Shown in pieces: positions 1 to 64,000 of a DNA stretch of 64,000 nucleotides; positions within the stretch are counted from its first letter, which is position 1, and every line of letters starts with the position of its first letter. Source of the stretch: Pseudodesulfovibrio thermohalotolerans (lineage in GTDB: Bacteria > Desulfobacterota > Desulfovibrionia > Desulfovibrionales > Desulfovibrionaceae); contig NZ_CP120635.1 of the NCBI RefSeq assembly GCF_021353295.2, positions 1,096,001-1,160,000 on the forward strand, given 5' to 3'. A model generated the notes under the pieces. It searched no databases. It was given only the letters and a program-made list of their open reading frames with translations, and was not told the origin of the DNA. The position numbers were made by a program, and so were the translations under genes.

Positions 1-5
1 TCATG

Positions 6-1397
6 TTATTTACCTATGCAGAAGGAGTCGAAGATGGAGTTGAGAATATCGTTTGCGGCGATTTCGCCCGTGATGCCGGAGAGCACGTCGCAGGCGGTTT
101 CCAGTCGCACGCTCAGGAGATCGTAGGGAATTCCGGCCGCTGTGTCCCCGGCCAGCGCGGCCAGTTCGCGGTCGGCTTCGGCCAGCACTGCGGCCTGGCG
201 GGCGTTGGGGGCGAGTTCGTCGGGATCGGGCTGTCCCGCGTTCCCGAGGACGCGCTCCCGGATGCGGGCGGACAGACGGTCCAGTCCGTCACCGCTCTTG
301 GCCGAGACGGACGCGGTTTCCAGGCCGACGGCCTTGAGCGTTTCGCCGTTTTGCGCATCGAACGTGTCGAGGTCCGCCTTGTTCAGCACGGCCAGTGCCT
401 TTTCGGGGCCGATGCGCCGGGCCGCGTCCAGGGTGTCGGCGTCAACCGGGGCGGTCCCGTCGGCAAGCAGCAGGACGAGGTCGGCGCGGTCCATGAGTTC
501 GCGGCCCATTTCGAGACCGGCTGCCTCGATCGCGTCCTCGGTGGCGCGAATGCCTGCGGTGTCGGCCAGACGGACGGTCAGGCCGTCCAGATTCAGGGTT
601 TCCTCAAGGTAGTCGCGGGTGGTGCCGGGCTGGTCGGTAACGATGGCCCTGTTGCGGCCGAGCAGGGCGTTCATGAGGCTCGATTTGCCCGCGTTGACCC
701 GGCCGGCCAGGACGACCAGCGCGCCTTCGCGCCATGCGCGGGTGCGATCGACGGCCTTGAGCAGCGAGCCGATCTCTCCGCGCACCCCCTCGACGGTCCC
801 GATCAGTTGCTCCGGGGAGAGGCATTCCAACTCCTCCTCGGGAAAATCCACGGCCACGGCCAGTTGGGCGCGAAGCGCTTCGAGCCGGGAGCGGAGTTCC
901 GTTATTTTTTGTCCGAGCAGACCGGAAAGCTTGACCTGGGCCAGATGCATGGCCGCCTTGGTGGGGGCGTGGATCATCTCGGCCACGGCTTCCGCCTGGG
1001 AGAGATCCATTCGGCCGTTCATGAAGGCGCGGTAGGTGAATTCGCCGCGTTCGGCCAGTCGCGCGCCATGGTCCAGCGTTTCCTGGAGCACGGCCCCGAG
1101 CACGGCCCGTCCGCCATGGCAGTTGATCTCGACCACGTCTTCGCCAGTGTAGGAGTTGGGGCCGGGCATGAAGGCACAGAGCGCGTCGTCCAGAACCGTG
1201 CCGTCCGCGTCGGTCACATGGCCGTAGTGCAGACGGTAGGGGCGGAAGTCCGTGAAGGTCTCCCGAGCGGGCCGAAACATGGCGCGGACGATTTCACGGG
1301 CGCGCGAACCGCTGACGCGGACGATGCCCACGCCGCCGTCTCCGGGCGGGGTGGCGATGGCCGCGATGGTATCCTTGGAAAGCCTGGGGTCGAGCAT
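6..1397 (-). CDS. mnmE: tRNA uridine-5-carboxymethylaminomethyl modification GTPase MnmE
   Basis: 463 aa, the usual MnmE length. MnmE works with MnmG to put the (carboxymethyl)aminomethyl group on C5 of wobble uridine 34 of some tRNAs. The N-terminal tetrahydrofolate-binding domain covers about residues 1-120. A helical domain follows, with a G domain inserted: G1 GRVNAGKSS at 232-240, a DTAGIR G3 element near 279 and NKADLD (G4) near 338. The protein ends in CIGK, the invariant C-terminal Cys motif needed for catalysis. The ATG at 1397 is preceded by a TAAGGA-type ribosome site. It is the last gene seen of the rpmH-rnpA-yidD-yidC-khpB-mnmE cluster, but a hairpin between khpB and mnmE may reduce read-through. 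Only five bases remain beyond its stop. Confidence 0.97.
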   Translation of the reverse strand: MLDPRLSKDTIAAIATPPGDGGVGIVRVSGSRAREIVRAMFRPARETFTDFRPYRLHYGHVTDADGTVLDDALCAFMPGPNSYTGEDVVEINCHGGRAVLGAVLQETLDHGARLAERGEFTYRAFMNGRMDLSQAEAVAEMIHAPTKAAMHLAQVKLSGLLGQKITELRSRLEALRAQLAVAVDFPEEELECLSPEQLIGTVEGVRGEIGSLLKAVDRTRAWREGALVVLAGRVNAGKSSLMNALLGRNRAIVTDQPGTTRDYLEETLNLDGLTVRLADTAGIRATEDAIEAAGLEMGRELMDRADLVLLLADGTAPVDADTLDAARRIGPEKALAVLNKADLDTFDAQNGETLKAVGLETASVSAKSGDGLDRLSARIRERVLGNAGQPDPDELAPNARQAAVLAEADRELAALAGDTAAGIPYDLLSVRLETACDVLSGITGEIAANDILNSIFDSFCIGK

Positions 1398-1430
1398 GGA
1401 GATTCCTTACAGGAGCTTCGGGGGAATGGC

Positions 1431-1463
1431 AAAAAGGAAAAGGGCCGCTACAGAGAGCGGCCC
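1431..1463 (-). terminator. Intrinsic terminator-like hairpin between khpB and mnmE
   Basis: Perfect 8-bp arms GGGCCGCT (1442-1449) and AGCGGCCC (1456-1463) with a 6-nt loop. Read on the minus strand the hairpin is followed by TTTTCCTTTTT. It lies 125 bases downstream of khpB and 34 bases upstream of the mnmE start, so it could attenuate transcription into mnmE. Confidence 0.7.
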
Positions 1464-1587
1464 TTCAGATATTCGACTTGCAAGAAAGCGGCGCATTCTT
1501 GTTTCCAACAATCCCCGACTCGGCGCGCAACAGTCTGCGCAGGTCGGCGAAGTGCGGAACTCGCGGAGCCGCCGGAGAAAACCGACG

Positions 1588-2664
1588 CTAGTAGCGCGCG
1601 CGGCCGTTGTTCTTGCGGCTCTTGGGAACGATGAGCACACGCTTCATGGGACCGTCGCCCTTGGAGCGGGTGAAGACCGTCTCGTTGTCCTGCAGGGCCA
1701 GATGAATGACCCGGCGGTGGTAGGAGGACAGGGGCTTGGTGGACTGGGTCCTGCCAAGGGAGTCCGCCTTTTCGGCCAGGTGCCAGGCGATCTGCCTCAG
1801 CTTGTCATCCTGGCGTTCACGGTAGTCGCCGGTGTCCACCTGGATACGCACCGAGTCGCCCATCTTGCGGGAGACCAGGCGGTTGACCAGGTACTGAATG
1901 GACGAGAGGGTTTGACCCTCGCGACCGATAATCAGGCCGGAGTTCTCCTCGTCGTCGATGAAGACCTTGACCCGGTCGGATTCCAGGGTGATCTCCACGG
2001 AGGTTTCGCCCACGATCGGGGTCAACATTTCGTTCATGACCTCGCGCACGGCATTTTCGAGCGCAACCGGGTCGAACGCGGACATGTCGGTGCGGCGGGG
2101 CTCCTCGCGGGGCTCCCGGGCTTCCCTGGGCTCACGATGTTCACGCTGTTCACGCGGTTCGCGCGGTTCACGCGGTTCACGCTGCTTCTTTTCGCGAGGC
2201 TTGCGCTCGCGTCCCTTCTTTTCGTTCCGGGGCTGCCGAGGCTTCCTTTCGCGCGGTTTGCGTGCGGGGGCCTCGTCGGACGGCTCGGGCTCGGCCACGT
2301 TGCCGTTGACGTCATTGAAGACTTCTTCCTCGATGCGGTTGCCGTTTGGCTCCTCATCCAAGGTTTCTTCGGGTTCGTTGGTGTCCACCGGAGCCGGTGC
2401 GGGCTCTTTTTCGCGCCTGGGCTTGGCCTGGCGTGCGGGCTTGGACTGCTTGGTCTCGCCGTTGAGGATGTCGGAAGCGTTCACCTGGGCGCGGGGCCGG
2501 GCCTGGACCTTGGCCTTCTTCACGCCCATGAGGCCGAAGATACCGGAGGAGCCTCCGGACAGGATCTCAATTTCCAGGCGTTCGCGCTGCAAGTTGAAGT
2601 AGTTGCAGGCGCTTTCGATCGCTTCGTCCAGGTCCTTTCCCTGGAATTCCTTGAAGTCGCTCAT
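1588..2664 (-). CDS. khpB: KhpB/Jag family RNA-binding protein (Jag-N, KH and R3H domains)
   Basis: 358 aa from the ATG at 2664; the AAGG ribosome site fits this start (8 nt) better than the ATG six bases upstream (2 nt). The order is a Jag-N domain (about residues 1-50), a long charged linker, a KH domain with the GREG loop (in LIIGREGQTL), and a C-terminal R3H domain with the RRVIH-type signature. The family (Jag/SpoIIIJ-associated, also KhpB or EloR) binds RNA and, in Gram-positives, affects cell elongation. The linker is unusually long and holds near-perfect repeats of Arg-Glu-Pro units (codons around 2110-2190), so the protein is about 150 residues longer than a typical Jag. The position directly after yidC is the classic arrangement. 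Confidence 0.92.
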   Translation of the reverse strand: MSDFKEFQGKDLDEAIESACNYFNLQRERLEIEILSGGSSGIFGLMGVKKAKVQARPRAQVNASDILNGETKQSKPARQAKPRREKEPAPAPVDTNEPEETLDEEPNGNRIEEEVFNDVNGNVAEPEPSDEAPARKPRERKPRQPRNEKKGRERKPREKKQREPREPREPREQREHREPREAREPREEPRRTDMSAFDPVALENAVREVMNEMLTPIVGETSVEITLESDRVKVFIDDEENSGLIIGREGQTLSSIQYLVNRLVSRKMGDSVRIQVDTGDYRERQDDKLRQIAWHLAEKADSLGRTQSTKPLSSYHRRVIHLALQDNETVFTRSKGDGPMKRVLIVPKSRKNNGRARY

Positions 2665-2709
2665 TCTCATATCCTTATCAAGCCGGGGCGGATATGCCCC
2701 CCGGAGGCG

Positions 2710-4374
2710 TTAGTCGTTGCTCTTGGCCGCTTTGGCCTTGGATTTCCTGGCGATCATCAACTGCTGCCCGATGGACAGGAGGTTGTTGAAGAGCCAGTAG
2801 ATAACCAAGCCGGACGGGAACTGCAGGAACATGAAGGTGAAGACCAGCGGCATGAACAGCATGATCTTCTGCTGAGTGGGATCGCCCGCGCTCGGGGTCA
2901 TCTTCTGCTGCAGGAACATGGACGCGCCCATGATGATAGGCGTGACGTAATACGGGTCCTTGGCGGACAGGTCGGCCAGCCAGGGAAGGTCGGTGAAGGG
3001 CACATGGGCGATGAAGGGGGCGTGTCGCAGTTCGACCGCACCGAGCAGGGCCTTGTAGAGGCCGAAGAAGACGGGAATCTGGACGACCATGGGCAAACAG
3101 CCGCCCATCGGGTTGACCTTGTAGGTCTTGTAAAGGGCCATGGTCTCCTGGTTGAGACGCTGCTTGTCGTCGCCGTACTTCTCGCGCAGCTTGGCGACCA
3201 TGGGCTGGAGCTTCTTCATCTGTTCCATGGAACCGTAGCTTTTCTGGGACAGGGGCCAGAAAATCAGCTTGATGATTATGGTCAGGATGATGATGGCCAC
3301 GCCGTAGTTGCCGACAAAGCCGTAGAAGAAGTTCAGGCCGACCAGCAGAGGCTTGGCCAGGAAGTCGAACCAACCGAAGTTGACCGCGTCGCTCAAGTCA
3401 TTGGGCATCTGGGCGAGCATCTTGCGATCAGTGGGGCCGACAAAATAAGAGGTTTTCAGAGTCTTGGCGACGTTGGGCAGGAAGGTGGCCTTGTCGGTCA
3501 CCGCCATGCGGAACACGTTGTCCTGAAGGCCCGCGGACATGGAGGCGTCCTCGGTCTTGGGCATGACCGCGAACAGGAAGTAGTTGGATTCGATGGCGCC
3601 CCACTTGAGGCCGCCGGGCGCGGACAGTCCTTCCTCGCGCAGGTCGTCGCGGTCGGTCACTTCCTTGCGGGTGTCGCTGGTCAGGTAGGCCACCTTGGTC
3701 GGGTTGTACCTGTTGTCCTCTTCGGACATGGACTTGGCGGCGGCGGTGAAGGACAGCGCACCCTCCGCGCCGATCGCGTTCAGGTTGGTGATGGTGGCGG
3801 ATTCGTCGATGAGATAGGTGTCGGCGTGGAAGGTCAGCACCCGTTCGACGCGATAGCCGTCAACCTGGCCGGTGAAGGTCAGGGTCTTGGGGCCCTCGCC
3901 TTCGGCAATCGCCAGGTCGGACCCGGTGAAGGCCCAGTTGCCGCGTTTCCAGGTGTGGTATTCCTTGTCGTTCAGGGTCAGGATGAGACCCAGCGGACCC
4001 TTGGCAAAGGCGTTCGTGCCCACCAGGTCGACATTGGGGGAATCCGCTTCGATGGTCTCGCGGTAGTTCTTCAGGATGAACTTTTCGAGCACGCCGCCCT
4101 GGGAAGTGAACACGGCGGTGTACAGAGGCGTGTCCACCGTGACGGACACGCCGTCGGTGGGAACGAATTCGGGGACGGGAGCGGTTTCCGCGGCGGCCTT
4201 GGCGGCTTGGGATTGCTCGGTGAGGGCGGCCGTCTTCTGCTCGGCCTCGGCGGCCTTGCGGGCCATTTCCGCTTTTTCTTCCGCCGAGGGACCCGTGAGG
4301 TATTGCCATCCGAAGAGGACAATGAAGCTCAGGACCAGGGCAATTACAAGACGGATTTGCTCCTTCTTCTCCAT
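2710..4374 (-). CDS. yidC: Membrane protein insertase YidC
   Basis: 554 aa from the ATG at 4374, giving the typical start MEKKEQIRL followed at once by the first membrane segment; a TTG 36 bases upstream is less likely. A large periplasmic domain (about residues 55-330) is followed by the conserved C-terminal five-helix insertase core, recognisable by [14 protein letters not shown] and NPMGGCLPM motifs and by [21 protein letters not shown]. It inserts and folds inner-membrane proteins alone or with SecYEG. The start overlaps the end of yidD by 31 bases, so the two are probably translationally coupled. A basic tail ([13 protein letters not shown]) ends the protein and may help ribosome contact. 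Confidence 0.97.
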
Positions 4375-4625
4375 GGGGTGAATCTCGCTTTGGTTGTGGA
4401 GTCGGGCCAAACGGCCGGGACGGGGTCATATCCCCCGCGGCAAAGAGGCTGGCAACGAAGGAGACGCCAAAGCGTAAGCAGGCACCCCTTGATGACACCA
4501 TGCTTGAGCAGGGCTTCCTTGGCGTACTGGGAGCACGTCGGATAGAACCTGCAAGCCGGAGGCAGCAAGGGGGAGATGAGTTTCTGGTAAAACCAAATGA
4601 GCGCCAAGAATAGCGAGCGCATCAT
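4344..4625 (-). CDS. yidD: Membrane protein insertion efficiency factor YidD
   Basis: 93 aa. It matches the small YidD family: [27 protein letters not shown] near the N-terminus with the conserved CRFYPTCS element, then GGYDPVP. YidD sits at the membrane inner face and assists YidC-dependent insertion. Two consecutive ATG codons (4625 and 4622) could start it. The gene lies 7 bases after rnpA and overlaps yidC by 31 bases, the standard order rnpA-yidD-yidC. Confidence 0.95.
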
Positions 4626-4632
4626 TTCCTCT

Positions 4633-5100
4633 CTAAGAGGCCGCCGCTTTCGAGTACAGGCGACTCAAAAGCGGGGTGAACTCTTCCGTGGCGAGAGCGA
4701 GGGTCAGCTGCTTGGCCTCAAGGTTCCGCTTCGGAACAATGACAATATCCAGAGGCAAATCAAAATCGAATTGATGCAGCCTGAAATACTCGCGCACCAC
4801 CCTCTTTATACGGTTGCGCGCCACCGCGTGCCCCATCTTTTTACTGACAGTCAGCCCCAGACGGATACCGTCCGAGGGTTCGCTGCGCTTGAGGATGAAC
4901 AGGATGAAACTTTTCGTGAAATGCTTCTTGCCCTGCTCGTAACAAGCTGTGAATTCAGGGCTTCGGAGCAGCCGGCGCTCCTTGTTCCAAATTAAACGGC
5001 TAATCTCTTGCGACCTTTGGCGCGACGGCGTGCAAGCACTTTGCGACCATTCTTGGTGCGGGAACGCACCAGGAAACCGTGGGTTCTTTTGCGACGGCAT
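4633..5100 (-). CDS. rnpA: Ribonuclease P protein component, start codon unresolved
   Basis: RnpA is the protein cofactor of RNase P, which trims tRNA 5' ends. The conserved core is clear: [17 protein letters not shown], then [18 protein letters not shown] and KRVVREYFR. The core would normally begin about ten residues after the start and give a protein of about 119 aa, but no ATG, GTG or TTG exists in frame there. The only standard start in frame is the ATG at 5100, inside rpmH, giving 155 aa and sharing 109 bases with rpmH in another frame. The alternative is a non-standard ATT at 4992 (119 aa) directly behind the rpmH stop. Coordinates given are for the ATG version. Confidence 0.9.
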
Positions 5101-5126
5101 TTGCTGGGCTGGTAAGTACGTTTCAT
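4992..5126 (-). CDS. rpmH: 50S ribosomal protein L34
   Basis: 44 aa, starting [18 protein letters not shown] and ending KGRKRLAV, which is the complete, strongly basic L34 sequence. A ribosome site (TAGGAGATAATAGGAT on the minus strand) precedes the ATG at 5126. It is the first gene of the rpmH-rnpA-yidD-yidC-khpB run and has a good promoter about 55 bases upstream. Most of its length is also an open frame for an N-terminally extended RnpA. Confidence 0.98.
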
Positions 5127-5180
5127 ATCCTATTATCTCCTAAAGAGTGAAATTATGCTAGAAGTTGCGTCGAACGGAAG

Positions 5181-5209
5181 CATATAACCGCTGTCACTAG
5201 GGCCGTCAA
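5181..5209 (-). promoter_or_regulatory. Sigma70-type promoter for the rpmH operon
   Basis: Minus-strand TTGACG (5209-5204), exactly 17 bases, then TATATG (5186-5181). Initiation would fall near 5174, about 48 bases upstream of the rpmH ATG. No other equally good pair was seen in the 230-base gap. Confidence 0.75.
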
Positions 5210-5359
5210 GCTGTATTTTGGGGGCTATCCCGGCTGCCTGCTTTCGGCCGAGCGGGTTTTCTGCTACAAGTTTTTTCGCCGCTTGGCGAGCGAAAAAAAG
5301 CCCGTTTTTGCGTTTCTCCCGAACTGAACCATATTTAGGGAATATATCCCGGAGGCCTC

Positions 5360-6013
5360 ATGGATAAAACCATGGATAATTATTGGAGCCTGAACCTCGC
5401 CGATCTCAGGGAACAGCTTGAGAACAACGGCTTCGACGTATATATGGCCGCGACCCTGGACGACGCGCGCACCATCGTGATCGACGAGATGCTGCCCGCG
5501 CTCGCGCCGAAGACCGTTTCCTGGGGCGGGTCCGTCACCTTGGCCGCTTCCGGTCTCTACGATTATCTGCGCGACTGTCCGGACTTCGAAGCGCTGGACA
5601 CCTGGGACAAGGCCCTTTCGCTGGAGGAGAAGTACGAACTGCGCCGAAAGGCCCTGTTGGTCGACTGCTTTTTCGCGGGCACCAATGCCGTCACGCGCGA
5701 CGGCCGTTTGGTCAATCTTGACATGTATGGAAATCGCACCGGGGCCATCACCTTTGGACCGCGCAACGTGGTCCTGCTCGTGGGCCGCAATAAAGTGGTT
5801 CCCGATCTGGAGCGCGCCATGGAGCGGGTCAAGGAATACGTGGCCCCGGTCAACACCATGCGGCTGAAAATGAAGACTCCCTGCGTCAAGACCGGCTACT
5901 GTATGGACTGCTCCTCCCCGGATCGCATTTGCAACGTCTGGACAATCACCGAAAAGTCTTTCCCCAAAGGGCGCATCAAGATCGTTCTCATCAATTCCGA
6001 CGAAGGGTTCTAG
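5360..6013 (+). CDS. LUD-domain (LutC/YkgG-type) protein, putative lactate utilization
   Basis: 217 aa, soluble. It is recognisable as a LUD-domain protein by the VSWGGSVTL element, the FAGTNAVTRDGRLVNLDMYGNR segment and the GPRNVVLLVGRNKVV block. LUD proteins take part in L-lactate oxidation (LutABC/LldEFG) or act as stand-alone proteins of unknown role. Here no LutA or LutB partner is adjacent, so a lactate role is only inferred. A Cys-rich stretch near the C-terminus (CVKTGYCMDCSSPDRIC) could bind metal. GGAGG lies 4 bases before the ATG at 5360; the second ATG at 5372 is an alternative start. Confidence 0.85.
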   Translation: MDKTMDNYWSLNLADLREQLENNGFDVYMAATLDDARTIVIDEMLPALAPKTVSWGGSVTLAASGLYDYLRDCPDFEALDTWDKALSLEEKYELRRKALLVDCFFAGTNAVTRDGRLVNLDMYGNRTGAITFGPRNVVLLVGRNKVVPDLERAMERVKEYVAPVNTMRLKMKTPCVKTGYCMDCSSPDRICNVWTITEKSFPKGRIKIVLINSDEGF

Positions 6014-6187
6014 GACGGGGCCTTAAGCCTTCCCGACCTTTTTCCGCGACTTTCCGGCTTCGCTTCGGGGAGCGTTTGTGGAAAATGATGTTCGTAATTT
6101 GTTTGTTTCGCGCATTGCTGTTGATAATGTGTTTGTTATTGTGTTCGTAAGCTGTTCCGTATTGGGAACAATATTCCGGAGGGCTTG

Positions 6188-6937
6188 ATGGTGGGGGAGA
6201 GGCATCTTTCCACAGATCGCGGGTATCGTCGGACGATTTGTCCGCGCGATGGCGAGGTCCGGTTTCAGGTGGCGGTGGAGCAGACCGATTTGCTTGTCGT
6301 GGCCGAACTGGATTTGCATAACGAAATCGCGGCATTCGTGTCCAAGGTGCGCGGCGAAATCAAGAACTGGATCATGTTTCATCCGGAATTTGCGGAGAGT
6401 CTGGAGCCGGTGGGCGTTCCGGCCGACGCGCCCGAGATTGTCCGGGCCATGGCGTTTGCCGCCGAGGTTTGCGGAGTCGGCCCCATGGCCGCCGTGGCCG
6501 GATCTGTAGCTCAGGCTGTGGGTGACGCCTTTGCCGAGCGCAGCCCGAATATATTGGTGGAAAACGGCGGGGATATTTATATGCGGTCCACGCGTGAACG
6601 GGTGGCGGCCCTGCTGGCCGATCCCGGTTCCGGGGCGTCCGTGGGGCTCCGCATCGAGGCCGGAGCCTTTCCCGTGGCCCTGTGCGCTTCAAGCGCCACC
6701 ATCGGCCATTCCCTGAGCCTAGGGTCGGGCGACCTCGTGGCCGTGCGTTCCAAGGATGCGCGGCTGGCCGATGCCGCGGCCACGGCCCTGTGCAATATGC
6801 TCAACTCCGGGAAAGACATGGACCGCGTGCTTCGTCGTGCGCGGGATCTGGCTTCCCACGGCCTGGACGGGGTCTTTGCACAGTACGACGCCAAGGTAGC
6901 CGTTTGGGGCGACCTGGAGCTGGTGGCCCTGGACTAG
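6188..6937 (+). CDS. UPF0280 family (ApbE-like) protein
   Basis: 249 aa from the ATG at 6188, five bases after GGAGGG; a TTG at 6185 is in frame but too close to the ribosome site. The sequence matches the UPF0280 family, structurally related to ApbE flavin transferases: GVGPMAAVAGSVAQAVGDAF, NILVENGGDIYMR, and a C-terminal ASSATIGHSLSLGSGD block. The GGDIY and SATIGHS elements correspond to ApbE ligand-site regions. The biochemical function is not established; an FMN or thiamine-type cofactor role is inference. Its stop overlaps the stop of the convergent acetyltransferase gene by a few bases. Confidence 0.85.
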   Translation: MVGERHLSTDRGYRRTICPRDGEVRFQVAVEQTDLLVVAELDLHNEIAAFVSKVRGEIKNWIMFHPEFAESLEPVGVPADAPEIVRAMAFAAEVCGVGPMAAVAGSVAQAVGDAFAERSPNILVENGGDIYMRSTRERVAALLADPGSGASVGLRIEAGAFPVALCASSATIGHSLSLGSGDLVAVRSKDARLADAAATALCNMLNSGKDMDRVLRRARDLASHGLDGVFAQYDAKVAVWGDLELVALD

Positions 6938-7470
6938 AGCGGTCGGCCGTATATCCACAGGTCCGTGGTTTTCCCCCATTTGCGGACCACGCCCCGGCGC
7001 ATTCCCTCGTGCGCGAAGCCGGTTTTTTCCAGCACCCGCCGGGAAGCCGGATTCCAGCCGAAGCAACTGGCAGTGAGCTGTTCCACGTCGGTCTCTTCGC
7101 GCATGTAGCGGACCAGTGCGGCGACTATCTCGGTTGCCAGCCCCTTTCCCCACCATGCTGTGCCGAGCCAGTACCCGACGGTTGCGGTGTGCGTCTCCAC
7201 ACCACTGCCGCGGATGGCCCCGCAGCCGCCCGCAAGCTCTTCGTCGCTGAATACGGCGAATTGCCATTTGTTTTCGCCCGCCCCGTCGCGGCTCCAGTGG
7301 ATCATGTTTTTTGCCGCTTCCTCGTCATAGGGGTAGGGGAACCGGAATGAGGTGTTCCAGGATATGTCGCGCGTGTCGGCCAGCGGCGGAACCAGGGGGA
7401 TGTCCTCCACCCGCCAGGGACGCAACAGGCAGCGTTCGGTGTTTATCTCGGTCAGCATGAATTCGTTCAT
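6934..7470 (-). CDS. GNAT family N-acetyltransferase (RimJ/RimL type)
   Basis: 178 aa. The N-terminus (TERCLLRPWRVEDIP) and the acetyl-CoA-binding core (VGYWLGTAWWGKGLATEIV, then GWNPASRRVLEKTGFAHEG) are typical of RimJ/RimL-like GNAT enzymes, which acetylate protein N-termini or small amines. The substrate cannot be told from sequence. It converges on, and overlaps by four bases, the UPF0280 gene. It lies 38 bases after the start of no other gene and is likely monocistronic. Confidence 0.9.
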   Translation of the reverse strand: MNEFMLTEINTERCLLRPWRVEDIPLVPPLADTRDISWNTSFRFPYPYDEEAAKNMIHWSRDGAGENKWQFAVFSDEELAGGCGAIRGSGVETHTATVGYWLGTAWWGKGLATEIVAALVRYMREETDVEQLTASCFGWNPASRRVLEKTGFAHEGMRRGVVRKWGKTTDLWIYGRPL

Positions 7471-7526
7471 AACGGTTGCCCTCCTCGCGCATGGCGCCGG
7501 GGATCGTTTCGGAAAAATGCGACGGT

Positions 7527-9488
7527 TTATCGGCCGGCCACGGCGTTGCGGCCCGCTTTTTTGGCCTCGTACAACGCTTCGTCGGCCCGTTTGAGCAAGT
7601 CCTTGATGGAATCCTCACCATTCAGGGCCGCGACCCCGATGGATACGGTGACGGTCAGGTCTCCGGCTTCGGACGGAATGACCATGGCCTCGGCCATGGC
7701 CCGGATGCGTTCGGCCACCGCCATGGCCTGTTCGGCGTCGGTCTCCACCAGCAGGGCGGCGAATTCCTCTCCACCCAGCCGGGCGAAGACGTCGTTTTGC
7801 CTGAAGTCGGCCCGGCAGCGCAGGGCGAAGGCGCGCAGGACCTCGTCGCCCACGGCGTGTCCGTAGGTGTCGTTGATTTCCTTGAAGTAGTCGAGATCGC
7901 ACATGAGCACGGACAGCGGGTGGGAGAATCTCCGCGCGCGGGCCAACTCGTTCTTGGCGCGATGGAAAAAGGCGTGGCGGTTGTACGATCCGGTCAATTG
8001 ATCGCGGGTGGCCATGCGTTGCAGCCGGGCTTCGAGCCGCCGCTTGTCGGTCACGTCGTGGACGATGGAGTAGTGGAGCTGGCGGCGTCCCAGCGAGACG
8101 GGGCCCGTGAAGACCTCGACGTGTCGGCGGGTGCCGTCCTTGAGGGTGTGCACGTGCTTGAAGTAATTTCTGCGCTCTTTCGCGGCTTCCTTCAGTTCAA
8201 GGTACACCTGGGCGTCGGTCATGCAGTCCACTTCCCGCATCGTCATGGTGGTCATTTCCTCGTTTGAGTAGCCGTAGAAACGGCAGGCGGCCGGGTTGGC
8301 GAACTGGATGGACAGGTCCAGGGGGTCGTGCAGTATCATGGCCGCCTTGTTCTCTTCGAAAAAGGCGCGGTACAACTCGTCCCGTTCTTCCATGGCCCTC
8401 TCGGCTGCCACCTGGTCGGTGATGTCCTGGAGGATGCCGTTGAAGGTGCTGTCCGGGTTCAGCCGTCCGGACAGTTCCGTCCAGATGATCCCGCCGTCCA
8501 CTTTGCGCAGCCGGGTCCTGAAGCGGGAGATTTCGCCATGCTCGCGCAGTGTCGTCCATAGCCTGACCCGGTCGTCGGGATTGATGTAGTGGGACAACAC
8601 GTCGATCTTCGGCAGCGTGTCGAGAGACTCGTAGCCCAGTATGTCGGCCATGGTTCTGTTGGCCTCCAGGATAATACCGTTGGAGTTGGTCATGTAGATG
8701 CCGACCAGCGCGTTTTCAAAGAGCTGGCGGTACCGTTGCTCGCTATCCGCCAGGACCGCGTCCCTGTCGGCCAGCCGGCCGAGCATGTCGTTGTGAGCCT
8801 GGATGACCTCGCCGATCTCGTCGTCGCTTCGCCACTCGGCTTCGGTCGGGCGGCCGGTCTCTGCCGTGGTGCGGATGGAGTCCCGCAGGACTTTGAGTGG
8901 ACGGTTCACGGTTTTGTTGAAGACGTAGGCCGCCACAGCCAGAGTGAATAATATGATGAACGTGATCAGGCCCATATGCCGCAGAAGGTCCAGCTTGAGA
9001 CGTTCCTCGGCAAAGGCGTGGGTGTAGTGGATGGCCAGCCTGCCCATGTCGGTACGGCTTCCGTCGGGCTGGCGGCGGTAGATGTCGCGCCATACGGTCA
9101 GTATGCCGTCGACGTGGTCGGACGGCGTTAGCCCGTATGAAAGGAAAAGCTTGCCGTCCTCGTCGTAAATCTCGGCCCCGAGCATGGCGGAATGGCTTGA
9201 TATGGAGGCCAGGGCGCTGACCATCTCCTCGGTCTGGTAGTTCCAGAGGAGACCGTCCAGGACGCGGCAGGTGACAGTGGCGAAGACGCCGACGTCGGTA
9301 TCGATTTCGGCCAGAAGGTCCCGCCGGGTGAAATGCCATGTGAGAAGCATGAGTAGCAGGGCGGCCGCGAGCAGGAGGGGCAGGGTGCGGAACAGGACCT
9401 TGAAGATCAAGGACCTTGCGCCGCCCTCTTCCAAAGGCCTGCGTTCGGGACTCCTGCCTTTTTCTGTTCCTCTGTTATCGGTGGTCAT
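7527..9488 (-). CDS. Membrane-bound PAS/GGDEF diguanylate cyclase
   Basis: 653 aa. Order of parts: cytoplasmic start, membrane segment about 33-50, periplasmic sensor region to about 170, second membrane segment about 173-192, HAMP region, two PAS domains (about 250-365 and 370-485), and a C-terminal GGDEF domain. The active site reads GGEEF, so cyclase activity (2 GTP to cyclic di-GMP) is expected. An RQND I-site lies exactly five residues upstream, which predicts product inhibition. No EAL domain is present. The periplasmic ligand is unknown. No partner gene is adjacent, so the signal cannot be inferred from context. Confidence 0.93.
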   Translation of the reverse strand: MTTDNRGTEKGRSPERRPLEEGGARSLIFKVLFRTLPLLLAAALLLMLLTWHFTRRDLLAEIDTDVGVFATVTCRVLDGLLWNYQTEEMVSALASISSHSAMLGAEIYDEDGKLFLSYGLTPSDHVDGILTVWRDIYRRQPDGSRTDMGRLAIHYTHAFAEERLKLDLLRHMGLITFIILFTLAVAAYVFNKTVNRPLKVLRDSIRTTAETGRPTEAEWRSDDEIGEVIQAHNDMLGRLADRDAVLADSEQRYRQLFENALVGIYMTNSNGIILEANRTMADILGYESLDTLPKIDVLSHYINPDDRVRLWTTLREHGEISRFRTRLRKVDGGIIWTELSGRLNPDSTFNGILQDITDQVAAERAMEERDELYRAFFEENKAAMILHDPLDLSIQFANPAACRFYGYSNEEMTTMTMREVDCMTDAQVYLELKEAAKERRNYFKHVHTLKDGTRRHVEVFTGPVSLGRRQLHYSIVHDVTDKRRLEARLQRMATRDQLTGSYNRHAFFHRAKNELARARRFSHPLSVLMCDLDYFKEINDTYGHAVGDEVLRAFALRCRADFRQNDVFARLGGEEFAALLVETDAEQAMAVAERIRAMAEAMVIPSEAGDLTVTVSIGVAALNGEDSIKDLLKRADEALYEAKKAGRNAVAGR

Positions 9489-10222
9489 TGGACGGACGCT
9501 CTCCTCAAGCCGACTTGGTTCCCACGCCGTGGGTTTTTCGGCACATGCCGTGGGGCCGTCTCTTCCCGGCGTCGGTCGTTACCAAGGCCCTCCGACATCC
9601 GGGAAGGCTGGTTTTCATGGGGCGGCGGCGGTGGTCGCGGCCCGGCGACTTTGCGACATTCGGGGTGCTGGGCGAGCAAGTCTCCGGTGCGGAGGCTTTC
9701 TTGTCCGAGGGAAAGAAAGAAGGATCAATGAGAACGGCCAAGCGGAAGACCTCCCGAAGGGTCGAGGGTTAGTCTCCTATTCTTAGCTGAATATTATCCT
9801 TAGTGGAAGAATGCATTCAATTATAGATTGTGCGCAGAATTCGTCGGCTCATGCAGGGGCGGTTCGGTCCGACCTTTCAGCCTGGACGGCTTTTCAATCG
9901 GGTTTCATCGGCCAATGGTCCTGTTCAGGGTATCCTGTGATTTTTGTCACGTGTTCTTGTCAAGGCCCTAGTTTGCCGATTCGCTTGAAAGTTTTTTGAA
10001 GTTGCCTATTGATTTTGTTTGTAAACCGCGATACGACTTTGTTAATTAATTTTTCCAGGGGGTTATAGCACGAACTTGGAAAAAGAATGCGAATCGTGTC
10101 ACGCATATGTAATTCGTGACAAGGAGATGGCTTAGGTGCGAGTTCGGGCGTGTGCCCGACGGTTATGCTGGGAATAACGGTGTTCTCTTCATAACAGACT
10201 CATTTTATTACGGAGGTGTTCT
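9489..10222. other. 734-base non-coding region upstream of hynBA
   Basis: No ORF here looks coding. It must hold the start signals of the diguanylate cyclase gene (left) and of hynBA (right). The right half is clearly AT-richer, about 9960-10080. It contains a CRP/FNR-type palindrome at 9936-9951, an inverted repeat GTCACG-N11-CGTGAC at 10099-10121, and a small hairpin TCGGGC-GTGT-GCCCGA at about 10147-10162. I could not identify a convincing -10/-35 or -24/-12 promoter. Confidence 0.5.
9936..9951. promoter_or_regulatory. Candidate CRP/FNR-family (HcpR-like) operator upstream of hynB
   Basis: TGTGA-N6-TCACG, differing in one base from the TGTGA-N6-TCACA palindrome bound by CRP-family proteins; the known Desulfovibrio HcpR motif has the same core. 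It is 272 bases upstream of the hynB ATG. Assignment to the hydrogenase operon is inference from position. Confidence 0.4.
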
Positions 10223-11209
10223 ATGAAATTTTCCGTAGGTCATGGCAAGGAAGGAGCCGTGGAACGGCTGGAAAAACGCGGCGTTTCCCGTCGTGATTTC
10301 ATGAAGTTCTGCGGAACCGTGGCCGCAGTGATGGGCATGGGGCCTGCTTTCGCCCCGAGAATTGCGGAAGCCCTCACGGCAGACAACAGGCCCAACGTGG
10401 TCTGGCTGCACAACGCCGAATGTACCGGTTGTTCCGAATCCATCCTGAGGACCGTCGAGCCTTACATCGATGCCCTCATCCTGGATTACATTTCGCTGAA
10501 CTACCATGAGACCATCATGGCCGCCGCGGGTCACGCCGCAGAGAAGGCCCTGTGGGATACGGTCAACGCCGGCAACTTCGTCGCCGTCATCGAGGGCGGC
10601 GTACCCACCGCTCCGGCCGGTACCGCCAATGAGGCCGGTGCTCACGGCAAGGTCGGCGGACACACCATGCTGGAGACCACCACCAAGGTAGTCAACGCGG
10701 CCGCCGCAACCATCACGTACGGCACCTGCGCCTCCTATGGCGGCGTGCAAAAAGCCGCTCCGAACCCGACTGCCGCCAAGGGCGTTGGCGAGCTGTTCCC
10801 CGGCAAGGCCATCATCAACGTGCCCGGCTGCCCGCCGAACCCGTTCTCCCTGGTCGGCACCATCGTGCACTTCCTCACCAAGGGCATCCCCGAGCTCGAC
10901 GACGTCGGGCGTCCGATCCCCTTCTACGGCGAGACCGTTCACGACAACTGCCCGAGGCAGGAGCACTTCGACATGGACGAATTTGCACCTTCCTTCGGTT
11001 CCGAAGAGGCTCGCAAGGGCTGGTGTCTGCGTAAACTCGGTTGTCGTGGTCCCGAGACCTTCAACAACTGCCCCACGGTCAAGTTCAACCAGTACAACTG
11101 GCCTGTTCAGGCCGGTCATCCCTGCATCGGCTGCTCCCAGCCCGATTTCTGGGATGGAGCCGATTGGGACGGCGAAACCTTCATGTACGCCGATCTGACC
11201 GATCTTTAG
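10223..11209 (+). CDS. hynB: Periplasmic [NiFe] hydrogenase small subunit HynB
   Basis: 328 aa. A Tat signal (SRRDFMKF followed by a hydrophobic stretch ending near AEA) exports the folded heterodimer. Iron-sulfur ligands are visible: CTGC and GTCASYGG plus VPGCPPNP for the proximal cluster; a histidine with CPRQ, GWC and GCRG for the distal cluster; NNCP and PCIGC for the medial cluster. A proline in YNWPVQ occupies the fourth medial position, so a [3Fe-4S] medial cluster is expected, as in standard [NiFe] and not [NiFeSe] enzymes. It oxidises or forms H2 in the periplasm, probably with type I cytochrome c3. A strong site (CGGAGGTG) precedes the ATG. It is followed after 67 bases by hynA. 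Confidence 0.97.
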
Positions 11210-11276
11210 TCGGTCGTCCGTACGGGTTTCGTTCAACTAACGCAGACAGAATCAGAATTCTCAAGGAGGATACAAT

Positions 11277-12995
11277 ATGTCCGGTTGCTCCCCTAAAGCC
11301 GCCCCGATGGCGCACGGGAAACACGATGTCGTAGTTGATCCGGTCACCAGGATCGAGGGTCACCTGCGCATTGAAGCCGTGGTCGAAGATGGCAAGATCG
11401 TAGATGTCCGCAGCAGCTCCCAGCTGTTCCGCGGTCTGGAGATCATCCTCAAGGGTCGTGATCCCCGCGATGCCCAGCACTTCACCCAGCGTTCCTGCGG
11501 CGTCTGCACCTATACTCATGCACTCGCTTCCATCCGCTGTGTCGACAACGCCGTTGGCGTGGACAAGGAACTGCCCCACAACGCCACCATCATCCGTAAC
11601 CTGGTGATGGCCGCGCAGTTCATGCATGACCACATCGTGCACTTCTATCACCTTCATGCCCTGGACTTCGTTGACGTGGCCGGCTGCCTGTCCGCCGACG
11701 TCAACAAGACCGCTGAAATCGCCGTCGCCGTCGCCAAGACCGTGCGTCCGAATCCGAAGATCGTCTCCTCCAAGGAAGACCTTCAGAAGACCAAAGACAC
11801 CGTCAAGGGCATCGTCGAGTCCGGCCGCCTGGGCATCTTCACTAACGCTTACTTCCTCGGCGGCCACCCGGCTTACGTTCTGCCGCCCGAGGTCAACCTG
11901 CTTGCCACCAACCACTACCTGAACGCCCTGCACCTGCAGGTCAAGGCCGCTCGCGCCATGGCAGTGTTCGGTGCCAAGAACCCGCACACCCAGTTCACCG
12001 TCATGGGCGGCGTAACCTGTTACGAAGCCCTGAGCGACAAGTACATCAATGACTTCCTGGCCTTGTACGCGGACATCAAGGACTTCATCCTTGACTGCTA
12101 CATCCCGGACCTCATTGCCGTGGCCAGCTACTACAAGGATTGGGCTTCCATCGGCGGCACCACCAACTTCATGAGCTTCGGCGAATACCCGGCTCAGGGC
12201 GGCGAAGCCGATCTGAACTCCCGGTACGTCAAGCCCGGTGTCATCTTCGACCGCAACATCACGAACGTGATGGCCTTCGATCCCACCAAGGTCGAGGAGC
12301 ATGTCAAGCACTCCTGGTACAAGGACGACACTCCGAAGCATCCCTACGCCGGTGTCACCGATCCCATGTACACCAGCCTGGACGACAAGACCAAGTACTC
12401 CTGGATGAAGGCTCCCCGTTACGACGGCCGCGCCACCGAAGTCGGTCCTTTGGCCACCTGTTTGGTCAACTACGGCCTGGGTCATCCCGAGTTCGTCAAG
12501 TACGTCAACTTCGTCCTCGGCAAACTGGAAGTCGGCCCCGAGGCCCTGTTCTCCACCCTGGGCCGCACCGGCGCCCGTGGTATCGAGTGCCTCATCACCT
12601 GCCTGAAGACCGAAGACATGGTCAACGATCTGAAGGAAAACATCGCCAAGGGCAACCTCGACATCTGCAAGGATTGGGATATGCCCGCCGAAGCGCAGGG
12701 CGTTGGCTTCGTCAACGCTCCCCGTGGCGCTCTGAGCCACTGGATGAGCATCAAGGGCGGCAAGATCGACAACTTCCAGCTCGTGGTCCCGTCCACCTGG
12801 AACCTCGGTCCCCGCTGCGACATGAACGTGCCCGGCCCCACTGAAGAGGCTCTGCTGGACAACACCCCGATCGCCGATCCGGAACGCCCGGTCGAGATCC
12901 TGCGTACCGTCCACTCCTATGACCCCTGCATCGCCTGCGGCGTGCACGTCATCGACAACAAGACCGGTAACGTCAAAAAGTTCCGCGTCCTGTAA
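11277..12995 (+). CDS. hynA: Periplasmic [NiFe] hydrogenase large subunit HynA
   Basis: 572 aa. The Ni-Fe active-site cysteines are the N-terminal pair RSCGVC (C74, C77) and the C-terminal pair DPCIAC (C551, C554). All four are cysteine codons with no in-frame TGA, so this is not a selenoenzyme. The C-terminus carries GVHV followed by a 15-residue tail, removed after His557 by the HynD-type protease once nickel is inserted. It is exported with HynB through the HynB Tat signal and lacks its own signal. An AAGGAGG site lies 6 bases before the ATG. A terminator directly follows, so hynBA looks like a two-gene unit. Confidence 0.97.
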   Translation: MSGCSPKAAPMAHGKHDVVVDPVTRIEGHLRIEAVVEDGKIVDVRSSSQLFRGLEIILKGRDPRDAQHFTQRSCGVCTYTHALASIRCVDNAVGVDKELPHNATIIRNLVMAAQFMHDHIVHFYHLHALDFVDVAGCLSADVNKTAEIAVAVAKTVRPNPKIVSSKEDLQKTKDTVKGIVESGRLGIFTNAYFLGGHPAYVLPPEVNLLATNHYLNALHLQVKAARAMAVFGAKNPHTQFTVMGGVTCYEALSDKYINDFLALYADIKDFILDCYIPDLIAVASYYKDWASIGGTTNFMSFGEYPAQGGEADLNSRYVKPGVIFDRNITNVMAFDPTKVEEHVKHSWYKDDTPKHPYAGVTDPMYTSLDDKTKYSWMKAPRYDGRATEVGPLATCLVNYGLGHPEFVKYVNFVLGKLEVGPEALFSTLGRTGARGIECLITCLKTEDMVNDLKENIAKGNLDICKDWDMPAEAQGVGFVNAPRGALSHWMSIKGGKIDNFQLVVPSTWNLGPRCDMNVPGPTEEALLDNTPIADPERPVEILRTVHSYDPCIACGVHVIDNKTGNVKKFRVL

Positions 12996-13024
12996 TTGCA
13001 CAGGCGCGAACGCGCGAAAGTCAT

Positions 13025-13056
13025 GGGGCTCGGCATTTGCCGGGCCCCTTTCTTTT
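13025..13056 (+). terminator. Intrinsic terminator of hynBA
   Basis: Stem GGGGCTCGGC (13025-13034) with GCCGGGCCCC (13039-13048), loop ATTT, one mismatch, followed by TTTCTTTT. It lies 30 bases after the hynA stop. Confidence 0.85.
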
Positions 13057-13446
13057 GGCGTTCATTTCTTCGGTGTTCATTTCATAGGGGGGACAGTTCG
13101 TGGGTGTGAGCGGGCCGTTCCTCCCGCGATACGATTGCCACTTGCACAACCGAATTATACACCCGCTCACCGACCGGTCTGTTTGTCCGCGTTCGATGCT
13201 TTTGACAAAGCTTGATGCGTCGGAAGAGCGAAAGAGGCCTGGAGTGAAGCGCGCAACCAGTTGAATATTTGACAAGAAAATGAAGACGGTTTGCCCTTGC
13301 AGTGCGTCAGGACGACGTTGGGACGGGGTTGCTTGGCGTAGCCGGTCGGCCGCTTTCGAAGGCTTCGGGGATCACGAATCAGTGAGAGTTTCGGGCAGGT
13401 GTGCAGATGTTTGACCTTTTATGTGTTGTTGGCTACGCAGTCGGGT
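13057..13446. other. 390-base region without a recognisable gene
   Basis: No convincing coding frame. A perfect 9-bp inverted repeat GTGAGCGGG (13106-13114) and CCCGCTCAC (13162-13170) encloses 47 bases, and could be a structured RNA or a regulatory loop. Nothing else was recognised. Confidence 0.35.
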
Positions 13447-13953
13447 ATGCGTGAAATGGAAAAACTCGGAATGCTCAAGCGGGGAGCTCGATACGTGCAA
13501 GCCGCTCCGTGGCCGTACATGACCGGACTCGGTGCGTTGCTTTTGGCCCTCGGACTCAAGGGGGCCGGTGTTTCGCAGTGGGCCTCGGGCAACGCGTCTT
13601 TGGCCGGGGCGTTTTGCTGGTGGGGCGTGTGCTGGTTCGTGGTCGCGTTCTTCGCCATGGCGGACGGCGTGTCCCGGCACCGGGAGTACCGGCGCATCAA
13701 GGCCATGTTTCTCAAGTACGGATTCAGCGAACGCATCCTCAAGCCCCTGGCCGGGTCCCGCTGTCAGCGGGACGCCGCGCTGCACGCAGCCCGCGAAACC
13801 GGCCACCTGGACAGCGCCCGTGCCTATTTTCACGACCTCGGCTATCGCTGGTACCACATCCTTCCGGACCTCGTGATCCGCAACCCCTTGGCCTTTGCCA
13901 GCCCCACCTTCATCCGCACTTCGTTCTTGCCCGGCAAGAAAGAGCGAATCTAG
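13447..13953 (+). CDS. Hypothetical membrane protein
   Basis: 168 aa from the ATG at 13447; the ATG at 13456 is an alternative, and neither has a strong ribosome site. Two hydrophobic segments (about residues 22-40 and 50-70) are followed by a soluble C-terminal half with a tract KPLAGSRCQRDAALHAARETGH. Not recognised as a characterised family. It lies between hynBA and a broken SMR gene, 21 bases upstream of the latter, and is likely cotranscribed with it. Codon use resembles its neighbours. A link to hydrogenase is possible only from position. Confidence 0.65.
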   Translation: MREMEKLGMLKRGARYVQAAPWPYMTGLGALLLALGLKGAGVSQWASGNASLAGAFCWWGVCWFVVAFFAMADGVSRHREYRRIKAMFLKYGFSERILKPLAGSRCQRDAALHAARETGHLDSARAYFHDLGYRWYHILPDLVIRNPLAFASPTFIRTSFLPGKKERI

Positions 13954-13974
13954 ATCGGCACAACTATCGGAGGT

Positions 13975-14297
13975 ATGGTGGGATACGTTTATTTTGCCCT
14001 GGCCATTGTCTGTGAAGTCATCGGCGCCACGGCGCTTCAGGTGAGCGATGGTTTTTCCCGCATCGGTCCGAGCCTGCTGGTGGTTGGCTACGGGCTGGAC
14101 TTTTTCCTGCTCGGCCTGATGCTTCGAACCATTCCCATGGGTGTCCCATCTGGGCAGGGCTTGGCATTGTGCTCATCGGCCTGGCCGGGGTGGTCGTGTA
14201 TAAGCAGCCGTTGGATTTTCCGGCGATCCTCGGCATGGCCCTTATCGTGGGCGGCGTGGCGGTCATAAATCTGTTCTCCGACAGCGTGGCCCATTGA
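13975..14297 (+). pseudogene. Broken SMR-family (EmrE-like) drug efflux transporter
   Basis: The first frame reads MVGYVYFALAIVCEVIGATA and continues as a normal small multidrug resistance protein through TIPMGV; the glutamate of the CEVIGA element is the family's proton/drug-binding residue. After GTC the frame is lost. The remaining part, IWAGLGIVLIG to INLFSDSVAH, is intact in another frame and ends at TGA 14295-14297. The expected junction GV-AYA-IW is missing 7 bases (about 14142-14146), in the family's most conserved turn. The untouched frame would instead give a 97-residue product with a foreign tail. Either a real pseudogene or a sequencing error. Start ATG at 13975 follows CGGAGG. 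Confidence 0.85.
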
Positions 14298-14318
14298 TTT
14301 GCGTTATTCGAAACAAGA

Positions 14319-14351
14319 AAAGGCCCGGAACACGGTGTGTTCCGGGCCTTT
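14319..14351. terminator. Bidirectional terminator between SMR pseudogene and hypC
   Basis: Perfect 15-bp stem AAAGGCCCGGAACAC (14319-14333) and GTGTTCCGGGCCTTT (14337-14351) with loop GGT. T-runs are available on both strands, serving the two converging units. Confidence 0.9.
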
Positions 14352-14371
14352 GTTATGGCTGATGGAAATGG

Positions 14372-14629
14372 CTAGAGCATTTCGTGCTGGTAGTTTTCGC
14401 CGCCAAGGAGATCGACCATGTCGCGGAGGATCTTGAGTGTTTCCTGCGCCTCCTTGGGGTCGAGCTTGCGCAGGGCGAAACCGGCGTGGATGATGATGTA
14501 GTCGCCGATGTTTGCTTCCTCGTCTAGGAGCATGATGGACGCCTGGACCGTGGTGTCGCCTTCGCCCACTTTGCAGGTGGCGACGCCGTCATTTATTTCA
14601 AGAATTTCTGCAGGAATCGCGAGGCACAT
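14372..14629 (-). CDS. hypC: HypC/HupF family hydrogenase maturation chaperone
   Basis: 85 aa. Starts MCLAIPAE; the Cys at position 2 is the invariant residue that carries the Fe(CN)2CO unit with HypD and contacts the large-subunit precursor. The GDYIIIHAGFALRKLD segment is also typical. It overlaps the end of the upstream protease gene by 32 bases, so translation is probably coupled. It converges on hynBA and presumably serves that enzyme; no hypD, hypE or hypAB is present in the window. Confidence 0.96.
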   Translation of the reverse strand: MCLAIPAEILEINDGVATCKVGEGDTTVQASIMLLDEEANIGDYIIIHAGFALRKLDPKEAQETLKILRDMVDLLGGENYQHEML

Positions 14630-15152
14630 AAATTTTCTCCGTTGCGGGGTTTTTGTCCGTCCGAAGGGTGTAGGAGCCGCCGGCGTTCTTCACTTCCTCA
14701 AGAACCAGGGCTTCCATCTGCGGAAGTCGCATTTCCAGTTCCGGGGACAGGGCGGCGGACATGTCCTTGAAGTTGACCGGCTCTATGCCGAAAAGAATGA
14801 CGTTGTCCGGCACGCTTCCGATAATGCTACACTGGGCCAGCGTGTCGAGCAAGTCGGTCTGGTGCATTGAGTTCTTGAAGGCGCACGCCTTGTTCAGGTC
14901 TTCGCCGAGGAGGCGGAAGATTTCGCCCGGCGTGCCGTCGTTGAGGACGATGTCCACAATGATGAGGTAGTCCGACTCCATGATCGGTCCCATGAGCTTG
15001 AGGCCCAGGGTGCCGCCGTCGAGCACGGTGACGTTGTCGGAAAACTCGTATTTCTGTTCGAGATCCTCGGCCACGCGGACGCCGAATCCCTCGTCGGTGA
15101 AGAGGATATTTCCGACGCCAAGGATGAGAATGCGTTTATCTTTTTCAGGCAT
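14598..15152 (-). CDS. hynD: Hydrogenase maturation endopeptidase (HyaD/HybD/HynD type)
   Basis: 184 aa from the ATG at 15152; a GTG at 15161 is an alternative start. ILILGVGNILFTDEGFGVR carries the glutamate, IIVDIV the aspartate and SMHQTD the histidine that coordinate the large-subunit nickel in HybD-type proteases. It cleaves the C-terminal tail of HynA after nickel loading, allowing cluster closure and export. The C-terminal 25 residues (after YTLRTDK) are an extension that is not conserved in the family and lies in the hypC overlap. Divided from hynBA by a membrane-protein gene and a broken SMR gene, and oriented against it. Confidence 0.94.
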   Translation of the reverse strand: MPEKDKRILILGVGNILFTDEGFGVRVAEDLEQKYEFSDNVTVLDGGTLGLKLMGPIMESDYLIIVDIVLNDGTPGEIFRLLGEDLNKACAFKNSMHQTDLLDTLAQCSIIGSVPDNVILFGIEPVNFKDMSAALSPELEMRLPQMEALVLEEVKNAGGSYTLRTDKNPATEKIYVPRDSCRNS

Positions 15153-15301
15153 GACTTTCACTTAGTAGAGAGCCAAGGTTTTCGCAAGGTCTAAAACGGA
15201 AAACCCTGACAGAAACGGATTAAAGTGCCTTTGGACGACCTCTTGCGCCGGACCGTCGGGCGGGCCTGCGCCGTCGCGCTTGGGCCCGCCCGGACGTCAA
15301 A

Positions 15302-16894
15302 TCAGATGACGGCCTCGATAAGCCTGGGACCGGACGCGTCGAGGGCCGAGCGCAGGGCGTCGGCAAAGGCCTGGGTCGTTTCCGCGCGCACGGCCTGGAC
15401 GCCCATGCCTTCGGCGAGCTTCACCCAGTCCAGGGCCGGATCATGCAGGTCCAGGAGAGACAGGGCCTTGTCACCCTTGGACGCGGCGCGGACCAGCTTG
15501 AGTTCCTGGTTGAGGACCGCATAGGAGCGGTTGGCGTACAGGACGGTGACCACGTTCAGGTCCTCCCTGGCCTGGGTCCACAGGGCCTGGAGGGTGTACA
15601 TGGCGCTGCCGTCGCCTTCGAGACAGACGACCTTGCGATCGGGCGCGGCCACCGCGGCCCCGGTGGAGAGGGGCAGGATACCGCCGATGGAGCCGCCGGT
15701 CAGGGCCAGGTAGTCGTGCGGCGCGGCCTGGGAGAGCTGGTTCGCATAGGGCAGGGTGGACGTGATGCCTTCATCGGCGACGATGGCGTTTTCCGGCAGC
15801 AGTGCGGCCACGATGCGCATGGCGGCTTCGGCGGTGAGCGGACCGTCGGCGGGCAGGGCGGGCGGATCGAGCGGGACCGTGGGCGCGTGGTCCGGGGCGT
15901 CGATCGCCGTTGCCAGGTCGGCGAGCGCGCGGTTTCCGTCTTCGTCGGGCTGGGACAGGGTCAGGATGTCGCAATGCGGCGGGGTAAGCCAGCCCTCCTG
16001 GCCGGGATAGGCGAAGAACGAAACAGGCGGCTGCGCTCCGACGAGCAACAGTCGGTCAAAGCCGTCGAGACGCGCCAGAACATCCTTGCCCCGGTAGGGC
16101 AGCCGTTCCACCACGGGCGAGCCTGCGCCGGAGCGCATACGCGGGGTGAAGGTGTCGCAGAAGAGTGTGGCCCCTGTCTTTGCGCAGATGCGGCCTGCGG
16201 CGGCAAGCCCTTCGCCGTGGAGCACCGATCCGCGCAGGAGGATGGCGGTTTTGCCGCCGTCCATGAGTGCCTTTGCTGCAACGTCGATGGCGTCTTGGGC
16301 CACGGGTGCGGGGACCGGGACCGGCAGGGCGGGCGCGGGGCGTTCGGCCTGGAGCCAGGCCGTGTCCGCAGGCAGGATCAGAGTGGCCACCTGTCCCGGG
16401 GCGGTGCGCGCGGCGCGTACGGCGCGTGCGGCGTCGGCGGCCACGGCGCGGGCGCTCCTCGGGCGGGCGACCCAGTGGGAGATGGCCTCGGCGAACGCGG
16501 TGACGTTGGATGTCAGGGGCGCGTTGTACCGTTCGTGGTATGTCGCGTGGTCGCCAACGACGTTGATTACCGGCGACTGGCCCTTGCGCGCATTGTGCAG
16601 GTTGGCCATGCCGTTGGCAAATCCCGGTCCGAGATGGAGCAGGGTGCACGCGGGCTTGCCGGTCATGCGGGCATAGCCGTCGGCCGCGCCGGTAGCCACG
16701 CCCTCGAAAAGGCAGAGCACCGGGCGTATGCCGGGGATGCGGTCCAGAGCGGAGACGAAGTGCATCTCGGAGGTGCCGGGGTTGGCGAAACAGACTTCCA
16801 CCCCGCTTTCGACCAGGGTGGCGACCAGGCTGTCCGCGCCGTTGAGGTCGGTCTCCTTTTCGGGGCGGGGGGGCGCAGCGGTATGTTGAGGCAT
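15302..16894 (-). CDS. Thiamine diphosphate-dependent enzyme, acetolactate synthase/benzoylformate decarboxylase-like
   Basis: 530 aa, the three-domain TPP layout. The N-terminal PYR domain carries LFEGVATGAADG with the catalytic glutamate; the central domain is alanine-rich; the C-terminal PP domain has the GDG...N motif (EGDGSAMYTLQALWTQ followed by ANRSY) that binds Mg and diphosphate. Closest in pattern to acetolactate synthase large-subunit-like and MdlC-like proteins that lack a regulatory subunit. No ilvN or other branched-chain gene is adjacent, so a decarboxylase or ligase role on an unknown 2-oxo acid is more likely than valine synthesis. AAAGGAG lies 9 bases before the ATG. The central region (around residues 140-200) is very Ala/Arg rich. 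Confidence 0.85.
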   Translation of the reverse strand: MPQHTAAPPRPEKETDLNGADSLVATLVESGVEVCFANPGTSEMHFVSALDRIPGIRPVLCLFEGVATGAADGYARMTGKPACTLLHLGPGFANGMANLHNARKGQSPVINVVGDHATYHERYNAPLTSNVTAFAEAISHWVARPRSARAVAADAARAVRAARTAPGQVATLILPADTAWLQAERPAPALPVPVPAPVAQDAIDVAAKALMDGGKTAILLRGSVLHGEGLAAAGRICAKTGATLFCDTFTPRMRSGAGSPVVERLPYRGKDVLARLDGFDRLLLVGAQPPVSFFAYPGQEGWLTPPHCDILTLSQPDEDGNRALADLATAIDAPDHAPTVPLDPPALPADGPLTAEAAMRIVAALLPENAIVADEGITSTLPYANQLSQAAPHDYLALTGGSIGGILPLSTGAAVAAPDRKVVCLEGDGSAMYTLQALWTQAREDLNVVTVLYANRSYAVLNQELKLVRAASKGDKALSLLDLHDPALDWVKLAEGMGVQAVRAETTQAFADALRSALDASGPRLIEAVI

Positions 16895-17115
16895 GAATCG
16901 ACTCCTTTATTCAGGGTGTTGCGGAGTATGACGGCCCGTGCGGGGCCGGGAGCAGGAATCCGAAGGTCGGGCGTCCCGGATTCGGGACAAGCGATCGACG
17001 GCGAACGCGGTACCCGGCGGCGGGCCGAACGGCCCGGTCGGGAAACGGTTTTCGCCATGTGAGAGGGTAGCCGAGCGGGGTGTGCCGGTCAAGACGGGCG
17101 CGGGAAATCGTCGGG

Positions 17116-17159
17116 AGGAAAAGGAACGGCGGGCCGCGAAACAAGTTCGCGGCCCGCCG
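17116..17159 (-). terminator. Terminator downstream of icd
   Basis: Perfect 14-bp stem CGGCGGGCCGCGAA (17127-17140) and TTCGCGGCCCGCCG (17146-17159), 5-nt loop; on the minus strand it is followed by TTCCTTTTCCT. Lies 23 bases after the icd stop. Confidence 0.85.
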
Positions 17160-17182
17160 GTTGGGTTCGATATGGCTGCCTG

Positions 17183-18325
<1,143 letters not shown>

Positions 18326-18482
18326 TGGGTCCTCCTCGGCGATGTGTCGGGATTGTTTCGAGATGAAGAAGCGGACTATGACGTTTATTCGGTTGGATTG
18401 CAAGCGGCCGGGAGTCCGGAAAAGCCGCCGCGCAGCGTTTTTAGCGGCAGATTTGAAAATATAATAACTGGTTGGAGATATC

Positions 18483-19214
18483 GTGCTGGGTGAATTGGAA
18501 ATGGTCAAGGCGATGCTGGGAGGCGACAGGCGGGTTGTCGTTCTTACCGGGGCGGGGGTGTCCGCCGAGAGCGGGGTCCCCACCTTTCGCGGCCGGGACG
18601 GGCTGTGGAAGCGGCATCGGGCCGAGGACCTGGCCAGGCCGGACGCCTTTGCCGCGCACCCGGAACTGGTCTGGGAATTCTACAACTGGCGGCGCGGGCT
18701 GGTGAGAGACTGCGAACCCAATCCGGCGCACCTGGCCCTGGCGGCCATGGAGCGGCAGATGCCGAATTTTCTTCTGATTACCCAGAACGTGGATGGACTG
18801 CACGCCAGGGCGGGCAGCCTCAGAATGGTGGAGATGCACGGTTCGCTGTGGCAGGTCCGGTGCACGGTCTGCACCCATGCGCGGGAGGATTTTACCGACT
18901 TGCCCGACCTGCCGGAATGTCCCGTGTGCGGCCATCTGCTCCGGCCCGGCGTGGTTTGGTTCGGGGAACCGCTCACGCCCGGCGTGCTCCGGCTGGCCAT
19001 CGAGCAGATCGGCAAGGCGGACGTATTCCTATCCGTGGGCACATCGAGCCTGGTGCAACCCGCCGCGTCCTTTTGCCAACTGGCCAAGGACCACGGGGCC
19101 GTGACCGTGGAGATCAACAGGGAGCCGACTCCGAACACGGGGCTCATGGACTTCGCGCTGCACGGCCCGGCCGGGGAGATTCTGCCCGAGCTGGCGGCCG
19201 GGCTGGCCGAGTAG
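18483..19214 (+). CDS. cobB: NAD-dependent protein deacylase, SIR2/CobB family
   Basis: 243 aa from a GTG at 18483, preceded by TTGGAGA. Rossmann motif GAGVSAESGVPTFRG, catalytic histidine in MHGSLWQVRC, TQNVDGLH, and zinc Cys pairs CTVC and CPVC are all present. The helix FYNWRR holds the YxxR pair that in CobB/Sirt5-type enzymes binds acidic acyl groups, so desuccinylase or demalonylase activity is possible besides deacetylation. It removes acyl groups from lysines using NAD, for example on acetyl-CoA synthetase. Transcribed divergently from icd with 157 bases between. Confidence 0.94.
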   Translation: MLGELEMVKAMLGGDRRVVVLTGAGVSAESGVPTFRGRDGLWKRHRAEDLARPDAFAAHPELVWEFYNWRRGLVRDCEPNPAHLALAAMERQMPNFLLITQNVDGLHARAGSLRMVEMHGSLWQVRCTVCTHAREDFTDLPDLPECPVCGHLLRPGVVWFGEPLTPGVLRLAIEQIGKADVFLSVGTSSLVQPAASFCQLAKDHGAVTVEINREPTPNTGLMDFALHGPAGEILPELAAGLAE

Positions 19215-19402
19215 GCCCGCTTGACTTCGCGGGAAGTTCGGGAGTAACCATGGCAACTATGCAAACACCCATATCATACAATTACTTTTGTGCGCGCGGG
19301 TGGCGCAACGTCAAGCGGCCCGATTCCTAGACGCGCGCTGAAGTATTTCCGCCGCCGGTCCTGGTGGCGGGTGCTTCCGTGCGCAGTTGGACATCGGAAA
19401 AG

Positions 19403-19433
19403 CCGCTGGATGAAACGCCAGTGGTTTTTTTTT
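19403..19433 (+). terminator. Intrinsic terminator in the trpB2 leader (attenuator candidate)
   Basis: Stem CCGCTGG (19403-19409) with CCAGTGG (19418-19424), one G-T pair, 8-nt loop, then nine T bases (19425-19433). It ends 80 bases before the trpB2 ATG and no gene ends just upstream (cobB ends at 19214), so it would stop leader transcription rather than close an operon. Tandem TGGTGG tryptophan codons lie at 19362-19367 in an open frame beginning at GTG 19290. Confidence 0.7.
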
Positions 19434-19513
19434 ACGTCAACCCGCAGGGGCCGGAGGGGAGTCGGTACGCTCCCGCCGTTACGGCCCGCAGCGCAACTGT
19501 TCGGAGGAACACC

Positions 19514-20860
19514 ATGTCAGTGAAGAAGATCTTTTTGCCCCAGGACCAGATGCCTACCCAGTGGTACAATCCCATGCCGGATTTGCCCACGCCCATGGCT
19601 CCGCCCCTCAACCCGCAGACCATGGAACCGCTCACCCCGGACATGCTCTCCCCGATTTTCCCGGATTCCCTCATTGCCCAGGAGATGAGCCCCGAACGGT
19701 TCATCGACATTCCCGAAGAGGTCATGGACGTCTACAGGATATGGCGTCCATCCCCCCTGGTGCGAGCCGACCGGCTGGAAAAGGCCATCGGCGCCAAGTG
19801 CAAGATATTTTACAAGGATGAGTCCGTGTCTCCGGCGGGTTCCCATAAGCCCAACACCTCGGTTCCCCAGGCGTACTATAACAAGATCGAGGGCGTGAAG
19901 CGGCTGGCCACCGAGACCGGCGCGGGACAGTGGGGCACGGCCCTGTCGTTCGCCTGCGCCCAGTACGGCATGGAGTGCGTGGTTTACATGGTCAAGGTCT
20001 CCTACGAGCAGAAGCCGTACCGCAAGATGATAATAAACACCTACGGCGGGACCATTTATGCCTCGCCGTCGGAGCAGACCCGGACGGGCCGTGAGATGCT
20101 GGCCAAGGACCCGAACTGCAAGGGATCGCTGGGCCTGGCCATTTCCGAGGCTGTGGAGGACGCGGCCACCCATGACGACACCAAGTACGCGCTGGGCTCG
20201 GTGCTCAACCACGTGCTTATCCATCAGACCATCACCGGCCTGGAAGTGCAGAAGCAGTTGGAGATGGTCGGCGAGAAGGCCACCCATTTGGTCGGCTGTG
20301 TGGGCGGCGGTTCCAATTTCGGCGGGCTGGTCCTGCCGTTTATGCCGCAGAAGCTGGAGGGAGACCCGGTCCGGTTCATCGCGGTGGAGCCCAAGGCGTG
20401 TCCGACCCTTACCCGGGGCGAGTACCGCTACGACTTCGGCGACATGGCCCGGCTCACCCCGTTGGTCAAGATGCATACGCTGGGGCACGATTTCATGCCC
20501 GCGCCCATCCACGCCGGGGGCCTGCGCTATCACGGCGACGCGCCCATCGTCTGCAACATCGTCAACGAGGGGCTGTGCGAACCCGTGGCCTACTTCCAGA
20601 CCGAGTGCTTCGAGGCGGCCAAACTGTTTATGCAGACCGAGGGATTTTTGCCCGCGCCCGAGACGTCCCACGCCATCAAGGGGGCCATTGAGGCGGCCAA
20701 AACCGCCGGACCGGACGACGTCATCGTCTTTTTGTACTCCGGCCACGGTATGCTCGACCTGGCGTCCTACGACGCCTTCAACCAGGGACTTTTGACCAAC
20801 TTCGAGTTGCCCCAGCGCGACATCGAGGAGGCGCTCAAAGCCTGTCCGGACGTGAAATAA
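19514..20860 (+). CDS. trpB2: Tryptophan synthase beta chain, TrpB2 type
   Basis: 448 aa, longer than classical TrpB (about 400), as expected for the TrpB2 class. PLP lysine sits in [26 protein letters not shown] and the glycine-rich [10 protein letters not shown] phosphate-binding loop are present. TrpB2 converts serine and indole to tryptophan and is often not tightly paired with TrpA; no trpA or other trp gene is adjacent. The ATG at 19514 lies 6 bases after GGAGGAA. The frame is open upstream but that part has no family similarity and overlaps the leader terminator. Confidence 0.94.
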
Positions 20861-20886
20861 CGACCCGCACGGCAGATGCCGATCAC

Positions 20887-20928
20887 ACCCCCGGTCCGGA
20901 TTGCCGCGCCGGGGGTTTCACGTTTTCT
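20887..20928 (+). terminator. Terminator of trpB2
   Basis: Stem ACCCCCGG (20887-20894) with CCGGGGGT (20909-20916), followed by TTCACGTTTTC. 27 bases after the stop. Confidence 0.75.
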
Positions 20929-20988
20929 TGCATCGGGACAAAGCCCTTGCTATTCAATAAAGATAGACACCGATCAAGGAGACGAACG

Positions 20989-21456
20989 ATGCTGACCATG
21001 TGGAAAAGAATCGGGTTCGCCGCGCTGCTTGTCGCCGTCCTGGCGGCGCTGGGCGCATGTGGGACCCACAACGCCCCGACGATGAGCGAGGACGCCATCC
21101 GCCAGGCCCTGGTCGGCAAGACCTGGACCCTGCGTAGAATCGTGGCCCGGAGCTACGGCGACGATCCCGCGCGGACGTTGACGTTCAACGCCGACGGCAC
21201 GGTTGAGGGATTCGGCGGGTGCAACGCCTTCAACGGCACCTATTCCCTGACGGGTGACAAGATCGAATTCGGCCCTCTGGCCTCCACCCGCAAATCCTGC
21301 GGGCCGGGCATGGATGAGCAGGAATTTACCTATCTGACGTTTCTGGCCAAGGTGCGCCGTTTGCATGTCGAGGAAGAGGGGACCGAGCTGGTCCTGCTGA
21401 CCGAGGCCCAGGAACAAATTCTGTTTACTTCCGGAACGTCCGGGCTGTTCTGGTAG
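20989..21456 (+). CDS. META-domain (HslJ-like) lipoprotein
   Basis: 155 aa. The start ATG at 20989 lies 7 bases after AAGGAG. A signal peptide with lipobox LGAC (Cys at about residue 24) predicts a lipid-anchored envelope protein. The body is one META/DUF306 domain: LVGKTWTLRRI at its start, then TFNADGTVEGFGGCNAFNGTY and EFGPLASTRKSCG. META proteins such as HslJ are associated with heat-shock or novobiocin tolerance in E. coli, but the molecular role is unknown. It stands alone, with terminators on both sides. Confidence 0.88.
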   Translation: MLTMWKRIGFAALLVAVLAALGACGTHNAPTMSEDAIRQALVGKTWTLRRIVARSYGDDPARTLTFNADGTVEGFGGCNAFNGTYSLTGDKIEFGPLASTRKSCGPGMDEQEFTYLTFLAKVRRLHVEEEGTELVLLTEAQEQILFTSGTSGLFW

Positions 21457-21483
21457 CCCTCTCGGAGAGTTGTTCATCACAGG

Positions 21484-21514
21484 CCGCCGATCGTCCGCAC
21501 TGGACGGTCGGCGG
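21484..21514. terminator. Hairpin between convergent META and GH3 genes
   Basis: 12-13 bp stem CCGCCGATCGTCC with GGACGGTCGGCGG, loop GCACT, one G-T pair, followed on the plus strand by TTATTGTTTC. Fits a terminator for the META gene; the minus side lacks a T-run. Confidence 0.6.
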
Positions 21515-22612
21515 TTATTGTTTCAGGGATTGCTTCAGGCGCAGGATGCGGTTGTACGATGTCTCGATGCGCGACCGGGGAATGATCCCGTCGTCCACGA
21601 GTTCCCGGATGATAGCGTGGGCCTTTTCCGCGATGCGCCGGTCGTAGGAGAGGTTGTTGCCGAAGAGAAGAATGTCCGCACCGGCCTCGATGGCCAGACG
21701 CACGGCTTCCTTGCGGCCGTATTCATCGGCGATGGCTCCCATGTCCATGTCGTCGGTGATGACCACGCCGTCGAAGCCGAGCTTTTCACGCAGCAGGCCG
21801 GTAACGACCTTTTTCGAGAGGGTGGCCGGATAGTTCGGGTCGAGTTTCGCGTTGAAGATATGGGCGGTCATTATCATGTCGGCCCTGCCGCTTCCGATCA
21901 GTTCCCGGTAGGGAGTGAGTTCGGCCTCGGACCAGGTTTCGGTCACATCGGTCAGCCCGGCGTGGGAATCGGTCCCGGCGGACCCGTGCCCGGGGAAGTG
22001 CTTGAGACAGGAGAGCACGCCCGCCCGGTGCAGTTCATCCACGAACACTCCGGCGCAGTGGGCGGTCCGCATGGGATCGCTTGAGAAGCTACGTCCGAGC
22101 CTGCCGATGGCCGGGCTGTCGGGATTGACGTTCACATCCACCACCGGGGCGAAATCCAGGTTGAAGCCCACCGAGGAGAGATTGGACCCGATCATGTACC
22201 CCGCCGTGCGCACGTTGAATTCTCCGTCAGCGCACATGTCGGCAGCGGCCGGTGTCTCGTGGAAACCGTACTTCCGCTTGAGCCGCTGCACCTTGCCGCC
22301 TTCCTGATCCACGGCCACGAGCAGGGGAATCCGGGCTTGCGCCTGGAGATCGCGGATGAGTTTTTCGACCTGTTCCGCCGACCGGATGTTGCGTCGGCCG
22401 CTGCCCAGCAGCATGTCGTGGTCGAAGAGAATCACTCCGCCCAGGCCTCGGTCGCGGATGTCGCGGACGATTGCGCTGTCCTCGTCCACGGCGAATCCCC
22501 GGAATCCGGCCATGAGCATCTGGCCGATCATGGCGTCAAGGTCGGCGGCATGGGCGGGGCCGGAAAGAAGGATAAGGAACGGCAGAAGCAGGACGGCGAA
22601 GAAATTGCGCAT
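21515..22612 (-). CDS. Glycoside hydrolase family 3 protein (NagZ/beta-N-acetylhexosaminidase-like), exported
   Basis: 365 aa from the ATG at 22612, which gives a clean signal peptide (MRNFFAVLLLPFLILL to AHAA). Family motifs: VAVDQEGGKVQRL, LDFAPVVDVN, and KHFPGHGSAGTDSHAGL, the mobile His/Asp loop that supplies the acid-base His in NagZ enzymes, then the nucleophile region GVVITDDMDMGAI. Expected to release terminal N-acetylglucosamine from peptidoglycan fragments or glycans. Unlike cytoplasmic NagZ it appears to be exported. A longer reading from 22651 has no signal-like start. Confidence 0.92.
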   Translation of the reverse strand: MRNFFAVLLLPFLILLSGPAHAADLDAMIGQMLMAGFRGFAVDEDSAIVRDIRDRGLGGVILFDHDMLLGSGRRNIRSAEQVEKLIRDLQAQARIPLLVAVDQEGGKVQRLKRKYGFHETPAAADMCADGEFNVRTAGYMIGSNLSSVGFNLDFAPVVDVNVNPDSPAIGRLGRSFSSDPMRTAHCAGVFVDELHRAGVLSCLKHFPGHGSAGTDSHAGLTDVTETWSEAELTPYRELIGSGRADMIMTAHIFNAKLDPNYPATLSKKVVTGLLREKLGFDGVVITDDMDMGAIADEYGRKEAVRLAIEAGADILLFGNNLSYDRRIAEKAHAIIRELVDDGIIPRSRIETSYNRILRLKQSLKQ

Positions 22613-22726
22613 GGCGGGCTCGTCGGGCTGAAGGTTTGCGGGACCCGGCAAGTGTAGGGTGGAGCGCGCCGCACCGCAAGGATGAAACCGGTTTGCGCGC
22701 GGCCGGATTTCCTAATACATTGCGGC

Positions 22727-23752
22727 ATGAACCTTCGAACCGGCCGCCCCGGATTGTTTCGCCGAGTCCTGCGACATGCCTGGACCGATCTCGTCCCCCT
22801 GGTCCGAGGAGAGGACGCCGCCCCCTTGTCGCACAAGGAAGCCCAACTCTGGGCGCTGGTCCTGGCCTCGCGCCATGTCCCTCACAGGTTGCGGCGGCTT
22901 AGCGCCGAGCAGGGAGGGGGATATGCGGTTATGGTTCAGGAGTGGTATGCCGACCGGGGCGCCGGGGAGATCTGCCAGTATTTCGAGGAAAATCGGCCTG
23001 AGCTTGCCCGGACTGAGCTGCCGGACCTGCGGCCCGTGGGCGGGCTGGAGCCGACCCTGTTCGGGCTGGCCCTGCTTGTTCTCTTTTATTGGGTTTATTC
23101 CCGGACCTATCCTGCCCAGGGGCTCTATCCGGACCTGTGGGTGCGCCTGGGCAGCGCGGACGCCGGAGCCATTCTTTCCGGCCAGTGGTGGAGGCTTTGC
23201 ACGGCCCTGACCCTGCACGCGGACGGTCCGCACGTGGCCGGGAACGCGGCCATCGGCGGGGTGTTCATCTGGCTGGCCGCGCGTCGGCTCGGCTCGGGCG
23301 CGGCGTGGATGCTGACCATCCTGTCCGGGGTGCTCGGCAACCTCTTCAACTCCCTTGCCCTGGGGGTGCATCACGACGCCATAGGCTTCTCCACAGCCAC
23401 CTTCGGCGCGGCCGGGGTGCTCGCCGGAATCAGGCCATTCGGCGTGGGGGGCGGACTGCACGGCCTCGGCGAAGGCTCGTGGTTCCGGCGTTTCCTGCGG
23501 TTTACGCGCACGGCGCTCATTCCGTTCGGCGCGGGGCTCGGTCTGCTGGCCATGCTCGGGGCGGGCGACGGGGAGGGCAATGTGGATCTGGGCGCGCATC
23601 TTTTCGGCTTTGCGGCCGGGCTTGGCCTGGGCGCCGTCATCGGGCTACTGACGACCCGCTTCGGCCTGCCGGGCAAAGATGTGGACTTCAGGCTATACCT
23701 GACGGCCCTCGCCATGCCCGCGGCCGCCTGGGTTTGGGCCTGGCTGGCGTGA
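22727..23752 (+). CDS. Rhomboid-family intramembrane serine protease
   Basis: 341 aa from the ATG at 22727; an ATG at 22682 gives 356 aa, and neither has a good ribosome site. An N-terminal cytoplasmic domain (about 110 residues) is followed by six or seven membrane segments. Rhomboid signatures: HVAGNAA (His and Asn of the oxyanion region), GFSTATFGAAG with the nucleophilic serine, and the AHLFGFAAG histidine element. The residue after the serine is Thr instead of the usual Gly. Cleaves substrates within the membrane; the substrate is unknown. Divergent from the GH3 gene. Confidence 0.9.
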   Translation: MNLRTGRPGLFRRVLRHAWTDLVPLVRGEDAAPLSHKEAQLWALVLASRHVPHRLRRLSAEQGGGYAVMVQEWYADRGAGEICQYFEENRPELARTELPDLRPVGGLEPTLFGLALLVLFYWVYSRTYPAQGLYPDLWVRLGSADAGAILSGQWWRLCTALTLHADGPHVAGNAAIGGVFIWLAARRLGSGAAWMLTILSGVLGNLFNSLALGVHHDAIGFSTATFGAAGVLAGIRPFGVGGGLHGLGEGSWFRRFLRFTRTALIPFGAGLGLLAMLGAGDGEGNVDLGAHLFGFAAGLGLGAVIGLLTTRFGLPGKDVDFRLYLTALAMPAAAWVWAWLA

Positions 23753-23786
23753 TATCAGGGCTTGTGCTACGCTAACTAGGTCTGTA

Positions 23787-23800
23787 TGGATGTCCATCCA
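23787..23800. promoter_or_regulatory. Palindrome upstream of the metal ABC transporter
   Basis: TGGATG-TC-CATCCA, perfect 6-bp arms, 23 bases upstream of the first transporter gene and overlapping a possible TATGGA -10. A metal-responsive operator is a guess from position only. Confidence 0.3.
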
Positions 23801-23823
23801 ACGTGTTTTATCTGGAGTTTCGA

Positions 23824-24648
23824 GTGTCTGAGCCCGTTGTAGACATACAGGGTCTGAATTACGCACCCGGCGGTTTGCCGGTGCTGCAAGATGTCGACCT
23901 GCGCATTGAGCGCGGCGACTATCTGGCCGTACTCGGCCCCAACGGCGGCGGCAAGTCCACCTTGCTCAAGCTCATTCTCGGACTCATCAAGCCCGACAGC
24001 GGCACCATCCGCGTTCTCGGCCTGCCTCCGGGCGAGGCCGGAGGGCGCATCGGCTACCTGCCCCAGCATACCGTGGTGGCGGGTTCCTTTCCCATCACCG
24101 TGCTCGAAGCGGTCTGCATGGGCACGGTCCGGCCCGGCTTCAAGGGGATGTCCGGCCGCCACTCCAGGGCCGATCATGAAAAGGCGCGCCGGGCTTTGGA
24201 AAAGGTGGACATGCTCGCCTTCGAGGGGCGCGGCCTGGCTCGGCTGTCCGGCGGCCAGAAACAGCGCGTGTTCATCGCCCGCGCCCTGGTGGACTCCCCG
24301 GAGCTGCTCCTGCTCGACGAACCCACGGCCAGCGTGGACTCCGTCAGCCGGACGGCCCTGTTCGCCCTGCTTACCGAACTGAATAAGGACATGACCGTGA
24401 TTATGGTCAGCCACGATATCTCTTCCCTGTCCTCGGGCGTCAAGTCCGTGGCTTGCGTCAATCGTTCGCTTCATTTCCACAAGGCTCCTGAAATCACCGA
24501 CGACATGTTCACCATGGCCTACGGCGGGGCCGGAGACCATTGCTGCCCGGTTGAGCTGGTCACCCACGGCCATGTGCCGCATCGGGTGCTCGCTCCCCAT
24601 GATCGGGACGACGAATCCAAGGGCTCTGCCGGGGACGGGGAGGCGTAA
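23824..24648 (+). CDS. Metal (zinc/manganese-type) ABC transporter ATP-binding protein, ZnuC-like
   Basis: 274 aa from the GTG at 23824, six bases after GGAG. Walker A GPNGGGKSTLLK, Q-loop LPQHTVV, signature LSGGQKQR and Walker B LLLLDEPTA are all intact, followed by an H-loop SHDI. The pattern matches the ZnuC/MntB/SitB group. It energises import of a divalent metal together with the permease whose ATG overlaps its stop (TAATG). The C-terminus is His/Cys-containing (AGDHCCPVELVTHGHVPH), which could sense metal. No solute-binding protein gene is next to it. Confidence 0.93.
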   Translation: MSEPVVDIQGLNYAPGGLPVLQDVDLRIERGDYLAVLGPNGGGKSTLLKLILGLIKPDSGTIRVLGLPPGEAGGRIGYLPQHTVVAGSFPITVLEAVCMGTVRPGFKGMSGRHSRADHEKARRALEKVDMLAFEGRGLARLSGGQKQRVFIARALVDSPELLLLDEPTASVDSVSRTALFALLTELNKDMTVIMVSHDISSLSSGVKSVACVNRSLHFHKAPEITDDMFTMAYGGAGDHCCPVELVTHGHVPHRVLAPHDRDDESKGSAGDGEA

Positions 24649-25448
24649 TGGACGTCCTGAGCTTCGATTTCATGCAGAACGCCCTGGCCGCAGGGCTTCT
24701 CGCGAGCCTCATTTGCGGCGTCATCGGCACCCTGGTCGTGGTCAACCGCATCGTCTTCATCTCCGGCGGCATCGCTCACGCCTCCTACGGCGGAGTGGGG
24801 CTGGCCTTTCTCCTCGGGCTGCCTGTCCTGCCCGTGACCGCGGCCTTCACCGTCTGCATGGCCCTGATTATGGCCCTGGTCACGTTGCACGCCCGGGAGC
24901 GGGTGGATACCGTCATCGGCGTCATATGGGCCTCGGGCATGGCGCTCGGCATCATCCTTCTGGACCTCACCCCCGGTTACAACGTGGACCTCATGAGCTA
25001 CCTGTTCGGCTCCATCCTGGCCGTGCCGCGCAGCGACCTCTGGATCATGGCCGCCATGGCCGCCGTTGTCGCCGTCATGGTGCTCGTCTTCTACCGGGGT
25101 TTCACGGTAATGAGTTTTGACGAGGAGTTCGCCCGTTCGCGCGGCGTGCCCGTGGATTTTCTCTATATCCTGCTCATCGTCATGGTAGGTCTGTGCGTGG
25201 TCATGATTATCCGCGTGGTCGGCCTTATCCTGGTCATCGCGCTTTTGACCATACCGCCTTTCATCGCCGAGCGGCGTACCCGCTCTCTCAAGGTGATGAT
25301 GCTGGTGTCCACCCTCCTGTCCGCCTTATTCACCGTCACGGGGCTTTTCTTTTCCTACGCCCTGGACCTGACCTCCGGCGCATCGATCATCGCGGTGGCC
25401 GCCATCGGCTTTTTTGTTTCCCTGCTTATCCCTCAAAAAAATACTTGA
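24648..25448 (+). CDS. Metal ABC transporter permease, ZnuB/ABC-3 family
   Basis: 266 aa, with about eight hydrophobic segments. ABC-3 family features: GTLVVVNRIVFISGGIAHASYGGVGL near residues 24-50, and a C-terminal VGLILVIALLTIPPFIAERRT region. It forms the channel for zinc, manganese or iron uptake with the preceding ATPase; the start codon overlaps the ATPase stop by one base. The periplasmic binding protein must be encoded elsewhere. Confidence 0.93.
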   Translation: MDVLSFDFMQNALAAGLLASLICGVIGTLVVVNRIVFISGGIAHASYGGVGLAFLLGLPVLPVTAAFTVCMALIMALVTLHARERVDTVIGVIWASGMALGIILLDLTPGYNVDLMSYLFGSILAVPRSDLWIMAAMAAVVAVMVLVFYRGFTVMSFDEEFARSRGVPVDFLYILLIVMVGLCVVMIIRVVGLILVIALLTIPPFIAERRTRSLKVMMLVSTLLSALFTVTGLFFSYALDLTSGASIIAVAAIGFFVSLLIPQKNT

Positions 25449-25548
25449 TTCATAAGGGGCTGTTTTTTCCCATGGAATGTCTTTTGCAATATATTGTCGG
25501 CGGGTGTACATCTTTTCCTGGCTCAAGGCCTGACAAACGGACCGCCGC

Positions 25549-25761
25549 ATGACCATGAACTGCAAGCAAAAGCTCATACAGGAAGGATACACCCGGTACC
25601 GGGGCGCAGTGGACGCCTCGGTGTACGAGTATTTCAACTGCGATTGTTCGTGGAAGGCCCAGTGGTACCTCAAAAAGGGCCAATACCGCTGCTGCGGCTG
25701 CAAGGAGCGGTGCGAAACCCGCGATCCGGAAGGGTTTCAGCTCTTTCTCGATCTCGGATAA
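25549..25761 (+). CDS. Small cysteine-rich hypothetical protein
   Basis: 70 aa, soluble. Seven cysteines are grouped as CDC and CCGCKERC plus a lone Cys at position 5, suggesting a zinc- or cluster-binding fold. Tryptophan, tyrosine and charged residues fill the rest. The gene ends 18 bases upstream of the secreted-protein gene, so the two are probably cotranscribed. ATG 25549 and ATG 25555 are both possible. Family not recognised. Confidence 0.65.
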   Translation: MTMNCKQKLIQEGYTRYRGAVDASVYEYFNCDCSWKAQWYLKKGQYRCCGCKERCETRDPEGFQLFLDLG

Positions 25762-25779
25762 GGCAACCAAGGAAGGACA

Positions 25780-26328
25780 ATGCGACGCATCCTCATCGCC
25801 CTGTGTCTGGCTCTGGCCCTGGCCGTTGTTTCCGGCCCGGCCCGCGCCTCGGATTACATGGACATGGATATCTGCCTGGGCAAGCAGGTCCTTGCGCGCA
25901 TCCTGTGCAAGGACGCCAGAGAGGTCAATTTCGTGGCCAAGGTCCGGGATAACGTTTACCTCTTTTCCGTGTTCTACGCCAAGCAGATGGCCCGGTTTGT
26001 GGTCGGTATTTCCAACGACAAGATTCGCGTCCAGGGTCGGGAATTTCTCAAGCTGACCCGGACCATCCCCTACGAGTTCGACAAGACCAGCAAGTGCGGC
26101 GTTGTCGAATACTCCTCCTCGGAATGCCGCAACAGCCAACCCATTGTCTGCTGTTCGGAAAAAACCGAAGAGGAGAAGCTGGACGACAAGTTCTGGGACC
26201 GTCCCATTCCCGACCTGCTTGAGGAAGACCTGCGCAAGGCACTCGAAGTGCTGCCGCCCGAAGACGGGCAACCCGCCCAGGGACAACAGGGCGCAGTTCC
26301 GGGAACCACGCCGCCTCCGGTGCAATAG
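25780..26328 (+). CDS. Secreted protein of unknown function
   Basis: 182 aa. A clear signal peptide (MRRILIALCLALALAVV to ARA) with an AAGGAAGG site upstream. The mature part has about seven cysteines (ICLGK, LCKD, SKCG, ECRN, VCCSE), consistent with disulfides in the periplasm. The C-terminal 30 residues are rich in Pro, Gln and Gly and probably disordered. No family recognised. It follows the small Cys-rich gene and is closed by a terminator. Confidence 0.75.
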   Translation: MRRILIALCLALALAVVSGPARASDYMDMDICLGKQVLARILCKDAREVNFVAKVRDNVYLFSVFYAKQMARFVVGISNDKIRVQGREFLKLTRTIPYEFDKTSKCGVVEYSSSECRNSQPIVCCSEKTEEEKLDDKFWDRPIPDLLEEDLRKALEVLPPEDGQPAQGQQGAVPGTTPPPVQ

Positions 26329-26348
26329 CTCCGATAACTACGTATGCC

Positions 26349-26379
26349 AAAGCCCCCGAGTTCGCTCAGGGGCTTTTTT
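26349..26379 (+). terminator. Terminator of the secreted-protein gene
   Basis: AAGCCCCCGAG / CTCAGGGGCTT stem with loop TTCG and one internal mismatch, then six T bases. 20 bases after the stop. Confidence 0.9.
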
Positions 26380-26408
26380 GCGTGAGATGAGCGGAGTGGC
26401 TGGTGGAA

Positions 26409-26597
26409 GGGGAGGGGCCTCGCCGACCGGGTGTTTTCGACGGCTCAAGAACCCTTTGAAAAGGGTTCTTGAGGATCTCCCAAACTTTTTATGTCATCTT
26501 CGGCGAATGGTGTGCTTTTGAAAATGTAAATTTCATAGCACTCGTTCAATCCGCGTAGCGGCACAAAAAGTTCAGGAAGGAAAAAGGGATGGGGGTT
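26409..26597 (-). repeat. Dispersed palindromic repeat, copy 1 (inverted relative to copy 2)
   Basis: Its reverse complement matches 30446-30686 at both ends: about 45 bases around TTTTTGTGCCGCTACGCGG, and about 85 bases from CATAAAAAGTTTGGGAGA through a hairpin to GGCGAGGCCCC. The two internal cores differ. The hairpin here has 14-bp perfect arms CTCAAGAACCCTTT (26444-26457) and AAAGGGTTCTTGAG (26460-26473). No coding content; no transposase. Confidence 0.8.
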
Positions 26598-26606
26598 CCG
26601 GTGCCT

Positions 26607-26918
26607 CTAAACTCTCCGAAACCAGAGGAGCAAGGCGATGACGGCGATCGTTGGATAGAGCGGCCACCATACTTTGTAGGCGATGCAGGCCCCGGCCACG
26701 GAGCCGAGGACCAGGACGTAGGCCCAGGCTTCCAGCATACGTTTGACGGTTTGCATGAGGTCCCGTGGCAAACCCTGATGCCGGAATGGTTCGAGGGGCG
26801 CGGTCGAGTGGTCCGGGCGCGATACAGCGCGTCGGGAGGATTGGAGTTTGTTGCCGCAGCGGGCGCAGGCCAGGGCGTCGTCGGAGTTTTTGCCTCCGCA
26901 TTTCGTACAGGTTATCAC
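26607..26918 (-). CDS. Zinc-ribbon membrane protein, hypothetical
   Basis: 103 aa from a GTG at 26918, chosen because it puts the zinc ribbon at the N-terminus (CTKCGG then CARCG, spacing typical of zinc-ribbon proteins). A basic middle and one or two C-terminal membrane segments (VLVLGSVAGACIAYKVWW and IAVIALLLWF) follow. Such small ribbon-plus-TM proteins have no assigned function. An upstream extension of 44 codons shows no conserved feature. Divergent from the 515-residue protein gene. Confidence 0.6.
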   Translation of the reverse strand: MITCTKCGGKNSDDALACARCGNKLQSSRRAVSRPDHSTAPLEPFRHQGLPRDLMQTVKRMLEAWAYVLVLGSVAGACIAYKVWWPLYPTIAVIALLLWFRRV

Positions 26919-27068
26919 GGCTGTGTTATGGCCGCCCCGGGCGGTTGAGGTCAAGGGCGGCGCGAACTCTTTTGTCCCGGAGCGGTTGGAGAAAATCCTT
27001 TTGCAGAAGAAGTGCGGATGGCATAGGGTTAAGCTCGCGAAAAGCTGCATCGAGGATAGTTTGAGGTC

Positions 27069-28616
27069 ATGACGGAAGTATCCCCTGGAATAAGGACGAA
27101 AAGAGCGGGCAAGGAAGAGCGTCTTGCCGCCTACCAGAAGACATTGCGCGCCCTGAAGGAGCGTTCATCGCTGCGCGAGGTCACGGAACGAGAGATGTTG
27201 TTGGCGATTTTGGAGCACAATGCCCCGGCCATCAACGAATATCCCATGCTCGACGCGCAACGCAGCAGCGTCAAGGAGCTTCTGTGCGGCCGGGTGGGAC
27301 ATCCCGGATACGAGTTCATCCATGAGCGGATCGGCCGGTTCATCGTGATGCTGGCTCATCATGAGAAGGCGGCCAAGACCGGGGACTCGTCGCGTCGCGA
27401 CGAGTTGGAGGCCGCGTTGCTCAACATCGAGGCCGTGCTCGTGAAATGCGCCCAGGGCATTGTCTACGCCATGGCCCTGGTGACGGACAACTTCGAAGAG
27501 CTGGTCCTGCGCTACTTCGGCCGACAGAGCCTGGAGCAGTACGGCGCGCTCATTGAGAAGCACCGGATCGACCAGGTGTTCTGGAACGCCTTCGTGGAGG
27601 AGTTCATCGCCAGCCGGGTGAAGGACGCGCACCGCGAGATTCTGGACGGCGGGCGGTACGTCGTGGCCAAGGAGCGGACTTTTCTGGTTATCCGGTTCCT
27701 TTTCGATGATATCCTTTCCAGGCTCAACCCCACGGATCAAGAAATTTCCAAGACTCGTATCCAGAAGAGCTACATCGCCGCCCGTGAAAATCCCGTCCAG
27801 CGGACTCGGACCAAGCTGGTCCAGGCCATGTTGCTCAAGGGGATGAAGCCGCTGTCGCAATTCGACGGGCTCTCCTCCGGCGAGTTGCTCCATGCCGCGT
27901 GTATCGTTTGCTCCGACCCTGTGGCCGAGGAGTTCGAGAACCAGTATCGGGCGCGGGTGGCCGAGGCTTCAGCTTCCCCTGACGGCGAGGCCGGGGGCAA
28001 GGACTCCGAGGAGCGGAAAAGGGAACAGGTCTGGTTCAAGTTCGTACTGGACCAGCTTGTGGGGCTGGGCATCGGTGCGGCCATTGCTTTCGGCGTGACC
28101 GGCGATCATTTTTTCAAGGCGCTGGAAGCCGTGGTACCGGATCAGATTCAGGGCATTACGCCGCTCAAGAAGGATTTCAGTCTGCCTGTGCTGGAGAAAA
28201 TTCTGTTTTTCCTGCTGGAAAATCATTTTATCCAGATTCTCAAGGAATGCGGCCGTGAGGAGGGGGGTAAAATCCAGGTGCGCAGCGGCCGGGCCAGACG
28301 GGTGCCCGCCCAGGCCGTGGACGCGCTGCCCGGCATGTCCAAAATCCGCAAGAAGCAGCTCTTCGGAAACGACGTGACCAGGGAAGACACCCTGTTGTTC
28401 AAGTACAAGACCGCCAAGCAGATGGCCGAGGCCATGTCCATGCTCTCCCTGGAGCCGGAATTGCGCCAGGGGCTGTCCGAGCTGTGGAAGCGGGCTGTGT
28501 TCCGTGTGGACATCATGGTTCTCATCAATCTGGAACTGGTGGCCCGGACCACAACCAACCTGACGGTTCGACTGACCGAAATCCTGCGAAAATACGGCGT
28601 AAAAAAGACCGCCTGA
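27069..28616 (+). CDS. Large hypothetical protein of unknown function
   Basis: 515 aa, soluble, mostly helical in appearance with many charged residues. No catalytic motif was recognised. One short hydrophobic stretch (LVGLGIGAAIAFGV, about residues 335-350) lies mid-protein after an acidic/charged linker rich in Glu, Gly and Ala. The N-terminal half has a regular spacing of Leu/Ile as in helical bundles. GC and codon use match the rest of the window, so it is a settled gene. It ends in a bidirectional terminator shared with purU. Confidence 0.75.
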   Translation: MTEVSPGIRTKRAGKEERLAAYQKTLRALKERSSLREVTEREMLLAILEHNAPAINEYPMLDAQRSSVKELLCGRVGHPGYEFIHERIGRFIVMLAHHEKAAKTGDSSRRDELEAALLNIEAVLVKCAQGIVYAMALVTDNFEELVLRYFGRQSLEQYGALIEKHRIDQVFWNAFVEEFIASRVKDAHREILDGGRYVVAKERTFLVIRFLFDDILSRLNPTDQEISKTRIQKSYIAARENPVQRTRTKLVQAMLLKGMKPLSQFDGLSSGELLHAACIVCSDPVAEEFENQYRARVAEASASPDGEAGGKDSEERKREQVWFKFVLDQLVGLGIGAAIAFGVTGDHFFKALEAVVPDQIQGITPLKKDFSLPVLEKILFFLLENHFIQILKECGREEGGKIQVRSGRARRVPAQAVDALPGMSKIRKKQLFGNDVTREDTLLFKYKTAKQMAEAMSMLSLEPELRQGLSELWKRAVFRVDIMVLINLELVARTTTNLTVRLTEILRKYGVKKTA

Positions 28617-28639
28617 CCTTTTTACGGGCGGCGGTCTTT
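28604..28639. terminator. Bidirectional terminator between the 515-aa gene and purU
   Basis: AAAGACCGCC (28604-28613) and GGCGGTCTTT (28630-28639), 16-nt loop; T and A tracts on both sides. The stem begins inside the last codons of the upstream gene. Confidence 0.8.
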
Positions 28640-28660
28640 GGTGCGTTTTTTTTGCGTCGG

Positions 28661-29542
28661 CTAGCGGCGGAAGACGATGGTCTTGTTGCCGTCTACAATG
28701 ACCCTGTCCTCCAGGTGCCATTTGACGGCACGGGACAGGACCTGGCGTTCGATGTCGCCGCCGAGCCTCTTCAGGTCGTCCACGGTGTGGCTGTGGGTCA
28801 CGCGGATGACGTCCTGTTCGATGATCGGGCCTTCATCCAGCTTTTCGGTGACGTAGTGGGCGGTGGCTCCGATGAGCTTGACGCCGCGCTCGTAGGCCCT
28901 GCGGTAAGGGTCCGCGCCCACGAAGGCGGGCAGGAACGAGTGGTGGATGTTGATGATTTGGTTGGGATAGCGGCTGACGAAGTCCGAGGTCAATATCTGC
29001 ATGTAGCGGGCGAGCACGATGAGGTCCGTCTGGCCGTTCATCAGCTCGATCATGGCGTCCTCGGCCGTGACCTTGTCTCTGAGGGACGGGCCCACGGGCA
29101 CGTGGTGGAAGGGCACGCCGAAGTTCTCCACTTCGCGTTGCAGGGTCGGGTGGTTGGATATGACCATGGACACTTCAGCGTCCAGCTCACCGCGCTTCCA
29201 GCGCCAGAGAAGCTCCATGAGGGCGTGGTCCACCTTGGAGCAGAGGATGACCATTCGTTTGGGTACCCAGACCGGGTTCAGGGACCAGTCCATGATGAAA
29301 TTGCCCGCCACTTTTTCGGCAAATTCCCTGCGCAGGCCGTCCAGGCCGTCCATGTCCAGGCCGGGCAGGAAAAATTCGTTGCGCATGAAGAACCGGCCGC
29401 CTTCGGGGTCGGTGGAATGCTGGTCCGAGTGGATGATATTGGCGTTCTTGCTGTGCAGAAAACCGGAAACTGCGGCTACGATACCCGGCTGGTCCGGGCA
29501 GGTGATGAGCAGCCGGACGGTGCTTTCCTTGGATTCGGTCAT
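28661..29542 (-). CDS. purU: Formyltetrahydrofolate deformylase PurU
   Basis: 293 aa from the ATG at 29542. An N-terminal ACT domain ([22 protein letters not shown]) is followed by a formyltransferase-like catalytic domain with [20 protein letters not shown] and a later conserved Asp in [12 protein letters not shown]. It hydrolyses 10-formyl-tetrahydrofolate to formate and THF, balancing one-carbon pools and supplying formate for purine synthesis. Length is normal (about 280-290). A longer open frame to 29629 lacks family similarity. Confidence 0.96.
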
Positions 29543-29748
29543 TGTCTTGGATGCCTTGATGCGGTCTGAATGGTGTATGATCCGGCGGGAAACGGCCCGC
29601 GCCGGGCGCAAGGTTGGGCTGTACCGCAAAAGAGGGCCGAATAAAAGTCTTTTCCTCGCTCACTGGCCGGTAAGGCTTGGCAAGCGTGGATTTCGGCAGT
29701 ATAGGCAGGGCTGACTATCGTTGGACGACAACCATAAACGAGGAATGC

Positions 29749-30372
29749 ATGTCTGAATCCGCTTTGCAGAAGGTGATGGATCACGCGTCGGCCGGTCTGG
29801 CCGTGCGCAAGGCCTTCTTCGATACCAAGGCTGAATTGGTGGTCGAGATCGCCCGGGCCATGGCCGTTTGCCTGGCCGGAGGCGGCAAGGTCATGTTTTG
29901 CGGCAACGGCGGGTCAGCCGCCGACAGCCAGCATCTGGCCGCAGAGTTCACCAACCGATTCCGCATGGAACGGCCGCCCCTGCCCGGGCTGGCTCTGACC
30001 ACCGACACATCCGCCCTGACCGCCATCGGAAACGACTACAGCTTCGACGAGGTTTTTTCCAAGCAGCTCCTCGCCCTGGGCCGGGCAGGAGATATCCTCG
30101 TGGGTTTTTCCACTTCAGGCACCAGCACCAACGTCATTCGCGCCATGCGTGAAGCCAAGCGCAACAACATCGTCACCGTCGGCCTGACCGGCCAGAGCGG
30201 TGCGGAAATGGCCGCCGTGTCCGACTTCCTGGTTACCGTGCCCTCGGGCGATACCGCCATCATCCAGGAAATTCATATCGCCGCCGGGCACATGATGTGC
30301 CATCTCGTCGATCATTTCCTCTTCGAGGCCGTAACGGAACTCACGCCCTATCTGCCGGAATCCAGAGGCTAG
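29749..30372 (+). CDS. gmhA: Phosphoheptose isomerase GmhA
   Basis: 207 aa. SIS-domain enzyme that converts sedoheptulose 7-phosphate to D-glycero-D-manno-heptose 7-phosphate, first step to ADP-heptose of the LPS inner core. Signature CGNGGSAADSQHLAAEF and the GISTSGxS-like FSTSGTSTNV phosphate loop are present, with EIHIAAGHMMCH near the C-terminus (zinc-site His). Start ATG at 29749 follows CGAGGAA. Supports an outer membrane with heptose-containing core. Confidence 0.96.
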   Translation: MSESALQKVMDHASAGLAVRKAFFDTKAELVVEIARAMAVCLAGGGKVMFCGNGGSAADSQHLAAEFTNRFRMERPPLPGLALTTDTSALTAIGNDYSFDEVFSKQLLALGRAGDILVGFSTSGTSTNVIRAMREAKRNNIVTVGLTGQSGAEMAAVSDFLVTVPSGDTAIIQEIHIAAGHMMCHLVDHFLFEAVTELTPYLPESRG

Positions 30373-30388
30373 AAGCCTCCGGCGGCCG

Positions 30389-30443
30389 GGGGGAAGGGGA
30401 AAGGGAAACCCTTTGAAAAGGGCTTTCCCTTTCCCCTTCCCCC
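30389..30443. repeat. Very long perfect hairpin after gmhA
   Basis: 20-bp perfect arms at 30389-30408 and 30424-30443 made only of G and A (left) and C and T (right). The 15-nt loop itself is CCCTTT-GA-AAAGGG plus one C, so the fold extends to about 26 bp. It starts 17 bases after the gmhA stop and has no T-run, so it looks more like an mRNA 3' stabiliser or part of the repeat element than a classical terminator. Confidence 0.75.
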
Positions 30444-30445
30444 GG

Positions 30446-30686
30446 ACCCCCCATCCCCTTTCCCTTCCTAAACTTTTTGTGCCGCTACGCGGATAAGTTG
30501 GTTGCAATTAAGCTTATCTGACGCTTTGGGCGAGACTCGGCCGTAAACCTAGGTATTGAATAAGAAGCAGTTTCTTATGCATACACCCTTCGCCGAAGGC
30601 GACATAAAAAGTTTGGGAGATTCTCAAGAACCCTTTTCAAAGGGTTCTTGAGCCGTCGGAGACGCCCGGCCGGCGAGGCCCCTCCC
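30446..30686 (+). repeat. Dispersed palindromic repeat, copy 2
   Basis: Contains CTTCCTAAACTTTTTGTG followed by CCGCTACGCGG at the left and CATAAAAAGTTTGGGAGA plus a 14-bp hairpin (30623-30636 with 30639-30652) at the right; the TTTTTGTG and CATAAAAA elements face each other. About 85 right-end and 45 left-end bases are nearly identical to copy 1, in opposite orientation. The inner 100 or so bases are unique. Confidence 0.8.
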
Positions 30687-30711
30687 TCGCTGAAAGCGAG
30701 TGGGGGAGGCA

Positions 30712-30733
30712 GGCCCTGTCGGGGCTTTTTTTT
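30712..30733 (+). terminator. Terminator after repeat copy 2
   Basis: GCCC-TGTCG-GGGC hairpin followed by eight T bases (30726-30733). Upstream of it is another small hairpin CTCGCT-GAA-AGCGAG at about 30685-30699. Together they could end the gmhA transcript, 340 bases after its stop. Confidence 0.6.
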
Positions 30734-30752
30734 CGCTGGAGCGGAGAGGCGC

Positions 30753-31133
30753 TTAGAAATCTTCGCGCTTGATGCGGATAATCAGCCCTTTTTCACGGAG
30801 CTTTTGGGCCAGGATATTGGCGCGCTGGATGGATGGTACGGTGCTGATGACCAGTTGCGCGGTGCCGTTGTCGTCCCAGACCCAGATGTTTTCGGGCAGG
30901 ACGAGCCCAGCCTTGCGGGTGGTGGCGAGCAGTCGTTCGCGAGCCTGTTCTCGGTTGTCAAAAGAGGCTTCGTCCAAAGGATCGCCGCACGCCAAGACCC
31001 ACCAGCCGCGCGGCCGGAGTTTTGGATTGGGCTCTTCGCCGAAGCTTTTGGCCGTCACGGCGGCCTGCCTGGCACGGACCACGGCGGTCATGCGCAGGAT
31101 GCTTTCTTCCACTTGCCTGATTGCATTTTGCAT
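30753..31133 (-). CDS. Hypothetical protein
   Basis: 126 aa from the ATG at 31133, with GGGGGA upstream; two earlier in-frame ATG codons are less supported. Soluble, mixed alpha/beta. A central RPRGWWVLACGDPLDEASF segment and a C-terminal LVISTVPSIQRANILAQKLREKGL helix suggest a small folded domain. No family recognised. It faces the gmhA/repeat region and is divergent from the small membrane-protein gene at 31281. Confidence 0.6.
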   Translation of the reverse strand: MQNAIRQVEESILRMTAVVRARQAAVTAKSFGEEPNPKLRPRGWWVLACGDPLDEASFDNREQARERLLATTRKAGLVLPENIWVWDDNGTAQLVISTVPSIQRANILAQKLREKGLIIRIKREDF

Positions 31134-31280
31134 GTATGTAGATTCCCCCAAAGCGGCGGTGTTCATCCGCCAGAAGGTACAGTTACTCCGGGGCTCGGGG
31201 AATGGCAAGCAAAGCCGAGGGGGGACGCAAGTTTTTTCGATTGCTTGCGCAAGGTCGGGAGGGAATGTATCCTGCGCCGC

Positions 31281-31703
31281 ATGGTTTATCTTTCCGGTTC
31301 CGCGCCCAGGCGCACCCCTGCGCAGAAGTTTGCCCGCATCCTGATAGGTGTGGCGGCGGTCGGGCTTATCTGTTGGGGGCTGGCCTCCATTCCCTACGAC
31401 ATCCTGCGTGCCGAGCGCGCCCGGCTGTTCGGCGAGGACATTACGTCCGGCCTGGTGCTTGATGCCCGGACGGTCGAGGACCCGGATTATCCCCAGGCCA
31501 GTCTGGTCATCGAATACAAGTACGCGGACCCGGACGGGTTCACACGGCGCGCCCAGGCAAGGCTGCCGAACGGCCTGTGGCGTCGTTACCGTCCCGGCTC
31601 GGTGGTCAAGGTCCTGTTGGTCAGGGGGCGTCCGGAGCTGTCGCGCCTGCCCGACGAGGTGGAACCCGCCTTTCAGGTATGGCTCAGGGATTTGATGAAC
31701 TGA
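31281..31703 (+). CDS. Small membrane protein, DUF3592-like
   Basis: 140 aa. One N-terminal membrane segment (ILIGVAAVGLICWGLASI) is followed by an extracytoplasmic or cytoplasmic beta-type domain: GLVLDARTV, SLVIEYKYADPDG, and a hydrophobic-alternating PGSVVKVLLVRGRPELSR strand pair. This order resembles DUF3592 proteins. No function known. Ends 11 bases before the convergent gene. Confidence 0.6.
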   Translation: MVYLSGSAPRRTPAQKFARILIGVAAVGLICWGLASIPYDILRAERARLFGEDITSGLVLDARTVEDPDYPQASLVIEYKYADPDGFTRRAQARLPNGLWRRYRPGSVVKVLLVRGRPELSRLPDEVEPAFQVWLRDLMN

Positions 31704-31713
31704 CCGACTGCGA

Positions 31714-32310
31714 TCAGTTGCCGTACTGCTTGGGAAATTTCTCGCCCATGAGGTATTCCATGGCCTCGCGGTCGATGGTTCCCGAGGCGATGAGAAATTC
31801 CAGGCCCACGACCATGGGATGATACTCGATGCCGTGTCCCAACTCGTCGGCCGGGCCGTAGAAATAGCGTTCGGCGGGTAGGGCTTCGTTCACTTTCAGA
31901 AGTCCCTCGCCGGAAAGCGTCGAAGGCAGGACGTGGTCCAGAATAAGTCCGCCGGGCAGGGTGGTCCAGAGATGATAGGTCCCCAATGCGTCTTCGCCCG
32001 ATTCGTTTTCGATCATCTTCCGAAAATGTGCGGGCGTGACTGGAAAGCGCATTCCGCCGTCCACCGACACGTTGCCCATGGTCAGTATGCCGCCGGGAAT
32101 GTGGAATTTCTTGGTCAGCATATGGAACATGCCGAAATTCACGGAAAGAGCCTGCACGGCCCGCTGCCGGAACGGAATGTGTCCGGTCTCCTCTATGGCG
32201 TTCAGCACGGCCTGATCGAGCGGCATGGCCGTTTCGTTGACCGTTGGTTCGCCCAATCCCAGCTTCCGTGTCCGCGATACCGCGTTCTTGAATTCCTTGA
32301 GGTATGACAT
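31714..32310 (-). CDS. Hypothetical protein
   Basis: 198 aa from the ATG at 32310 (an ATG six codons upstream also possible). Soluble. Regions that look conserved include FHIPGGILTMGNVSVDGGMRF and YHLWTTLPGGLILDHVLPSTL, which alternate glycine turns with beta strands, and a helical C-terminus (EAMEYLMGEKFPKQYGN). Not recognised. Overlap-free and convergent with the DUF3592-like gene. Codon use is typical for the window. Confidence 0.65.
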   Translation of the reverse strand: MSYLKEFKNAVSRTRKLGLGEPTVNETAMPLDQAVLNAIEETGHIPFRQRAVQALSVNFGMFHMLTKKFHIPGGILTMGNVSVDGGMRFPVTPAHFRKMIENESGEDALGTYHLWTTLPGGLILDHVLPSTLSGEGLLKVNEALPAERYFYGPADELGHGIEYHPMVVGLEFLIASGTIDREAMEYLMGEKFPKQYGN

Positions 32311-32400
32311 GGCCGGTTTCTCTACCACCTCGCCCGAGTCCCGGCAAGCGGGTAGGGAAGATGGGGATGCCTCCTTCTCCTTCGCTAAGTCACAAGCAAC

Positions 32401-32575
32401 TTTCTTTCCTTAACTTTTTGGTTTCGCTTCGCTGGTAAGAACGTGTGTTTTATCTTGGGAATTACTTCTACAGGGTCATCCCCTTTGCAAAGAGGCTCAT
32501 CCCTTCGCGAACCTTTGGCCGCGCGGAAGCGCATACAAAAAGTTTCGGAGGGTGAGAGGGAGATAGGGGGGGCGG
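32401..32575 (+). repeat. Dispersed palindromic repeat, diverged copy 3
   Basis: Same layout as copies 1 and 2: TTCCTTAACTTTTTGG with TTCGCTTCGC on the left, and GAAGCGCATACAAAAAGTTT with CGGAGG on the right, facing each other. The arms are shorter and the centre differs. No ORF of note. Confidence 0.55.
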
Positions 32576-32585
32576 AGGCGAACAT

Positions 32586-32627
32586 TCAAAAAGCGTAATG
32601 CCCGCTGCGGGAAGCAGCGGGCATTAC
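32586..32627 (-). terminator. Terminator of nrdGD
   Basis: Perfect 14-bp stem GTAATGCCCGCTGC (32595-32608) and GCAGCGGGCATTAC (32614-32627), loop of 5, followed on the minus strand by GCTTTTTG. 50 bases after the nrdD stop. Confidence 0.9.
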
Positions 32628-32676
32628 ATTCCACTATCCTCGGACCCCTTTCCTCTCAGGGGTCTTCAGAACTCGA

Positions 32677-34734
32677 TTAATTGCACAGGCAGTCGCCGAA
32701 GACCACGCGGTCGGTGTATTCCGCCTGTTTGCCCTTGTTCCAGCGGGACACGGGGCGGTAATAGCCCACGATCCGCGTATAGACCTCGGCCTCCTGGCCG
32801 CAGGTGGGGCATTCGAAGTGCTCGCCCAGAATGTACCCGTGCTCCTTGCATATGGAGAAGGTGGGCGTGATGGAGATGTATGGAATCTTGGTCTTGGTGA
32901 ACGCCTTGATGATGAAGTTCCTGAGGGACTTCGGGTCGGACACGGCTTCGCCCAAGAAGGTATGGAACACGGTTCCGCCGGTGTAGAGGGGCTGGAGCTG
33001 GTTCTGGTGTTCCAGGGCGTAGAGGACATCGTCGGAGATGCCCACGGGCAACTGCGTGGAGTTGGTGTAGTAGGGAGTGCCGTTGCCCTGGGTCTTGATG
33101 TCGGCGTAGAGCGACTTGTCGATCTTGGCCAGCCGGTAGCTGGTGCCCTCGGCCGGGGTGGCTTCAAGGTTGTAGAGGTTGCCGGTTTCCTCCTGGAAGC
33201 GGGCCGTGATTCGGCGGAGGTGGTTGAGGGTGCGGCGCATGAGGCGCACGCCGCCCTCGGTTTCGATGCCCTTGCCGATGAGGTTGAGGCAGGCGTCGTG
33301 GCCGCCGAGCAGGCCGATGGTGGAGAAGTGACCCTTGTAGCCGTTCTTGAGGTAGCGCCTGGACCAGGGGAACATGCCCGCCTCAAGGTTGGCGTTGATG
33401 ACCTTGCGCTTGTATTCCAAAGAGTCCTTGGCCAGCTCGGCGTATTCTTCGACCAGATCGAGGAAATCGTCCTCGCTTTGCGCCAGGTAGGCGAGCTTGG
33501 GCAGGTTGAGCGTGACCACGCCGATGGAGCCGGTCAGGTCGCCAGCGCCGAACAGGCCGCCGGTCTTGTTGCGCAGCTCTCGGAGGTCCATCTGGAGGCG
33601 GCAGCACATGGAGCGGACGTCCTCAGGGTTGAGGTCGGAGCTGATGAAGTTCTGGAAGTAGGGCACGCCGTACTTGGCGGTGAGCTTCATGAGCAGGTCG
33701 CCGATATCGGATTCCCAGGGGAAGTCTTCGGTGACGTTGTAGGTCGGGATGGGGAAGGAGAAGATACGGTCGCTGTAGTCGCCTTCGAGCATGACCTCGA
33801 TGTACGCCTTGTTGACCATGTCCATCTCTTCCTGGAAGTCGCCGTAGGTCAGTTTGTCGTCGTATTTTCCGCCGATGATAATCGGCTCGGTGGCGATGTG
33901 TTTGGGAGCCACCAGGTCGAAAGACAGGTTGGTGAACGGCGACTGTCCGCCCCAGCGCGAGGTGGTGTTCAGGTTGAAGACGAACTTCTGCATGCACTGG
34001 CGCACCTGTTCGTAGTCCAGTCCGTCGGCGCGGACGAACGGGGCCAGATAGGTGTCGACGTTGTTGAATGCCTGGGCTCCGGCCCACTCGTTCTGGAGGG
34101 TGCCGAGAAAGTTGTTCATCTGCCCGAGGGCCGTGTCGAAATGCTTGGCCGGACCTGCCGACGCGCGGCCCGCCAGGTTGAAGCCTTCGAGGAGCAGGTC
34201 GCGCAGGGACCAGCCTGCGCAGTATCCGGCCAACCCGAAGGAAAGGTCGTGAATGTGGAAATAGCCGTGCTCGTGGGCCAGGCGGATTTCCTCAGGGTAC
34301 TTCTCCAGGGCGTAGCGCGCCTGGACCGTGCCGGAGAGGTGCAGCATGAGCCCCTGGAAGGAGTGGGTCATGTTGGCGTTCTCGTTCACGCGCCAGTCGG
34401 CCTGGTCAAGGTAGGTGTCGATGACTTCCTTGATGTCCAGGTAGGCTTCTTTCTGGGAGCGGAGCTGACGGCGCTTTTCGCGGTACATGATGTACTTCTT
34501 GGCGATGTCGTACTGCCGGGCCTCCATGAGCACCTGCTCGACCATGTTCTGGACGTGCTCCTGCTCGGGGATGTCCATGTCGGCGAGCTTTTTCTCGACC
34601 TTGCGGGCCAGCCGCTTGGCAAGGAGCGGGTCCTTGATGCCGCTGGCGCTAAGCGCCTTGAAAATGGCCTGTGCGATGCGCTCAGTCGACCAGGTTTCCA
34701 GCCGGCCGTCTCTCTTCATGATTTGACTTGGCAT
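32677..34734 (-). CDS. nrdD: Anaerobic ribonucleoside-triphosphate reductase NrdD (class III)
   Basis: 685 aa. N-terminal ATP-cone (IMKRDGRLETWSTERIAQAI, to about residue 90) for allosteric control of overall activity. The catalytic barrel follows. The glycyl-radical segment is RIVGYYRPVSRWNKGKQAEY near the C-terminus, preceded by the zinc Cys pair CPTC; a second Cys pair CLC lies at the extreme C-terminus (GDCLCN). Makes deoxyribonucleotides for DNA synthesis without oxygen, after activation by NrdG. AAGGAGG lies 10 bases before the ATG. It overlaps nrdG by 53 bases. Confidence 0.96.
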   Translation of the reverse strand: MPSQIMKRDGRLETWSTERIAQAIFKALSASGIKDPLLAKRLARKVEKKLADMDIPEQEHVQNMVEQVLMEARQYDIAKKYIMYREKRRQLRSQKEAYLDIKEVIDTYLDQADWRVNENANMTHSFQGLMLHLSGTVQARYALEKYPEEIRLAHEHGYFHIHDLSFGLAGYCAGWSLRDLLLEGFNLAGRASAGPAKHFDTALGQMNNFLGTLQNEWAGAQAFNNVDTYLAPFVRADGLDYEQVRQCMQKFVFNLNTTSRWGGQSPFTNLSFDLVAPKHIATEPIIIGGKYDDKLTYGDFQEEMDMVNKAYIEVMLEGDYSDRIFSFPIPTYNVTEDFPWESDIGDLLMKLTAKYGVPYFQNFISSDLNPEDVRSMCCRLQMDLRELRNKTGGLFGAGDLTGSIGVVTLNLPKLAYLAQSEDDFLDLVEEYAELAKDSLEYKRKVINANLEAGMFPWSRRYLKNGYKGHFSTIGLLGGHDACLNLIGKGIETEGGVRLMRRTLNHLRRITARFQEETGNLYNLEATPAEGTSYRLAKIDKSLYADIKTQGNGTPYYTNSTQLPVGISDDVLYALEHQNQLQPLYTGGTVFHTFLGEAVSDPKSLRNFIIKAFTKTKIPYISITPTFSICKEHGYILGEHFECPTCGQEAEVYTRIVGYYRPVSRWNKGKQAEYTDRVVFGDCLCN

Positions 34735-35365
34735 GCTCCGGCGTCCTCCTTGGGGGCACGAATTTCTGGATTTTCAGTTCCTGTTTCGGGGGCAGATAGC
34801 TCTGCGCGACGGCGACGTCGGCCTTGGTCAGGCCGGGCACCTGGGTGATCCGGAAGTAGAAGGCGTCGGGCATGGCCTCGGCCATCTCGAAGATGCGGGT
34901 CATATTGGCGCGGGCCGCTATTTCGGAAACCGCCTTGCCGGTCAGCGCCGGATACTTGGCGTAGGGGCCTTTGACGTCCACCGCGAAGGTGTCGACAAGC
35001 TTGGCTTGGAGGAGATCGGCGACCACCTCGGGGCGCATCCCGTTGGTGTCCATCTTGACGGGCAGACCGGCCTTGCGGATTTCGTAGGCCAGTTCGCCCA
35101 CGCCGGGCACCGTTGTGGGCTCGCCGCCGGTGATGGTCACGCCGTCCAGCCATCCTGCCCTGTCGCGCAGGTAGGTCCTGACGCGCTGGGGGTCGATGAC
35201 GGGCAGGGACTGCATGTCCCAGGCGAGCTGAAAGTTATGACAGGTGGGGCAGCGCAGATTGCAGCCGCCCAGAAAAATGATGCATGAGGTCTTTCCGGGC
35301 CAATCGCACAGGCTCAGGTTCTCGAACCCGCGAACATAATTCCAGACCCCAGTGGGATCGCTCAT
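34682..35365 (-). CDS. nrdG: Anaerobic RNR activating radical-SAM protein NrdG
   Basis: 227 aa from the ATG at 35365 (AGGAG site 5 bases upstream). The radical-SAM cluster motif CNLRCPTC (Cx3Cx2C) appears early, preceded by SLCDWPGKTSCIIFLGGC; further GVTITGGEPT and MDTNGMRPEV are typical SAM-binding blocks. It abstracts H from a glycine of NrdD using 5'-deoxyadenosyl radical. Upstream gene of the nrdG-nrdD pair, long overlap with nrdD suggests translational coupling. Larger than E. coli NrdG (154 aa) and of the group more related to pyruvate-formate-lyase activases. Confidence 0.94.
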   Translation of the reverse strand: MSDPTGVWNYVRGFENLSLCDWPGKTSCIIFLGGCNLRCPTCHNFQLAWDMQSLPVIDPQRVRTYLRDRAGWLDGVTITGGEPTTVPGVGELAYEIRKAGLPVKMDTNGMRPEVVADLLQAKLVDTFAVDVKGPYAKYPALTGKAVSEIAARANMTRIFEMAEAMPDAFYFRITQVPGLTKADVAVAQSYLPPKQELKIQKFVPPRRTPEHAKSNHEERRPAGNLVD

Positions 35366-35954
35366 CTCGACTCCTCGCAATGGCGCGGCCGCTTGAACGG
35401 CTGCACCCGACGTAGGTAACATAAGTTAAGTAGTGATAATGTCCGGGGTATGCCTTTACCGTCACCATTCCCCGGGGTGGACGCGGCCCGATTTCGAAGG
35501 AAAAAGGGCTTGAGCGCGTGAGGGTTAATCTATCTCACGAGAAAAATTTTGTACAGGGGGGATTCTGAAAATATTTGACTACCTGATCAGGATTTAGCGG
35601 TTACAAGAGATTATAAGCGATTATTGAAAAATTGAAAAAGTTTTCCACTGTTGTCGAAAAATGAACACGGCAATATAGTTAACTTTTTTCTAGAGTAAGT
35701 TTAGAAAAAAATCTTTTCGATTCCGACGGGATTTGTTTTCGACAGAAAGGATTGCGGCGGGCGGGAAAAGATGATCGTTGATCCGTGAAAGATTGCTTAC
35801 CACAAGGGCTGCCGCTTGGGAACACCTGATTTGCGGTATTCCACAAGAAAAAGAACAATCTATTTGGGAGTTTTTCCCGAATCCCGGCAAGCCTCCGCAG
35901 GCCGTGGGTCAGCGCGTGTCAACAGTGTTTTCGAACGTTTTTGGGGTGTTTTTT
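35366..35954. other. AT-rich non-coding region upstream of nrdG
   Basis: Roughly 590 bases. AT-rich stretches lie at about 35540-35720. It must hold the nrdG promoter. A 10-bp palindrome CCTGATCAGG is at 35582-35591. A degenerate NrdR-box-like CAATATAGTT is at about 35673. DnaA-box-like words occur but none fits the consensus. No coding frame is persuasive. Confidence 0.4.
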
Positions 35955-35970
35955 AGGCACGGGTTTTGCG
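35955..35970 (+). promoter_or_regulatory. Sigma54 (-24/-12) promoter
   Basis: AGGCACG-GGTT-TTGCG: GG (35956-35957) and GC (35968-35969) are exactly 10 bases apart, and only the outermost two positions differ from TGGCACG-N4-TTGCW. Start of transcription expected near 35981. A strong GGAGGTGA site (35989-35996) and ATG (36003) follow. Confidence 0.75.
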
Positions 35971-36002
35971 TGTCGGACCGATAGTCCCGGAGGTGATTGC
36001 CT

Positions 36003-36173
36003 ATGTTAAATATCGACTTGCCGGTATTGTGTGTTTTTGGGGCGTGGCCGTCGAAAGGACGCCTTGCGCGGCCCGGCTTATCGGTTAGATCGCGGAACGG
36101 CCGTCCACCAGGGCGTTGCGCTGGTAGGCGCGCAGGCCGAACTCGGGCAGGGCGGCCAGGAGGTGGTCCATGA
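36003..36173 (+). CDS. Small ORF behind a sigma54 promoter; possible small protein or truncated gene
   Basis: 56 codons plus stop. ATG at 36003 lies six bases after GGAGGTGA, the best ribosome site in this part of the window, and 33 bases after a near-consensus sigma54 promoter. The first 27 residues (MLNIDLPVLCVFGAWPSKGR) are outside other genes; the rest is Arg/Gly/Pro rich and runs antisense to the 3' end of the mscS-type gene, so that half may not be meaningful. Not recognised. Possibilities: a true small protein, the remnant of a sigma54-controlled gene cut by rearrangement, or an mRNA for antisense control. Confidence 0.35.
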   Translation: MLNIDLPVLCVFGAWPSKGRLARPGLSVRSRNGRPPGRCAGRRAGRTRAGRPGGGP

Positions 36174-37407
36174 TGTCCGACTGGATGTCCTCGTGCAGGG
36201 CCCAGGCCGTCTCGCTGGTGAAGCAGTATATCTCAAGCGGCAGCCCGTCGTCGGCGTGGGGCTGCAACTGGCGGACGAGCAGGGTCATGTCCTGGCGAAT
36301 CTTGGGATGGCAGCGCAGATATTCCAAGGCATAGCGGCGGAACAGGCCGACGTTGGTCATGCGGCGGCCGTTGAGGGGCGAGGCGGGGTCCGCGCCGGAC
36401 GCGGTGTTGGCGGCGTCGATCTCCTTTTGGCGCATGGCGATGAACGGGGCCAGGTGCTGAACTGTCATGAGCCGCATCTTGAGTTCCCGGTCGGCGAACC
36501 GGATGGACGACTGGTCGATCATGATGGCCCGCTTGATTCTGCGTCCGCCGCTTTTCGTCATGCTTTCCCAGTTCTTGAAGGGCGTGTCCAGGAACTTGAA
36601 GGTCGGGATGGCCGTCACGGTCATATCCCAGTTCTGGACCTTGACCGTGTTCAGGGCGATATCGATGACGGTTCCGTCCGCGTTCATGGCGGGCATTTCG
36701 ATCCAGTCGCCGGTGTGCAGCAGGTCGTTGGCCGATATCTGGATGCCCGCCACCAGGGAAAGGAGGGTGTCGCGGAAAACGAGCATGAGCACCGCGGTCA
36801 TGGCGCCGATGCCGGAGAGCAGCCCCCAGGGCGATTCGCCGAGGAGAATGGCCACCACCGAAACCGCGCCAAGCATGTATATGAACAGCTTGACCAGTTG
36901 CACGTAGCCTTTGATTGGCCGGCGGCTTGATACCTCGAACGTGCTGTACAGATTGGACAGGGCGTCCAGAAGTGTGGCCAGGATAAGGACAACGCTCACG
37001 GCCAGGTATGCGAAGACGAGGCGGTCGAGGACTCCCTTGAGCCCGGAGAGAAATTCCAGTCCCCAGAAGAAGACCAGGGCAGGGGCCAGGAGCGCGGCGC
37101 GGGAGAAGAATCCGGTTTCCAACAGGAAGTCGTCAAAGCCGTTTCTGGTGCGATGAGAAAAGGCGCGGGCCCCCCGCAGCAGCAGGGTCCGGGTCAGGAA
37201 GAAGGCGAGCAGCCCGGCGAGCAGCATGATGCCGGTCTTGGCCGCGAGGTCCAACATCGGGTTGGCCTCGATGAGGGTCGCGGGCAGGTCGAGTTGCAGG
37301 TCGAGGTTCACGGGGGGGAGGCTCCTTGTGCTCTTGGTCTGCTCCGTTTCTAGCAGATTCCCCCGGGCTTGAGAACCAGGGAGGGAATAGGGCGCCCGGT
37401 TTGACAT
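36085..37407 (-). CDS. Mechanosensitive ion channel of the MscS family (YbdG-like)
   Basis: 440 aa, with about five membrane segments and a C-terminal cytoplasmic region; length suits YbdG/mini-conductance channels (about 415). The pore-lining helix and following beta domain are seen in GLLSGIGAMTAVLMLVFRDTLLSLVAGIQI and then GDWIEMPAMNADGTVIDIALNTVKVQNWD. Likely a pressure-release valve in hypo-osmotic shock. The ATG at 37407 is used because GGAGG lies upstream; a GTG at 37311 would shorten it by 32 residues. Divergent from the metallophosphoesterase gene with 52 bases between. Confidence 0.92.
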   Translation of the reverse strand: MSNRAPYSLPGSQARGNLLETEQTKSTRSLPPVNLDLQLDLPATLIEANPMLDLAAKTGIMLLAGLLAFFLTRTLLLRGARAFSHRTRNGFDDFLLETGFFSRAALLAPALVFFWGLEFLSGLKGVLDRLVFAYLAVSVVLILATLLDALSNLYSTFEVSSRRPIKGYVQLVKLFIYMLGAVSVVAILLGESPWGLLSGIGAMTAVLMLVFRDTLLSLVAGIQISANDLLHTGDWIEMPAMNADGTVIDIALNTVKVQNWDMTVTAIPTFKFLDTPFKNWESMTKSGGRRIKRAIMIDQSSIRFADRELKMRLMTVQHLAPFIAMRQKEIDAANTASGADPASPLNGRRMTNVGLFRRYALEYLRCHPKIRQDMTLLVRQLQPHADDGLPLEIYCFTSETAWALHEDIQSDIMDHLLAALPEFGLRAYQRNALVDGRSAI

Positions 37408-37459
37408 CGGCCGGGATGTCCTCCATGCTCAAAGGGAAAAGTCCTGAGGGAATCTCATC

Positions 37460-38653
37460 ATGAGTTACTGGTTCATCATCGTCATGACCGTTTCCACCCT
37501 GCTTGTTCTGTACCTGGGGTGGCGGTTGATAAATCCACTGCGGATAGCTCGCAGCCGCAAGATCACGCTCTGGTCGTTGCTGGCCCTGCTCCTGTTCGGC
37601 CACCGGCTGACTTGGGTGCTGCACCGGACCAACCGCTACGAGCTTATCGTCTGCGACTGCATCGACTGGGTCGGGTTCACCTTTCTCGGATTTATTTCCA
37701 TTCTGGTCGTGTTCATGCTGGCCCGGGACATTCCGAGTCTGTTCGGGGCCTTGATGTCGGGCCTGAAGCGGCTGTTCACGCGGCGCAGCCAACGGCCCTA
37801 TTTCATCGGTCCGAACCACGCCCGCCGCCGGTTCCTGCTCAACGCCTCAAACGGATTGTTTCTGGCTGCCGCCCTGCCCATGACCGGATTCGGCGTGTAC
37901 AATGCCCGGCGAAAGCCCTCGGTGCTGAAGAACGATCTTTTCGTGCTCGATCTTCCCGAAGGATTGGACGGCTTCACCATAGCGCAGATATCGGATACTC
38001 ATATCGGCCCGACCATTCGCGCGGACTGGGCGCGCAAGGTCGTGGACGCGGTCAACGGACTCGACCCGGATCTCATCGTGCACACCGGCGACATGGTGGA
38101 TGGAGCCGTGGACGGGCTCAAGACGGACGTTCTGCCCTTCGGCGATCTGAATGCGCCGCACGGGGTGTGGTTCTGCACCGGCAATCACGAGTATTATTCC
38201 GGCGTGTTCGAATGGCTGTCCGAGGCGCGGCGGCTGGGCATCCGGCCCCTGGTCAACGAACACGCGCTTATAGATACTGGGCGGGGCAGGCTTCTGCTGG
38301 CCGGGGTGACGGACCTGCGCGCAGGGCGCATGGTGCCGGGGCACGTCTCTTCGCCGTCGAAGGCCATGGCGGAAGCGCCGGAACACGATGTGTCCGTGCT
38401 TCTGGCCCATCAGCCAGATTCCGTGTACGCCGCATCGGAGGCGGGTTTCGACATCCAGCTTTCCGGGCACACCCACGGCGGGCAATACTTCCCGTACAAC
38501 TATGTCATTCATCTGTTCCAGACGTTCGTGCGCGGTCCGTACATACATGACGGCACACAACTCTATGTGAACATGGGCACCGGCTATTGGGGGCCGCCCA
38601 TGCGTATCGGCACCATGCCGGAGATCACTCTCCACACCCTCCGCCGCGCCTGA
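37460..38653 (+). CDS. Membrane-anchored calcineurin-like metallophosphoesterase
   Basis: 397 aa. Three or four N-terminal membrane segments (to about residue 100), a linker with ARRRFLLNASNGLFLAAALP (a late hydrophobic segment preceded by a twin-Arg-like motif), and a C-terminal phosphoesterase domain with SDTHIG, GDMVDG, GNHEYY and SGHTHGGQ. These are the metal-binding motifs of the YkuE/YaeI group, which act on phospholipid or nucleotide phosphate esters. The domain is probably outside the cytoplasmic membrane. No operon partner. Confidence 0.92.
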   Translation: MSYWFIIVMTVSTLLVLYLGWRLINPLRIARSRKITLWSLLALLLFGHRLTWVLHRTNRYELIVCDCIDWVGFTFLGFISILVVFMLARDIPSLFGALMSGLKRLFTRRSQRPYFIGPNHARRRFLLNASNGLFLAAALPMTGFGVYNARRKPSVLKNDLFVLDLPEGLDGFTIAQISDTHIGPTIRADWARKVVDAVNGLDPDLIVHTGDMVDGAVDGLKTDVLPFGDLNAPHGVWFCTGNHEYYSGVFEWLSEARRLGIRPLVNEHALIDTGRGRLLLAGVTDLRAGRMVPGHVSSPSKAMAEAPEHDVSVLLAHQPDSVYAASEAGFDIQLSGHTHGGQYFPYNYVIHLFQTFVRGPYIHDGTQLYVNMGTGYWGPPMRIGTMPEITLHTLRRA

Positions 38654-38693
38654 CAATAGCTGCGGCCTCAAGCCCCGCCGCCGCCCCGCAGAG

Positions 38694-39146
38694 GCGATAA
38701 AGGGGATGCAAGGGGGCGCTCCCCTTGCCCGCCGGAGGCGAAGTCACCCGACAATCCCGCCGAAGGCGGCTCCGCTCCTGTATTCCCAATGGGTCAAAAC
38801 ATTGGCTACACTCCCCGCATACGCCTTCCTTTCCCGCTTCGATTTTCCTCTCGGTCTCGTCGCCGCCTCGAAGGGGCGATAAAGGGGATGCAAGGGGGCG
38901 CTCTCCTTGCCCGTCGGAGGCGAAGTCACCCGACAATCCCGCCGGAGGCGGCTTCGATCCTGTATTCCCAATGGGTCAAAACATTGGCTACACTCCCCGC
39001 ATACGCCTTCCTTTCCCGCTTCGATTTTCCTCTCGGTCTCGTCGCCGCCCCGAAGGGGCGATAAAGGGGATGCAAGGGGGCGCTCCCCTTGCCCGCCGGA
39101 GGCGAAGTCACCCGACAATTCCGCCGAAGGCGGCTCCGCTCCTGTC
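38694..39146 (+). repeat. Tandem array of a 182-bp unit (2.5 copies)
   Basis: Units begin GCGATAAAGGGGATGCAAGG at 38694, 38876 and 39058, giving a period of exactly 182 bases; the third copy stops after about 88 bases. Within each unit are a hairpin AAGGGG...CCCCTT, GCCGGAGGCGAAGTCACC, GCCGAAGGCGGC-type palindromes, and a T/C-rich end. Copies differ at only a few positions (for example CCGAAGG/CGGAGG, CTCC/CTCT). A related single copy is at 56278-56340. No direct-repeat/spacer pattern, so not a CRISPR. Confidence 0.9.
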
Positions 39147-39166
39147 TTTCTCCACCTCCCGGCCAT

Positions 39167-39203
39167 AAAAAAGGCCGACGCCCGCTGATAGCGCGCGTCG
39201 GCC
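39167..39203 (-). terminator. Terminator of the amino acid permease gene
   Basis: GGCCGACGC (39173-39181) and GCGTCGGCC (39195-39203), 13-nt loop, followed on the minus strand by six T bases. 24 bases after the permease stop. Confidence 0.9.
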
Positions 39204-39226
39204 CGATGCTTTCGGTCCGCTTCGGA

Positions 39227-40576
39227 TTATGCCTTTTGCCGTCTGCGGTTTTTGGGTCTGCGTCCGTGCATGAGCCAGACGCCCGACATCAGGATGAGCA
39301 GGGAGACGACCAGGAAGTGCAGGAACATGGCCTTCTGGATGGCTCCCCAGATGATGTACACCGATCCGGCTCCGGCCAGGACCGGACAGAGATAGCGGCT
39401 GACGTTGCCCAGATCGGTGAAGGTCTTCATGACCCAGATGTAGAGGGAGATGTAGATGACGTACAGGAAGGCGATGGGCAGTTCGGAGATGTCCATGAAG
39501 TTGCCCCACCAGCCCGCGAAGTTGCCGTACCAGACCAACAGCCAGAAACAGGACAGACCGTAGCCCAGCACGGCCGAATGGGTGGTGCTGTTGGTTACGG
39601 GGTTGACCCGGCAGAAGAAGTCGGGCTTCGGGCCGAGGCCGCGCGAGGCGATGGAGAACATGCCGCGCGCAGATCCCATAATGAGGCCGTTCAGGGTGCC
39701 CAGACAGGAGATGATGACGAAGACCGTGAGCAGGGTGCCGCCCAGGCGTCCGAAGATGAGCGAGATGACCCGCACGGGGGCGGCGTCGCCCTCGGCCAGT
39801 ACCTGCTCGTTGGTCAGGACGCCGGAAATGCCCATGTAGTAGAGCATGTAGATGCAGACCACGGCGATGGTTCCGACCACCAGGGCGCGGGGCAGGGTGC
39901 GCTTGGCGTCCCGGAGTTCGGCGTTGATGACCGTGGCGATGATCCAGCCCTCGTAGGCGAAGGCCGTGGACAGGGTGGCCAGAGCCAGGCCGCCGCCTTC
40001 ACCGGAGACGGTCTTGGCCGCGGTGGTGAAGTTCTCGACGGTCATGCCGTTGGTCAGCCCGGCGATGGTGCCGACCACGGCCACCAGGGCCAGCGGAATC
40101 AGCTTGACCACGGTGGACGTGACCTGCCACCGCCCGGCCAGGACGGGCGAGAAGTAGTTGAGCAGGAAGAACAGGGTCATGTAGGCCCAGGCGAAAGGCC
40201 ACAGGGCGTTTTCCGTGCCGAGAAGGCCCTGGGTGTAGTTGGCCGAAACCCAGGCCAGGACGGCCACCAGGGTCGGGTAGTAGATGAACGTCATGAACCA
40301 GGCCACCAGGTATCCGGCGGTTTTGCCGTAGGCCTGTTCGAAGTAGTCCACCACGCCGTTGACCCGCTCGATGCGGGTGGCGATCTTGGAAAAAACATAG
40401 GCGGTCACGACCATGATCGCGCCGCCGATGAGCCAGGCCAGCAAGGCCGTGGGCAGGCTTCCGGCCGAAGCCTCAAGCACGTTGTCCGCCTTGAAGAATA
40501 CGCCGGAACCGATGACGATGCCCACGACCATGGCGGTCGCGGTCCAGAATCCGTACTTTTTCTGTAGAGTTTTCAT
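39227..40576 (-). CDS. APC-family amino acid permease
   Basis: 449 aa from the ATG at 40576, giving MKTLQKKYGFWTATAMVVG, where the first helix starts. About 12 membrane segments. The glycine-rich first helix GIVIGSGVFFKADNVL and the TM6-region FAYEGWIIATVINAE match APC transporters such as the serine/threonine exchanger or GABA/putrescine groups. The substrate is not determined. Divergent from the GntR regulator; the 240 bases between could hold joint control. It has a basic C-terminal tail (GRRPKNRRRQKA). A longer frame to 40774 is unlikely. Confidence 0.92.
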   Translation of the reverse strand: MKTLQKKYGFWTATAMVVGIVIGSGVFFKADNVLEASAGSLPTALLAWLIGGAIMVVTAYVFSKIATRIERVNGVVDYFEQAYGKTAGYLVAWFMTFIYYPTLVAVLAWVSANYTQGLLGTENALWPFAWAYMTLFFLLNYFSPVLAGRWQVTSTVVKLIPLALVAVVGTIAGLTNGMTVENFTTAAKTVSGEGGGLALATLSTAFAYEGWIIATVINAELRDAKRTLPRALVVGTIAVVCIYMLYYMGISGVLTNEQVLAEGDAAPVRVISLIFGRLGGTLLTVFVIISCLGTLNGLIMGSARGMFSIASRGLGPKPDFFCRVNPVTNSTTHSAVLGYGLSCFWLLVWYGNFAGWWGNFMDISELPIAFLYVIYISLYIWVMKTFTDLGNVSRYLCPVLAGAGSVYIIWGAIQKAMFLHFLVVSLLILMSGVWLMHGRRPKNRRRQKA

Positions 40577-40755
40577 GCTGATATGGAATCGCCTCTCAAA
40601 AGGCAGTATGTGGGGTTGCAACCGCGGCCCGTCCTTTCGATCTACCGCACCTCCTGCGGCGACAGGCCTAGGACCCCTTAACGCCCGGAACGGGGTTACG
40701 TCCAGCCATTTCCCCCTTTTGGGGCAGCGTGTTGCCCTTGTTTCTTCTTTCCCCC

Positions 40756-40801
40756 TTGACTCGGCGGTCAACATGTCCTAAACCGGATTGGTCCAACCAA
40801 T
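40756..40801 (+). promoter_or_regulatory. Promoter and FCD/GntR operator of the lactate operon
   Basis: TTGACT (40756-40761), 17 bases, TAAACC (40779-40784), then a perfect 15-base palindrome ATTGGTCCAACCAAT (40787-40801). The palindrome holds TGGT-N3-ACCA, the core of operators bound by FadR/LldR/LutR-type GntR proteins, and covers the expected start of transcription, so autorepression is likely. Confidence 0.75.
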
Positions 40802-40817
40802 TTACAAGAGGCGTGAT

Positions 40818-41531
40818 ATGGAAGCCAGGCCAGTGACCAGAAAAAGCATATCCGATGAGATCGTCAACCAGATCAAAGAGATGATCGACCATGGACGATT
40901 GCAGCCCGGAGACCGGCTGCCGGCCGAGCGGAAGCTGGCCGAGCAGTTCGGCGTGTCCCGCACCACGGTGCGCGAGGGCATCAAGATATTGTCCGAGTCG
41001 GGCCTTTTGACCAGCCGTCAGGGAGCGGGAACCTTTGTCAGCCGTCCCGACGAGGGCGGCCGGGGAGGATCGCTCATAGAGGCGGTTCTGACAGGCGATT
41101 ACGACCTCCAGGACGTGTTCGAGGTGCGCAAGATGTTGGAGCCGGAGATAGCGGCCCTGGCGGCGCGCAATGGTTCGCCGGACGCCAAGATGCGCCTTGA
41201 GGCCATTATCATGGAGCAGGAGCAGGCCATCCGGAGCGGCGAGAGCGGGGCGGGCATCGATCACCAGTTCCACCAGGCCCTTGCCGAAGCCTCGGGCAAC
41301 CCGGTGTTGCGCGAAATGGTCTCGGCCTTGCACGAGGGGTTTTCCCGGAGCCGGGCCGAGGAGGTTCAGTCCCCCCAACGGCAGAAGGCGTCGCTGGCCG
41401 CGCACAGGGCTATTGTGGAAGCCGTCAGGAACGGCCACGCCATGCGGGCCGAGCGGGCCATGCGGGAACATCTCGACGAAGTGGAAAGAATCATCTTTGA
41501 TAATCAAAGAGGAGTATACTCAAGGAGATAG
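40818..41531 (+). CDS. GntR-family regulator with FCD domain (LldR/LutR-like)
   Basis: 237 aa. N-terminal winged HTH: SISDEIVNQIKEMIDHGRLQPGDRLPAERKLAEQFGVSRTTVREGIK. The C-terminal FCD domain (about residues 95-225) carries the metal-ligand pattern DVFEVRKMLE, then DHQFHQALAEAS and an AAHRAIVEAV helix. Such regulators sense lactate or other carboxylates and repress. It is first in an operon with a lactate-oxidase-like enzyme (2 bases downstream) and a TauE/SafE transporter, and its own promoter carries a matching operator. ATG at 40818 is 16 bases after the operator. Confidence 0.93.
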   Translation: MEARPVTRKSISDEIVNQIKEMIDHGRLQPGDRLPAERKLAEQFGVSRTTVREGIKILSESGLLTSRQGAGTFVSRPDEGGRGGSLIEAVLTGDYDLQDVFEVRKMLEPEIAALAARNGSPDAKMRLEAIIMEQEQAIRSGESGAGIDHQFHQALAEASGNPVLREMVSALHEGFSRSRAEEVQSPQRQKASLAAHRAIVEAVRNGHAMRAERAMREHLDEVERIIFDNQRGVYSRR

Positions 41532-41533
41532 CG

Positions 41534-42550
41534 ATGAAGGAAGTTAAAGAGAAAGCACGGGAACTGATGAAAGGCTTCTGCCGGGTGTGCAAGGTCTGCG
41601 ACGGCCGGGCCTGCGCGGGCGAGGTGCCGGGCATGGGCGGCCTGGGAACGGGCGCGTCCTTCAAGGCCAACGTGGAGGCCCTGGAAGGCTTCAGGCTGAA
41701 TATGCGGCTGCTGCATGACGCGGCCGAGCCCGATACGTCCACGACGCTGCTCGGCATCGACATGTCCATGCCGGTCATGGCCGCTCCCATCGGCGGGGTG
41801 TCCTTCAATATGGGCGGCGGCGTATCCGAAGAGGACTACATCGACGCGGTGGTCGGCGGTTGCAAGGCGGCCGGGGTCATCGGCTGCACCGGCGACGGCG
41901 TGCCGCCCTTTATTCACGAGGCCGGGTTCGCCGCTATCGCGAAGAACGACGGCCACGGCATCCCGTTCATCAAGCCCTGGGAGGGCGGGGAACTCGACGA
42001 GAAGCTGGAGAAGGCCCGCGCCACCGGCTGCTCCATGTTCGGCATGGACGTTGACGCCGCCGGACTGATTACCCTTCGCCAGATGGGCCGCCCGGTCGCG
42101 CCCAAGCCCGTTGCCGAGCTGGCGAAGATCATCGACAAGGTGCACGGCTGGGGCGCGAAGTTTGTCCTCAAGGGGATCATGACCCCGGACGAGGCCGCGT
42201 TGGCCGTTGAGGCCGGAGCCGACGCCATAGTGGTCTCCAACCACGGCGGCCGCGTGCTCGACCACACCCCCGGCACGGCCGAGGCCCTGCCCGACGTGGC
42301 CGAGAAGGTGCACGGCGACATCACCATCCTGGTGGACGGCGGCATCCGCACCGGCGCGGACATCCTCAAGATGCTCGCTCTGGGCGCGAACGGCGTGCTT
42401 ATCGGCCGTCCGGTGTCCGTTGCGGCCGTGGGCGGTTTGCAGGAAGGGGTCGAGAAATACTTCGAGACCATCAGAAGCCAGCTCTCCGGGGCCATGGTTC
42501 TGACCGGCTGTGCGGACATCGCGTCCGTGGACGCCAACGTCCTGTTCTAA
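41534..42550 (+). CDS. FMN-dependent alpha-hydroxy acid dehydrogenase (lactate oxidase-like) with N-terminal Cys cluster
   Basis: 338 aa, TIM-barrel flavoprotein. Seen: LDMRLLH-type N-terminus region, APIGG, the barrel lysine in FVLKGIM, the catalytic His and substrate-binding Arg in VSNHGGRVLDH, and the FMN phosphate loop LVDGGIRTGADILKMLALGANGVLIGRP. Oxidises lactate or a related 2-hydroxy acid to the 2-oxo acid. Unlike lactate oxidase it starts with FCRVCKVCDGRACAGEVPG, four cysteines (16, 19, 22, 27; CxxCxxCx4C), which may bind zinc or an iron-sulfur cluster. AAGGAGA precedes the ATG. The regulator and the transporter suggest a lactate substrate (inference). Confidence 0.88.
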   Translation: MKEVKEKARELMKGFCRVCKVCDGRACAGEVPGMGGLGTGASFKANVEALEGFRLNMRLLHDAAEPDTSTTLLGIDMSMPVMAAPIGGVSFNMGGGVSEEDYIDAVVGGCKAAGVIGCTGDGVPPFIHEAGFAAIAKNDGHGIPFIKPWEGGELDEKLEKARATGCSMFGMDVDAAGLITLRQMGRPVAPKPVAELAKIIDKVHGWGAKFVLKGIMTPDEAALAVEAGADAIVVSNHGGRVLDHTPGTAEALPDVAEKVHGDITILVDGGIRTGADILKMLALGANGVLIGRPVSVAAVGGLQEGVEKYFETIRSQLSGAMVLTGCADIASVDANVLF

Positions 42551-42565
42551 AGGAGGCTTCGACCC

Positions 42566-43366
42566 GTGATAACCACCTACCTGCTTTACATCTGTCTCGG
42601 CGCGGTCGCCGGGGTCCTGGCCGGATTGCTCGGCATCGGCGGGGGCCTGGTCATCGTGCCCATGCTCAACTTCGCCTTCGAATGGCAGAACTTCCCGGTG
42701 GAGCACATCCAGCACGTGGCGCTCGGCACGTCCATGGCCACGATCATCTTCACCTCCCTGTCGTCCATGCGCGCCCACCACAAGCGCGGGGCCATCAACT
42801 ACAGCGCCTTCTGGCGGCTGGCACCCGGCATCATCGTCGGAACGTACTTCGGTTCCTGGGTCGCATCGCTGCTGTCCACCCTGTTCCTGAAGGTGTTCTT
42901 CGGCCTGTTCCTGTATTACGTGGCCACGCAGATGCTGTTGAACATCAAGCCCAAGGGTGAGCGCGAGCTGCCCGGCTATAAGGGCACCTTTGCGGCGGGC
43001 AGCGGTATCGGCGTCTTCTCTGCCCTGGTCGGCATCGGCGGCGGCACGCTGACTGTCCCTTTCCTGTCCTGGTGTAACCAGACCATGCATACGGCCATCG
43101 CCACGGCCGCGGCCGTGGGGCTGCCCATCGCTCTGGCGGGGACGACGGGATACGTGGTCAACGGTTGGTCTGTGGCGGGGATTCCCGGCCCGCACATCGG
43201 TTATGTGTACATTCCGGCCTTGCTCGGCATCATCGTGACCAGCACGCTGACCGCGCCCTTCGGGGCCAAGCTGGCGCACAGTCTGCCCGTGACCAAGCTC
43301 AAGAAGATCTTCGCGATCCTCCTGTTCCTGGTCGGCACGCGAATGCTCTGGAACGCCTTGGCGTAA
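42566..43366 (+). CDS. TauE/SafE-family (sulfite exporter-type) membrane transporter
   Basis: 266 aa, eight or nine membrane segments. Twin repeat signatures AGLLGIGGGLVIVPML and SALVGIGGGTLTVPFL identify the TauE/SafE fold, whose members move organic or inorganic anions. The start is GTG at 42566, nine bases after AAAGGAGG. Third gene of the regulator/lactate-oxidase operon, so movement of lactate or the oxo-acid product is plausible, but sulfite or a sulfonate is the family norm. A bidirectional terminator follows. Confidence 0.92.
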   Translation: MITTYLLYICLGAVAGVLAGLLGIGGGLVIVPMLNFAFEWQNFPVEHIQHVALGTSMATIIFTSLSSMRAHHKRGAINYSAFWRLAPGIIVGTYFGSWVASLLSTLFLKVFFGLFLYYVATQMLLNIKPKGERELPGYKGTFAAGSGIGVFSALVGIGGGTLTVPFLSWCNQTMHTAIATAAAVGLPIALAGTTGYVVNGWSVAGIPGPHIGYVYIPALLGIIVTSTLTAPFGAKLAHSLPVTKLKKIFAILLFLVGTRMLWNALA

Positions 43367-43432
43367 TCCGGGACGGACTCCAGGGGGCGACCGTTCGTCT
43401 CCATCCCGATCGTTTCGGGATCAGGCAAAAAG

Positions 43433-43459
43433 AAAGGGACTGCGATGCAGTCCCTTTTT
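43433..43459. terminator. Bidirectional terminator closing the lactate operon
   Basis: AAAGGGACTGC (43433-43443) and GCAGTCCCTTT (43447-43457), loop GAT, with further T and A bases on both sides. Confidence 0.95.
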
Positions 43460-43480
43460 CATTGCGGGCGGGGCGGCGGA

Positions 43481-43804
43481 TTACAGGCCGTGATCCCTTT
43501 GGTGCGCGTCCAGCACGTTGTCCACATGGACGAGCTTTTCCTCGATTTTGCCGGGCTTGATCGTGTAGCGGGTGACGGTCCATTCGAGCTGGTCGATGAA
43601 CTCCACGTGCCCGTAGCCGTTTTCGGGCAGGTTGTCGCGCACGGCTTCGATGAAGTCGTCGATGAGGATGTAGTGGCCCTCGTGGTCGACGCGCAGGACG
43701 TCGCCGTTGTAGTCCACCTGTTCGAAGGGGATCAGGTCCTTTATTTTTTCGAATATTTCAGGACTGATGCGATGAAAATCGCCATAGACGCGGACATCTT
43801 CCAT
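43481..43804 (-). CDS. Hypothetical protein
   Basis: 107 aa, soluble, acidic. YDNGDVLRVDHEGHYILIDDFIEAVRDNLP-like central part reads as alternating strands and a helix. No cysteine and no membrane segment. Not recognised; possibly a lineage-specific small protein. Downstream of the glycosyltransferase gene by 35 bases on the same strand and ending beside the terminator of the lactate operon. Codon use as the surroundings. Confidence 0.65.
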   Translation of the reverse strand: MEDVRVYGDFHRISPEIFEKIKDLIPFEQVDYNGDVLRVDHEGHYILIDDFIEAVRDNLPENGYGHVEFIDQLEWTVTRYTIKPGKIEEKLVHVDNVLDAHQRDHGL

Positions 43805-43839
43805 GCTCTTACTCCATTGGGGAACGTGATGGGCAGGAA

Positions 43840-45528
43840 TTAGGCATTCAGGCCCAGGCGGTCAACCAGGAAGCGGGATTTTTCTTCGAGATCGGCCCAG
43901 AGCATGGCCTGGTTCTCCCGGCCCAAACGGTCCAGTTCGTCGTCCGTGTACTTGGTGTCCAGCTTGAGCTTGTTGCCCATGACCTGGCCGATCTGTTTGG
44001 CCGTCTTGGATTTGGCCAGGGACGAGTGCTGCACATGGCGCACGGCCAGGCCGCCCACGTACAGGGCCGGGGTGCCGTCGAGGCTCGCGCGCAGGTCGCG
44101 GTCGAGGTCGTCGAACTGGGACGGGGTGTAGCGCAGGTCGAAGGGGCCGGTGCGTTTTATGGAGCGCATGTTGACCAGATGGCAGCAGCCCGACACGGAT
44201 AGGCAGGGCCGGGTGTAGGTGAACATCCCGGTGTCGGGACTGCCCGCGCAGTTGTCGTGGACCGGCACCCGGTTTGGCAGCGCGTCGGGTTCGCCCTCGG
44301 GCGGCCGCACGGGAAAGATGTTGTAGTCCGCGGATTGCAGTCCGAAGGGCGGGACCGCCGCAGTGATCCGGCAGCCCACGGCCCCAAGGTCGTCGCGCCC
44401 CCGCGTCGGGCCGAGCAGCCGCAGAAGCCAGTCTTCGGGCAGGACGATGTCGTCGTCCAGGAATGCCGCCCAGCGCGCCTTGCGCACCTCGGGCAGGGAC
44501 AAGAGCCAGTTGCGCGCGGCGGGCGCGCCCACGTTGACCGGCAATGTCTCGATATGGAATCGGTCCGCGTCGAACCGTCGGGCCGCTTGAGCGAGGACCT
44601 GGCCGGTGTGGTCGGAGGACCCGTTGTTCAAGGCGAAGACCCTGGCTCGGCCGATCTCGCTGCGCAGAAGGGATTCCAGCGTGTCAGCCAGGAGGTCCGC
44701 TTTGTTCCAAGAGTAGAGCAGCACGGCGGCTTCTTCGCAGTCCTCGGGGGATGCCGTGGGCGCGGGGCGGAAAAGATCGTGGAGCTTGAGCGTCAGATTG
44801 ACGTGCCACGGGATGGCCTGCCACAGCCCGGCGAGCGCGCCCTTGGCCTCTCCGGTGCGGCCCATCCGCAGCAGCAGTTCGCCGCCCGCGTAGGCACGCC
44901 ACAGTCCCCAGAGGTTCGGGTCGAGGCTCTCGACCACCGGCAGGGCTTCCTCGGGCGGCAGGCAGTGGAAAGCCCGGTCCGCCTCGAAACGCGCCCGCAA
45001 AGGGAGGGCGGCCTCGGGCCAATGGACCATGTCCAGGGCGGCCTTGGCGATCTCCGGCCTGCCCATGTGGATGAGGTCCCGCCAGATGTGGTTCAGCCAG
45101 CCAAGGCCCTTGGTCGGGTCGCTCAGGACCACGGCCAGGAAGCGCAGAATCAGGCTTCGGTCGTCCTGGCGGGCCAGTTCATGCCATGCGTCGGCGGCCT
45201 CACCTTCGCCGGGCTGCGCGGATTCGGCTGCCAGGATCATGAGGCGGGTCAGGGCGCGGTCCGCCCTGAGCCCGAGGTTCACGGCCTTGATCGCCCATCG
45301 GGCCAGGTCCGGATGCAACGGGTGCGCCTGCATTCCCCACAGGGCCATGCCCATGGCCGCGCTTCGGCAGCCCGGGTTTTCTTCGCTCAGGATGAACAGG
45401 CCGGGCAGCAGACCGGCCAGGGAGCCGGGCAGGCCCATGCCCAGTTGCCAGCCGGAAAAATGGCGCGCAAAGGCTGGCTGGACCGGGGCGCAGGACGGCA
45501 GGGTGCGGGGAATGGCGAATCGATTCAT
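43840..45528 (-). CDS. Family 2 glycosyltransferase with long N-terminal region
   Basis: 562 aa. The N-terminal 270 residues are helical, rich in Leu, Ala and Arg, TPR-like in character (for example AAKALLR... and GELLLRMGRTGEAKGALAGLW). A GT-A domain follows from VLLYSWNKADLLADTLESLL, with the nucleotide-sugar motif LNNGSSDHTG, VNVGAPAARNWLL, and the DxD-like FLDDDIVLPEDW. Soluble and probably cytoplasmic. It likely adds a sugar to a surface glycan or to flagellin; the context (lpxB, Maf protein further down) supports envelope work. No ribosome site is obvious before the ATG at 45528. Confidence 0.85.
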   Translation of the reverse strand: MNRFAIPRTLPSCAPVQPAFARHFSGWQLGMGLPGSLAGLLPGLFILSEENPGCRSAAMGMALWGMQAHPLHPDLARWAIKAVNLGLRADRALTRLMILAAESAQPGEGEAADAWHELARQDDRSLILRFLAVVLSDPTKGLGWLNHIWRDLIHMGRPEIAKAALDMVHWPEAALPLRARFEADRAFHCLPPEEALPVVESLDPNLWGLWRAYAGGELLLRMGRTGEAKGALAGLWQAIPWHVNLTLKLHDLFRPAPTASPEDCEEAAVLLYSWNKADLLADTLESLLRSEIGRARVFALNNGSSDHTGQVLAQAARRFDADRFHIETLPVNVGAPAARNWLLSLPEVRKARWAAFLDDDIVLPEDWLLRLLGPTRGRDDLGAVGCRITAAVPPFGLQSADYNIFPVRPPEGEPDALPNRVPVHDNCAGSPDTGMFTYTRPCLSVSGCCHLVNMRSIKRTGPFDLRYTPSQFDDLDRDLRASLDGTPALYVGGLAVRHVQHSSLAKSKTAKQIGQVMGNKLKLDTKYTDDELDRLGRENQAMLWADLEEKSRFLVDRLGLNA

Positions 45529-45583
45529 TATGGTTGCCGTTTAGCAGAAATGGGGGGACGGGGCCAGTCGGCCGGTCGGCCGG

Positions 45584-46732
45584 TCAGCCGGTTGGCGGCG
45601 CGAGTTTTTCGAGGTCGTCGAGGATGATTCGGGCGGCGCGGAGGGGCGCGCCGGGGTCGCCGACCATGGTGCGCAGGACGTTGAGCCCGTCCTTGACCTC
45701 CCGGTAGGCTTCGGGATCGTCCAGCCAGTTCCGGGCCGTTCGGGCCAGGTTCTCGGGCGAGGCCTTTTTACCGATGAATTCCGGGTAGATTTCTTGGCCC
45801 AGGATGAGGTTGGGCAGGGAGATGAATTCGACGTTGACGAGCATTCGACCCACCAGCTCGGACAGGGGAGAGACCTTGTAGGCCACCAGGACCGGGGTGC
45901 CGATGAGCGCGGTTTCCAGCGTGACGGTGCCCGAGGCGGCCATGATGAACTTGCACGACCGGAAGGTCTCGTACCGTTCGTCCGGGGAGACGAAGGAAAC
46001 CGGGATGTCGTCGGGCCACAGGGACCGCAGCAGGGATTCGTCCATGCCCGGTGCGCGGACCAGGACATATTCGAGGCCGGGGTGGTCGGCGGCCAGCAGC
46101 CGGGCTGTTTCCGCGAATACCGGGAGCAGGGACGAGACCTCCTTGGTCCGGCTGCCGGGCAGCAGCCCCACGCGGTTTTCGTCGGGCCGCACTGCGTCCA
46201 GTCTGTCCAGGGGCAGCACGTCCATGAGCGGGTGTCCCACGTAGTCCACGTCCATGCCGTATTTCGCGTAGAAGTCCCTTTCGAAGGGCAGGATGCAGAT
46301 GACCTTGCGGACGAACTTGCGCAGGAATTCGGCCCTGCCCGAACGCCACGCCCATATCTGGGGACTGATGTAGTAGTAGACCGGGATGCCGATTTTTTTG
46401 GCTATCCGGGCGATGCGGAAATTGAACTCCGGGCAGTCCACAAGGATGATGGCCCCGGGCCGGATGGCCTTGAGCTCGCTCTTGATGACCCTTAGCAGCT
46501 TGAGGATACGCGGCAAGCCGCCGAGAATCTCGGTTATCCCCACCAGGGAAATCTCGCGCATGGAGTGGCGGGGCCTGAGGCCCTCCGCTTCCATGGCCGG
46601 ACCGCCCATGCCCGTGAAGGAGACGCCCGGGTCCGCCTGCCGGAGCGCTTTCATCAGTTCCGCGCCGTGCAAATCGCCGGAGGCTTCGCCCACGCTGAAC
46701 CAGATGGGGCCTGATGGATTGCCTTTCTGCAT
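45584..46732 (-). CDS. lpxB: Lipid-A-disaccharide synthase LpxB
   Basis: 382 aa, the usual length. GT19 enzyme joining UDP-2,3-diacylglucosamine and lipid X to form the lipid A disaccharide. Signatures: SVGEASGDLHGAELMKAL at the N-terminus, FTGMGGPAME, IRPGAIILVDCPEFNFRIARIAKK, PVYYYISPQIWAWR, LLPGSRTKEV, and a C-terminal nucleotide-binding ASGTVTLETALIGTPVLVAYK block. Divergent from the Gfo/Idh/MocA gene, 131 bases away. Confidence 0.97.
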   Translation of the reverse strand: MQKGNPSGPIWFSVGEASGDLHGAELMKALRQADPGVSFTGMGGPAMEAEGLRPRHSMREISLVGITEILGGLPRILKLLRVIKSELKAIRPGAIILVDCPEFNFRIARIAKKIGIPVYYYISPQIWAWRSGRAEFLRKFVRKVICILPFERDFYAKYGMDVDYVGHPLMDVLPLDRLDAVRPDENRVGLLPGSRTKEVSSLLPVFAETARLLAADHPGLEYVLVRAPGMDESLLRSLWPDDIPVSFVSPDERYETFRSCKFIMAASGTVTLETALIGTPVLVAYKVSPLSELVGRMLVNVEFISLPNLILGQEIYPEFIGKKASPENLARTARNWLDDPEAYREVKDGLNVLRTMVGDPGAPLRAARIILDDLEKLAPPTG

Positions 46733-46863
46733 GGACAGTTAGTAGCCCATGTGCGGTCCGGCCGCAAGACGAACCGGGGAATGCGCCTCTCCGGGGTTGC
46801 CATGGGGGCCGTTGCCCTGTACTACTCACACGCACACGTGAACCCTAGAACGAGGTTACATAT

Positions 46864-47787
46864 ATGATGAAAGTCGGAGTCGTCGGCCTGGGTTGGATGG
46901 GCAGAGTGCATCTGCGCAACTATACCGAAATGGCGGGCGTGGAAGTTGTCGGAGTGGTCGACGTCGATCCAAAGGCGCGCGAAGAGGTTGAAGCACAGTT
47001 CGGCGTGAAGGCCTTTGCCTCCTTGGACGAGCTGCTTGCGCACGACCTGGACGCCATGTCCATCTGCGTGCCTACCAGCCTGCACCATGAGACCGGTCTC
47101 AAGGTCATGGACAAGGGCATCAACGCCATCATCGAGAAGCCCCTTGCCGCCACCGCGGCCGAGGGCGAGGAACTCGTGGCCAAGGCCAGAGAAAAGGGCG
47201 TGGCCCTTATGGTAGGACACGTGGAACGCTTCAACCCGGCGGTTTCCCGGGTCAAGGAGCTCGTCGGCGACGACGTCATTTCCATCCAGATCGAGCGCGT
47301 GGGGCCGTATCCGCCGCGTATTCAGGACGTGGGCGTCATCAAGGACCTCGGGTCCCACGACATCGACCTCATCCGCTACCTGACCGGCTCCGAGTTCAAG
47401 ACCGTGTACGCGGTCTCCTCCACCTCGCTGGGCAAGCACGAGGATTCCGCCCTCATCACCTGCGAGATGGAAAACGGCGTGCTCGCCAACATCACTACCA
47501 ACTGGGTCACCCCCTACAAGGGGCGCAAGATCAACGTGGCCTGCGAGTCCAAGTACATCGCGGCCAACCTGATTACCCAGGAGGTCAAGGAATACTCGGC
47601 CTTCTCAACCTACGACAAATCCTACTCCGTGCGCGAGTGGCCGCTCATGTTCCGCGAGCCGGTCAAGGCCGAACTGACCGCCTTCCTCGACGCTCTGCGC
47701 AACGGCACCCCGGTCCCCATCACCGGAGAGGACGGCCTCGAAGTGCTCAAGACCTTTGAGCGCATCTTCGACTGCCTCGACAAATAG
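46864..47787 (+). CDS. Gfo/Idh/MocA family oxidoreductase, possibly UDP-GlcNAc-related (GnnA-like)
   Basis: 307 aa. N-terminal Rossmann fold with VGLGWMGRVHLRNYTE, then EKPLAATAAEGEEL carrying the family lysine of the EKP motif, and GHVERFNPAVSRVKELV plus KDLGSHDIDLIRYLTG, where the conserved His takes part in hydride transfer. Members oxidise or reduce sugars and cyclitols with NAD(P). Similarity in the GHVERFNP and KDLGSHDIDL blocks to GnnA and WlbA-type UDP-sugar 3-dehydrogenases, together with the neighbouring divergent lpxB, suggests making an amino-sugar donor for lipid A or O-antigen. This specific role is inference. GAGG lies 8 bases before the ATG. Confidence 0.85.
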   Translation: MMKVGVVGLGWMGRVHLRNYTEMAGVEVVGVVDVDPKAREEVEAQFGVKAFASLDELLAHDLDAMSICVPTSLHHETGLKVMDKGINAIIEKPLAATAAEGEELVAKAREKGVALMVGHVERFNPAVSRVKELVGDDVISIQIERVGPYPPRIQDVGVIKDLGSHDIDLIRYLTGSEFKTVYAVSSTSLGKHEDSALITCEMENGVLANITTNWVTPYKGRKINVACESKYIAANLITQEVKEYSAFSTYDKSYSVREWPLMFREPVKAELTAFLDALRNGTPVPITGEDGLEVLKTFERIFDCLDK

Positions 47788-47810
47788 CGACCGGCAAGAC
47801 AGACAATGCG

Positions 47811-47844
47811 AAAGCGCCCGCTTCCACGAAGCGGGCGCTTTTTT
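47811..47844. terminator. Bidirectional terminator after the Gfo/Idh/MocA gene
   Basis: Perfect 13-bp stem AAAGCGCCCGCTT (47811-47823) and AAGCGGGCGCTTT (47829-47841), loop CCACG, then TTT. 24 bases after the stop. Confidence 0.95.
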
Positions 47845-47903
47845 GCGTTATAAGGCTTCCGGCATTCGGCCGGACGGCGCCTTCGGTCAGGGCGTTTCCC
47901 GTG

Positions 47904-48566
47904 CTATTTCCCGGCCACGGAGTTCTTGTCGGGGGTGGGCTGCTCGGCGGGCGCGGGGACCGTGATGTAGTCCACCACGCCTGAGAGTCCGTTGACCTCG
48001 GAGGCGATGGCCAGGGCGGCGGTTTTTTGATGGTAGTCCTTGGCGTTGCCGATGAGCACGGCGTGACTGCGGATAACCTCCACGCGGAGATCGGCCCCCT
48101 CAAGCCGCCTGGTTTCGGCCAGTCGGCCGCGCAGCTCCTTGAGCAGTAGCTCGTCTCGGGCCGCGTCTCGGGCGGCCGTTCTTGACGGAGCCGCCGGGTA
48201 GAATTTGCAGGTGATGATTTTGACGCCTTCCACGGTGGCCGCCGTGCGGATGGCGTAATTCGCCTGATTGCGGCTTTGCATCTGGCCAACGAGATAGGCT
48301 CTGCCCTCGAAGACGTGTGCGGAGATATGGATGCCGTTCAGCTCAAGCCGCTCGCGCAGCCTGCGTTCGACCTGGACGTCGCGGACTATGTGCAGGCTCC
48401 CGCCGTCAATATTGTCGCGCGGCAGGTACTCGTTGGCCATGACCGCGGCGTCGTAGCCGGTCATGGCGCCTCCGGCCACTTGCACGGCGGGGTAGAGCGC
48501 GCACCCGGCGAGGAGCGCGGAAAGGAGGACGGCCAAAGCCGCCTTGTATGTGATTTCGGGCAGCAT
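47904..48566 (-). CDS. BON-domain lipoprotein (OsmY/YraP-like)
   Basis: 220 aa. Signal peptide with lipobox LLAGC (Cys about residue 22). Two BON domains follow (about residues 60-130 and 135-200), with the typical GVKIITCKF/GVVDYITVP strand and the helix before it; a proline-rich tail ends it. E. coli YraP/DolP is an outer-membrane lipoprotein of this pattern that supports envelope integrity. Likely anchored to the outer membrane. First residue M at 48566 overlaps no gene. Convergent with the Gfo/Idh/MocA gene. Confidence 0.88.
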   Translation of the reverse strand: MLPEITYKAALAVLLSALLAGCALYPAVQVAGGAMTGYDAAVMANEYLPRDNIDGGSLHIVRDVQVERRLRERLELNGIHISAHVFEGRAYLVGQMQSRNQANYAIRTAATVEGVKIITCKFYPAAPSRTAARDAARDELLLKELRGRLAETRRLEGADLRVEVIRSHAVLIGNAKDYHQKTAALAIASEVNGLSGVVDYITVPAPAEQPTPDKNSVAGK

Positions 48567-48619
48567 TGACCCTAAAGTATAGTCGAATATCTAGAGGTTG
48601 TCTAACACAATCGCAGCAA

Positions 48620-50239
48620 TCATCCCTTGATGGCCAGGATATGAATCAGCCCCGCGATGGATTGACGGTCGATTATGTGGAATTCGGGCAGCCGTTCTTT
48701 GATGTCGTCCCAGTGGGTCGCGCGGATGGCCAGGATGGCCTTGTCGTGCCTGCCCAGTTCCTCGACGAGTTTGTCGTAGTTGTCGTACTCCGGGTAGTCG
48801 TGCCCCGCGTAGTAGGAGTAGATGCCCGAGTAGACCCGGGCCGAGAAGGGCGCGTAGCCGTGCTCTATGTAGTCCCGCAGGATCAGGGCCTGGCGGCGGG
48901 GGCTCATGGCGTCGTTCAGGGAGGGGGCGGCAAGCAGACCTACCGGATATATCCACAGGATCATGGCCAGCGCGCAGGTCGCGAGCGCGGCGCGGAATCC
49001 CTTGGCGCGCATGGAGAGGATGGCCGCGCCGCCGAGAATGAGCGTTCCGGCGCAGATGCCCATGCCGCGCACGGGCACCGGGATGGGGATGAGGTCGCCC
49101 GCCAGGAGCAGGACCGAGCCGAGCACGATCCACAGGCCGCCCACCAGCGTCCAGAGTCTGGCGGCCCGGGCCGCACTCATGGTCCGCAGGTCGTCGGCGA
49201 TGAGGATGGCCAGCGGCGGGAACATGGGCAGGACGTAGATGAACACCTTGCCGCTCAGGCTCGAAAGAAAGGCGAATGTGACCGCGAACATGATCCAGAG
49301 CAGGGTCTTGGGGCCCGCCTGCCGCCGTCCGCCCCACAGGGTTCCCCAGAAAGAGAGGGAGAAGAGCCGTTTCACCGGAGCGGTAAACAGGGCCAGGGTC
49401 CAGGGCATCCAGGCCAGCGGGAACGCCGCGAAATACCACCAGAACGGTTCACGGTGATGGAAGGTGTGCGTGGCCCTTTCGAGAATCTGCTTGCCGAGTA
49501 CGGTGTTGATGAGGAAGGCCGGGCCTTCGGCCAGCACCACGCCCGCCACCCATGCGGCGATCATGCCGAGCATGACCAGGACGCCGAGGGCCGTGCGCCG
49601 CGAGAGCAGGCGTCGGGCCTCGCCCTTGAAGAGCAGGAACAGGGAAATGTTGACCAGCGGGAACAGGAAGCCGAGCGGGCCCTTGACCAGGGTGGCCGCT
49701 CCGGCCAGGGCAAAGCCCACGACCGGCCACCAGCCTTCGTTCTTGCCGGTGTACGCGCGGTAGAAGACGGCGTGGCTCAGGATAATCAGGGCCGCGAACA
49801 GCAGGTCCATGCGCGAGTAGTGCAGCAGGGCGGCGACCATGAAGGAGGACAGCAGAATCAGGGTGGACGCCAGGGAAGTGGTCTTGTCGAATTTCAGCAT
49901 CCGGGCCAGGGCGTAGGCGGCGAACAGGAAGAAGAGGCCGGACAGGGCCGCGCCCAGGAAGAAGACCTCTGGCGTATTGAACGGGGTCAGCTTGTCGAGC
50001 AGCCAGAGGAACCAGAAATAGACCGGCGGCTTGTCCGGGTACGCCTGGCCGTTGAGGGCCAGGACCATCCACTTTCCATTGAGGGCCAGGTTGTTGTAGG
50101 CGTCGGCGTAGCGGACTTCGTCGGAGAACCACAGGGCGCGGTTGTTCAGGGCGAACCAGGTTTGGGCCAGCACGGCCAGGGTCATGGTCAGCCAGGGGTG
50201 ATTTTCAAGTCGGGTCCAGATGGTGCGAAGCGCGCTCAT
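48620..50239 (-). CDS. ArnT/PMT-family membrane glycosyltransferase
   Basis: 539 aa, with about 11-12 membrane segments and a C-terminal periplasmic domain. The first periplasmic loop carries LWFSDEVRYADAYNNL (acidic metal/catalytic pair of GT-C enzymes) and AYPDKPPVYFW typical of the ArnT/PMT2 group. ArnT moves 4-amino-4-deoxy-arabinose from undecaprenyl phosphate to lipid A; related enzymes transfer other sugars to lipid A or proteins. Which one applies is unknown here. It lies one base after the PAP2 gene stop, so both are in one operon. Confidence 0.88.
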   Translation of the reverse strand: MSALRTIWTRLENHPWLTMTLAVLAQTWFALNNRALWFSDEVRYADAYNNLALNGKWMVLALNGQAYPDKPPVYFWFLWLLDKLTPFNTPEVFFLGAALSGLFFLFAAYALARMLKFDKTTSLASTLILLSSFMVAALLHYSRMDLLFAALIILSHAVFYRAYTGKNEGWWPVVGFALAGAATLVKGPLGFLFPLVNISLFLLFKGEARRLLSRRTALGVLVMLGMIAAWVAGVVLAEGPAFLINTVLGKQILERATHTFHHREPFWWYFAAFPLAWMPWTLALFTAPVKRLFSLSFWGTLWGGRRQAGPKTLLWIMFAVTFAFLSSLSGKVFIYVLPMFPPLAILIADDLRTMSAARAARLWTLVGGLWIVLGSVLLLAGDLIPIPVPVRGMGICAGTLILGGAAILSMRAKGFRAALATCALAMILWIYPVGLLAAPSLNDAMSPRRQALILRDYIEHGYAPFSARVYSGIYSYYAGHDYPEYDNYDKLVEELGRHDKAILAIRATHWDDIKERLPEFHIIDRQSIAGLIHILAIKG

Positions 50240-50240
50240 G

Positions 50241-50861
50241 TCATGATCTCCTGAAAAGCGAGGATTCGGCGATGATTACGGCGGCGAAACCGCCCACGCT
50301 GCCGAGCAGCCAGCCGAAGAAGACGTCGGTGGGATGGTGCCAGCCGAGATAGATGCGGGAGAATCCGGCCAGGCCGACGAACAGACCGAGCAGGACAGAG
50401 ACCGCCGTGCGCGACGAACGCAGGGCCAGCGGCAGGGTCCAGCCGGTTATTTCAGTGGTGTGCCCCGAGGGCAGGGATACTTGGGCGTATCGGCCGGAAA
50501 GGGGTGCGTACCAATGGCCTTCGCCGGGGCGGGGCCTGCCGATGACGTATTTGGTGAAGTGCACGGCCAGTCCGGCGACCAGTCCCTGCACCACGAGCAG
50601 GACGAGCACGAAGCGGAGCTTTTCGCGGTCGCCCGATCTCCAGGCGAAGAAGAGCATTGCCGCGTAAAATACGTAGAAGACGGGGTTGCACCAATTGGTG
50701 ACGAGCCGCATGAACGCGGCGAGCCCGGCATGGGCGGCGCGGTGGTCCTTGAAGAACAGGGCCACGTCGCTTTCGTTCGCGAACCCGGCCCAGATGACGG
50801 CCAGGATAATCAGGAGCGGCGCGGAGTAGAGCGCCCAATGCTTCAGGGGAGTACAGCTCAT
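50241..50861 (-). CDS. PAP2-family membrane phosphatase
   Basis: 206 aa, about six membrane segments. The three PAP2 motifs are complete: KYVIGRPRPGEG, SLPSGHTTEITG and SRIYLGWHHPTDVFFG. Such enzymes dephosphorylate lipid phosphates on the periplasmic side. Its position upstream of the ArnT-like gene and near lpxB makes a role in lipid A or undecaprenyl pyrophosphate recycling likely (LpxE/LpxF/UppP type), which is inference. Start ATG at 50861. Confidence 0.9.
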   Translation of the reverse strand: MSCTPLKHWALYSAPLLIILAVIWAGFANESDVALFFKDHRAAHAGLAAFMRLVTNWCNPVFYVFYAAMLFFAWRSGDREKLRFVLVLLVVQGLVAGLAVHFTKYVIGRPRPGEGHWYAPLSGRYAQVSLPSGHTTEITGWTLPLALRSSRTAVSVLLGLFVGLAGFSRIYLGWHHPTDVFFGWLLGSVGGFAAVIIAESSLFRRS

Positions 50862-50913
50862 GCGGGTTTATAAGCCATCGGGGGAGCCCAGGCAAGCCGG
50901 GCCGGGCGCGTCC

Positions 50914-51111
50914 CTAGGACTCGCCGTCTCCGTCGGATGGGTATGGTTCGTGGGTGTAGCGGGCCCAGATTTCGGGGCTCGCGTTCAGTTCCTTGAGAAT
51001 ATCGGTCAGGGCCTTGCCTTCCTGTTTCCAGTACTTGTCGGCGTTGTCCGAGCATTCAAAGGGGATGACCAGGGTGCCGTCCTCGGTCAGAAAGGGTTTG
51101 TTCTCGTCCAT
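50914..51111 (-). CDS. Small acidic hypothetical protein
   Basis: 65 aa, very acidic at both ends, with a central KQEGKALTDILKELNASPEIW helix. Codon use and third-position GC resemble the neighbours, which is why it is kept. No family recognised. It lies between the Maf-type and PAP2 genes on the same strand. A short C-terminal PSDGDGES tail probably is disordered. Confidence 0.5.
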   Translation of the reverse strand: MDENKPFLTEDGTLVIPFECSDNADKYWKQEGKALTDILKELNASPEIWARYTHEPYPSDGDGES

Positions 51112-51209
51112 GGCGGGGGACTATTCCATGGAACCGCCGCAATGACAAGCGCCGGTTGCGGCGGTCGATTCATCCGTGTTCGCGGGAAGTTGGGTGCGCC
51201 ACGCCCGGA

Positions 51210-52979
51210 TCAGGCCACGGCCTGTTCGTTCGGGGGCAGGCAGACCTTGCGGTCGATCTCGCGGACCTTCTTGAGGACGTTTTTGCTGATGCGCTTGAAT
51301 TCGCCCAGGTCCTTGGCTTCGTAGGCGAACTTGGCCCGGGTCAGTCCGGCAAGGTCCACGATCTCGTTGAACAGATACGGAGCGTAGAGCGGGTCCTGTT
51401 TGATGAACAGCTCCATTCGGTTCAGCGCTTCGTGCACGCTCTTCTGGTTCGCCTTGAGGTTCTTGAAGAGCTTGGCGAGGTGCTTTTCCATGTTGTGCAG
51501 GGAGGAGGTCCACATGGGCGAGCGCGGGTCCATTCGCAGGGGCGGCGCGTTGTGTTCACAGGCGCGGAGATCGCCCAGGAACCGTTCCACCGCGCCCGGG
51601 GCCGAGGCCAGAACGCCTTGCGAATAGGCCGTCTCCACGTCCACGACCTTGGTTCCCTCGATGGGAACGCCGCCGCCGTAAAGATTGTAGACCGGGAAAC
51701 CGGATTGTTTGAGGTCGTCCTCCAGTTCGCGTTTGGCGGTCATGTACTGCACCGTGGTCAGGATTTCCTCACCACTCATGTTCCTGGTGGTTTGGTGCCA
51801 GGAGCGCAGGCGCATACTGGTGGTGTGGTTGTGGTGGCCGCCCGAGTGGGACCGGCCGTTGATCCAGGCGTAGTCCTGCCCGGCCAGGAGCAGATGGGAG
51901 ACGCCGCAATAGCGCAGGAAGCGCGACAGGGTGACGGAGACATTGCCGCCAGCGTCCAGGACCAGGTCGCGTTCCTTGAGGACGTAGGTGCCCACGCCGC
52001 CCACGGTCCACAGGGGCAGGGTAGGGCCGGGGTACCGCTTGAGGATCATGGGATCGATTTTCGTGGAATAGATGAGCGGCACGTCCTGGACGAAGTCCGG
52101 GTCCAGCCTCTCGAACACCTTGAGCATGGACCCGTCGTAGTCGATGGCTGCGCACAGGTGCGGCTTGATGCCGAGCGTCTGGAGGGACGGGATGGTTTGC
52201 AGGGCGCAGGTGTAGAGCACATGCCCCATCTTTTCCTTGAGCAGAGGAGCCATGGTTTCCAAGGAAGGCCCTGCGCCGAGGATGACTGCGCCCACGCCCG
52301 CGCCCCGGCCTTCCATGGGCTTGAGGCTGCCGTCGCGCATGGCCTTGGCGAAGTTGTCGATCTCGTTGCGGACCATGACGTCCTGGCGATGGCGCAGGGT
52401 GGACAGCTCCAGGGAGAAATTCTCAAGCTTGTTCTTCAGCCAGGTGGACCAGCGGGCGTATTCCGGCCCGAGCTGGCGGCTGGGGATGTCGCTCTTGAGA
52501 TGGATGCTGCCGTAGACGAATTGCAGATCCAGGTTGCGGACCACTTCGGACAGGAACCGTTCGTCCGGAATCATCACGTGGAGCTTCTTGCGCTCGAAGA
52601 AAGGGCGGTAGTCGGTCTGCCCCAGGCAGGCCAGGAGCATTTCCGGCCGAGGTTCGAGGAGCATGACCTTGTGCGTGTCCGGTGTGTTGGCGAGCACGTG
52701 ATTCACGCCGTACCCCAGGTTGGAGCCGACGACGAAGGTGGCCGAGGTCGTCGCCTTCTCGGGCGTCGTCCAATTGCCGTACAATCCTTGCGGGGGGAGT
52801 GATTCGAGTATTCCCTTGCCGCTTTCCATACGCCAGTCGAGCAGGCCGAATTCGTTGATGAACAGGCTGTTTCGCAGTTTGTCTTCATCGAAGGGACGGG
52901 AGGAAAGCCACTGGAAAATGGGATTTCCGGTGCGTTGCAGGTATTCGATGTTGTCTTTCAGAAACGGGTACGGATTCAT
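51210..52979 (-). CDS. Maf-type (DUF115) motility-accessory glycosyltransferase
   Basis: 589 aa from the ATG at 52979 (AGAGG upstream). Contains the DUF115/MAF_flag10 core: FVVGSNLGYGVNHVL, then VGAVILGAGPSLETMAPLL, LCAAIDYDG, and a central GNVSVTLSRFLRYCGVSHLLLAGQDYAW. Maf proteins add pseudaminic or legionaminic acid to flagellin or otherwise modify glycans. The upstream frame to 53099 has no similarity. No flagellin gene is in the window, so the substrate is inferred only from the family. Confidence 0.88.
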   Translation of the reverse strand: MNPYPFLKDNIEYLQRTGNPIFQWLSSRPFDEDKLRNSLFINEFGLLDWRMESGKGILESLPPQGLYGNWTTPEKATTSATFVVGSNLGYGVNHVLANTPDTHKVMLLEPRPEMLLACLGQTDYRPFFERKKLHVMIPDERFLSEVVRNLDLQFVYGSIHLKSDIPSRQLGPEYARWSTWLKNKLENFSLELSTLRHRQDVMVRNEIDNFAKAMRDGSLKPMEGRGAGVGAVILGAGPSLETMAPLLKEKMGHVLYTCALQTIPSLQTLGIKPHLCAAIDYDGSMLKVFERLDPDFVQDVPLIYSTKIDPMILKRYPGPTLPLWTVGGVGTYVLKERDLVLDAGGNVSVTLSRFLRYCGVSHLLLAGQDYAWINGRSHSGGHHNHTTSMRLRSWHQTTRNMSGEEILTTVQYMTAKRELEDDLKQSGFPVYNLYGGGVPIEGTKVVDVETAYSQGVLASAPGAVERFLGDLRACEHNAPPLRMDPRSPMWTSSLHNMEKHLAKLFKNLKANQKSVHEALNRMELFIKQDPLYAPYLFNEIVDLAGLTRAKFAYEAKDLGEFKRISKNVLKKVREIDRKVCLPPNEQAVA

Positions 52980-53118
52980 GGCACGGCCTCTCATGCTCAA
53001 AAAATGGACGGTGACGAGGAGAAAATGCAGATTGTATGCCAGTTGCGTCATGCTTGTTTTTGACCTAGGGTGCGGACATCGATTTCCAATCCAAACCACA
53101 TGATTTCAGGGCGCTGCG

Positions 53119-55398
53119 ATGAACAAGAACCTGCTCGAACTGATCGGCGACACACCGCTGGTGGAGATACGCCGCCTCAATCCCAATCCGAACGTCAGGA
53201 TTTTGGCCAAGATCGAGAGCCGCAATCCCGGCGGTTCCATCAAGGATCGCGTGGCCGCTGCCATGATCGAGGCGGCGGAGAAGTCGGGCGAGCTGACCGG
53301 CGACAAGATCATTATCGAGGCCACCTCCGGCAATACCGGCGTGGGGCTGGCCATGGTCGCGGCCATCAAGGGCTATCGCATCAAGCTGATAATGCCCGAG
53401 ACGGCGAGCGAAGAGCGCAAGATGATCATGGCCGCCTATGGCGCGGAGCTGGAGTTGACCCCCGGCCATCTGGCCACCGACGGGGCCATCGAGCAGGCCT
53501 ACCGCTATGCCCGCGAGGAGCCGGACAAGTACGTGCTCATGGATCAGTACAACAACCTGGCTTCCATACGGGCGCACTACATGGGCACCGGGCTTGAGAT
53601 CTGGAATCAGACCGGCGGCGCGGTGACGCACTGCGTCATGACGCTTGGCACCTCGGGCACGGCCATGGGTATCGCGAAACGGCTGCACGAGATGGGCGAC
53701 GTCTACGTGGCCGCCGTGGAGCCTTATGCGGGCCACAAGATTCAGGGCCTCAAGAACATGCTCGAATCCTACCCGCCGGGCATCTACGACAAGAACGCGC
53801 TGGATGAGGTTCTGCACGTCGAGGACGAGGTCGCCTTCGAGAACTGCCGCAGGCTGGCGCGCGAGGAGGGCATCTTCGCGGGCATGAGCTCGGGCGCGGC
53901 TCTCGGCGGCGCCTTGCAGTTGGCGGAACGGCTGGACAAGGGGCTCATCGTGGTCATCTTCCCGGACTCGGGCGAGCGATATCTGTCCACCCACCTCTAC
54001 CGTCGGCGGTCCGGCAGCGGGGTGACGATTTTCGACATGGCGTCCAACGCCGACAAGATGCTCAATACCGGCAACGGGCTGGGCGCGTACACCATGGGGC
54101 CGAGCCTGGACAACCCGGACGGCCTGGATTCCTGGCGCAGGCTGGCGTTGCTCGATGTGTTCATCAGGCATCTGGCCGGGCGGGGCGTGGAGGCTGTCGG
54201 CGTGGCCGGGTTGACCGACATGGACGACCGGACCCTTGTCGCCGCCCGCGAGGAGGGCACCGACCGCGCCTCTCTTGCCGAGGCGCGCCGCGAGGCTATT
54301 CTGGAGCGCGGCCGGGCCATGGGGCTGTCGGACTCCCTGAGATTTCCCCTGTCCTCGGCGAGCAACGAGACCGCTTTGAATTTGTGCCGGAAGCTCCTGG
54401 GCAAGGGGCTGGCCTACGAGAAGCTGCGGTCCGTCTATTTCGACGTGTTTCGCGACAAGCGGTACGGCGAGATCGGCACCGTGGACATGGACAAGGTGTC
54501 CGGCGGTCGCACCGTGGACCTGGACGCCTACGTCAAGGACAATCCCCTCGACTTCACGCTGCTCAAGCGGGCCTCGCTCATGGACCTGAAGCGCGGCGAG
54601 GTGCTGGAGACCCAGTGGGGCAACGTGCGTCCGAGTTGGTTTCTGCAACACGCGGCCATGGCCCTGGACGAGGCCGAGCGCACGGATGTGATGATCGGCT
54701 CGGACAAGCACCGCTTTCCGCACTTGGAGAACCTGCGGGCCATCTGGTCCACGGCCGGTCGCGAGGTCCAGGCGTGGATGGCCTGCCAGCAGACTTCGGA
54801 AGGCGAGGGCGAGACCCTGGCGACCGTGGCCGAAAAGCTTGGCGGCTACCGCGCGGCCCGGCTCTGGCTGCTGTCCGTGTCAACCCGCAAGCCGCTGTGC
54901 GCGTCCGACGACAACCTTTCCATGTGGGCGCGCAACTGGCGCCGCATTCAGGAGGGCGCGGCAGCCCTGACGCTCGCTCTCGGCGCGCGTGGCGACACGG
55001 TGCCCAGCGATGTGAATCAGGCGGTATTCGATCTCAAGGCGGCCTTCAAGACGGCCATGGACGACGGCCTCAAGCTCCATACGTTCTGGCCCGCCCTGTT
55101 CAAGTTTGTCAAACAGGTCAATCACTGGACCGCGAGCGACGAGCTTACCGGCGCGGCGGCCGCGATCTGCCTCGACGAGCTTAAGGCCGTCGACGCCATC
55201 CTCGCCATCCTCGACCCCGCCCAGATGCCCGTTCCCCTCTCCGACCTCCCCGTCGAGGTCCAGGGCATGGTCGCCGACCGCCAGAAGGCCCGGGACGCCA
55301 AGGATTTCGCGCTGTCCGACCAGTTGCGCGACAAAGTCGCGGCGGCAGGCTTCCGAGTGGAAGACACCGGCGGCGCGCCGAGGGTGTTCAAGGCATAG
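53119..55398 (+). CDS. Cysteine synthase fused to a catalytically degenerate cysteinyl-tRNA synthetase-like domain
   Basis: 759 aa, where a cysteine synthase has about 310. Residues 1-300 are a CysK/CysM enzyme: NPGGSIKDR with PLP Lys42, EATSGNTGVGLA, GTSGTAMG, and FPDSGERYLS near its end. It should make cysteine from O-acetylserine (or O-phosphoserine) and sulfide. Residues 305-759 follow the whole cysteinyl-tRNA synthetase fold, including GLTDMDD (364-370), NPLDFTLLKR (475-484), RPSWFLQHAAM (504-514), FPHLEN (533-538) and the C-terminal KARDAKDFALSDQLRD (723-738). The active-site residues are lost: the zinc Cys before GP is Met (326), HIGH reads DGLDS, the Cys of WHIEC is replaced, HHEN is HLEN, and no KMSKS is found (EGEGETLATV stands there). 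The second half therefore looks non-catalytic, regulatory or of new function. Confidence 0.9.
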   Translation: MNKNLLELIGDTPLVEIRRLNPNPNVRILAKIESRNPGGSIKDRVAAAMIEAAEKSGELTGDKIIIEATSGNTGVGLAMVAAIKGYRIKLIMPETASEERKMIMAAYGAELELTPGHLATDGAIEQAYRYAREEPDKYVLMDQYNNLASIRAHYMGTGLEIWNQTGGAVTHCVMTLGTSGTAMGIAKRLHEMGDVYVAAVEPYAGHKIQGLKNMLESYPPGIYDKNALDEVLHVEDEVAFENCRRLAREEGIFAGMSSGAALGGALQLAERLDKGLIVVIFPDSGERYLSTHLYRRRSGSGVTIFDMASNADKMLNTGNGLGAYTMGPSLDNPDGLDSWRRLALLDVFIRHLAGRGVEAVGVAGLTDMDDRTLVAAREEGTDRASLAEARREAILERGRAMGLSDSLRFPLSSASNETALNLCRKLLGKGLAYEKLRSVYFDVFRDKRYGEIGTVDMDKVSGGRTVDLDAYVKDNPLDFTLLKRASLMDLKRGEVLETQWGNVRPSWFLQHAAMALDEAERTDVMIGSDKHRFPHLENLRAIWSTAGREVQAWMACQQTSEGEGETLATVAEKLGGYRAARLWLLSVSTRKPLCASDDNLSMWARNWRRIQEGAAALTLALGARGDTVPSDVNQAVFDLKAAFKTAMDDGLKLHTFWPALFKFVKQVNHWTASDELTGAAAAICLDELKAVDAILAILDPAQMPVPLSDLPVEVQGMVADRQKARDAKDFALSDQLRDKVAAAGFRVEDTGGAPRVFKA

Positions 55399-55415
55399 GG
55401 ATTATTTGCGATAGA

Positions 55416-55453
55416 AAAGCAGAGGGCCGTCCGAAAGGGCGGCCCTCTGCTTT
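55416..55453. terminator. Bidirectional terminator between the CysK fusion and the SEC-C gene
   Basis: Perfect 14-bp stem AAAGCAGAGGGCCG (55416-55429) and CGGCCCTCTGCTTT (55440-55453), 10-nt loop, T-runs on both strands. Confidence 0.9.
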
Positions 55454-56110
55454 CTATGAGAATTGACTGTCGACGTTATAATTTTGAATTATAGTTGTAG
55501 CTTTTTTGCGTATTCGTTTTGCATGACATTTTTTGTACTTTAATCCGGAACCGCAAGGACAAGGACTACCAGGACCACAACCATTCTTGACAGAAATTTC
55601 AAGCTCGTTTTTCCACATCAATAGCCAGTCAATAATTTCTGCTTCTTTGCCAGAGAATTCTCTAATTGGTCGAAATGATGTCTCTCCATAATTTGTGATG
55701 TTATAAAACGCGTCGATAATTAATATATAATCATCAACGAGCCTATTATTTGATATATTTTTCCTTATGTTGTTTTCTTGTCTATTCTTGTAAACTTTTT
55801 TGGTGTCAGGTAGAAATAAATTTCATTTTCTCCATCTCTATTAGGCGTGATATCGACATAATCGCCTGTTTCAGATTGCCAAATTGCATGGAATTCAGCT
55901 TCAATAAAAATTTTTGGCATTATCCATATTTTCCATCCATATATTGTACTTCCACCATTTTGTTCAATTTTTTTTTTGAACATTTAAGAAGCATTCATCA
56001 ATGAGGGCATGTTTTTCTTTTTGTATTTTAATAAAAAAAGGCCTCTCAGATGATATTTCGGAACAGAAATTTTTGACTTCCTTAGTTATGCTAGGTGGTA
56101 CTATTTCCAT
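55454..56110 (-). pseudogene. SEC-C motif protein gene with two compensating frameshifts
   Basis: Reading from ATG 56110 (AAGGG 9 bases upstream), MEIVPPSITKEVKNF runs to DECFLNVQKK, where a run of ten A bases (55968-55977) puts the frame out by one. The second part, IEQNGGSTIYGWKIW to DITPNRDGENEI, is in another frame. At about 55813-55823 one T is missing, restoring the first frame for LFLPDTKKVYKNRQENNIR and the C-terminal SEC-C motif CPCGSGLKYKKCH. The joined product would be about 218 aa, the normal size for this uncharacterised family, with no stop left. Base composition is strongly AT-rich against its surroundings, so the gene looks acquired. Real decay, transcriptional slippage on A10, or assembly errors are possible. 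Confidence 0.75.
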
Positions 56111-56277
56111 AATGTGTGCCCTTGAATCTCTGTTTTTTTGATGAAATGATTTTATTTGACTTAATGGAGAAATCACATCGCTTTCTATTGGACATTATGG
56201 GTAGCATATAGTTTGAAAAATATATAGGACTATATGTAGTTGGAAATTTATGAAGCCGAAGGCGCAAAATGGGATGG

Positions 56278-56340
56278 AAGGGTGCGAACCCTTCCCCGCC
56301 GGAGGCGAAGTCATTCGACAATTGCCGCGCAGCGGACTTC
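56278..56340 (+). repeat. Single related copy of the 182-bp repeat's palindromic core
   Basis: GAAGGGTGCGAACCCTTC hairpin, then CCCGCCGGAGGCGAAGTCA and CGACAATTGCCGCGCAGCGG, corresponding to the 60-base palindromic core of the tandem unit at 38694-39146 with several changes. It sits at the edge of the AT-rich island. Confidence 0.6.
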
Positions 56341-56371
56341 AAATCTTGATTTCCTCCTCCTCTCCGCAGTC

Positions 56372-56402
56372 AAAAAAAGAGCCGCCCCATTTGGAACGGC
56401 TC
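56372..56402 (-). terminator. Terminator of msrAB
   Basis: GAGCCG (56379-56384) and CGGCTC (56397-56402) with 12-nt loop, followed on the minus strand by seven T bases. 25 bases after the msrAB stop. Confidence 0.8.
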
Positions 56403-56426
56403 CTTTGCGTTTCGCGAAATGCGTGG

Positions 56427-57563
56427 CTAGTCAAACAGATACAGGAATTCACCATACCCCTCGGCTTCCATTTTATCCTTGGGGATAAAGCGCAGGGCGG
56501 CGGAGTTCATGCAATAGCGTTGGCCCGTGGGCAGCGGACCGTCCGGGAAGACGTGGCCCAGATGGGAGTCGGCGGCCTTGCTGCGCACCTCGGTGCGGGG
56601 CTGGAAAAGACGACGGTCCACCTTTTCCACGAGGTTCTCCGGGACCAGCGGCTTGGTGAAGCTCGGCCAGCCCGTGCCGGAATCGTATTTGTCCGTGCTT
56701 GAGAAGAGCGGCTCGCCACTGACCACATCCACGTAGATGCCGTCCTCGTGGTTGTCCCAGTATTTGTTGTCAAAGGGCGCTTCCGTGCCCTCATGTTGGG
56801 TGACCTGGTACTGGAGGGGCGTCAGGGTCCGCTTGAGCTCGGCGTCGCCGGGCTTGGTGAATGTGTCGTCGGAGGCCGGAGGTTCGGGCGCGGTGCGGCG
56901 GGCCGCCTCGATGACGTCGTCGGCCTCGTCGCCCCAGTGCTCGCTCACGAACCTGTCGCGGCCGGAAAAGCGGCGGTAGGTCTTGTAGCGCACCGGGTTG
57001 AGGCCGGAATATCCCTGGTGGTAGCCTTCGGCCGGATAGAAAGTGGTGAACTCGATGACGGGCGTGACCACGGGGCTGTCAAACCGGCCGGACGCGTCGA
57101 GAGCCTGTTTGGAGGCTTCGGCGATCTCCCTTTGTTCCTCGTTGTGATAGAAGATGGCCGAGGTGTATTGGAACCCCCGGTCGCCGAACGAGCCGCCGTC
57201 GTCGGTGGGGTCGAAATGCCGCCAGTAGTGGTCGAGGACCTGGCTGTAGCTGATCCGCGACGGGTCGAAAGTGACCTGCACCGACTCGCGGTGGCTGGTA
57301 AGACCGCTTGCCACCTGTTCATAGGAAGGGGTGGCCTCCACGCCGCCTGCATAGCCCGAAACGGCCTTTATCACGCCGGGCAATTTCGCCATGTCGGATT
57401 CGATGCACCAGAAGCACCCGCCGGCCAGGGTGGCCGTTTCTTGTTTCAATCTGCCGTTATCAGCCATTTTCACTTCCTCCGATGAAAAGGATGGGGTCGG
57501 TCCGAAGCCGAGTTGCAGGCCCAGGACCCCGATCAGAATTATGAATGCGAACTTGCGCTGCAT
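56427..57563 (-). CDS. msrAB: Exported bifunctional methionine sulfoxide reductase MsrAB
   Basis: 378 aa. Signal peptide ([20 protein letters not shown]). MsrA domain (about residues 42-200) with catalytic GCFWC and later GYHQGYSG; MsrB domain (about 245-375) with catalytic Cys in [10 protein letters not shown]. The MsrB half lacks the two CxxC pairs that bind zinc in many MsrB proteins ([17 protein letters not shown] is present without them), as in zinc-less forms. Repairs both S- and R-methionine sulfoxide in periplasmic proteins during oxidative stress, fitting a strict anaerobe. CGGAGA precedes the ATG. Terminator follows. Confidence 0.95.
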
Positions 57564-57816
57564 GATTGTCTCCGTAATGGATATTAGTAGCCATTATCGA
57601 AATAGACTAGGTATAATTCCCGGCAAGTCAATGGCGTATGGTGGATGCAATGAGCGGACTGGGCCAATGGGAACCATTATTTTTGCCAGAAAAAGATGGA
57701 TTTTTGGCTTGTTTTGGGGCAGTGGCATTGCTTCGTGGCGACAGGATGTGCATAGTGGGCGTGTCAGGCCGTCGGCCGCGAACGAATTTCGCATTCAATC
57801 ACATTAAGGAGAGACC

Positions 57817-58365
57817 ATGCCTAACCAGAACTACACTCTTTTCAGCGGCGGCGCCCAGGGTGCCGAGAACCAGTTCGGCAAGCTCGCCGAGTATTACGGC
57901 CTGTCCGAAGTGAACTACACCTTTGAAGGCCACCGCATCGAGCGCACCCGCGGCGTGCGCGTTCTGACCGATGAGGAACTGACCCAGAAGGACGTCAGCC
58001 TGACCTACGTTTCCAAGCTCCTGAACCGCAAGTTCACCAACGCCGAGAAGATGCGCAAGGTTCTGCAGACCATCATGTGGCAGGTGGATTCCAGCCAGCA
58101 GATTTTCGTTATCGGAACCATTCTGGATGACGGCACGGTCAAGGGCGGCACCGGCTGGGGAGCCGAGTTCGCCAAGATCTGCAACAAGGAGCTGTACGTT
58201 TTCGATCAGGCCAAGGACGCCTGGTCCAAGTGGGAGCACGGCGCCTGGGTCGAGGCCAAGGCCCCGGTCGTCACCGCCGGTCATTTTACCGGCACCGGCA
58301 CCCGCTTCCTGGAGGAAAACGGCAAGAAGGCCCTTGAGGATCTGTTCTCCCGTTCCTTCAAATAG
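57817..58365 (+). CDS. SLOG/Rossmann-like hypothetical protein
   Basis: 182 aa, soluble. An early TLFSGGAQGAENQFG strand-loop-helix and a later VKGGTGWGAEFAKICNKELYVFDQ resemble the two nucleotide-facing loops of SLOG-superfamily proteins (YpsA, LOG, DprA-like). Between them is a charged helical region and a central VDSSQQIFVIGTILDDG strand. This points to binding a nucleotide-type ligand, but no catalytic role can be assigned. AAGGAGA lies 8 bases before the ATG. It stands alone and is closed by a strong terminator. Confidence 0.7.
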   Translation: MPNQNYTLFSGGAQGAENQFGKLAEYYGLSEVNYTFEGHRIERTRGVRVLTDEELTQKDVSLTYVSKLLNRKFTNAEKMRKVLQTIMWQVDSSQQIFVIGTILDDGTVKGGTGWGAEFAKICNKELYVFDQAKDAWSKWEHGAWVEAKAPVVTAGHFTGTGTRFLEENGKKALEDLFSRSFK

Positions 58366-58384
58366 AGCCTTTCAGACGAACATG

Positions 58385-58419
58385 AAAAAGGCGGCCCGGA
58401 TAGTCCGGGCCGCCTTTTT
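58385..58419. terminator. Strong bidirectional terminator
   Basis: Perfect 16-bp stem AAAAAGGCGGCCCGGA (58385-58400) and TCCGGGCCGCCTTTTT (58404-58419), loop TAG, further T bases after. Serves the SLOG-like gene and, on the other strand, the ior operon ending at 58439. Confidence 0.95.
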
Positions 58420-58438
58420 TTATTGCGTTCGAATCGAA

Positions 58439-60019
58439 TTACATTTCGAGCTTTTTCTTGGCCTTCTTTTTGGACTGCGAGTACTTCTTCACGTCGATGT
58501 TGTACTTCTTCACCTTGTAGTTGACGATCCGATAGGACACGCGCAGGTCGCGGGCGGATTGCAGCATGTTGCCGCCGGTCTTCTTCAGCGAATCGACGAG
58601 CAGCTCCTGCTCGAACTTGGCCACGGCCTCGCCGAAGGAGAGGTTGGTGCCCGTGGCCGAGCTTTCCGCCGACTGAAGGGTGGGCGGCAGGTGGTAGGTG
58701 CGGATGACCTGCTCCTCGCAGAGCAGGACCGCGCGCTCCATGCAGTTCTTCAGCTCGCGCACGTTGCCTGGCCAGTGGTACATGACCAGCAGCTCGATGG
58801 CGGGCGTGGAGATGCGTTTGACCTCCTTGCCGTATTCGTCGGTGAAATCGGCCAGGAAGTGTTCCGCCAGGGGAAGGATGTCCTCCCGCCGCTCCTTGAG
58901 GGGCGGAATGAAGATGGGGAAGACGTTGATGCGGTAGTACAGGTCCTCGCGGAACTGGCCTTTTTCCAGCAACTCCTCCAGCGGCTGGTGGGTGGCACAG
59001 ATGAGGCGCACATCCACTGTGATGGTCTGCTCGCTGCCGACCCGCTGAATCTCCTTTTCCTGGATGGCCCTAAGCACTTTGGCCTGGGCGTCCATGGACA
59101 ACTCGCCTATTTCGTCCAGGAACAACGTGCCCTGGTCGGCAACCTCGAACAGGCCGCGTTTGGTCTGAAAGGCTCCGGTGAAGGCGCCTTTCTGGTGGCC
59201 GAACAGCTCGGACTCGATGAGCTCTGACGGCAGGGCCGCGCAGTTGAGCTTGATGAGCGGCTTGTCCGCGCGCGGGCTGGCCTGATGGATGGCCTCGGCC
59301 AGCAGCTCCTTGCCTGTGCCGGATTCGCCGCGCAGCAGCGCTGTGGCACGGCTCGGGGCCACCTGTGCGGACTGGCGCAATACCAGCCGCATGGCCTTGG
59401 AGGCGGCCACGAAGTCCTTGGGCGGGGTCGCTTCCGCGCCGCCCGCCATAAGTCCCTGGGAGAGCAGGTGGTTCTGGGTGGCCATCTCCTCCTGCAACTG
59501 CGCCACGTGACCGGCGATGATGCCCGCCACCACTTCAAGGAAGTCGCGGTGGGCGGCCATGTCGTCAGCCGGGATGAGGGGCACGTCCACGGACAGCGCG
59601 CCGATGACTTCGGACTCGTCCGAGCGGACGTTGATGACCGGGACGCAGATGAAGCCGAGTTTCCTCAGCTCCTCTTCGCTGCGGCCGAACGCCTTGTTCA
59701 GGAACTCGGGATCATCGGACATGCGAGGCACGCTGATGGACTGCCCGGAATTGAAGACCCGGCCGATGATGCCCCGGCCCGGCGAGTATGTGACGTCGTC
59801 GGACTGCGCGGGGCTGTAGGTCAGCGAGAGCTTCAGATTTTCGGTCTTGGGGTCCATGATGACCATGAACGCCCGGACGTATTCCATGTCCAGGGCCAGA
59901 GTCTTCAGGAGCGAGTTGAGCGCTTCCTCAAGGGTTTGTTCCTGCCTCAAGGATTCCTGAATGGTCTTCAGCGTGTGCAGATAGCCGAGATCGGAGTGGT
60001 CCTGCGTGTAGGTTGCCAT
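58439..60019 (-). CDS. Sigma54-dependent transcriptional activator with GAF domain
   Basis: 526 aa. N-terminal GAF domain (about residues 10-180; GRGIIGRVF, GALSVDVPL) senses a small ligand as in NifA/FhlA-type activators. AAA+ domain: Walker A GESGTGKE, ESELFGHQKGAFTGAF with the sigma54-contact GAFTGA loop, Walker B LFLDEIGEL, arginine finger region FREDLYYRINVF and sensor II WPGNVRELKN. A Fis-type HTH is near 455-500 (TGGNMLQSARDLRVSYRIVNYKVKKY). The tail is very lysine-rich. It lies 9 bases after iorB in the same operon, so it may control its own operon; no receiver domain. Confidence 0.95.
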   Translation of the reverse strand: MATYTQDHSDLGYLHTLKTIQESLRQEQTLEEALNSLLKTLALDMEYVRAFMVIMDPKTENLKLSLTYSPAQSDDVTYSPGRGIIGRVFNSGQSISVPRMSDDPEFLNKAFGRSEEELRKLGFICVPVINVRSDESEVIGALSVDVPLIPADDMAAHRDFLEVVAGIIAGHVAQLQEEMATQNHLLSQGLMAGGAEATPPKDFVAASKAMRLVLRQSAQVAPSRATALLRGESGTGKELLAEAIHQASPRADKPLIKLNCAALPSELIESELFGHQKGAFTGAFQTKRGLFEVADQGTLFLDEIGELSMDAQAKVLRAIQEKEIQRVGSEQTITVDVRLICATHQPLEELLEKGQFREDLYYRINVFPIFIPPLKERREDILPLAEHFLADFTDEYGKEVKRISTPAIELLVMYHWPGNVRELKNCMERAVLLCEEQVIRTYHLPPTLQSAESSATGTNLSFGEAVAKFEQELLVDSLKKTGGNMLQSARDLRVSYRIVNYKVKKYNIDVKKYSQSKKKAKKKLEM

Positions 60020-60028
60020 TTGTATTCT

Positions 60029-60625
60029 CTAAGCTGTTAGCGCTTTGACGCCGAGCTCCAGCGCTTTGAGGTTCACGGCCTGAAGCTTTGCCGGGAGGTT
60101 GGCCTTGATGGCGGCCTCCAGGGCCTCGGGTCCGAAGGGCAGTTCACCGGCCGCGCAAAGCGCGCCGAGCATGGCGATGTTTCCGGACTGCACCGCGCCC
60201 GCTTCGAGGCCGATGGACTGGTTGGCCATGAAGTACGCTTTGCTTGTGCAGGCCTGAACGGCTTTTTTGATGTCGTCGATGGTCGGGCAGTCCTGCTTGC
60301 CCATGGCAACGGACAGGGGCGGCATGAACTCGGTGGACGAGACCACCAGGCCGCCCTGACGCAGATAGGGCAGGGCGCGCATGGTTTCCATGGGCTCGAA
60401 CCCGAGCAGGATGTCGGCTTCGCCGTGCCCGATCTTGGGCGACTTGCACCCGATGAGGACGGTGGATTCGACCACGCCGCCGCGCTGGGCCATGCCGTGA
60501 ATCTCGCCGGAGGTCACGGTCAGTCCCTGGCTGAGGACGGTCTTCGCCAGCAGGGTGGTTGCGGTCAGGGTGCCCTGGCCGCCCACGCCGGTCATGAATA
60601 TGCGGATTTTCTTGGTATCGGGCAT
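60029..60625 (-). CDS. iorB: Indolepyruvate ferredoxin oxidoreductase beta subunit
   Basis: 198 aa from the ATG at 60625. The gamma-type domain is recognisable by FMTGVGGQGTLTATTLLAK and GEIHGMAQRGGVVESTVLIG. With IorA it oxidatively decarboxylates aryl pyruvates (from Trp, Phe, Tyr) to acyl-CoA and reduced ferredoxin. It starts 2 bases after the iorA stop. A longer open frame upstream lies in iorA and is not used. The stop lies 9 bases before the activator gene. Confidence 0.95.
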   Translation of the reverse strand: MPDTKKIRIFMTGVGGQGTLTATTLLAKTVLSQGLTVTSGEIHGMAQRGGVVESTVLIGCKSPKIGHGEADILLGFEPMETMRALPYLRQGGLVVSSTEFMPPLSVAMGKQDCPTIDDIKKAVQACTSKAYFMANQSIGLEAGAVQSGNIAMLGALCAAGELPFGPEALEAAIKANLPAKLQAVNLKALELGVKALTA

Positions 60626-60627
60626 GA

Positions 60628-62463
60628 TTAGCTGCCTCTCTTCTTGGCTTTGATGTGTCCGCAGACCTGGAGGCAGAGCATGCAGCCGTTGCACAGGATG
60701 GGGTTGACCGCGGCCTTGCCGCCTTCCTTGTACATGGCCGGGCACGCCAGCTTGTCCAGACAGTCGAAACGGCCGGTGCAGGATTCGGACACATAGGCCA
60801 CCTGCGGAGCGACCTTCTTGTAGACCCGGCGGGTGAAGAGCGGGCAAGGCTCCTTGGCGATAAGCACGCGCACGCCGGACATTTCCTTGAGTTCTTCCAT
60901 GGCGGCCATGGTCTTCTTCTGGTTGAACGGATTGACCGTGCGTACCTCGGCGACGCCCAGGCCTCGCACTGCGGACTCGATGTCCAGCGGATGGTCGTTG
61001 TCGCCGAGAACGGTCCGGTCCACGCCGGGGTTCGGCTGGTGGCCGGTCATGGCCGTGGTCCGGTTGTCCAGGATGACGATGAGCACGTCATGGGAGTTGA
61101 AGACGGCATTGGCCACGCCGGTCAGGCCGGAGTGGAAGAAGGTGGAGTCGCCGATGAAGGAGACCACCGTCTGGCCGGACGCCTTGGCCAGTCCGCCGCC
61201 CGCCGAGATGGAGGAACCCATGCACAGCAGAAAATCGGCGGTCTGCAACGGAGGCAGCAGGCCGAGGGTGTAACAGCCGATGTCCGAGGAGTAGACCGCG
61301 TCGTCGCCGAAGACCTTGCGGGCGGCGTAGTAGGTGCCGCGGTGCGGGCAGCCCGCGCAGAGGTTCGGCGGACGGCCGGGCAGATCGGGCAGGGAGCATT
61401 CGCAGGTTGGCACCGGCGTTTCGCCGAGCCCCTCGCGGATGACGTTCTCCACCATGGTGACGTTGAATTCGCCGTTGCGGGGCAGCACTTCCTTGCCCTT
61501 GATCTCGATGGACAGGCCATTCTGCTGGGCCAGGACGCGGAGATCGTTCTCCAGGACCGGCTCCAGCTCCTCGACCACCAGGACCGTGTTCACGGACTTG
61601 AGGAAGTCGAGGCACAGGCGTTCGGGCAGGGGGTTGGTGAAGCCGAGTTCCAGAACCTTGACCTTGTCGGTCAGGCCGGAGTTCTCCAGGGCGTCGGCCA
61701 CGTAGGCTCGGCTGATGCCGGAGCAGACGATGCCGAAGCCGCCGGTGCCGGTCACGGTGTTGTACGGGGAGTTCTCGGCCTCTTCGCGCAGGGCTTCCAT
61801 GCGTTCCATGAGGCGGATGTGCATGGGCCGGGAAAAGGCCGGGATGGGTACGAAATGAGACGGGTTGCGCTTGAAGCCCTCGGGCTTGGCCGGGGCCGGA
61901 GCCGGGCCGAATTCGACCGGGCCGCGCAGATGGTTCACGCGGGTGGTGGTGCGCAGCAGCAGCGGCGCGCCGTGCTTCTTGGAAATGCGCAGGCCGTCGC
62001 GGGCCATGTCCTTGGCCTCCTGGGCCGAGGCGGGCTCCAGCACGGGCATACCGCCCAGCCGGGCGTAGATGCGGTTGTCCTGCTCGTTCTGGCTGGAGTG
62101 ACAGCCGGGATCGTCGGCGGACAGAAGCATCAGGCCGCCGGGCGCGCCGACGTAGCACAGGGTCATGAGCGGGTCGGCGGCCACGTTTACGCCCACGTGC
62201 TTCATGGTGCACATGGACATGGCGCCGCCCAGAGTAGCGCCGCCCGCGACCTCCAGGGCGACCTTCTCGTTGACCGAGTACTCGAAGTAGTAGTTGCCGT
62301 CGGGCGAAATGCGGTAGAGCGTGTCGGGCACTTCGCTGGAGGGGGTACCGGGGTAGCAGGTCACCACCTGGATGCCCGCTTCAACGGCGCCGCGCACGAT
62401 GGCTTCGTTGCCGAGGAGCAGATGGGTGTCGCCGGGGGTGTCACCCAAGAGCGGATTTGCCAT
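60628..62463 (-). CDS. iorA: Indolepyruvate ferredoxin oxidoreductase alpha subunit
   Basis: 611 aa. LLLGNEAIVRGAVEAGIQVVTCYPGTPSSE starts the pyruvate-ferredoxin oxidoreductase-like domain; CMGSSISAGGGLAKASGQTVVSFIGDSTFFHSGL is the TPP-binding part. The C-terminus carries a four-Cys ferredoxin motif CNGCMLCLQVC plus CLDKLAC, ligands for one or two [4Fe-4S] clusters. Starts ATG at 62463, 59 bases after the YfgM-like gene. Allows ferredoxin-linked breakdown of aromatic amino acids or their reductive synthesis from acyl-CoA. Confidence 0.96.
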   Translation of the reverse strand: MANPLLGDTPGDTHLLLGNEAIVRGAVEAGIQVVTCYPGTPSSEVPDTLYRISPDGNYYFEYSVNEKVALEVAGGATLGGAMSMCTMKHVGVNVAADPLMTLCYVGAPGGLMLLSADDPGCHSSQNEQDNRIYARLGGMPVLEPASAQEAKDMARDGLRISKKHGAPLLLRTTTRVNHLRGPVEFGPAPAPAKPEGFKRNPSHFVPIPAFSRPMHIRLMERMEALREEAENSPYNTVTGTGGFGIVCSGISRAYVADALENSGLTDKVKVLELGFTNPLPERLCLDFLKSVNTVLVVEELEPVLENDLRVLAQQNGLSIEIKGKEVLPRNGEFNVTMVENVIREGLGETPVPTCECSLPDLPGRPPNLCAGCPHRGTYYAARKVFGDDAVYSSDIGCYTLGLLPPLQTADFLLCMGSSISAGGGLAKASGQTVVSFIGDSTFFHSGLTGVANAVFNSHDVLIVILDNRTTAMTGHQPNPGVDRTVLGDNDHPLDIESAVRGLGVAEVRTVNPFNQKKTMAAMEELKEMSGVRVLIAKEPCPLFTRRVYKKVAPQVAYVSESCTGRFDCLDKLACPAMYKEGGKAAVNPILCNGCMLCLQVCGHIKAKKRGS

Positions 62464-62522
62464 TTTGCCTCTCCTGCGGCCGGACGTCTTCGCGTTCGGC
62501 CTCTTTTTTGATTGAAGATTGG

Positions 62523-63176
62523 TTATTCGTTTTCCAGCTGGGAAATTTTGTACTCGATGAAGGGCTTGTCGCCGATCTTCTCGCTGTCCAGCTTCTTGTA
62601 GGCGGCCAGAGCCTCGGCCTTGTCGCCGGCGGCTTCGGCAGCCAGCGCGAGCTGACGGTAGACCGGCACCGTGTATGCCTCGGAGGCTTCCTGGGCCAGT
62701 GCCTTCATTTCCTTGAGGGCGTCGGCGCCGTGTCCGGCCAGGGTCATGGCCTTGGCCTTGCCGAGGCGGGCGACGAACTTCATCTCGCCGTCGGTCAGGC
62801 CGATCAGGTCGTTCCAGTAGCCTTCGGCTTTGGCGTACTCGCCCATGGTCATGGCGGTCTGGGCAGCCTCAAGGGTCACGGCGGGCCGGACCGAGGACGG
62901 GACGTCGCCGAGCATGGCTTCAAGTTTGGCCAGCCGGTCGGCCCCGGTGGCGGAAACCAGGATGTCGCCGAGCTTTTCCTGGGCGGTGGCGGTCGTGCTT
63001 GAATTGTAGGCCTTGAAGCCCGCGTAGGCGGCGGTCACGACCAGGATGACGCAGACCGCGGCGATGAGCTGCTTGCGGTACTTGAATGCGGCTTCGAGAA
63101 CGGGGTGCAGGGATTCGGGGGTGCGCGCCTCGATATCGGCCAGCACGTCGGGTTGGACGGGATTGGTTGCAGCCAT
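62523..63176 (-). CDS. Single-pass membrane protein with TPR-like region (YfgM/TPR_21 type)
   Basis: 217 aa from the ATG at 63176. A cytoplasmic segment is followed by a membrane helix at about residues 33-55 (LIAAVCVILVVTAAYAGF) and a soluble alanine-rich helical region with TPR-like periodicity (EYAKAEGYWNDLIG, HGADALKEMKALAQ, GDKAEALAAYKKL). This matches YfgM-like ancillary SecYEG factors, but only at the level of layout. First gene of the operon with iorAB and the sigma54 activator; a good promoter lies upstream. A longer frame to 63347 has no support. Confidence 0.75.
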   Translation of the reverse strand: MAATNPVQPDVLADIEARTPESLHPVLEAAFKYRKQLIAAVCVILVVTAAYAGFKAYNSSTTATAQEKLGDILVSATGADRLAKLEAMLGDVPSSVRPAVTLEAAQTAMTMGEYAKAEGYWNDLIGLTDGEMKFVARLGKAKAMTLAGHGADALKEMKALAQEASEAYTVPVYRQLALAAEAAGDKAEALAAYKKLDSEKIGDKPFIEYKISQLENE

Positions 63177-63509
63177 GGTTTTGTCATGCCTCCATGAGGG
63201 TGATTTTCTAGATGGGCGGGCCGGGAATCGAGGCCCGGCAACGCAGAGGGCTTGATAAGCAAAATTGTAAAAAAGGTCAAAGCCTATTTTGGAAATAGGA
63301 CGGAATTCCGCCAAATAACAGGCAGCGGAAACGGGCGGTTTTTGCAAAAAATAACAAAAAAAGTAAATTGATCTGGTGCAGTCAAACCAAAGCGTATTCG
63401 GTGGATGAACACGGGAATTGACTTTGGCCCCCGCCCGAGGTTAGCAAAATGAGCCTGCCGGGACTGAATTTCATTCGTCGGCGGACGACATTTTTCAAGG
63501 AGATCGAAC
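63177..63509. other. 333-base divergent intergenic region
   Basis: Holds the minus-strand promoter above, an AT-rich centre (63255-63375), an inverted repeat TTCCGC...GCGGAA at about 63304-63328, and a possible plus-strand TTGACT at 63418 for proA whose -10 is weak. No gene is seen. Confidence 0.4.
63252..63280 (-). promoter_or_regulatory. Sigma70-type promoter of the YfgM-like/ior operon
   Basis: Minus-strand TTGACC (63280-63275), 17 bases, TATCAA (63257-63252); about 70 bases of leader before the ATG at 63176, including a CCGGGCC...GGCCCG hairpin. Confidence 0.6.
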
Positions 63510-64000
63510 ATGGATATTCGCGAACAGATGGTGGAGATGGGCAAGCGCGCCAAGGCGGCGTCGCGCAAGCTTTCCGCGTCCTCGGGCAAGGCCCGGCAGG
63601 ACGCCTTGCTGATTCTTGCCGACCTGCTCGAATCCGAGGCCCCGGCCATCGGGGAGGCCAACCGGCTCGATCTCGACGCTGCGGCGGAGCGCGGTCTGGA
63701 CAAGGCGCGCGTACAGCGGTTGACCATTTCCGAGAAGGTTCTCAGCTCCATGATAAAGGGATGCCGCGACGTGGCGGCCATGGCTGACCCCGTGGGCGAG
63801 ATCGAGTCCATGGTCAAGCGGCCCAACGGGATGCTTGTGGGCCGTATGCGCGTGCCTCTCGGCGTGGTGGCCATGATTTACGAATCCCGTCCCAACGCCA
63901 CGGTCGACGCGGGCATTCTCTGCCTCAAGGCGGGCAACGCGGTGATTCTTCGCGGCGGCTCCGAGGCGTTTCATTCCAACAAGTGCCTGGCCGGACTCAT
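63510..64000 (+). CDS. proA: Gamma-glutamyl phosphate reductase ProA (5' part)
   Basis: The first 163 codons are in the window; the gene runs off the end. Starts MDIREQMVEMGKRAKAASRK, continues with LGVVAMIYESRPNATVDAGILCLKAGNAVILRGGSEAFHSN, the N-terminal NADPH-binding part of ProA (aldehyde dehydrogenase superfamily). Reduces gamma-glutamyl phosphate to glutamate-5-semialdehyde in proline synthesis. AAGGAGATCGAAC lies just before the ATG at 63510. The catalytic Cys lies beyond the window. Confidence 0.97.
   Translation, partial: MDIREQMVEMGKRAKAASRKLSASSGKARQDALLILADLLESEAPAIGEANRLDLDAAAERGLDKARVQRLTISEKVLSSMIKGCRDVAAMADPVGEIESMVKRPNGMLVGRMRVPLGVVAMIYESRPNATVDAGILCLKAGNAVILRGGSEAFHSNKCLAGL

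Follow-up and report, generated by a model that had tools for sequence, protein, structure and literature searches.

A cysteine synthase fused to a cysteinyl-tRNA synthetase paralog without catalytic motifs in Pseudodesulfovibrio thermohalotolerans, and its family across the phylum

The window, the whole stretch of 64,000 nucleotides of Pseudodesulfovibrio thermohalotolerans DNA that we analysed, contains a gene in which a cysteine synthase continues in frame into a domain resembling cysteinyl-tRNA synthetase (CysRS). Its features are given below; counts out of 130 refer to the set that remained when 191 fusion sequences, with some genes represented twice, were reduced at 85% identity.

53119..55398, plus strand: whole gene, CysK/CysM-type cysteine synthase plus CysRS-like domain, 759 aa; same frame in relatives
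53119..54003, plus strand: PLP-dependent cysteine synthase half, residues 1-295 (TIGR01136; best match among solved structures is 2bhs, CysM of E. coli)
53242..53244, plus strand: Lys42, the PLP lysine; K in 130/130 fusions
53752..53754, plus strand: Lys212 in the loop HxIQGLKNM, candidate contact to an acid substrate (O-phosphoserine); K in 130/130 fusions
54019..55395, plus strand: CysRS-like half, residues 301-759
54094..54096, plus strand: Met326 at zinc ligand C28 (alignment); C in 35/130 family sequences
54121..54132, plus strand: Gly-Leu-Asp-Ser 335-338 replacing HIGH (alignment); HxGH in 0/130
54139..54141, plus strand: Arg341, a family-specific invariant (130/130); mostly Ser in canonical CysRS
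54400..54654, plus strand: connective-peptide-like region, residues 428-512, with 8 of 10 family-specific invariants (p 4.8e-5)
54649..54651, plus strand: His511 at zinc ligand C209 (alignment); C in 43/130
54721..54723, plus strand: His535, the one zinc ligand that is kept (H234 in E. coli); H in 130/130
54733..54735, plus strand: Leu539 at zinc ligand E238 (alignment); E in 33/130
54796..54816, plus strand: approximate site of the missing KMSKS (alignment)
55240..55395, plus strand: C-terminal anticodon-binding domain (PF23493 at 708-752; gapless alignment to 1li5)

The synthase half is complete, as the original prediction had it. It passes the curated cut-off of the cysKM profile TIGR01136 (346.9 bits against 344.15), and keeps both Lys42, which we take to be the PLP-binding lysine, and the TSGNTG loop. 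This active-site loop is nearly invariant across the 130 fusions, with S70, G71, N72, T73 and G74 each present in all of them and position 69 either T (121 sequences) or S (9). We predict a cysteine-making function for this half.

The C-terminal half has a CysRS fold from end to end by alignment and by structure comparison, again as predicted, although the model of the whole protein (pTM 0.62) leaves the placement of the domains unsure. It matches the anticodon-domain profile CysS_C at 23.3 bits against a cut-off of 23, and falls well below the cut-off of the cysS profile TIGR00435 (125.2 bits against 340). Relative to the E. coli enzyme, M326 replaces C28, GLDS replaces HIGH, H511 replaces C209 and L539 replaces E238, so that the zinc quartet C, C, H, E reads M326, H511, H535, L539 with three of four ligands gone; KMSKS is absent from the alignment. 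H535, W507, D367 and N538 are kept. At the level of sequence we confirm both points: the cysteine synthase has an intact active site, and the CysRS fold to which it is joined has no catalytic motifs and most likely cannot charge tRNA.

The genes around the fusion vary. A divergent neighbour at 51210-53099 has an MptE-like domain; it belongs to an apparent cluster in 36 of the 162 loci compared, in 132 of which the fusion was identified, and lies on the opposite strand beside the fusion in 28, making it the most frequent neighbour. We see no clear link between this gene and the fusion, and rejected the idea of a partner gene because other clusters were rarer and none was common to the whole family. 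We likewise rejected a dedicated tRNA-Cys partner, as no tRNA-Cys gene was found near the fusion in the window or in 53 loci searched. Downstream, on the minus strand, 56427-57563 encodes a fused MsrA-MsrB methionine sulfoxide reductase with an N-terminus that looks hydrophobic by eye.

The fusion is widespread. A query with the C-terminal half found matches at E <=1e-60 in 116 of 199 genomes of the class, including all 29 genomes of the window's genus, and at E <=1e-66 in about 154 of 395 genomes of the phylum, where canonical CysRS match more weakly; both are hand counts of C-half matches, the fused frame having been verified in the loci that were fetched. A scan of named genomes returned 501 relatives among 519 stretches, and among the best 80 of these 77 aligned over nearly both halves and three (L096, L121, L136) over part. 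The same fused frame in relatives rules out an assembly artefact, and with it a sequencing error that joined two proteins. The original prediction could name no characterised system of this kind, and among open-licence full texts we found no published description of it by title or start of abstract; the portion of PMC2922099 available to us does not describe it either.

We built a tree from 70 fusion sequences and 33 of canonical CysRS, the canonical rows all from this phylum and the fusion rows too, except L095, L152 and L158, whose records are filed elsewhere. Every fusion row falls on one side of a single branch (SH-aLRT 100, by a quick method), and 41 rows from the window's class and its near kin are set off at their base by a long branch (1.4 changes per site).

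Within the family the synthetase motifs are lost by degrees. The complete zinc quartet is present in 28 of the 130 fusions, 15 have a partial one and 87, the window protein included, have no zinc cysteine. A KMSKS-like KxS loop occurs in 22, six of them reading KMSRS, and the first His of HIGH is retained in 17, with HxGH in none; 86 have lost all three of the zinc Cys, the first His of HIGH and the Lys of KMSKS. Position 341 is Ser in 27 and Ala in 4 of 33 canonical CysRS. Judged on these alignments, the changed HIGH region and Arg341 mark the family, while the zinc site and KMSKS have eroded in some lines only. What stays constant is the loss of HxGH, Arg341 and, described below, the anticodon contacts. 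The dead active site that was originally proposed holds for the window protein and needs qualifying for the family: because a zinc site and a KMSKS-like loop survive in some relatives, it is the derived end of the family, and the window protein, by its motifs, is at that eroded end.

At the other end, five loci (L196, L199, L200, L202, L203) keep the zinc site, the first HIGH His and KMSRS together, and the KMSRS-type fusions L202, L203 and L199 reach 418-434 bits, above the NCBI cysS cut-off of 340, with HxGH lost. These scores fit the name cysteine--tRNA ligase, which NCBI gives to less eroded members among the matches listed (best 80 or 120), window-like members there being mostly named cysteine synthase; for the less eroded members the ligase name is probably wrong. 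Such relatives speak for a C-terminal half that is still catalytic, with a new chemistry such as making cysteine from seryl- or phosphoseryl-tRNA-Cys or ligating cysteine to a small molecule. We consider this very unlikely, as HxGH is absent from all 130 sequences and the window's lineage, set apart by its long basal branch, has neither HIGH nor KMSKS nor zinc cysteines.

The original prediction also offered an MshC-like ligase gone non-catalytic, which we reject. The MshC profile TIGR03447 gives the window protein 38.8 bits against a cut-off of 485.1, as compared with 125.2 for CysRS, and the anticodon domain is present. MshC, the mycothiol cysteine ligase, keeps catalysis and, to our knowledge, has no anticodon domain, the reverse of the fusion, which has the anticodon domain without catalytic motifs. 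The model of the window protein also matches an MshC structure, but this does not discriminate between MshC and CysRS, since most of the solved CysRS chains listed also end near model residue 705. As a separate observation, two other long genes (L267:845-3031 and L268:2752-4965, minus strand, in genomes G255 and G290) combine the catalytic domain of CysRS, scored at 337 and 324 bits, with a glycosyltransferase family 2 domain; by eye they carry HIGN or HLGN and KMAKS, they have no CysS_C match, and they are possibly MshC-like cysteine-sugar ligases.

The CysRS half is under purifying selection, looser than that on the synthase half. In comparisons with close relatives, dN/dS of the CysRS half could be computed for eight of nine pairs and was 0.08-0.30; it exceeded that of the synthase half (0.015-0.10) in every one of these pairs. 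The mean share of the commonest residue was 0.53 in the CysRS half against 0.75 in the synthase half. Conservation has fallen unevenly. Canonical CysRS have 25 conserved positions in each catalytic part, where the fusions have 8 and 6; in residues 600-759 the numbers are 12 and 6, whereas residues 428-512 stay conserved, with 30 and 25 of 85. The faster change of this half is what would be expected of a relic, a decaying passenger without function, yet we regard that reading as extremely improbable: selection acts in all eight pairs, length is kept in relatives across the phylum, the half has invariant positions, and in 30 fusion-less genomes the synthase half has no close counterpart as a separate protein, the listed matches being 38-48% identical.

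The window genome, a single contig, has a separate CysRS (462.9 bits), the cysS whose presence had been left to be checked, and a separate CysK (443.8 bits). Searching 35 genomes with TIGR00435 gave no match besides the fusion in seven (G025, G047, G126, G203, G274, G408, G538), all drafts of at least 50 contigs, four of them 62-94% complete and three (G025, G047, G126) 97-100%. Their draft state and, in four, their incompleteness make gaps the likely reason for the missing second CysRS, so that the fusion is probably not a genome's only CysRS, less surely so in G025, G047 and G126.

Nearly all cysE-like genes fall below the cut-off of TIGR01172, which was reached by 2 of 50 fusion genomes and by none of 30 fusion-less genomes of the class, so we judged presence by E-value and counted E <=1e-40 as strong. 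The fusion is the only cysKM match at E <=1e-60 in 27 of the 50 fusion genomes, a proportion that is not a population estimate because the 50 were hand-picked, the first ten for few or weak cysKM matches. In these 27, which include all ten, 24 have no cysE at 1e-20 and three have weak matches (2e-34 to 4e-31); the other 23 genomes have a second CysK, and every one of them matches cysE at 1.5e-42 or better (Fisher p 9e-15, counting the three weak matches as absent). Leaving out the first ten, which hold all three weak matches, cysE is found in 0 of 17 fusion-only genomes against 23 of 23. In the 30 fusion-less genomes, also hand-picked, cysE is strong in 28, absent from G046 and weak in G177.

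In fusion-only genomes without a strong cysE, cysteine made from sulfide by a CysK-type enzyme would have to come from the fusion without the usual supply of O-acetylserine. These 27 genomes point to a cysteine synthase that probably works independently of O-acetylserine, perhaps with O-phosphoserine. The original prediction had neither this tie to a missing cysE nor the conserved Lys212 loop, both of which suggest a synthase half independent of O-acetylserine. Activated serine could also be supplied without CysE by a MetX-type serine acyltransferase. The accessible text of PMC7311316 (GapMind) names no cysteine gap for Desulfovibrio. Six genomes lack both the fusion and a strong cysKM match, G046 and G177, which have no strong cysE, and G107, G142, G191 and G195 of the window's class; they are candidates for cysteine auxotrophy, a third route or gaps.

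Lys212 bears on the acceptor. It is invariant in the fusions and sits opposite an Arg of E. coli CysM; of 31 stand-alone CysK-type sequences from the class, 30 have Gly here. The fusion would resemble the O-phosphoserine sulfhydrylases (CysK of A. pernix and T. kodakarensis, CysM of M. tuberculosis) in being a cysteine synthase able to do without CysE; we know of none of these with a CysRS-like domain. The excerpted text of PMC5120207 describes a basic residue in the substrate loop of the A. pernix and T. kodakarensis enzymes, and a Lys at the Sep-recognition position of the O-phosphoserine-using T. kodakarensis CysK. SerA (TIGR01327) scores above cut-off in 17 of 28 genomes, the 27 fusion-only ones and the window's, and sub-threshold in the other 11, all members of the window's class. 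O-phosphoserine is the likely acceptor, with the want of an above-cut-off SerA in the window's class counting against it. Fragment searches of the PDB with the Lys212 loop gave alignments to leucine-rich-repeat proteins only, cysteine synthases ranking lower in one, and a literature search on Arg220 found nothing.

What the CysRS half might do for such an enzyme is best approached from its C-terminal domain. R721, R725, F730, D734 and D749 align without gaps to R423, R427, W432, D436 and D451 of E. coli CysRS, the last of which is presumably a further anticodon contact; F in place of W432 also occurs in canonical CysRS of the window's class. For the other four, the section of PMC12684709 available to us, citing Hauenstein 2004, lists contacts to G34 of tRNA-Cys by R427, D436, W432 and, via water, R423. 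The pattern R/K-aromatic-D-D at 725, 730, 734 and 749 is kept in 126 of 130 fusions; among the 87 that lack any zinc Cys, 83 have it. By residue group, 11 of 160 positions in residues 600-759 are conserved at >=97%, all five contacts among them (p 5.6e-7); by identity at 96%, three of the five are among six positions (p 2.9e-4). With its anticodon-reading domain kept, the CysRS paralog most likely binds tRNA-Cys, although the kept residues could be partly structural.

These contacts would also be expected if the C-terminal half kept tRNA-Cys or the genuine CysRS close to the synthase, letting freshly made cysteine be used at once with no allostery involved, and the many invariants surviving in residues 428-512 (25 of 85) offer a plausible contact surface for such a scaffold. 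We think this unlikely: no gene partner is constant across the family, and the sequence reveals no path between the two active sites in a model whose domain placement is itself unsure. Similarly improbable, in our judgement, is a module that uses no tRNA, and either employs its former active site to sense cysteine or another small anion or sets only the oligomeric state, roles comparable to those of HisZ and of the regulatory C-terminal domain of cystathionine beta-synthase. The zinc quartet that would bind cysteine is kept in 28 of 130 fusions, the family-specific Arg341, Arg484 and Lys491 are all basic, and HisZ may serve as a precedent; against this, zinc cysteines are wholly missing from 87 of 130, the window protein among them, and the anticodon domain would be superfluous.

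Known systems provide partial parallels. HisZ is class II, and is a separate subunit acting on the first step of its pathway, whereas the fusion places a class I CysRS paralog, with its anticodon domain kept, on the last step. They would be alike in attaching a dead aminoacyl-tRNA synthetase paralog to an enzyme making the same amino acid: in the available part of PMC9437257, HisZ is described as a paralog of HisRS that has no adenylation activity and regulates the ATP phosphoribosyltransferase HisG. The fusion shows this trait in that a synthetase paralog without catalytic motifs, presumably inactive, is joined to a biosynthetic enzyme. Cystathionine beta-synthase has the same layout, a PLP beta-synthase followed by a C-terminal regulatory (Bateman) module, but in the fusion the module has a CysRS fold. 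The SepRS/SepCysS route likewise connects the making of cysteine with a PLP enzyme and tRNA-Cys, yet its proteins are unrelated to the fusion, and a true CysRS is present as well in most of the fusion genomes checked. The same part of PMC9437257 names MshC and CysRS* as CysRS paralogs, and describes CysRS* of Desulfobacterales (Mukai 2017) as charging a SelC-type tRNA without an anticodon domain. CysRS* is thus another CysRS paralog in related sulfate reducers; the fusion differs in having the anticodon domain and not the catalytic motifs.

We tentatively propose, with confidence just short of even, that the fusion is a CysM-like synthase, its acceptor most likely O-phosphoserine, with a dead CysRS paralog as an allosteric gauge of tRNA-Cys; a sensor of tRNA-Cys or cysteine, as first suggested, remains the leading idea. 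The CysRS-like half would read tRNA-Cys through its anticodon domain, uncharged tRNA-Cys would raise cysteine synthesis, and free cysteine would lower it in lineages with a kept zinc site. CysE is the step normally inhibited by cysteine. Cysteine made without CysE needs another control point, which the CysRS-like domain would supply, and the gauge would replace the feedback that normally acts on CysE. We infer tRNA binding, the substrate, the loss of charging and the regulatory sign. The sharper version, in which tRNA-Cys itself is the allosteric ligand, bound via its anticodon, and synthesis proceeds with uncharged tRNA and needs neither O-acetylserine nor CysE feedback, seems to us possible but rather doubtful.

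Against a gauge that stands in for CysE, the window genome carries cysE-like and cysK genes too: the cysE-like gene (G000:C1:1821714-1823497) adjoins the canonical cysK and scores 170.8 bits against the TIGR01172 cut-off of 210.65. Nor does the state of the zinc site track cysE. Among the 50 genomes, 12 of 18 with a full-quartet fusion have cysE and 6 do not, and we dropped the idea that a kept zinc site goes with a missing cysE. The lack of a tRNA-Cys gene near the fusion in the loci searched, and of a clear link to the MptE-like neighbour, likewise tell against the proposal.

The fusion family is widespread, with matches in roughly 40% of the genomes sampled from the phylum (hand count), and would give those of its bacteria that have no recognisable cysE a way to make cysteine. 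The graded loss of the zinc site, KMSKS and HIGH in living lineages provides a natural series for asking what a synthetase retains once it stops charging. If the C-terminal half senses tRNA-Cys, a single protein would directly connect the charging of a tRNA with the making of its amino acid.
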